Virus record (IMG/VR): IMGVR_UViG_3300001679_000186
Coordinates: 1-22,116 of that record
Length of the DNA stretch: 22,116 bases
Strand: one strand, 5' to 3'
DNA from: a virus
The notes beneath the pieces are model-generated. The model was given only the letters and a program-made list of their open reading frames with translations, searched no databases and was not told where the DNA came from. Both the position numbers and the translations under genes were made by a program. Numbering within the stretch: position 1 is the first letter of the stretch; each line of letters begins with the position of its first letter. Below are positions 1 to 22,116 of this stretch, one piece after another.

Positions 1-4
1 GTGC

Positions 5-33
5 TTGACTAATGGTAGAACTATAAGTAAAGT
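5..33 (+). promoter_or_regulatory. possible sigma70 promoter of the early operon
   Basis: TTGACT at 5-10, a 17-base spacer and TAAAGT at 28-33. The -35 matches 5 of 6 consensus bases and the -10 matches 4 of 6. It would start transcription about 25 bases before the first early gene. The match is modest, and the window edge hides any upstream operator. Confidence 0.35.
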
Positions 34-64
34 GTAAGTAAGCAATCAAACAAAGGAGTTGCAA

Positions 65-247
65 TTGAGTAAGGAATACGAATCAATCAAAATCGAAAAG
101 GCAGTATATAAGCGGGCGGTCTATTTAAAAGAGGTAATGAAGGAGCGGCACAAGGACCAAGATCTAAAAGGACGTGTCACTATGTCATCAGTTATTAATG
201 ACTCATTAAGAATACTAGAATCACAATTAGAAAGGAATATAAAATGA
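65..247 (+). CDS. small putative ribbon-helix-helix-like protein
   Basis: A 60-residue basic protein, first gene of the early operon. The start is taken as TTG at 65 because GGAG at 55-58 sits 6 bases before it; a TTG at 59 directly abuts that site and is unlikely. Visible pattern: a short strand-like stretch (ESIKI), a charged helix (KAVYKRAVYLKEVMKER), then a helix beginning TMSSVINDSLRILES. This is the strand-helix-helix order of Arc/CopG-type DNA-binding proteins, and VTMSSVINDSLR resembles the second helix of that family. It overlaps the next gene by ATGA. A role as a small phage DNA-binding protein or autoregulator is inference; it may simply be an orphan. Confidence 0.55.
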   Translation: MSKEYESIKIEKAVYKRAVYLKEVMKERHKDQDLKGRVTMSSVINDSLRILESQLERNIK

Positions 248-510
248 GCAATCTAAAGATTGTAACCATCGATGACACATGGAGCTTAGAAATTGGCCGA
301 TCAGTTACTTTACTAGAGAGAGCGGAGAACACTTCGAAGAATGCCAAGAGTGAGTACTCAAGCAGAGTAAGAGGTTACTATGGTCATGTTGATGAAGCGC
401 TTAAATCCTACCTAAGAAAGTCAATAAATCCGATTAGTGAAGTTTCTGAAATAGTCGAATTGATTGAAAGTAATGTAAGAAACCTAAAATCAAGGAAATT
501 AATATCATGA
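244..510 (+). CDS. hypothetical small phage protein
   Basis: 88 residues, soluble, no membrane segment. The middle reads GYYGHVDEALKSYLRK followed by an acidic helix (EVSEIVELIESNV). This resembles a common type of short early phage protein with an aromatic-rich strand, an 'EALxxxL' helix and a terminal EI-x-E-L helix, but I cannot assign a named family. The gene is coupled by ATGA to genes on both sides (244-247 and 507-510), so it belongs to the early operon. Function unknown. Confidence 0.6.
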   Translation: MSNLKIVTIDDTWSLEIGRSVTLLERAENTSKNAKSEYSSRVRGYYGHVDEALKSYLRKSINPISEVSEIVELIESNVRNLKSRKLIS

Positions 511-656
511 GAGAAGATTTTGAACAGAGCGTTAAAGAGCATAGACAGGGAATGAAGTCACTTAGAAAGTTCGCATTTGTAGTTATTATTCTAAATCTGG
601 TAGTTGGCCTTGGCTTTATAGCTGGAGTTTGCTGGATAGTTAAATATTTCTTTTGA
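507..656 (+). CDS. small single-pass membrane protein
   Basis: A 49-residue ORF with AAGGA about 10 bases before an ATG that overlaps the stop of the previous gene (ATGA). The first 21 residues are charged (MREDFEQSVKEHRQG...). Residues about 22-48 are almost entirely hydrophobic (FAFVVIILNLVVGLGF...), giving one membrane helix ending in KYFF. No signal cleavage site is evident. Its place in the early operon and its small size fit an inner-membrane early phage protein, but the sequence gives no specific function. It is easily missed because of its length. Confidence 0.6.
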   Translation: MREDFEQSVKEHRQGMKSLRKFAFVVIILNLVVGLGFIAGVCWIVKYFF

Positions 657-658
657 TC

Positions 659-838
659 ATGAGTAATCCAGTAGAAGAGGCTTTTGATAAATGGCTTGAT
701 AATGAAATGGCAGGCGTCCACATCGGCGATATATATGTCAGCGGAGAAACTAAAAAGTTAATGGGAATGGCTTTTGCAGCGGGTGTTGTTTTTGTAGCAG
801 AAAGGAATTTAAAAGCGATAAAGGAAATAAAATCATGA
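659..838 (+). CDS. hypothetical small phage protein
   Basis: 59 residues from ATG at 659 (MSNPVEEAFDKWL). An in-frame TTG at 653 lies inside the previous gene and lacks a ribosome binding site. The sequence has an acidic amphipathic N-terminus, a central VSGETKKLMGMAFAAGVVFVAERNLKAI segment and no cysteines. The mid-segment (MGMAFAAGVVFVAE) looks like a buried helix in a small soluble protein rather than a clear membrane span. It ends with an ATGA overlap into the annealing-protein candidate. Similar 60-residue proteins are common in phage early regions. Function unknown. Confidence 0.55.
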   Translation: MSNPVEEAFDKWLDNEMAGVHIGDIYVSGETKKLMGMAFAAGVVFVAERNLKAIKEIKS

Positions 839-1614
839 GAGAAGAAATGGAAGTGCTAAACCAAGTATTAACCGTCGGCGATGTAAAAAGCCATGTCAAT
901 ATCATTAAACAAATTCTTGAAGAAGTTATGATCTCGGGAACACACTACGGTAAAATCCCAGGTTGCGGAGACAAGCCGGCATTACTTAAACCAGGAGCAG
1001 AAAAGATATTGGCGACCTTTATGCTTGCCTCAGAGTTTATCATCACCGATCTATCAACAGAGAACAATAAGTTCTACCGTGTAGAGGCTCGCTTAACTCA
1101 TCAAAAAACCCAAACGTTTATGGGTTCCGGTATCGGTGAATGCTCAAGCCTTGAAAGCAAGTATGCCTGGCGCGTTGCCTTATCCGATGAAGAGTGGCAA
1201 TCTTTTGACGAAAACTTAAGACGGGTCCATTTCAAGAAAAAATACCAGAGCAAAGAGATTGATAAAATTCTGCAAGTTAGACAGGATATGTACAGCCTCA
1301 GCAATACAATTCTTAAAATGGCCAAGAAGCGAGCTCTTGTTGACGCCTGTATGAATGTTACCGCATGTTCCGACATCTTTGTCCAGGATCTTGACGAAGA
1401 GCATTTAAGGAATGCTACAGTCAGAAAAAACCCTGAAGAAGTTAAACCAGCTAAACCTACGATGACAAAGCAGTCTGTCCTTGGCGCTTTCAAGCTTGCC
1501 AAGAATATCACCGCCTTAGATGATAAATGGAAAATTGCCTGTCATAACGGTTTTGCTGATGACGCCGAAGTAAGAGCCGCTTACACAGACAAAAAAGGAG
1601 AATTGTCAAAATGA
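835..1614 (+). CDS. candidate single-strand annealing/recombination protein (Rad52/Erf-like superfamily, tentative)
   Basis: 259 residues. The N-terminal third contains HYGKIPG (37-43) and LLKPGAEKI (50-58), a block recurring in phage early proteins encoded next to exonucleases. It is followed by a strand-rich core (residues 60-115) and a GECSSLESKYAWR segment. A KMAKKRALVDAC stretch near residue 160 resembles the basic helix that follows the core in Erf/Rad52-like annealing proteins. The C-terminus (about 200-259) looks like a small helical tail. It is coupled by ATGA to the exonuclease downstream, the usual partner of a recombinase. The family call rests on this context and remembered motif resemblance; existing records may call it only 'hypothetical phage protein'. 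Confidence 0.5.
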   Translation: MREEMEVLNQVLTVGDVKSHVNIIKQILEEVMISGTHYGKIPGCGDKPALLKPGAEKILATFMLASEFIITDLSTENNKFYRVEARLTHQKTQTFMGSGIGECSSLESKYAWRVALSDEEWQSFDENLRRVHFKKKYQSKEIDKILQVRQDMYSLSNTILKMAKKRALVDACMNVTACSDIFVQDLDEEHLRNATVRKNPEEVKPAKPTMTKQSVLGAFKLAKNITALDDKWKIACHNGFADDAEVRAAYTDKKGELSK

Positions 1615-2390
1615 ACCTGCCTAAATTTAAAATACGTGCGAGCTCTGCTGGTTCAATAATGGCCGGTACCGTCGGGGCATCGGTATCTCAGCTATCAAAT
1701 ATTGCTAAGATGGAAGAGCGTGAAAAGCCGATGACCAAAACTCAACAAGAAAAATATGATAAAGACATATTTGCCCGCGACAATCATGAATTACCCAAAG
1801 GAGCAAAGTCATATTGCGAAAACTGGATTAAGGAGCAGATATACCGCCGGCAAAAGGAATTCACCAGCAAGTACACAGACAAAGGAAACTTTACTGAGCA
1901 GTGGTCAATTGATTGGGTAAACATCAACAGGCTGACTGAGTATGTGAAGAATGAAAAGCATTATGAAAACGAATGGATGACCGGCACACCGGATATAGTG
2001 GCGTCTGATATCGTTCCTGATGTCAAGAACAGTTATGACTTCCCGACCTTCCCGCTGTTTGATTATGGGATCACAAATAAGGATTATTATTACCAGCTAA
2101 TGGTCTATATGGAATTAACCGGCCGGAAGCAGTCAGAACTAATCTACACACTCAACGATCTACCTCACCATTTGATAGAAGGCGAAGCACGATCACAGGC
2201 ATATCGCCAAGGTGGGGAATGGCAAGACCATTTTGAGGATTGTCATAAACGTTTCACATATGGAGAAATCGAGGACAAGTATAAAATAAAGTTCTTTCCT
2301 TTAGAATACGATGCGGCCGTTATTGAGCAAATTAAATCCCGTGTGGAAATGTGCCGGGCATACATAAACGAAAAAATTAAGGGGATATAA
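1611..2390 (+). CDS. PD-(D/E)XK phage exonuclease (YqaJ/RecB-like)
   Basis: 259 residues. The nuclease signature is visible: GNFTE with Glu96, then GTPD with Asp128, then the D-V-K triad residues Asp137 to Lys139 (PDVKNSYDFPTFPL), and finally QLMVY, giving the QxxxY motif (Gln162, Tyr166) of RecB-family nucleases. This order (E, D, D-x-K, QxxxY) matches YqaJ/lambda-exonuclease-like enzymes, which resect one strand of double-stranded DNA ends and hand the single strand to an annealing protein. The N-terminal RASSAGSIMAGT stretch resembles the 'S-x-S' start common in these enzymes. ATGA coupling to the preceding gene supports a Red-like pair. No catalytic residue appears to be missing. Confidence 0.72.
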   Translation: MNLPKFKIRASSAGSIMAGTVGASVSQLSNIAKMEEREKPMTKTQQEKYDKDIFARDNHELPKGAKSYCENWIKEQIYRRQKEFTSKYTDKGNFTEQWSIDWVNINRLTEYVKNEKHYENEWMTGTPDIVASDIVPDVKNSYDFPTFPLFDYGITNKDYYYQLMVYMELTGRKQSELIYTLNDLPHHLIEGEARSQAYRQGGEWQDHFEDCHKRFTYGEIEDKYKIKFFPLEYDAAVIEQIKSRVEMCRAYINEKIKGI

Positions 2391-2966
2391 ATGAATCAGG
2401 CAACTAACAAGGTAATATTTGGATTATTAACCAAAGAGGAACAGTCGGGATTTTGCCTAGATATAAAAGCCAGGGGCCATTATGATTTTTTTGATGGCTT
2501 CGGATGGAAGAAGGCAGTCCCAAGCAAGCTATCCTTTGACGAATCTACTGTCTACCGCCTTAAGATCCTGCCAGACGAATGGTATTATTGTGAGCTTGAT
2601 ACCGATCATGGAATCGCTGACTATGTATTTAAGGGACATAGTCTTAAGAATGACTTCAGTAATTACACTGTTCTCCGTCCTATTACCACAAACGAGATAC
2701 CAAAGAAAGTAAAGACTCTTGAGGATAGGATAAAAGAGACGTATCCAGATAAAGAAGTGGTTATGCTCACTAAGGAACAATCCTACTGGGGTTTGTGGCG
2801 CAATCCTCATGGGCCTTTTCAACAGCATATTATGGCCCCTTCATTGACTGGTTTTGCGGGATATGTATATGAGCGTGGGGATAATGTATGGATGGGCCGT
2901 AATCCCATAGACACAAACAACGATTTAGAGCTAATTCTTCCTGTAGCGGTGTTGTTTGATAAGTAA
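2391..2966 (+). CDS. hypothetical early phage protein
   Basis: 191 residues beginning directly after the exonuclease stop, with AAGGGG 6 bases before the ATG. The protein is aromatic-rich (WYYCELD, YWGLWRNPHGP, YVYERGDNVWMG) and predicted soluble, with mixed strands and no membrane segment. It ends LILPVAVLFDK. I do not recognise the family. Its position between the exonuclease and the RusA resolvase suggests a nucleic-acid-linked role, but that is only inference. An overlapping alternative frame at 2482-2712 has no ribosome binding site and was not kept. Confidence 0.6.
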   Translation: MNQATNKVIFGLLTKEEQSGFCLDIKARGHYDFFDGFGWKKAVPSKLSFDESTVYRLKILPDEWYYCELDTDHGIADYVFKGHSLKNDFSNYTVLRPITTNEIPKKVKTLEDRIKETYPDKEVVMLTKEQSYWGLWRNPHGPFQQHIMAPSLTGFAGYVYERGDNVWMGRNPIDTNNDLELILPVAVLFDK

Positions 2967-2970
2967 AAGA

Positions 2971-3030
2971 AAGCGCGCCGGGATTAGCGGGTTTTGTAGA
3001 TTGGGGTGTTTATACAGTCCCGGCACGCTT
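2971..3030 (+). other. long-range inverted repeat (13-bp stem, 34-base loop) in intergenic RNA
   Basis: The arms aagcgcgccggga (2971-2983) and tcccggcacgctt (3018-3030) are complementary at 12 of 13 positions (one C-A mismatch) and GC-rich in an AT-rich region. They begin 5 bases after the stop of the 191-aa gene. There is no T-run after the right arm, so it is not a classical intrinsic terminator. It could be an mRNA-stabilising hairpin, a processing site, a small structured RNA or a protein-binding site. Confidence 0.5.
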
Positions 3031-3078
3031 ATCAGGGGAATGAGTTAATAATATATCAGGAAAATGGAGAAAAACAAG

Positions 3079-3237
3079 ATGTTTGGTTTAACGGGAATTA
3101 CGCTGACTTTTATATTGGGCTTGGTTTTTATAATGGGATTTATTCAATACAAGGAAAAAATAACAAAGTCTGATTTTTGGATTATATCCATATTTGTCAT
3201 TCAATTAGCTTTTAACATTGTGGCGGTGGTACGATGA
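3079..3237 (+). CDS. small membrane protein with two hydrophobic segments
   Basis: 52 residues from ATG at 3079 (GGAG at 3067-3070, spacing about 9). An in-frame ATG at 3064 would add five residues (MEKNK) but its upstream AGG is very close. Two hydrophobic stretches, about residues 4-22 (GITLTFILGLVFIMGF) and 33-51 (FWIISIFVIQLAFNIVAVV), are separated by a basic hinge QYKEKITKSD, so a two-helix hairpin in the inner membrane is likely. Its last codons overlap rusA by ATGA. Function unknown. Confidence 0.55.
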   Translation: MFGLTGITLTFILGLVFIMGFIQYKEKITKSDFWIISIFVIQLAFNIVAVVR

Positions 3238-3659
3238 AAATGTTTGTCGTAGGTACACCAAGGCCACAAGCAAGGCCACGTACATTTAGACAGGGTAAAT
3301 TCATTAAGACCATAAGCCCGATCACAGAGTGGCGGAATGATGTAAAATACAAAGCTCTTGAGAAAGCAAGAGCTGGTTGCCTTAAAGGGCCACTTGAGGT
3401 AACAATAATGTATTTATTCAAAAGGCCTGATTCACATTATGGAACTGGCAGAAATGCGGGAATAGTAAAAAAATCATCACCGCATTTCATGACAACTAGA
3501 CCAGACATTGACAATCTTAACAAGGCTGTGCTTGATGCAATCCAGGATGCCGGATTAATCCAGGATGACAGCGCAGTCGTTAAGCTGATATCATCAAAGA
3601 ATTACGCTATTGACGGCGGAACAGCGGGGGCGCTAATCGAAATAGAGGAAATACTATGA
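3234..3659 (+). CDS. rusA: RusA-type Holliday junction resolvase
   Basis: 141 residues, near the usual length of RusA (about 120). N-terminal GTPRPQARPR, a common RusA-family opening, is followed by the catalytic block RPDIDNLNKAVLDAI. Asp91, Asp93 and Lys97 have the same spacing as E. coli RusA Asp70, Asp72 and Lys76. Asp112 in QDDSAVVKL matches the third acidic residue (Asp91 in E. coli RusA). The enzyme is a dimer that cuts four-way DNA junctions, resolving recombination intermediates before packaging. It fits with the upstream annealing and exonuclease genes. Start ATG overlaps the stop of the small membrane gene, and its own stop overlaps the next start, so it is translationally coupled on both sides. 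Confidence 0.9.
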   Translation: MKMFVVGTPRPQARPRTFRQGKFIKTISPITEWRNDVKYKALEKARAGCLKGPLEVTIMYLFKRPDSHYGTGRNAGIVKKSSPHFMTTRPDIDNLNKAVLDAIQDAGLIQDDSAVVKLISSKNYAIDGGTAGALIEIEEIL

Positions 3660-4024
3660 ATGCCATCATAAAGTTAATGGAGTACATACCGGGAAAACCA
3701 TATGTCTTATTTAAGTGCAGTAAATGTAATGGAGTCAGCTGCTCAAAGGATGAAAGATTCAAATATGATGCAATCAACTTATGTAAAAAATGCACAATAA
3801 AAGAAGAGAATGAGAAGCAAAGGATTCTTGATGAAAGACAAGCAATAAAGGACGAAAAACAAAGAATAGAGGAGAAGAAAATAATATTAAGGATCAAGAA
3901 AAAACTAAAACAAGCAAAAGAGGAGATAAAAGAGCAAGAAAGAATTAGGGCTATATTTCGGGTCCCGGTAAATCCAAAGAAATGCCGGTACCATCAATAT
4001 AAAATATATAAGAAAGAACACTAA
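3656..4024 (+). CDS. zinc-ribbon plus coiled-coil protein, function unknown
   Basis: 122 residues. Residues about 20-47 contain CSKC and CKKC pairs separated by about 20 residues, the Cys4 arrangement of a small zinc ribbon. A long, strongly charged E/K-rich helix (about 48-97; IKEENEKQRILDERQAIKDE and on) should form a coiled coil. A basic tail with one further Cys and a His follows (CRYHQYK). This combination suggests a nucleic-acid or protein adaptor, not an enzyme. The start overlaps the rusA stop by ATGA. The gene is followed by an intrinsic terminator at 4074-4110. Zinc binding is inferred from spacing only; no named family recognised. Confidence 0.6.
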   Translation: MNAIIKLMEYIPGKPYVLFKCSKCNGVSCSKDERFKYDAINLCKKCTIKEENEKQRILDERQAIKDEKQRIEEKKIILRIKKKLKQAKEEIKEQERIRAIFRVPVNPKKCRYHQYKIYKKEH

Positions 4025-4073
4025 TAAGGAGATTCGCCCCGAAAACAATACCCATTTCCAAAAACATTAGCTT

Positions 4074-4110
4074 GGCCCGGTGGGATTTCCAATTCATCAC
4101 CGGGCCTTTT
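4074..4110 (+). terminator. rho-independent terminator
   Basis: Perfect 9-bp GC-rich stem ggcccggtg (4074-4082) / caccgggcc (4098-4106), 15-base loop and a four-T run (4107-4110). It lies between the zinc-ribbon gene and a small gene at 4125, so it would limit transcription into the CII-like regulator unless read-through or antitermination occurs. Confidence 0.8.
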
Positions 4111-4124
4111 ATAGGGGTTTTAAA

Positions 4125-4289
4125 ATGAACGTACCAACTTTTGAGGAATATATAAGCGATAAGGAAAACGAGTGGAATCATTTTAACAAAGAAGAAAATT
4201 TAGAAGGGATGTTAAGGATAGAAAGAGAAATACAAGATTTTTATGATATGCACGAAAGACTAAATAATAAACAAAAAGGGAATGAATAA
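4125..4289 (+). CDS. small charged hypothetical protein
   Basis: 54 residues from ATG at 4125. An upstream in-frame GTG at 4080 lies inside the terminator stem, whereas AGGGG at 4113-4117 sits 7 bases before the ATG. The protein is highly charged (ISDKENEWNHFNKEENLEG) and likely one or two helices; there is no motif I recognise. Its end overlaps the annotated region of the HTH gene only if that gene starts at 4282. It probably forms a two-gene unit with the regulator. Confidence 0.55.
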   Translation: MNVPTFEEYISDKENEWNHFNKEENLEGMLRIEREIQDFYDMHERLNNKQKGNE

Positions 4290-4290
4290 C

Positions 4291-4728
4291 ATGATAGACT
4301 CACACGAAATACTTAAAGAAGTAATATCTACATCTTCAAAAAAGATCGCTGGTCATTTAGGACTATCCAAGGAATTAATCTATAAATGGCAGAATGGCGA
4401 GGCTAAGAATCCTATTGACCGGGTCCTGGCTATATCTGAGGAAAAGAACACTAATAAGATTATAGAGCACTTGTGTACCATGCGTGGCGGCTTTTTCGTC
4501 AAGAATACGGATGATCTCGATACATCAGTAAGAGTTAATAGCATTTATATCAAAATTGCCAATCTAACAAAGGTGTTGACTGAGAGCAATGAAGACAATC
4601 ATCTTTCATACAATGAGATCGTAAGAATAAATTGTGAATGGAATGATTTGCAAAGCGCTGTGACCGGCCTCTTGTCTGAGAAATTCAAAGAATATATGAT
4701 GGAAGACGTTCGTAAAGAACAGTCTTAA
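4291..4728 (+). CDS. CII-like phage transcriptional regulator (helix-turn-helix)
   Basis: 145 residues from ATG at 4291, chosen because AAAGGG at 4275-4280 lies 10 bases upstream; ATG at 4282 would be 1 base from it and would overlap the previous gene. Residues about 15-37 form a helix-turn-helix (KKIAGHLGLSKELIYKWQNG). The signature NPIDRVLAI, then a stretch ending LCTMRGGFFVKN (about 61-72), is characteristic of a phage regulatory family related to CII that I know mainly from Gram-negative phages. The C-terminal half is helical and may mediate oligomerisation. The gene is last in the rightward operon, converges with the lipoprotein gene (overlap of the two stop codons at 4725-4728) and likely controls a lysogeny or early-late switch. 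Target sites are not identified. Confidence 0.7.
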   Translation: MIDSHEILKEVISTSSKKIAGHLGLSKELIYKWQNGEAKNPIDRVLAISEEKNTNKIIEHLCTMRGGFFVKNTDDLDTSVRVNSIYIKIANLTKVLTESNEDNHLSYNEIVRINCEWNDLQSAVTGLLSEKFKEYMMEDVRKEQS

Positions 4729-4961
4729 GGAACCAAGGGGATCGTAAGGTCTCCAGCTTCCTGTCTTAGTCCCTCCGCAATATCCTCCAGTTTACTCCCT
4801 TCCATTTTGGTATCACCATCAGAAACTTGAACCTTTGGGACACTTATAGTTATAGGCGAAGAAGCTATATTAATCTGTAATTGACAACTACTTATCAGAA
4901 GTAGAAGCAAAAGCGACGTCAAGGCCATCTTGACGTTTTTTATAGTACTGTTTGATTTCAT
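4725..4961 (-). CDS. small lipoprotein, candidate outer-membrane spanin (Rz1-like)
   Basis: 78 residues with a lipoprotein signal: basic start MKSNSTIKNVKM, hydrophobic run (LTSLLLLLLISS) and lipobox I23-S24-S25-Cys26. The mature part is about 53 residues, with SSPITISVPKVQ and a final LTIPLVP. Start ATG at 4961 has GGAA 7 bases upstream; a shorter start at 4928 lacks a site. The 5' 74 bases overlap the 3' end of the CheY-like gene in another frame, an overlap style known for Rz/Rz1 spanin pairs. As o-spanin it would sit in the outer membrane and pair with the TM/coiled-coil protein at 5329-5742. It is not very proline-rich, so the spanin call is tentative. Confidence 0.6.
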   Translation of the reverse strand: MKSNSTIKNVKMALTSLLLLLLISSCQLQINIASSPITISVPKVQVSDGDTKMEGSKLEDIAEGLRQEAGDLTIPLVP

Positions 4962-5322
4962 GTAATAATTCCATTGGTTTTGTTTTAGAGATGATTCTAA
5001 AATTTTTAGGTATCAAATTATACTGTTTAAGAATTTCTTTCTTAATATAGTTAACTGGATGTCCCGAATACATACAAACTAGCCCCTTAAACTTTAAAAG
5101 TCTTATCATCAAATGTTGTTGGTCTGTGATTTTGAAGTTATTATACTGGAAGTCAACGATTAATATCTCTGGCCGGTGTATAGAAACGGTGCAAAAAATG
5201 TGGTAGGGATTGTCCTCAGAGTTGAAAACAATGTCGGGGAAGTTAACCTCAATCATCTTTTTAATAGTTGCTAAGCAAGTCCTTTCGTCTTCGAAAACCA
5301 TTAAATTCATTGGGGCGTTCAT
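4888..5322 (-). CDS. CheY-like response-regulator receiver domain, stand-alone
   Basis: 144 residues, one domain. The five-strand receiver pattern is visible. Acidic pocket FEDE (Glu11-Asp12-Glu13) follows strand 1. RPEILIVDFQ places Asp57 at the end of strand 3 as the phosphorylation site. LVCMYSGHP gives Ser86 after strand 4. RIISKTKP gives Lys113 after strand 5, then a helix MELLHEIKQYYKKR. No output domain follows; residues 131-144 are a short tail whose DNA also encodes the lipoprotein signal peptide. Start at 5322 has AAGGA about 10 bases upstream. It sits between late genes in the lysis region, 6 bases after the coiled-coil gene. It might intercept host phosphorelay or chemotaxis signalling; this is inference. 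Confidence 0.62.
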   Translation of the reverse strand: MNAPMNLMVFEDERTCLATIKKMIEVNFPDIVFNSEDNPYHIFCTVSIHRPEILIVDFQYNNFKITDQQHLMIRLLKFKGLVCMYSGHPVNYIKKEILKQYNLIPKNFRIISKTKPMELLHEIKQYYKKRQDGLDVAFASTSDK

Positions 5323-5328
5323 TGCGTA

Positions 5329-5742
5329 TCATCCTTTTCTATCTTCCTTTTTATTCATCGTTGCCCATAGATCCCTAAATACTTCCCTGTTCTCTGTTTC
5401 TATCTTATTGAGAGAATCCCTATTATTACTCTCGATCTTATCAATAGATTTTTCAAGTTTTTCAAATCCTTTTTCCATGCCGTCGGCATTCTTTTCAAGG
5501 GCATCAAAGATATTGGTCATCATGATATTTAAGCGGTCATATTGCTGCTTTTGGTCTCTATAGTTTAGAGAAATATCTGCTATGGCTTCGTCAATCGGTT
5601 TCACGGCTGCCCTAATCTTGTCATCTATAAGTTTTTCAGTTTCGGCCTTATCTGCCTTGGCCTTAATTCTTATTACCCATGCCCCAACGGTACCAGCTAA
5701 GAAAAACACAATCGCCAATATGTTACTTACTGTTATTTCCAT
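5329..5742 (-). CDS. membrane-anchored coiled-coil protein, candidate inner spanin or holin-associated protein
   Basis: 137 residues. A short N-terminal part is followed by a hydrophobic helix about residues 5-24 (VSNILAIVFFLAGTVGAWVI), then RIKAK, and a long charged heptad-type helix to the C-terminus (EKNADGMEKGFEKLEKSIDK and similar). N-terminal anchor plus long periplasmic coiled coil is the plan of Rz-type inner spanins; XhlA-like proteins look similar but usually have the TM at the other end. With the small lipoprotein two genes downstream it could bridge the membranes at lysis. No Cys for disulphide linkage is obvious. The overlapping plus-strand frame at 5210-5563 is a shadow. Confidence 0.5.
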   Translation of the reverse strand: MEITVSNILAIVFFLAGTVGAWVIRIKAKADKAETEKLIDDKIRAAVKPIDEAIADISLNYRDQKQQYDRLNIMMTNIFDALEKNADGMEKGFEKLEKSIDKIESNNRDSLNKIETENREVFRDLWATMNKKEDRKG

Positions 5743-5815
5743 TGCCTCTTAACCTTATATATAACTTATTATTTTTGCAAATTTAAATCTATTACAATAT
5801 ACATATGTTTTTGTA

Positions 5816-6214
5816 CTAATCAATAAAATTAAAACTTGCCTTCCCGCCAGATCTGACTGCTTCATAGTATTTAATCAGTCTCTCTCTTGCCCAATGCTTA
5901 CGTAACCAATTAGTGCCGTAAAGGTACCATCTATCCGGTGTTTTCTCAATAATGAACAATGCAGTACCAATCATCGCAATATCCGCGTCGAATCGGTCTT
6001 TCTTATTTCCGCCAATTTCGTAAAGTCCATCGTGATGATAAAAGGCTAAGTTGCAGTCTATCCCATATAAAGTATGAGGAATGAAGAAAGACAAGGCCTT
6101 ATTGTTCTCTGGACCAGCGTAATCAAGCTCTGGATTATAAGCGCCAATTGCATCAACAAGGCTTTTGTAAATCGTAAGGTCTCTAAACCAGCTATGTAAT
6201 TCTTTATCCGTCAT
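5816..6214 (-). CDS. PLA2-like-fold phage protein (C-HD-Y motif), probable lysis or late protein
   Basis: 132 residues with AAGGAG 6 bases before ATG at 6214. The core motif is Cys54-x5-His60-His61-Asp62-x2-Tyr65 followed by GGNKKDRFDAD (residues 68-78). This resembles the phospholipase-A2-like signature seen in many small phage proteins encoded near lysis genes: C-x-x-H-D-x-x-Y-x-G-G then R-x-x-A-D. The C-terminal helix AREREL-type region (RERLIKYYEAVRSGGKASF) also matches that group. No signal peptide is seen. If active it would hydrolyse phospholipid, but only one of the usual two Cys is present and activity is unproven. It sits directly beside the HNH insertion, and its N-terminus may have been re-formed by that event. 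Confidence 0.5.
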   Translation of the reverse strand: MTDKELHSWFRDLTIYKSLVDAIGAYNPELDYAGPENNKALSFFIPHTLYGIDCNLAFYHHDGLYEIGGNKKDRFDADIAMIGTALFIIEKTPDRWYLYGTNWLRKHWARERLIKYYEAVRSGGKASFNFID

Positions 6215-6285
6215 ATAGACTCCTTTAAGTAATTCGCATTGTACACTTGTGGCTGTATATTAGATATAACACAAAAGGAGCGATC

Positions 6286-6876
6286 ATGAGACGAAGAGAT
6301 ATAGCTGGTCAAAAGTTCAATAAATTGACTGTAATAGAGAAGGCGCCTAATGCGAAGAATGGAAAAACTCAATGGCTTTGTCAATGTGACTGTGGCAATA
6401 GAGCTATTATTATAACTGGTAGAATTATAAATGGACAAAATAAAGGCTGTGGCTGTGGAAGAGGAGGAAACAATAAAACCCATGGGCTTTCTAAGACACC
6501 CGAGTATAGAGTATGGAACGGTATGATTGACAGGACTACTAATCCTAAAGCCGCGGCCTATGATCGATACGGGGGCAGAGGTATCACTGTTTGTGATCGA
6601 TGGCTTAAGTTTGAAAACTTCCTTAAAGATATGGGTGAACGCCCGAATAACCTTACTATCGATAGAATAGATAATGATAAGGGGTATTTTCTTAATAATT
6701 GTGAATGGTCTACAATAGCGGATCAATCTAGAAACAAAAGCACCAACCGATTTATTACTATTGATGGAGTTACTAAGATACTTAATGATTGGTTTAAAGA
6801 ATCCCCTCTTTGCGTTATGACATTTTATAATAGACAAAAGAAGGGATTTTCTGAAAGGGTATCCCTTGGTCTTTAA
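6286..6876 (+). CDS. free-standing HNH homing endonuclease-like protein
   Basis: 196 residues from ATG at 6286 with AAAGGAG 6 bases upstream. Three parts are visible: a Cys-rich N-terminus (WLCQCDCGN and GCGCG; residues 32-57) probably binding zinc; an HNH-type core (IDRIDNDKGYF then NNCEWST at about 125-143, ending SRNK); and a C-terminal DNA-binding helix-type segment (ITIDGVTKILNDWFKES). This is the build of phage free-standing HNH endonucleases that spread by cutting DNA at an unoccupied site. It runs against the late genes and interrupts them. Ten of eleven Leu codons are CTT (one TTG, no TTA), unlike neighbouring genes that use TTA often, and no Ser is TCA. This suggests foreign origin. 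Confidence 0.8.
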   Translation: MRRRDIAGQKFNKLTVIEKAPNAKNGKTQWLCQCDCGNRAIIITGRIINGQNKGCGCGRGGNNKTHGLSKTPEYRVWNGMIDRTTNPKAAAYDRYGGRGITVCDRWLKFENFLKDMGERPNNLTIDRIDNDKGYFLNNCEWSTIADQSRNKSTNRFITIDGVTKILNDWFKESPLCVMTFYNRQKKGFSERVSLGL

Positions 6877-6900
6877 ATCTATTAATTCATCTTCAGTCAT
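6877..6900 (-). pseudogene. start of a late gene cut off by the HNH insertion
   Basis: Minus-strand ATG at 6900 has AGGA just upstream, overlapping the LamG gene stop, and codes MTEDELID before the frame enters the antisense of the HNH gene (whose stop is at 6874-6876). This looks like a genuine start of the next late gene. The 132-residue protein at 5816-6214 begins with the similar MTDKEL, so the HNH gene may have split one gene and left two starts. The antisense frame stays open to 6211. Confidence 0.35.
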
Positions 6901-6910
6901 TTTATTATTC

Positions 6911-7930
6911 CTATGTACATTCGACGTCTAAGCCCGATCCAGTAAATAAAATAGTACCAGTATTAGTGGCATCGTTCGCCGCAATCTTATCTTCTATCTC
7001 AGTCCCAGGTGATCCAGACCAGTTGGCTAAATCCCAAAAACCAGCAAGCTTTGCGTGTGTGCTTGAGTGTAAACTCAGTAATTCCGATTCACATAAAGAA
7101 ACGCCAGAGTTATACATGTTTTGATGATCGGTTAAAGTTAGAGATTCAAGAGAATATGCCGCAAAACTAAGATTACCATTAAAGAATACTGGACTAGCAC
7201 CAATGTCTCTTCTGCCAAATTGTAGCGCTGCTGTATTGCTGTTATCACCTGTAGAGACACTCCCTGTTAATGTTCCGCCGCTTACAGCTTCAATAGCTCC
7301 GTCAATCATGATTATGGGCTCACCGCCTGCTCGATTAGAGTCTGCCGTTACAAGGTGCCATGCATTATCGTCAAATCCTGTTGTGGTTGTTTCAAAACTT
7401 AAATACCTATTACTCGCATCAATTTCAAAATCAAAATGAACCTGCCCAGAAGCATCTATCCAGAGTTGCCACGCCGCTGGAGTTGCGTTCCCTATCTTCG
7501 TCATTAGCATCTGACTTGCGCCTGCATTGGTTTTGAACCATATACTATTACTAACATTACCTGTGCCAACATCCAGCACATCACCAAGAGTGAAGCTTTG
7601 ACTTGTTCCGTTCAAGTCGGATAAATTTGCCGCGAAGGTTGTGACCGGTGTACATTCGACATTTAAACCAGTTCCGGTAAAGGCTATGCTATTTACATTA
7701 GTCGCGTCATTTGACCCATGTCTATCCTCAATCTCTGTTCCAGTTGATCCAGACCAATTAGAAAGATGCCAATATGAAACGAGATCGGTCTTAAGCCCTG
7801 CTGATAATTCATCGTAGCAAAGCGCCACGCCAGCATTACACATGGTAGCGAAATCAGCTTCAACAAGAGCCTCATCCCAAATACCCGCAAAGCCCTGATC
7901 GCCATTCCAGTTCACTATGCCGTTATTCAC
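6911..7930 (-). CDS. LamG/ConA-like phage adhesin, C-terminal part (frame-broken)
   Basis: 339 residues. The frame starts at GTG 7930 but no ribosome binding site is seen. The N-terminus (VNWNGDQGFAGIWDEALV) continues a lectin domain begun in the frame at 7989-8393. Two copies of a 43-residue module occur: residues 52-94 and 297-339, each with NWSGS-x-GTEIED, NDATN and VECT. Between them lies a second complete LamG-like beta-sandwich (about 95-295), with WLW-type strands, AWHLVTAD and DGAIEAV turns. Such domains bind sugars and are used in tail spikes or fibres for host attachment. The 1-base slip at the junction (7990-8010) is discussed separately. Joined, the product would be about 493 residues. 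Confidence 0.65.
   Translation of the reverse strand: MNNGIVNWNGDQGFAGIWDEALVEADFATMCNAGVALCYDELSAGLKTDLVSYWHLSNWSGSTGTEIEDRHGSNDATNVNSIAFTGTGLNVECTPVTTFAANLSDLNGTSQSFTLGDVLDVGTGNVSNSIWFKTNAGASQMLMTKIGNATPAAWQLWIDASGQVHFDFEIDASNRYLSFETTTTGFDDNAWHLVTADSNRAGGEPIIMIDGAIEAVSGGTLTGSVSTGDNSNTAALQFGRRDIGASPVFFNGNLSFAAYSLESLTLTDHQNMYNSGVSLCESELLSLHSSTHAKLAGFWDLANWSGSPGTEIEDKIAANDATNTGTILFTGSGLDVECT
6914..7042 (-). repeat. second copy of the NWSGS-GTEIED module
   Basis: Codes GFWDLANWSGSPGTEIED and on to GLDVECT at the C-terminus of the LamG-like protein. It is a divergent in-protein repeat of 7649-7777. Confidence 0.6.
7649..7777 (-). repeat. first copy of the NWSGS-GTEIED module
   Basis: Codes SYWHLSNWSGSTGTEIED and on to GLNVECT. 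It ends the first lectin domain and is repeated at 6914-7042, indicating a domain duplication. Confidence 0.6.
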
Positions 7931-7988
7931 AGCACCAATTAAAAATGCATTTGTAGAGTTATGAATTCCGCCACTGTATGCGACTGAA

Positions 7989-8393
7989 TTATCTTCCCCC
8001 GTTAATAAATATTCTTACATCACTACCGTCATAAGTAAAACCAACATGGTACAAAACGCTAGCAGAAGGATTCAATACAGAATCAAGTGTAACGTCTGAG
8101 CCAGTTCCGTTGGCATCAATTTCAATGTGGAATGCGCTACCGTTATACCTTAAGTGCCAACCCCTTTGATTACCTACAGAATTCCACTTACTAAATATGT
8201 ATCTATCTCCGCCAGTCGCCGCTAATTGAACCCAGCCTGCACAAGATAGGTTTCCGGTAATTTGTAATGAGGCATCGTTTCCGCAATTGAAATATTTAGT
8301 CCCATTGATTGCAGCTAAGTTTGCGGCAAAAACATTTCCCGCATCTCCCAGTTTACCAGAGCTTATGATTGAACGAGCAAGTAAGAAACTCAT
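7989..8393 (-). CDS. LamG/ConA-like phage adhesin, N-terminal part (frame-broken)
   Basis: 134 residues from ATG at 8393 (GGTG 7 bases upstream, 14 bases after the fibre stop). N-terminal MSFLLARSIISSGKL is followed by the first lectin domain: AGWVQLAATGG, RGWHLRYNGS, FHIEIDANGTG, LYHVGFTYDGSDVRIFING. These are typical LamG jelly-roll strands, with the final 'Y-DG-VRI-ING' strand pair. The frame ends in GGR-stop at a five-G run, while the continuing lectin sequence (GEDNSVAYSGGIHNSTNAF) is read +1. So the gene is a 5' fragment, or shifts frame on translation. It shares its predicted role with the part at 6911-7930: host attachment. Confidence 0.65.
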   Translation of the reverse strand: MSFLLARSIISSGKLGDAGNVFAANLAAINGTKYFNCGNDASLQITGNLSCAGWVQLAATGGDRYIFSKWNSVGNQRGWHLRYNGSAFHIEIDANGTGSDVTLDSVLNPSASVLYHVGFTYDGSDVRIFINGGR

Positions 8394-8409
8394 ATTACGT
8401 CACCATTTA

Positions 8410-10470
8410 TCACGTTACATCACCTGATACGATCCACGTGTCAACGGCTCTCTTGGTTAAAGTACAGCCCTGATAGCGATTATTGATAACAACCGAACCG
8501 GCAACGCCTCCATTGACTGTGACGCCTGTGTCACCTAATACCGTAGTTACTCCAACACCTTCCATCATAACATTAATTTTTGTTCCAACTGCAAAAGCCA
8601 CGCCTGAGTTAGGCGGGATAGTTAAAATATTTGCGGCGGCATTATTCATCCAGACAGTTTTTAAATCGCCATCGGTCAAAACAAGAGTATAAGCTACGCC
8701 GGTTTGATCATTGTCGGTACCGGCCGCTATTGCCTGCTTATCAATTGCCGCATTAACATCAACGTCGGTTTGAATGTCATCGCCAACAATAGTGACATTT
8801 GCATCGTTTATGCCTGTAAAACCTTTTAATTTTAACTCTGTAGTTACTTTGGCCTCAGTTGGGTCAACGCCAGTCGCACCAGCAGCCAAAGCAATAGTTT
8901 CGACTTTATCGGTATCAAGAGTATTTAAAGCATCGTCTACAAAAGCACCAGTGACAGTCGAATCATTATCGACTTGACTTGCATCATAATCAGAAGCAAC
9001 GGCCAGGACTGCAAGAGTTCTGCCAAAAATTGATGTTACAGAAGCACCAGCACCCGCGCCAGTATAGCCAAAATTAACACCGACGTCGCTTGCGTCAGCC
9101 GGTAAAGTTCCAGAATCGGCAATCGTACCGTTGATCGTATACCAGCCGGTATTATCAACCGAACTCGTCACATTGAAAACTAAAAAGTCAGCATCGTCGT
9201 CTAATTGTTGTAGATAAATTGTATCGCCGCCGCCAAGACTAGAAATAAATACTTCAAAGTCCGCGGTATTATTTGACGCGACATTGATAAAGATCGCTGT
9301 CACACTTGCTGGAGTAGCATTGTTATACTTAATTCCAGCCGCACCAGGATCGGTTGCAGTAATCGCAGTTGAGAAAGTCCAGTTTGCCGCAATGCCAGCA
9401 CCGCCGCCAGTTCCTGGTAAGTTACCGACTTGCACTCTTTTCTTATTATTTGAATCGGCACTATCTTCAATTAGGATTAAATCCGCCGCAACTGGAGTAA
9501 CTTTTTCAGTAACTAAAACAATTTCGCCAGGAGTGTCATCGTGAATTGCGGTGGTATCTGAGCCGGCACCGCCACCAAAGTCAGATATCAATGCCTTTTT
9601 TAAATTACCTGAGTCAGAAGTGTCGCTAATTAATGCAAAGTCAGTACCAACAGCGGTAACCGTAGTCTTGCCAGTTATGGCCGCATTTTGTAAAGTAAGT
9701 GCGGTTGCGCCAGCTGCGTCTCCGGTATGGGTGGCGTTTGTAACTTTTGACGTATTGGCGGCAACCGCAGAGTTGGCCGATACTTGCGCATCGAAATCTA
9801 TGACCGTACGAACTTGAGCGCCGGTTAAATCCTCTGGATCTCCAGCTCCGGCAGTAATTCGGCCTTTAATCGTATCTTGTGCCATGTCGGCAAGCTTAGT
9901 ATTTGTAATCGAATCATCAGCAACGCCAGTAGATAAAAAGCTAAATGATAAAATTGTCCCATTGGTAAAGCTGCTAGTGCCTGAGTCAACAAAAGTAAGC
10001 GGTACAGTCGAATAGCCGCTATTGTCGGTTATCGCACCAGATACAGTAAAATAAGCCGCATCTGTCTTTACATTGGGATTTGAGATATAAACGCCTGTGC
10101 CGATTGCCAAATTTTGAATCATTGTCTGAATATCAACTGAGCTTTGATTATCGTCAGCTATATACATTTCAGTGGCAGAAGCGACAAGAGTATTATTTAA
10201 TCTGAAATTTCCGGCACCGGGATCGGCATCAGCAGTGGTGTTATCGTAACCATAAAGAGGATTGTAATAAAATATTAGATTTACAAGAGGTAAGGTTGCA
10301 GCATCGCCAGTATAATCGCCATCGTCTACATTTACGCGGGTGCTCCATTGAAAAAAGTCCTCAACTCCCGTTTCTTCCATTTGTACATAGATGACAATTG
10401 CGCCGTCTTTATCTTCGGCAAAAGATGACCATCCAGCGGGAAACAAGTCACGAACCCATGAATATCTCAT
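8410..10470 (-). CDS. long tail fibre/collar-type protein, main part
   Basis: 686 residues. The N-terminal part (RYSWVRDLFPAGWSSFAEDK, residues 2-21) looks like the continuation of a structural domain begun in the frame at 10448-10723. The middle carries fibre modules: TNTKLADMAQDTIKGRITAG with GDPEDLTGAQVRTVID, then two related stretches, DFALISDTSDSGNLKKALI and DLILIEDSADSNNKKRVQV. The C-terminus (PPNSGVAFAVGTKINVMMEG, later YQGCTLTKRAVDTWIVSGDV) is a beta-rich tip module frequent in phage fibres. Low Cys, rich in Thr/Val/Gly/Ala. No good ribosome binding site precedes ATG 10470, which lies within the upstream frame. It likely forms a trimeric host-contact fibre. It precedes the lectin gene by 17 bases. 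Confidence 0.7.
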   Translation of the reverse strand: MRYSWVRDLFPAGWSSFAEDKDGAIVIYVQMEETGVEDFFQWSTRVNVDDGDYTGDAATLPLVNLIFYYNPLYGYDNTTADADPGAGNFRLNNTLVASATEMYIADDNQSSVDIQTMIQNLAIGTGVYISNPNVKTDAAYFTVSGAITDNSGYSTVPLTFVDSGTSSFTNGTILSFSFLSTGVADDSITNTKLADMAQDTIKGRITAGAGDPEDLTGAQVRTVIDFDAQVSANSAVAANTSKVTNATHTGDAAGATALTLQNAAITGKTTVTAVGTDFALISDTSDSGNLKKALISDFGGGAGSDTTAIHDDTPGEIVLVTEKVTPVAADLILIEDSADSNNKKRVQVGNLPGTGGGAGIAANWTFSTAITATDPGAAGIKYNNATPASVTAIFINVASNNTADFEVFISSLGGGDTIYLQQLDDDADFLVFNVTSSVDNTGWYTINGTIADSGTLPADASDVGVNFGYTGAGAGASVTSIFGRTLAVLAVASDYDASQVDNDSTVTGAFVDDALNTLDTDKVETIALAAGATGVDPTEAKVTTELKLKGFTGINDANVTIVGDDIQTDVDVNAAIDKQAIAAGTDNDQTGVAYTLVLTDGDLKTVWMNNAAANILTIPPNSGVAFAVGTKINVMMEGVGVTTVLGDTGVTVNGGVAGSVVINNRYQGCTLTKRAVDTWIVSGDVT

Positions 10471-10723
10471 TGCTTGTACCAGAGACGACGCCAGTGCCTA
10501 AACTAACTGGTACTTCTGCGGAATTGAATGGTTTTGCAAAAACTTCTAAGTCACTTAGATTCGACATATCAAAGGGATCGCCAGTATTGTCTGAAGCTGT
10601 GATTACGATTTTCCCACTCTGGCGAGTCACTATAGTTCTGGGGAGTACTGAGCCGATGCCGCTTGCGGTTGTTTGGCCTGAACCGCCAATCGTTATAGAT
10701 ACCGGATATGTGGGAGTGTCCAT
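10448..10723 (-). CDS. tail-fibre N-terminal domain, first frame of a frame-broken gene
   Basis: 91 residues from ATG at 10723 with GAGG 7 bases upstream. The sequence PTYPVSITIGGSG is followed by TIVTRQSGKIVITASDNTGD, and FDMSNLSDLEVFAKPFNS, an Ig/BppU-like beta-sandwich opening found in phage fibre and baseplate proteins. It stops at GS-stop (10448) and the remaining strands (RYSWVRDLFPAGWSSF) are in the +1 frame of 8410-10470, overlapping by 23 bases. The two are probably one protein of about 770 residues. It is served by the promoter at 10751-10779. Confidence 0.6.
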   Translation of the reverse strand: MDTPTYPVSITIGGSGQTTASGIGSVLPRTIVTRQSGKIVITASDNTGDPFDMSNLSDLEVFAKPFNSAEVPVSLGTGVVSGTSNEIFMGS

Positions 10724-10750
10724 TTTTTTCCTCTATAAGTTTTATTAATT

Positions 10751-10779
10751 ATAATACCTTTTAGTATTAGTTTTTTCAA
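10751..10779 (-). promoter_or_regulatory. sigma70-type promoter for the fibre-lectin operon
   Basis: On the minus strand TTGAAA (10774-10779), a 17-base spacer, TATTAT (10751-10756). Each hexamer matches 5 of 6 consensus bases. It lies 28 bases before the fibre start and points leftwards, giving the host-contact genes their own promoter. No operator is obvious. Confidence 0.65.
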
Positions 10780-10872
10780 TGTGCGATTGTCGGTACACAA
10801 ATTGCTTAGCCTTGTAATAGATAAACAAATCTCCAATGAATATATTTATATTAACAACAAAGGGTTAAGTAA

Positions 10873-11418
10873 ATGAGAAATATTATTGGTTCAATCTCCG
10901 TCATTATGTCAATCGTTGGTATTCCTATCTCTATTAAATTAATGACTACTAACAGGTTATTACTAGGAATTGTATGTTTTATATGGTTTAGCTACGTCTT
11001 GATTTTCGTCGGAGAATATCTCTATAAGCAAGTAAAAAAAACATTAGCCTTCACTTTAATTGAGCTTATTGCAGTCATTACCATCATGAGTATATTGCTC
11101 ACAGTTACGATAAGCGCATTGAAGACCGATCCTAGTAAAACCGATGCTATTGTTCTGGCTTCTCAGTTAAAGCTATTACATACTCAGTCTCTAATTTATG
11201 ATAATGACGTTGCCTTTACCCGAGAATTCGTATTGAATCAGGATGACTTTCTTTCTGAAATAACTTTATCTCATCCGGACTTACATTTTGTAAAAGGCGA
11301 ACCGCTAAACGTCGATGAAAAACAAATCCTTGGCTACGAAATTGAAATCAAACATAAAGACGAACAGCCAATTTTAATAAAAGTTAAGCCGTTTACTGGA
11401 AAAGTCACTTTCTATTAA
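10873..11418 (+). CDS. pseudopilin-like protein (GspH/FimT-type) with extra N-terminal membrane segments
   Basis: 181 residues; AAAGGG 8 bases before ATG. It has the type IV prepilin signature KKTLA-FTLIEL (residues 55-64): cleavage would follow Ala59, Phe60 is the methylated first residue and Glu64 the conserved +5 Glu, then a hydrophobic helix (IAVITIMSILLTVTISAL). The mature 122-residue part has LASQLKLLHTQSLIYDNDVAF, as in minor pseudopilins. Unusually, 59 residues with two hydrophobic spans (about 4-24 and 29-48) precede it, against the usual leader under 30. A TTG at 10999 would give a normal leader but lacks a binding site. Ala instead of Gly at -1 is atypical. It runs opposite the late genes and converges with 11415-12659 by 4 bases. 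Could be a moron taken from a host. Confidence 0.65.
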   Translation: MRNIIGSISVIMSIVGIPISIKLMTTNRLLLGIVCFIWFSYVLIFVGEYLYKQVKKTLAFTLIELIAVITIMSILLTVTISALKTDPSKTDAIVLASQLKLLHTQSLIYDNDVAFTREFVLNQDDFLSEITLSHPDLHFVKGEPLNVDEKQILGYEIEIKHKDEQPILIKVKPFTGKVTFY

Positions 11419-12659
11419 GGTGAGAAAAATTCCCATGCGGATTCATCGGATAAGTTAGGTTCAATGTAAAGACAATGGTCATTTGTAGTCACTGTTGTCA
11501 TACCTTCCTTTAAAGAAAATTGGTCTGATCTTGCAGTAACAAAAGCCGCGCCTGTCAATCCTACGGGGACATTATCAAAAATAGCTTTGTTGCCTTCGTC
11601 CATTCCTAGATAATAATAATCGTCAGGCTGTTTTACTAGCTCTATAAACTGCACCTTCGTGTCTCCCCAACCCGTTTCAAAATCATAATACGTGCCGCTT
11701 GTTGCCGTTGAATTAAAATACCAGTGAATTGGCACTGCATACCTGTCTGGTGCAATAGCCCTAAATTCCTCGTTAATCTTGAATCTAACTCTCCTGGTAT
11801 CCAGGTTTATATTTATTATTACTTGGTTCGGGTTTGCATTATCGTCATCTAACTGGGAGGACACATTTAAATATACATCGCCGGTGGTCGCATTAAGAGA
11901 ATTAATCCATGTATTAGTCGCCTTGGACTCGTTAAACTTAGTTCCCATATAATCCATGCATTCTCTAATTGTTGAGAATGGCGCGGCTTCATTTAAGTCG
12001 CCTCCGACATATAGATCTACCGGTGGCGAAGTTATTTGGGGCTGCTTTAATACCAAAGATGCGCTCACAAAAGTGTTTGGTAAAACATAATTATAAGTCA
12101 ACACTAGATTCATTCTTGGGAGTACTTGCATTTCAGAAATAAAGTCCGTGTCTGAGAAAGGTAATCGTGCTAACTCTCTAAGATAGAATCTCGGGTAAAA
12201 CATAACTTGAAACCATTGCTTAACCCATGACTGTAAAGGAATCGCTGTATTATTGCCAGACAAAGCGGTTTGATGCAAAAAGGTGCCTGAGGGGTAGCCA
12301 AGAACATTTTGCAACAAATCACTTAACTGAAGCTCATTGGGTATGCTACTTAAGGTTGTTGCGGTTCCTGAAGCTTCAAAGCTATCAGTTTCCATCATTG
12401 CCGCATATACGGAAGTAGTTATTCTTCCGGAAATACTCGGCGAACCCTCATCGAGAACCAATGATTTTAAATCGGACAAATCCGGGAATTGGTTATTAAT
12501 TGGAAAATTAGTCTTGTCGGTAAATCGTAAAGTAGCCTGTCTTTCGTCGGCGGCATCTCTCAAAGTATTCCAAAGGAAATCTACTAAAACAGTAAGGGCT
12601 TCATTTTCCCAATCTATTAAAGTCCAACCGCCTCCAGGCTCTAACCATCTTGTCGCCAT
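11415..12659 (-). CDS. hypothetical tail/baseplate-region structural protein
   Basis: 414 residues with GGGAG 7 bases before ATG. Opens MATRWLEPGGGWTLIDWEN; no signal peptide or membrane segment. It is rich in aromatic and acidic residues with many short strands (FYPRFYLRELARLPF, VLTYNYVLPNTFV, PIHWYFNSTATSG). The third gene after the tape measure, coupled in a run with 12663-13274 and 13276-14163, it is likely part of the tail tip or baseplate. It is the last gene of its operon before the convergent pseudopilin. I do not recognise a family, so the role rests on position. Confidence 0.6.
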   Translation of the reverse strand: MATRWLEPGGGWTLIDWENEALTVLVDFLWNTLRDAADERQATLRFTDKTNFPINNQFPDLSDLKSLVLDEGSPSISGRITTSVYAAMMETDSFEASGTATTLSSIPNELQLSDLLQNVLGYPSGTFLHQTALSGNNTAIPLQSWVKQWFQVMFYPRFYLRELARLPFSDTDFISEMQVLPRMNLVLTYNYVLPNTFVSASLVLKQPQITSPPVDLYVGGDLNEAAPFSTIRECMDYMGTKFNESKATNTWINSLNATTGDVYLNVSSQLDDDNANPNQVIININLDTRRVRFKINEEFRAIAPDRYAVPIHWYFNSTATSGTYYDFETGWGDTKVQFIELVKQPDDYYYLGMDEGNKAIFDNVPVGLTGAAFVTARSDQFSLKEGMTTVTTNDHCLYIEPNLSDESAWEFFSP

Positions 12660-12662
12660 TTA

Positions 12663-13274
12663 TCAACTCCCGTAAAAAGTTGAAGGTTGAATATAATAAA
12701 TTCCGCCAGTTAAATCTGCGAAGAGTCTAACACCATTCGGGACTGTGCCGAAATCGTGCTGAAGAGCTTTAACAACGACACCAGTGAGTAAAGGATTCAA
12801 GTCAACGGGATTATCAAAAACAGTACCCTCATATGTATTAATATCTGAACTATCAGTAATTTCAAGATAAGGACGTTGCGCGCCACCGCCACTTTGCCGA
12901 ACCATCCACTGCAATAAATCTGACTTGTCATCATATGAGGTAATTTCAACAACGTCGTCAACGGCAAGAGCCTCTGCTGAATAGATATCACTTGTGGTCC
13001 GATCATTGGTAATATTTTCACTATCGTAAATTATCGGCTCGTCAGGAACCTCATTAGCCCTCGTGGTTGCGTTATACTGCACCTCTATGGCCTTCGCCTG
13101 CTTACTGTCGGTATTATCCCGTATGAGTGTAACTTTTGCGAATTTGATATCATTCTCGGCAGGAGGAGAGACGCTATTAGATGTGTCGATACCTAAAACA
13201 ATACGGTTAACTCTTAACGAGTCGTCTAAATCGCTTTCTTTTTTATATATGTAACCAACTTTTCTACCAGCCAT
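12663..13274 (-). CDS. hypothetical tail-tip region protein
   Basis: 203 residues with GAGG 7 bases before ATG at 13274. Sequence features: MAGRKVGYIYKKESDLDDSL, then KFAKVTLIRDNTD, a VQYNATTRANEVPDEPIIYD strand region and a C-terminal GVRLFADLTGGIYYIQPSTF. It is acidic, strand-rich and lacks membrane segments. It starts one base after the stop of the 295-residue protein, so it is translated in the same unit. No family recognised; the role as tail-tip or baseplate component is inferred from position. Confidence 0.55.
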   Translation of the reverse strand: MAGRKVGYIYKKESDLDDSLRVNRIVLGIDTSNSVSPPAENDIKFAKVTLIRDNTDSKQAKAIEVQYNATTRANEVPDEPIIYDSENITNDRTTSDIYSAEALAVDDVVEITSYDDKSDLLQWMVRQSGGGAQRPYLEITDSSDINTYEGTVFDNPVDLNPLLTGVVVKALQHDFGTVPNGVRLFADLTGGIYYIQPSTFYGS

Positions 13275-13275
13275 A

Positions 13276-14163
13276 TTATAACCTCAAGAATCGCATGTCG
13301 ACTTCCTCATGCACATTAAATTCATTGGTGAAAAACTTATTAGGGTCGTCTTGGTCATCCTTGGACATATATTCTCCATCAAGTGCCTCATTTCTGCCAA
13401 GCTTATGTGGTTTATTCGGGGCCCCTCTTTTTATCGGCCATCTACCTATCTTATCAACACCACTTGCAGCGTCAATAAGTTCAATCTTATGCTCGTCTGG
13501 GTCATACAAGAAACTATATTTTACCTTAAAATAATCCCTTTCATTGACATCGACTGCTTCAATACCTGTCCAAGATTCAAGTAAAAGAGTTCTGGCCGGA
13601 TATTCACGGCCTTCAATTTGCATAGAGGTTTTATTTAATCGGTTCCGATACAGTCTAGCTTGCCGGGGATCATATTTTAATTCATTTCGATTAATTAAAA
13701 TTCTTGTATCAGTTCCATTTCTTTGGACTTTCGGAAAATAAGGCTCGCCGTTACTAGCTGCAATCGCTTTCCCGGTTAGAGGATCGATATCAACCTCAAT
13801 AATTGTATCAACCTCAATATAATCAATGACCGCCTCAGCAGTTAAGGCACTCTTGCTACGGTTTATCTCTTGGACGTCATTAGTAAGTGTTGTGCTTACG
13901 GCAAACTGAGTGCTCAATTTTTCGTCTCTGTCAACACTATAGCCAGTTGACCTAACGCCTGAATTTTCAGGGTGTACGCTTACGCCTGGAACTAGCCAAC
14001 CAAATGCATTACCAAGGGGTAATGCTCCTAATAATGACACCGCGCCAATCTCAGACGTAATAACATCTGTATTCAAGCACCACATTTCAGTACCCGTAAT
14101 CAAGTTGCCATCCACACTTAATCCCCCTGGTGGGTTAGATTTTATCAAAGATGCTATTGCCAT
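13276..14163 (-). CDS. hypothetical tail protein directly after the tape measure
   Basis: 295 residues. AGG 7 bases before ATG at 14163. N-terminal MAIASLIKSNPPGGLSVDGN, an internal GALPLGNAFGWLVPG segment, long charged stretches (EREYPAR-like EGREYPARTLLLESWTGIE), a C-terminal acidic linker (KDDQDDPNKFF) and ending EVDMRFLRL. In most siphophages the position after the tape measure holds distal tail or tail-tip proteins, so this is a tail-tip candidate. I cannot match it to Dit or Tal on sequence. Confidence 0.55.
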   Translation of the reverse strand: MAIASLIKSNPPGGLSVDGNLITGTEMWCLNTDVITSEIGAVSLLGALPLGNAFGWLVPGVSVHPENSGVRSTGYSVDRDEKLSTQFAVSTTLTNDVQEINRSKSALTAEAVIDYIEVDTIIEVDIDPLTGKAIAASNGEPYFPKVQRNGTDTRILINRNELKYDPRQARLYRNRLNKTSMQIEGREYPARTLLLESWTGIEAVDVNERDYFKVKYSFLYDPDEHKIELIDAASGVDKIGRWPIKRGAPNKPHKLGRNEALDGEYMSKDDQDDPNKFFTNEFNVHEEVDMRFLRL

Positions 14164-14174
14164 AATTAAACCTG

Positions 14175-15953
14175 TTATTTTGCTATTAATTCAACTGGTG
14201 CTCTACGTGTATTCTTTTCAATCTTCTTATTAGTTGTCAGTATTTCAACTTCAGTCTTGCTCTGTAAGAATGCCGAACCCTCGGCAGTTCCTACTTGAAA
14301 AGCCGTTTTTACTGGCGAAGCATCCGCGAATCGCTTCGCAGCATCGTCCCCTTTGGCATCGTCGTCAAAAAATCCAACGTCTCTTAATCCAGCTACCTGA
14401 GCCTTTATCTCTTCCTCGGTCAACCCCTGCTCACGTGCCTTTATGATAGCACCTGAAATCTTCTCAAATTCCTTTACAGTTAGGCCGAGATTGCTTGAAA
14501 AGTCAAGTGCATCGCGAAGCATAGTCGCATTCTTAAGGAGCTCATTAAATGGGTTTATTATTTTTTCTTCACTAATTTCTATCTGATTGAATTGGTCTTT
14601 CCAAGTATCTAGAATCCTTGTGACATCTTCTGATATTTGGTCGAAGCTCGCGCCCTCTTCAAGAGCTTTCTTTATGGCTGGTCCAAGCTTTTCAAACTCA
14701 TCTTCAGTTAAGTTAAGATTATTAGCAAGCCTTTCTGTGAGGTCATCAAATACAAATCCCGCCTCAATGTTAGTCAAAGAATCAAGTTTGGCTAGAGCTG
14801 CGGCAACTTTCCCCTCTTCAAGAGCCAGTGCTTTAGCTTCTTTAGTGGCCAATTTTTGATCGCGTGCTAATTTACGAGCTGCTGCCGCTGCTTTAATTTG
14901 CGCTAATTCTGCATCAGTGAATGGCTTAGAGAATTGGTCCTCAAGGCCAATTATTTGATCAAGCCAAATATTTAAGCCGTCGGCAGCTTCCACGGCCGCA
15001 TCGGCAAAATCATTAACAAGGCCAATAGTTGCGGTAAGCAACGGGATGAACTTAGCCAGTGCTTTACCGCTGCCCTCTATGGCTTTTGCCCATTCATTTT
15101 TTAATCTATTACTATTTGCCTGAATGCTGTTACTTGCTTCATCGGCAGCACCTGCAAATTCTTTTCTTAATTGCTTAGAGAATTTAGGCAAGAAATCCTG
15201 TGATAGTATTTTACCTTGTTCAAGCATTTTATTTAATTCTTGTGTAGTGACGCCAATAGCCTTAGATGCCAGTTGAAAAGCCGGAACGCCGCGCTCAGCA
15301 AGTTGTTGCAATTCTTCGCTCGATAACTTACCTTTAGTAGCAATCTGAGATACAGCTCTAATTATGCCGGTTGTTTCGGACTCAGCCAATCCCATGGCCG
15401 TACTCAATTCAAAAACACCTTCTGCTAAATCTTTCGTAACTTGACCGGCTAATGGAGTACCTTTAGTGGCGCCAAGCAATCTTGTATAGCCTTCGGCAAC
15501 GGTCAATAAACTAACGCCTAAATCATCAGCCAATTCATCAAGAAACTTAAATTCACTATTCGCCTGTTGCTGAGAAGACGTAACCGTTCTTAAGGATTGG
15601 GAAATTTTATCAAATTGTTTGGCGATGTCTAAAGCTTCACCCGCAAGCCGTGTAAGGCCTAAAGCGACTATTGCGGTCTTCAGATTAATTAAGCCAGTTT
15701 TTAAACCTTTGGTCGATTGCTTAGTCTTATCCTGCTCTTTTCTGAACTTCTTTAGAGACTCACTTTCAAAAATATTATTAGGAAGAGTACCAGCATTTAA
15801 AATACTGTCCTTTAAATTGTTAAAGCCTTTCTCGGTCTTCTTAACCTTCTTACCAGCCTTTTCCGTAGCATCCCCGATACCGCCAATCTTTCCCTTAGCA
15901 TTAGAGTCATCTACAGATATCTTTAAAACTATCTCTTCAATTTGACGTGGCAT
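14175..15953 (-). CDS. tail tape measure protein
   Basis: 592 residues, predicted mostly helical. The tape-measure domain of the type found in lambda-like tails is clear at about residues 100-275: GEALDIAKQFDKISQSLRTV, then LDELADDLGVSLLTVAEGYT, AMGLAESETTGI, and GVPAFQLASKAIGVTTQELN with FLPKFSKQLRKEF. The lysine-rich N-terminus (about 36-85) is coiled-coil-like. Two internal 34-residue repeats, about 410-444 and 487-520, start with LT-x2-EFEK and end in an EE/SED helix. The protein sets tail length: 592 residues would give a tail of roughly 90 nm at the usual ratio of about 0.15 nm per residue. The start overlaps the end of the T frame by 17 bases. Domain order and context make this call firm. 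Confidence 0.92.
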   Translation of the reverse strand: MPRQIEEIVLKISVDDSNAKGKIGGIGDATEKAGKKVKKTEKGFNNLKDSILNAGTLPNNIFESESLKKFRKEQDKTKQSTKGLKTGLINLKTAIVALGLTRLAGEALDIAKQFDKISQSLRTVTSSQQQANSEFKFLDELADDLGVSLLTVAEGYTRLLGATKGTPLAGQVTKDLAEGVFELSTAMGLAESETTGIIRAVSQIATKGKLSSEELQQLAERGVPAFQLASKAIGVTTQELNKMLEQGKILSQDFLPKFSKQLRKEFAGAADEASNSIQANSNRLKNEWAKAIEGSGKALAKFIPLLTATIGLVNDFADAAVEAADGLNIWLDQIIGLEDQFSKPFTDAELAQIKAAAAARKLARDQKLATKEAKALALEEGKVAAALAKLDSLTNIEAGFVFDDLTERLANNLNLTEDEFEKLGPAIKKALEEGASFDQISEDVTRILDTWKDQFNQIEISEEKIINPFNELLKNATMLRDALDFSSNLGLTVKEFEKISGAIIKAREQGLTEEEIKAQVAGLRDVGFFDDDAKGDDAAKRFADASPVKTAFQVGTAEGSAFLQSKTEVEILTTNKKIEKNTRRAPVELIAK

Positions 15954-16329
15954 TCTCTAATCTCTCTTTTTCTGCTGCTTCTTTAGCTAATTTTTCATTG
16001 TGAGCTTTCTGCTTCTTGGCCAATCTTGCTTTAGTCTCTTTGTCTCTCTGTATGCACCATTCTTCATCGTTCTCTAAAGAAAAGCCATCGCATAAGAACT
16101 CTTTTAACTTTCCGCCTCTGTTATACATAATAGTCTTTGCGGTATTTAAATTATCAAAATCACACTTTAATGGCATGCATGATGAGAAAGCTTCCCACCA
16201 TTGCATTTCGTTAAACGACATTCCATCATTGCTAGGTCTGAACCCCAAAAGATGAGAGACTGTAACGCCTTGCTGCTGAGCAAGCTTAAAAGAGAATTGT
16301 GCAAAATGATCTTCCCTAAAAATTTTTAT
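15937..16329 (-). CDS. T-extension of the G/GT tail assembly chaperone, reached by -1 frameshift
   Basis: 130 residues in the -1 frame relative to the G gene. It has no ATG and opens with IKIFREDHFAQFSFKLAQQQ right after the A9 slippery run. The sequence stays coding-like throughout (VTVSHLLGFRPSNDGM, WWEAFSSCMPLKCDF), with a charged, Lys/Glu-rich tail. Lambda-like phages make a G-T fusion by programmed -1 frameshift; the fusion keeps tail subunits soluble and binds the tape measure. Without a shift a TTG at 16248 could start a shorter product, but no ribosome binding site supports that. If fused, GT is about 274 residues from ATG 16760. Confidence 0.78.
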   Translation of the reverse strand: MKIFREDHFAQFSFKLAQQQGVTVSHLLGFRPSNDGMSFNEMQWWEAFSSCMPLKCDFDNLNTAKTIMYNRGGKLKEFLCDGFSLENDEEWCIQRDKETKARLAKKQKAHNEKLAKEAAEKERLENATSN

Positions 16330-16760
16330 TTTTTTTTATAAAGTTCAATAACTTCTTCTTTACCGTCAAAATTATCATATAATTCATTTAGGTTTTCGAT
16401 GTGACAAATTATCTCATTTACCAAATCAGGCTTAACGTTGCCCCGCCAATTATTAAAAATCTCATCACTCTTGAATAACAAAACACCCTTAGAATCGCAT
16501 ACAGCTGCTTTAATCAAATAGTCTTCTGCTCTACCAAGATCTTCGTTGTAGTCAGTCAAGGAATCTTTCCCGGAAAGCATATTAATCGCTTTCTTATTTG
16601 CAATTTTAATACTCAATGTCTTAAATCTACACACTTCCAGATAAGGTAAAGCACGGAGATGAATAATCCCGTCACCTTGACCTTTCCAAGTTTTCAATTC
16701 AATTTCTTTAAGTTCTTTATCACAAAATCCAGAATCAAAATCCTCAACTGACATACTCAT
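16326..16760 (-). CDS. tail assembly chaperone G-like
   Basis: 144 residues from ATG at 16760, supported by GAGG at a 9-base spacing; an ATG at 16775 lies inside the preceding gene and its site is not better. Mixed helical protein, no membrane segment, ending ELYKKK at an A9 run then TAA. Position between the major tail protein and the tape measure, plus the overlapping -1 frame, matches the G position of lambda-like tails. The sequence itself (DGIIHLRALPYLEVCRFKTL, FNNWRGNVKPD) does not match a family I can name, so the call rests on context and on the frameshift design. Confidence 0.72.
   Translation of the reverse strand: MSMSVEDFDSGFCDKELKEIELKTWKGQGDGIIHLRALPYLEVCRFKTLSIKIANKKAINMLSGKDSLTDYNEDLGRAEDYLIKAAVCDSKGVLLFKSDEIFNNWRGNVKPDLVNEIICHIENLNELYDNFDGKEEVIELYKKK
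16329..16337 (-). promoter_or_regulatory. -1 ribosomal frameshift slippery site (A9)
   Basis: Nine A bases on the coding strand, read AAA AAA AAA directly before the G stop TAA. A -1 slip moves into the frame IKIFRED, which is open to 15937. A-AAA-AAA is a known efficient slippery heptamer in bacteria, and long A runs also promote transcriptional slippage. No clear downstream pseudoknot or hairpin was found by eye. Confidence 0.75.
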
Positions 16761-16761
16761 A

Positions 16762-17178
16762 TTATGCAACCTCATCTATCGGCGTTGGCTTACCAGTCCA
16801 CTGGAATTCCGCAGCACCGCGAAGAATTTCATTAGGCGATGTGACTTGAGGGGCTTTAAGAAAAATAGCCGTTCCTGTCCATCCGCCGATAGTGGTATTA
16901 GTTCCTACCTTAAGGGGATACTTGACAACAAGAGTAGCAGTCGTGCCAATCAGGGTGTCCAGATCCGCCACCAGTGTAGTTGTATCAACGATTAATGTTC
17001 CTGTTACCAAGCCATAATCTGCAATATTTCCCGCGCCATATTGTTCGGTTGTTGCTGATGCTGGTGTGCATTTTACAGCCGGTACCGATTTCCCGTCTAT
17101 AGTAAAGCCGGGATCAGCTTCAAATTCAGCAACTAATGTGCCGAAAGTCAAGTCACCTTGTCCAATTGGTCCACTCAT
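16762..17178 (-). CDS. major tail (tube) protein
   Basis: 138 residues with AAGGA 9 bases before ATG at 17178. Strand-rich: FGTLVAEFEADPGFTIDGKS, GLVTGTLIVDTTTLVADLD, TTATLVVKYPLKVG and a GWTGTAIFLKAPQVTSP segment ending AEFQWTGKPT. This is the 'T-x-L-T-F/V ... E-x-x-F-x-x-TGK' style of tail tube proteins in siphophages with long non-contractile tails. Neighbours are the tail terminator upstream and G/GT downstream, exactly where the tube gene is expected. Predicted to assemble hexameric rings along the tape measure. The fold family itself is inferred. Confidence 0.65.
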   Translation of the reverse strand: MSGPIGQGDLTFGTLVAEFEADPGFTIDGKSVPAVKCTPASATTEQYGAGNIADYGLVTGTLIVDTTTLVADLDTLIGTTATLVVKYPLKVGTNTTIGGWTGTAIFLKAPQVTSPNEILRGAAEFQWTGKPTPIDEVA

Positions 17179-17204
17179 TTTTCATATTCCTTATTTATTA
17201 TTAA

Positions 17205-17675
17205 TCAGCTAACATTATAATCTTTTATGTAACTGATGAGTACATCAAGCTTTCTCCAGCCAATTCCGGAGTTGCTTCGGTTCACTTCGACGGGTGGTCG
17301 TTGCGAAATTTCATAAAACACTATTGTTCCCAATTCACCAACAGCGGGATAGAGTTTTTTAAGTTTTGATGGGAGCGTTGGATCGATAGTCGCAGCGCGT
17401 ATTTTGTCGCGTATCTCAAAAAGAGTTCGCTTCCCGGATGCCTTTACATCGAATATTCCTAAAACAATTACACCCTCTTCTCTCTGTGTCGCCGTTCCTG
17501 GCTTAGTGCCCAGTAGCTTATCGGTAAAGGCCTCAACACTTATTTCAAGATAAGGACCGCTGCCCAGCTCCCGTTGATCTTCATTAAGAGAGGTAAAAAT
17601 TCCGTAATAACTATCTGGTGTTAAGATATCGTCTTGTATAAACTTCTCGACTCTTTCAATAGTGTCAATACTCAT
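17205..17675 (-). CDS. tail terminator-like protein (gpU/DUF4128 type)
   Basis: 156 residues whose ATG overlaps the preceding stop by ATGA. A strand-helix pattern is seen: IFTSLNEDQRELGSGPYLEI, EEGVIVLGIFDVKASGKRTL, then FEIRDKIRAATIDPTL, and a final GWRKLDVLISYI strand. In this family the pattern 'G-x-G-x-x-R-A/K-x-x-x-I-x' precedes the last strand of a protein that caps the tail tube at the head end. Position between the tail completion and tail tube genes supports it. Family name remains tentative. Confidence 0.6.
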   Translation of the reverse strand: MSIDTIERVEKFIQDDILTPDSYYGIFTSLNEDQRELGSGPYLEISVEAFTDKLLGTKPGTATQREEGVIVLGIFDVKASGKRTLFEIRDKIRAATIDPTLPSKLKKLYPAVGELGTIVFYEISQRPPVEVNRSNSGIGWRKLDVLISYIKDYNVS

Positions 17676-18097
17676 TTTCTTAACGCCTCTCTAGAAAGTA
17701 TTTGCGAACGGGCCAGATTTATTAAAACCATACCATGAGGTGATTGTTTGCTATTGCCATTTTCCAAACCAATGATGTAGCCGTCGCCCTCGTCGCCTTT
17801 AACGCCATTAGAAATGTAAAGCACATCTTTATATTTTGACTTAGACACTTGAGTTTGAATTTTCTTCTTAGTCGGATTAGCGGAAACACTTTTATCGAAA
17901 ATGCTTTTATCTGATGTGTCTTCCTGGTTAATGCTCCCGGTCCAATTTCCGGTAGCTTTCCCGGTATCAATGGCAGTAGTAAAGGCTATGGCTCCTCCCA
18001 ATTCCGTCGTAAAGTCTTGCTGATAGTTGACGGCATTACTTTTAAATAGCACCTCAACTTTCTTTCCAAACTCCGCGAGTGATTTTAATTTTGCCAT
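17672..18097 (-). CDS. HK97-gp10-like tail completion/neck protein
   Basis: 141 residues from ATG at 18097. It has a basic N-terminal helix (KLKSLAEFGKKVEVLFKS). DTGKATGNWTGSINQ follows, and then ISNGVKGDEGDGYIIGLENG with NSKQSPHGMVLINLARSQ. The 'TG-x-x-x-GNW ... I-N ... Y-x-x-x-LE-x-G-xS-x-QAPxGM-x-x' pattern is that of HK97 gp10-type neck proteins, which join the tail to the connector. The gene is the first of the tail operon and is preceded by its own promoter at 18135-18162. A close Shine-Dalgarno is weak (GAGAA), but the promoter-proximal position fits. Confidence 0.72.
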   Translation of the reverse strand: MAKLKSLAEFGKKVEVLFKSNAVNYQQDFTTELGGAIAFTTAIDTGKATGNWTGSINQEDTSDKSIFDKSVSANPTKKKIQTQVSKSKYKDVLYISNGVKGDEGDGYIIGLENGNSKQSPHGMVLINLARSQILSREALRK

Positions 18098-18134
18098 ATA
18101 TTGATATTCTCAATGTTAGTTTGCTTATATATTA

Positions 18135-18162
18135 ACTATAGCAATTATTACCGATATTTCAA
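18135..18162 (-). promoter_or_regulatory. sigma70-type promoter for the tail operon
   Basis: Minus strand TTGAAA (18157-18162), a 16-base spacer and TATAGT (18135-18140), 37 bases before the HK97-gp10-like start at 18097. It begins directly after the terminator at 18166-18195, so the tail operon can be transcribed independently. Confidence 0.6.
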
Positions 18163-18165
18163 TAA

Positions 18166-18195
18166 ATAAAAAAGGACCGCCTAAATAGACGGCCC
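18166..18195 (-). terminator. rho-independent terminator of the head-fibre operon
   Basis: On the minus strand an 8-bp stem GGGCCGTC / GGCGGTCC (two G-U pairs), with loop TATTTA, is followed by a T run and an AT-rich tail (TTTTTTATTTATTG). The arms are 18188-18195 and 18174-18181. It follows the gene 18228-18641. Confidence 0.75.
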
Positions 18196-18227
18196 ACCCA
18201 ACACCATTACTTTTCAATAAGCGTCCA

Positions 18228-18641
18228 TTAATAATTGCCTGTTACATAATCATTAATTATCTGTGTAAGCGAATCTTTGAAATCTTGATCATATAGACCA
18301 GAAATTGCAAGGGCACTTACTGCACCTTGAGCCGTAAGCCAACCACCAGATTTTAAATAGATAATTACATTTGAAAGATGAGACTCTAAATCAAAAACAG
18401 CCTGCAGGGTAGCCGCTAAAGTAGGATCACCATAAACTCCTTGAGTGAAATCATAATAAACCGAAGCTCTCGTATCGTTAAATACTCTCTCTCCGTCTTC
18501 TTCTCTCTTTTCATATTCATGAACTAACAAATATATATTTTCATCTCTATCTGTTATTTCAGCGAAACCTGTCGGGGCAACAAGTTCAAATACTATGGCT
18601 GGATTTTCGCCGTTAACCTCTTTAAAAAATTTACGTGCCAT
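18228..18641 (-). CDS. hypothetical small structural protein
   Basis: 137 residues from ATG at 18641, chosen because GAGGGG lies 6 bases upstream; the ATG at 18644 is only 3 bases from it. Sequence: MARKFFKEVNGENPAIVFE, PTGFAEITDRDENIYLLVHE, YYDFTQGVYGDPTLAATLQ, a C-terminal helix (DFKDSLTQIINDYVTGNY). No known motif or membrane segment. It is the last gene of the head-fibre/decoration operon and is followed by the terminator. Translated just after, and likely coupled to, the preceding fibre gene. Role unknown. Confidence 0.6.
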   Translation of the reverse strand: MARKFFKEVNGENPAIVFELVAPTGFAEITDRDENIYLLVHEYEKREEDGERVFNDTRASVYYDFTQGVYGDPTLAATLQAVFDLESHLSNVIIYLKSGGWLTAQGAVSALAISGLYDQDFKDSLTQIINDYVTGNY

Positions 18642-18643
18642 CA

Positions 18644-18910
18644 TTAACCCCTCATGCTATATACGCGCCATCTCTGGCTTATATGATCGTACCAGAAAGA
18701 CGTACATTCATTTGGCTGAATCGACCGATTTGCATCATCTCTAAGAAGGAACCTATTTGCTTCTAAACTTCCAGCATTATTGTTTTGAAATCTAATATTA
18801 TCCCCAGTTGTGCTGATATTTGTAATTCTAACAATTCGGTTAACTCCAACAGAAGGCGCAGCCATACCCGATATATCTACATTATTGCTAGTTGTATTTT
18901 GCCTGATCAT
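18644..18910 (-). CDS. fibre/head-decoration C-terminal part, second half of a frame-broken gene
   Basis: 88 residues from ATG at 18910 (GGAA about 10 bases upstream), but the frame stays open and coding-like further upstream to about 19000, reading LSPATLTADVDNYEPAGFGT. The sequence NVDISGMAAPSVGVNRIVRI, then TGDNIRFQNNNAGSLEANRF and CTSFWYDHISQRWRVYSMRG, is a fibre-tip type module (beta strands with a final W-Y-D...RWRV). It shares this with phage collar and tail fibre proteins. It should be the C-terminal part of the gene starting at 19226; the break is a 7-bp duplication at 18977-18990. Confidence 0.55.
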   Translation of the reverse strand: MIRQNTTSNNVDISGMAAPSVGVNRIVRITNISTTGDNIRFQNNNAGSLEANRFLLRDDANRSIQPNECTSFWYDHISQRWRVYSMRG

Positions 18911-18950
18911 ATTAGCAGTTCCAAAACCGGCAGGCTCATAATTATCTACG

Positions 18951-19226
18951 TCAGCGGTTAAGGTTGCCGGGGAAAGTATTGGGTATTGGGCCGGTTATCT
19001 GCTCAATACCAGTTTCGTTAGCTTTATCATATACGTCAACAGCAAGGCCGCCAGGGTCGTAAATAGCTGAAGACATATCAGCCGTAGCTGCGCCGCCAAT
19101 AAGAACAGGGGATGCGTCAGCGGTTGCCCTTTTATAATATTGTCCACCGAATGTATAGGTGTTTGTCTTATCTGCGTCGGTTGGCGCAGGAGGATGCGCT
19201 ACTTCATCACTATGTCTTATACTCAT
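18951..19226 (-). CDS. fibre/head-decoration protein N-terminal part (frame-broken)
   Basis: 91 residues from ATG at 19226 (AAAGGTG 8 bases upstream; it overlaps the previous stop by ATGA). The sequence MSIRHSDEVAHPPAPTDADK and TYTFGGQYYKRA is followed by the fibre-linker motif ADMSSAIYDPGGLAVDVYDK. The frame then ends NLNR-stop. The continuing sequence PATLTADVDNYEPAGFG is in the +1 frame. Removing one copy of the 7-bp tandem TATTGGG (plus strand) makes the two halves one ORF reading GPILSPATLTADVDNY. Joined product about 200 residues. Role: head fibre or tail decoration that contacts the outside. Confidence 0.6.
   Translation of the reverse strand: MSIRHSDEVAHPPAPTDADKTNTYTFGGQYYKRATADASPVLIGGAATADMSSAIYDPGGLAVDVYDKANETGIEQITGPIPNTFPGNLNR
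18977..18990. repeat. 7-bp tandem duplication TATTGGG x2 inside a fibre gene
   Basis: TATTGGG occurs twice in direct succession on the plus strand (CCCAATA twice on the coding strand). Because 7 is not a multiple of 3 it shifts the frame. A single copy restores the two halves of the gene exactly. Confidence 0.9.
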
Positions 19227-19444
19227 ATTAAACACACCTTTGCACCTGGCTCAAGTATTAAAATTGAGCCTAGGTCCATTTGATATTGTCCACAAATTAT
19301 CATTTGATTCCTTGTTGGAATAGTTAAAGTTTTACCCGCTTCCAAGAAATACGGCGAGTACCTGCGCCCGTCATAGAAATCGGAATCGTCCTCAATTTCT
19401 TCATTGACGCAGGTAGTATTTAATTTTAGAGGTTTTTCAGCCAT
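19223..19444 (-). CDS. small structural protein of the head-fibre cassette
   Basis: 73 residues from ATG at 19444, 3 bases after the preceding stop; no ribosome binding site, so reinitiation or coupling is likely. The N-terminus MAEKPLKLNTTCVNEEI closely mirrors MAENRPIQKNSSGVNEEI of the next upstream gene, indicating a shared attachment domain. The middle is strand-like (YFLEAGKTLTIPTRNQMIIC, then GSILILEPGAKVCLI), reminiscent of a small beta-roll. The shared N-terminus probably anchors proteins to the same capsid or neck site. Family not recognised. Confidence 0.55.
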   Translation of the reverse strand: MAEKPLKLNTTCVNEEIEDDSDFYDGRRYSPYFLEAGKTLTIPTRNQMIICGQYQMDLGSILILEPGAKVCLI

Positions 19445-19447
19445 AAA

Positions 19448-19969
19448 TTAAGGGTGGATTATAGTTCCGTTTACTCTTTCAAAATCAATTTCAGTTGCAG
19501 TGCTGGCAATACCTACGCCCTGACAATAATCGCCGTCAACTGTTGGAAGAGTAGTTACAATGTTGCCGGGGGTCGTTGCGTCCAAGAAATAGCGAACACC
19601 GGGAGAAAGTCCAGCCTGAGCGTTATTTGTTCCACGACGGTATACTGTTGCGGTTGCAGTTGCTATAAATCCAGCTAATACAAATCCATCCGCCCGGGTA
19701 GTTTCATCAGAAGCGTCTGCAAGTCTTGCCTTAGTAACACCGCCATCAAGAAATAAGTTCACAAAATCACCAGCCGCGAGAGCTTCAAAAGCTTCGACAA
19801 GGGTAACGTCTGCGCCAATTCCGGGTGGCAATAATGATATGTCCCACCTACCTGTTGCATCAGTTTGTGCAATTTTACTTGCATCTGGTGCGCCTGTAGA
19901 CGTGATTAACGGTGTAATTTCTTCATTTACACCACTTGAGTTTTTTTGAATTGGCCTATTTTCTGCCAT
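19448..19969 (-). CDS. capsid decoration/head-fibre-like protein
   Basis: 173 residues with AAGGA 8 bases before ATG at 19969. N-terminus MAENRPIQKNSSGVNEEI (shared with the 73-residue protein), then linker DATGRWDISLLPPGIGADVT and a C-terminal part FVNLFLDGGVTKARLADASD, GFVLAGFIATATATVYRRGT. The last stretch resembles the beta domain of DUF2190-type capsid cement proteins and of some head fibres. With its neighbours it forms a run of repeat-built decoration proteins. Assignment to head instead of tail is inferred from position beside the connector. Confidence 0.55.
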   Translation of the reverse strand: MAENRPIQKNSSGVNEEITPLITSTGAPDASKIAQTDATGRWDISLLPPGIGADVTLVEAFEALAAGDFVNLFLDGGVTKARLADASDETTRADGFVLAGFIATATATVYRRGTNNAQAGLSPGVRYFLDATTPGNIVTTLPTVDGDYCQGVGIASTATEIDFERVNGTIIHP

Positions 19970-19984
19970 GTGACGATTCCTTTT

Positions 19985-20668
19985 TTAGTTTAGTATTAGT
20001 CCTTCTGAAAGTTCCGTATATATCTCTCCAGCCTGCGGTATAAACCCTAGGCTCTTCACAAATCCTATTACTGGTCTTACTTGAACTAATGTACCGCTAG
20101 TTCCAACAAAAACCGAGCCAGGAGAAAACCCATTTAATAGGCTATTAACTTTAAACCCTTTTTCTAAAACTGTGATAGCTGATGTCATCGGACCGGCGCT
20201 GATACTAATGCCGATTATTTTATTTATGTCCCCAGCAGTGGTGCTGTCAGCTAAATATAAGAGACCATCGGTTTCGAGCTTTACAGCCTTATATGCACCG
20301 ATTGCCTCGCCTGATGTGTAAAAATTCTGCATTATTTGAGAAGTAGCAGAAATTACCGTATAGTCGACAACTGTAGGGTTAGGGTAAAATCCTTCTAGAT
20401 CTCCGCCCGCAGGCCCTGAAGGGACGCTTCCCGTTCCTGGCGCGCCTTGGATGCCGATTCTTGAGACTTCTATGATTCGTGGACGTGGGACAACTGATAT
20501 TGTGCGTATTTTGGTAACAACGCCAATTTTTACACCTTTGCTAATTACCGCAATCGTGTTTTCACCAGAGATAACCGTTATCGTTTTTGAATTATTTGTG
20601 CTTGTAATGCTTTCTTCGCTAACGACTGTTATCTTTTTCCCGATGCCAGTTGCCTTGATGTCACTCAT
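19985..20668 (-). CDS. fibre-like decoration protein with collagen-type hinge
   Basis: 227 residues from ATG at 20668, its A shared with the previous stop (TAATG). The N-terminal third consists of short repeated strands (KTITVISGENTIAVISKGVK and on), next IGIQGAPGTGSVPSGPAGG, a Gly-X-Y-like hinge, then the motif GDLEGFYPNPTV, a mark of phage fibre proteins. A C-terminal beta domain (GAYKAVKLETDGLLYLAD, FVGTSGTLVQVRPVIGFVKS) resembles the capsid-cement-like domain of its neighbour. The organisation anchor - hinge - exposed beta domain fits a head fibre. Confidence 0.6.
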   Translation of the reverse strand: MSDIKATGIGKKITVVSEESITSTNNSKTITVISGENTIAVISKGVKIGVVTKIRTISVVPRPRIIEVSRIGIQGAPGTGSVPSGPAGGDLEGFYPNPTVVDYTVISATSQIMQNFYTSGEAIGAYKAVKLETDGLLYLADSTTAGDINKIIGISISAGPMTSAITVLEKGFKVNSLLNGFSPGSVFVGTSGTLVQVRPVIGFVKSLGFIPQAGEIYTELSEGLILN

Positions 20669-21045
20669 TAAAAACCTCTGTTAGAAAACTCTATAGTTCC
20701 TTGCATCCATATTTCAGTCTGTCCGGATGGATTGGTAATTGTTGTTTGATATGGGTGAACACCGGCAGCAACGGCAGCGCTTGAGACAGAAGTTATTTGC
20801 GCTTTTACTTCGCCGTTTGTTGGAGTTGGGATAAATAAACCAGTGGTCAATGCATCGCCAACGGTAGGTAAAACCAAAAGTGTGGCACCGCCAAGTGCAT
20901 CCTTTATAGTCATCTCAAGAGTGAATCCAGTTAGATCTATATCCCCATTCTCATCAGAGTAGTTTAAAGATATATCAAACCAGTCAAAGCCAATATCGAC
21001 ATTACTACAGTCGCTTGACTGAAAATTAAATTCCGAACATCCCAT
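20668..21045 (-). CDS. Ig-like structural protein (BppU N-terminal-type domain)
   Basis: 125 residues from ATG at 21045, five bases after the connector stop. A frame extending to 21114 runs into that gene. The protein has FDISLNYSDENGDIDLTGFT, then EMTIKDALGGATLLVLPT, AVAAGVHPYQTTITNPSG and QTEIWMQGTIEFSNRGF. The 'DLTGFT-x-E-M-x-I-K-D...G-x-x-Y-x-x-x-I-x-x-PSG-x-x-x-x-x-x-G' pattern is the small beta-sandwich used at the attachment end of many phage fibres. It resembles the start of the tail fibre at 10448-10723. Likely a platform for the fibres next to it. Confidence 0.62.
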   Translation of the reverse strand: MGCSEFNFQSSDCSNVDIGFDWFDISLNYSDENGDIDLTGFTLEMTIKDALGGATLLVLPTVGDALTTGLFIPTPTNGEVKAQITSVSSAAVAAGVHPYQTTITNPSGQTEIWMQGTIEFSNRGF

Positions 21046-21049
21046 AATA

Positions 21050-21667
21050 TTACATCCATGTTTCAGTTGATTTATAAGGCAATAACATTGCGTCAAGATT
21101 AATAGGAACGTCAATTAGACCGTCCTTTGTTACCCGTTGCCCAAATTGTACCCAATGATTTGCGAGTACTTTCAAAGATGTTAATACTGTTTTTGGTATT
21201 TCGGCAGCTGCGGCCCCATAACCGGCAACTACTTCAATTCGCACAGAATCGACTCTGCGCAAATTTGGTAATGATTGTGTTTGGAAAAGATTGTCATTAA
21301 GGACCATATTGCTAGAATGACTAAATTGATTGCCCGATAGTCTATACTCTGAGCTGTCCATAATGGTTGAAGTGTTGCTTCTGTCAAAGGTAACCACCTC
21401 GACAATGGAGCTAACATTTAATGTAGAAAGTACAATAGAATTCTTAAAACCAAGTAGACGATTATAATACTCATCATAGTCTAGGTAGATATACCAGGAC
21501 TGATTTATCATGCGTCTGCCGGTTATATGCTCGATATAGTCCGTAACAGGCTCTATGAGCGCATTAATCAAAGTATCATTTGAATCTGACTTATGATAAC
21601 CATAATCCTTAATCTCTGCAAGAGTAACTGCGGGAACTATCGTGCCGGTTTTTAATTCTAATCTCAT
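21050..21667 (-). CDS. head-tail connector (gp6-like / phiE125 gp8 family)
   Basis: 205 residues; start at 21667 overlaps the previous stop by ATGA. The N-terminal PAVTLAEIKDYGYHKSDSND, LINALIEPVTDYIEHITGRR and MINQSWYIYLDYDEYY match phiE125-gp8/gp6-type connector proteins: a helical bundle followed by W-x-x-x-x-D strand. The C-terminal helix PKTVLTSLKVLANHWVQFGQ is also typical. These proteins form a ring beneath the portal, to which the stopper and tail attach. A portal and capsid gene would therefore be expected beyond the right edge. Confidence 0.78.
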   Translation of the reverse strand: MRLELKTGTIVPAVTLAEIKDYGYHKSDSNDTLINALIEPVTDYIEHITGRRMINQSWYIYLDYDEYYNRLLGFKNSIVLSTLNVSSIVEVVTFDRSNTSTIMDSSEYRLSGNQFSHSSNMVLNDNLFQTQSLPNLRRVDSVRIEVVAGYGAAAAEIPKTVLTSLKVLANHWVQFGQRVTKDGLIDVPINLDAMLLPYKSTETWM

Positions 21668-21831
21668 TTCTTAACTTTTGCCTTTGTTTGTTTTACAGGA
21701 CAGCAAACTCCGCGCTTACACAAGAGTGATGCTTCGAGTTCTGGTAATTCCATCTCGTGCCCTTCTTTAACATCGTGGCCTTTACCGTCAAGGCTGAAAA
21801 CATAGTCTTTTTTGAATTTAACGAGTTTCAT
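21664..21831 (-). CDS. small protein, paralogue of its upstream neighbour
   Basis: 55 residues between two ATGA overlaps (21664-21667 and 21828-21831). Sequence MKLVKFKKDYVFSLDGKGHD, then ELPELEASLLCKRGVCCPV and a Lys-rich tail. The motif LP...L-x-KRGVC is shared with the 78-residue protein upstream, including an identical 15-base DNA stretch (21703-21717 and 21930-21944). Such 'GD-VV/x-x-LP-x-x-x-A-x-x-L-x-x-RG' proteins are often found next to major capsid genes. Too short for automated ORF cut-offs. Confidence 0.6.
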   Translation of the reverse strand: MKLVKFKKDYVFSLDGKGHDVKEGHEMELPELEASLLCKRGVCCPVKQTKAKVKK

Positions 21832-22064
21832 TTTTTAGCCTTTGGCGTTTTCTTCTTTGGTGAGGTCTCCTTAGTTTCTTCAACTGGATTGACGACCTTA
21901 GTTTCTTTCTTTGCTGGTTTATCAAGTTCGCAAACTCCGCGCTTTAACCATGCTTCCTCGATGTTGGCCGGTAGATCGCTAACGACATCACCAGGACATA
22001 GACAAATACAGTCTGATCCATTGCTGGAATACTTGGCAGCTTCTTTCATTTTGACTTTAGACAT
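21828..22064 (-). CDS. small Lys-rich head-region protein
   Basis: 78 residues with AAGGA 6 bases before ATG at 22064. MSKVKMKEAAKYSSNGSDC is followed by CLCPGDVVSDLPANIEEAWLK and RGVCELDKP, then a Lys/Glu-rich tail (KKETKVVNPVEETKETSPKK). The first half is homologous to the 55-residue neighbour. 'PGDVV-x-LP-x-x-x-x-x-x-L-x-x-G' is a pattern common in short genes following phage major capsid genes. Three cysteines in SDCICLCP are unusual. Function not established. Confidence 0.6.
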   Translation of the reverse strand: MSKVKMKEAAKYSSNGSDCICLCPGDVVSDLPANIEEAWLKRGVCELDKPAKKETKVVNPVEETKETSPKKKTPKAKK

Positions 22065-22076
22065 AATTAATCCTTA

Positions 22077-22102
22077 ATTGCAAAGGGAGCCCGAAGGCCC
22101 CC
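22077..22102 (-). terminator. hairpin terminator or attenuator downstream of an unseen gene
   Basis: On the minus strand the stem GGGGGCC / GGCTCCC (one G-U) has a UUCG tetraloop, followed by TTT and an AT-rich stretch. Arms are 22096-22102 and 22085-22091. The T run is short, so partial termination is likely. It sits just before the 78-residue gene, where the major capsid gene of a phage often ends. Confidence 0.55.
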
Positions 22103-22116
22103 GATGTGATTAGCTA

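Follow-up and report, generated by a model that had tools for sequence, protein, structure and literature searches.

Does this phage encode a one-domain receiver of the two-component type among its lysis genes? The question is raised by an open reading frame (ORF) in the window, that is, the whole 22,116-nucleotide stretch of DNA analysed here, which is a 22-kb IMG/VR record of an unclassified tailed phage. An earlier note, made from the sequence alone, had read the ORF product as a CheY-like receiver with all four landmark positions of a phosphorylatable domain, and had suggested that it could tap a host kinase to time lysis or serve as a phosphate sink.

Gene order around the receiver-like ORF

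The plus strand of the window carries recombination and early genes, including an exonuclease (1611-2390), RusA (3234-3659) and a CII-like regulator, and the minus strand carries the structural genes (tape measure, neck and connector proteins). The two sets converge near position 4725 (Table 1). The receiver-like ORF lies on the minus strand between two genes that are probably a two-component spanin pair, judging from features of their products. By inspection, the upstream gene encodes an N-terminal transmembrane (TM) segment and a periplasmic coiled coil, the hallmarks of an i-spanin, and its weak Rz-like matches are to phrog_739 for the window protein and to phrog_214, 89 and 739 for the homologue in the sister phage described below. 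The downstream gene encodes a small lipoprotein, as in o-spanins, with the lipobox ISSC (LSSC in the sister phage, where the gene overlaps the i-spanin-like gene). The late or lysis setting proposed in the earlier note is thereby supported, since the flanks are TM-coiled-coil and lipoprotein genes whose sister counterparts form an overlapping spanin-like pair. The ORF was also considered as the i-spanin itself and rejected, since it has no TM segment.

Four terminator-like hairpins were found in the region, against 2.0 expected from shuffling. When the one listed in Table 1 is viewed from the minus strand, its loop contains an internal ATG of the lipoprotein gene. By eye, a hairpin with a T run likewise lies within the lipoprotein gene of the sister phage (L212, approximately 6918-6962).

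Table 1. Features of the window around the receiver-like ORF (positions are those of the window)
Feature	Position	Strand	Remarks
CII-like helix-turn-helix regulator	4282..4728	+	Convergent with the spanin module; a CII-like gene occupies this position in the sister phage as well
Lipoprotein, probable o-spanin	4725..4961	-	78 aa; lipobox ISSC; downstream of the receiver-like gene
Receiver-like ORF	4888..5322	-	144 aa; neither TM nor output domain; accessory, with no counterpart in the sister phage
Terminator-like hairpin and T run, for the rightward early transcript	4915..4937	+	Within the overlap of the receiver-like and lipoprotein genes
Lys113 codon	4984..4986	-	From sequence; preceded by RIIS, next residue T instead of P
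Ser86 codon	5065..5067	-	From sequence; after VCMY
Asp57 codon, candidate phospho-acceptor	5152..5154	-	From sequence; after hydrophobic ILIV
Glu11 codon, first of acidic cluster E11-D12-E13	5290..5292	-	From sequence; after hydrophobic LMVF
Probable i-spanin, N-terminal TM and coiled coil	5329..5742	-	Weak Rz-like and Holin_LLH matches; homologue in the sister phage
Conserved late protein, function unassigned	5816..6214	-	74% identical in the sister phage; synteny anchor

The ORF itself is real. It comprises 144 codons from an ATG, starts 6 nt from the stop of the preceding gene and is preceded by a Shine-Dalgarno site (AAAAGGATGATACGCA-ATG, with AAAAGGA upstream). It is the sole long open frame there, the remaining frames having at most 51 codons. 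At its base composition, the chance of 143 open codons is approximately 2e-5, and none of 20,000 base shuffles stayed open.

Landmark residues of the ORF product

Translation places Glu11-Asp12-Glu13, Asp57, Ser86 and Lys113 exactly where the earlier note had put them, each after a hydrophobic stretch, and the 144-residue protein has no output domain, as that note had also held. The acidic pair expected at the end of strand 1 is found in LMVF-E11-D12-E13. The candidate phospho-acceptor follows in ILIV-D57, 44 to 45 residues beyond the acidic pair (approximately 44 expected, strand 3), and VCMY-S86 provides the Ser/Thr of strand 4, 29 residues after D57. A lysine at the canonical spacing and followed by proline was not found: K113 comes 27 residues after S86 and precedes a threonine, which makes the interval 5 residues too long against the 22 of four reference receivers. 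An alternative lysine, K106, lies 20 residues after S86 and is followed by asparagine. The loop after the aspartate (D57-FQYNNFKI) has neither the Pro nor the Gly of the receiver consensus (xxMPxMDG). The claim that all four landmark positions are kept thus stands for the residues and falls for the S86-K113 spacing, for the Pro/Gly after Asp and for the Pro after Lys. We rejected the reading of these four landmarks as family membership.

The arrangement was also scored with a spaced-pattern rule, consisting of three out of four hydrophobic residues and an acidic pair, hydrophobics and D 42 to 47 residues later, hydrophobics and S/T 26 to 32 residues further on, and finally K after another 18 to 30. 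This pattern is passed by 63 of 75 receivers, by a single one of 885 non-receiver ORFs (100 to 220 aa) and by 14 of 20,000 shuffles, rates that are optimistic, with a smaller true excess, because the query was already known when the rule was drawn up, and a reader had selected the ORF from among many. Being post hoc, the motif test was rejected as the sole ground for receiver identity.

Profile, homologue and structure searches

The response regulator family PF00072 (Response_reg) gave no match to the protein at E<=1 and none in the whole window even at E<=10, while all control genomes did match. PHROG, NCBIfam and PDB sequences returned no match of note for the protein. We also report scores against receiver profiles of our own, built from receivers on viral contigs and widened by hybrid-kinase receivers from plasmids, then by receivers of two Bacteroidota metagenome-assembled genomes (MAGs) and of large viral contigs. 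With filters off, the query scored 3.9 bits (83 sequences), 5.5 bits (with 8 hybrid-kinase receivers added) and 6.3 bits (137 sequences), which exceeds approximately 99.5% of unrelated proteins. The score of 6.3 bits, with an envelope of residues 1 to 135, was equalled by 5 of 921 background ORFs and by 3 of 2,000 shuffles, whereas the lowest-scoring held-out receivers still reached at least 62 bits, ten times the query. A profile of the 8 hybrid-kinase receivers alone gave 0.6 bits and no signal.

Alignments gave a divided picture. End to end with cheap gaps, the query scored above shuffles but in a register other than the expected one; with dear gaps the expected register was recovered, yet the score was no better than that of shuffles. 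With its accuracy cut-off disabled, hhalign produced an alignment that is colinear over the whole protein (P = 0.028), a result equalled by 3 of 150 unrelated proteins. Run on the single sequence, AlphaFold returned low-confidence models in two jobs (pLDDT 40 and 38), with which Foldseek found no match at E<=0.001. No homologues of the protein were found in phages, plasmids, IMG/VR or GTDB genomes, and the 16 matches to a degenerate DNA pattern around D57 include no convincing relative. A profile search showing no CheY-like fold had been named in the earlier note as an outcome that would refute the receiver reading. This is partly what was obtained. Taken with the landmark pattern, the marginal profile signal weakly supports receiver identity for the predicted product, and the silence of Pfam and the lack of a usable fold model stand against it; its membership among receivers is unproven.

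The sister phage lacks the receiver-like gene

The nearest kin were found through the 5816-6214 protein: two IMG/VR contigs, 3300006789_000189 (L211) and 3300025103_000084 (L212), encode a homologue that shares 74% identity with it. These contigs are identical to each other across the 3 kb compared and are treated here as one sister phage. Its gene order matches that of the window (tape measure, tail proteins, fibre, the 74% homologue, TM-coiled-coil protein, lipoprotein, convergent CII-like gene and exonuclease), with identities to the window of 47% and 33% for the matched parts of two tail proteins and 49% for the exonuclease. In the sister, the coiled-coil gene and the lipoprotein gene share an ATGA overlap; no receiver-like gene lies between them, and none was seen elsewhere in the two records. 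In the window, the ORF falls precisely between the counterparts of these two directly overlapping genes. Since the sister keeps both neighbours without it, the ORF is an accessory ("moron") gene at the junction of the i-spanin-like and o-spanin-like genes. A conserved linkage to these neighbours, which the earlier note had proposed to look for, is contradicted by the same arrangement. With two genomes compared, loss in the sister rather than gain in the window is possible.

Searches from other genes of the window added little. Relatives reached through the exonuclease or the tape measure match the window in no more than these genes or a few structural fragments, and the exonuclease matches in genomes fell in two Bacteroidota MAGs, in which the late genes show no synteny. 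No relatives were found through the coiled-coil protein or a tail protein. The late-gene order and related exonuclease shared with L211 and L212 are useful for typing this phage group.

Three other genes of the window deserve mention. An HNH endonuclease gene (6247-6876, plus strand; phrog_374, E=3e-66) is inserted against the late genes and was not seen at the corresponding place in the sister. The product of 10873-11418 (plus strand), a gene also on the strand opposite the tail genes, carries an N-methylation motif like that of type IV pilins (KKTLAFTLIELIAV), preceded by approximately 55 residues with hydrophobic segments; it matches Pfam N_methyl at E=3e-4, just under the cut-off, and a pilin phrog at E=0.014, and no counterpart was found in the sister stretch. 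The 5816-6214 protein (minus strand) holds CNLAFYHHDGLYEIGG...DRFDAD, which by eye resembles the HD..Y...AD motif of phospholipase A2-like proteins; database searches gave no support for this motif.

What the ORF product may be

Our main reading, to which we give a probability of approximately 0.4, is that the ORF encodes a stand-alone receiver which has diverged strongly and may be phosphorylatable. A receiver fold of any kind, active or not, we judge somewhat better than an even bet. The main rival is an unrelated small orphan alpha/beta phage protein in which the acidic triplet, D57, S86 and K113 coincide by chance; it would be an ordinary accessory protein, acting for example in host takeover or exclusion, without phosphorylation. 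This is a serious contender, although we would not put it at even odds. Phages commonly carry orphan accessory genes, neither homologues nor significant matches in Pfam, PHROGs, NCBIfam or PDB sequences were found, our profile scores barely exceed the null, and a chance fit becomes likelier when a reader scanning many ORFs selects the one that fits. It has to account, on the other side, for a landmark pattern which, with its strand context, is expected by chance in approximately 1 in 900 to 1 in 1400 cases, and for a weak, correctly ordered profile signal along the whole protein.

The loss of Pro/Gly after D57 and of Lys-Pro, together with the altered S86-K113 spacing in a protein with receiver-like strands and last helix, would suit a pseudo-receiver, i.e., a receiver fold by descent without the phosphorylation switch. 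Such a protein would be a module that binds constitutively to a component of the host, be it a response regulator, a kinase or a part of the chemotaxis/pilus apparatus. Yet all the catalytic residues are kept, which would be unexpected if phosphorylation had been abandoned long ago, and we regard this reading as unlikely. The least probable reading, which we consider very improbable, is that the ORF is not an independent gene and represents a chance open frame or a remnant of the spanin module, such as a lost C-terminus of the i-spanin. Its weak codon preference (approximately 0 bits per codon) and the 74 nt by which it overlaps the lipoprotein gene, whose start falls within it, would fit a spurious frame. 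The length of the open frame, the Shine-Dalgarno site, the tight packing and the intact i-spanin-like and o-spanin-like genes on both flanks argue for a gene.

Should we infer a receiver, together with phosphorylation, a host partner and an effect on lysis or signalling, its workings can be outlined. Strand 1 would end in E11-D12-E13, forming the metal pocket, strand 3 in the phospho-acceptor D57, strand 4 in S86 and strand 5 in K113, with a final helix at approximately 116-130. The protein would be translated late, together with the spanins, and its phosphate would come from a host histidine kinase or a small-molecule donor. Lacking an output domain, it would act through contacts with other proteins or as a phosphate sink, binding a partner or draining a host pathway of phosphate late in infection rather than binding DNA. 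A signalling role is only a guess. Only the position of the gene speaks for the proposed part in lysis timing, and it does so weakly, given that accessory genes take up places at gene junctions for reasons unconnected with what their neighbours do. The complete proposal, a phosphorylatable one-domain receiver set between two spanin genes and passing a host kinase signal to the outer-membrane lysis step or to a late host pathway, is a long shot.

A receiver identity would make the protein a phage-borne signalling domain of great divergence, placed unusually at the spanin junction, and whether host phosphorelays reach into late lysis could then be addressed directly. Should the protein prove not to be a receiver, the case illustrates that landmark residues read by eye are insufficient for family assignment, and that accessory genes can enter the spanin junction.

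Comparison with known systems

The product resembles stand-alone receivers of the CheY/Spo0F type (PF00072) in having a core of approximately 130 residues with no output domain, and in presenting an acidic cluster, Asp, Ser/Thr and Lys in this order after hydrophobic strands. It differs from them in being undetected by PF00072, in having neither Pro/Gly after the Asp nor Lys-Pro, and in the longer gap to the Lys; its identity to CheY is 14% in a forced alignment. Receivers on viral contigs are documented. The annotation of Alteromonas phage V22 includes a CheY-like gene (PMC7289586), and just two peptide patterns led to 160 confirmed receiver-encoding stretches in IMG/VR, although host DNA may account for some of these records and probably makes up part of the phage and viral collections in general. 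Several of the stretches are short open frames (123 to 156 aa), some of them too short for an output domain, a likeness to the present ORF that extends to its place on a viral contig. The IMG/VR receivers checked score 65 to 109 bits to PF00072, while the query gives no score. The view that phage-carried single receivers are uncommon was thus overstated. A literature search on phage-encoded response regulators, limited as evidence, returned nothing specific.

The flanking genes recall the two-component spanins Rz/Rz1, whose overlapped arrangement has been described (PMC6139136): they encode a TM-coiled-coil protein and a lipoprotein, and they overlap directly in the sister phage. Unlike overlapped Rz/Rz1, the pair in the window is split by the receiver-like gene, whose product carries neither a TM segment nor a lipobox and is itself no spanin. 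An architecture in which the two spanin genes lie apart has been described as well, and accounts for 118 of 528 pairs in the same survey (PMC6139136). A receiver on a phage is not new as an idea, and what is unusual here is the position of the ORF and its divergence.
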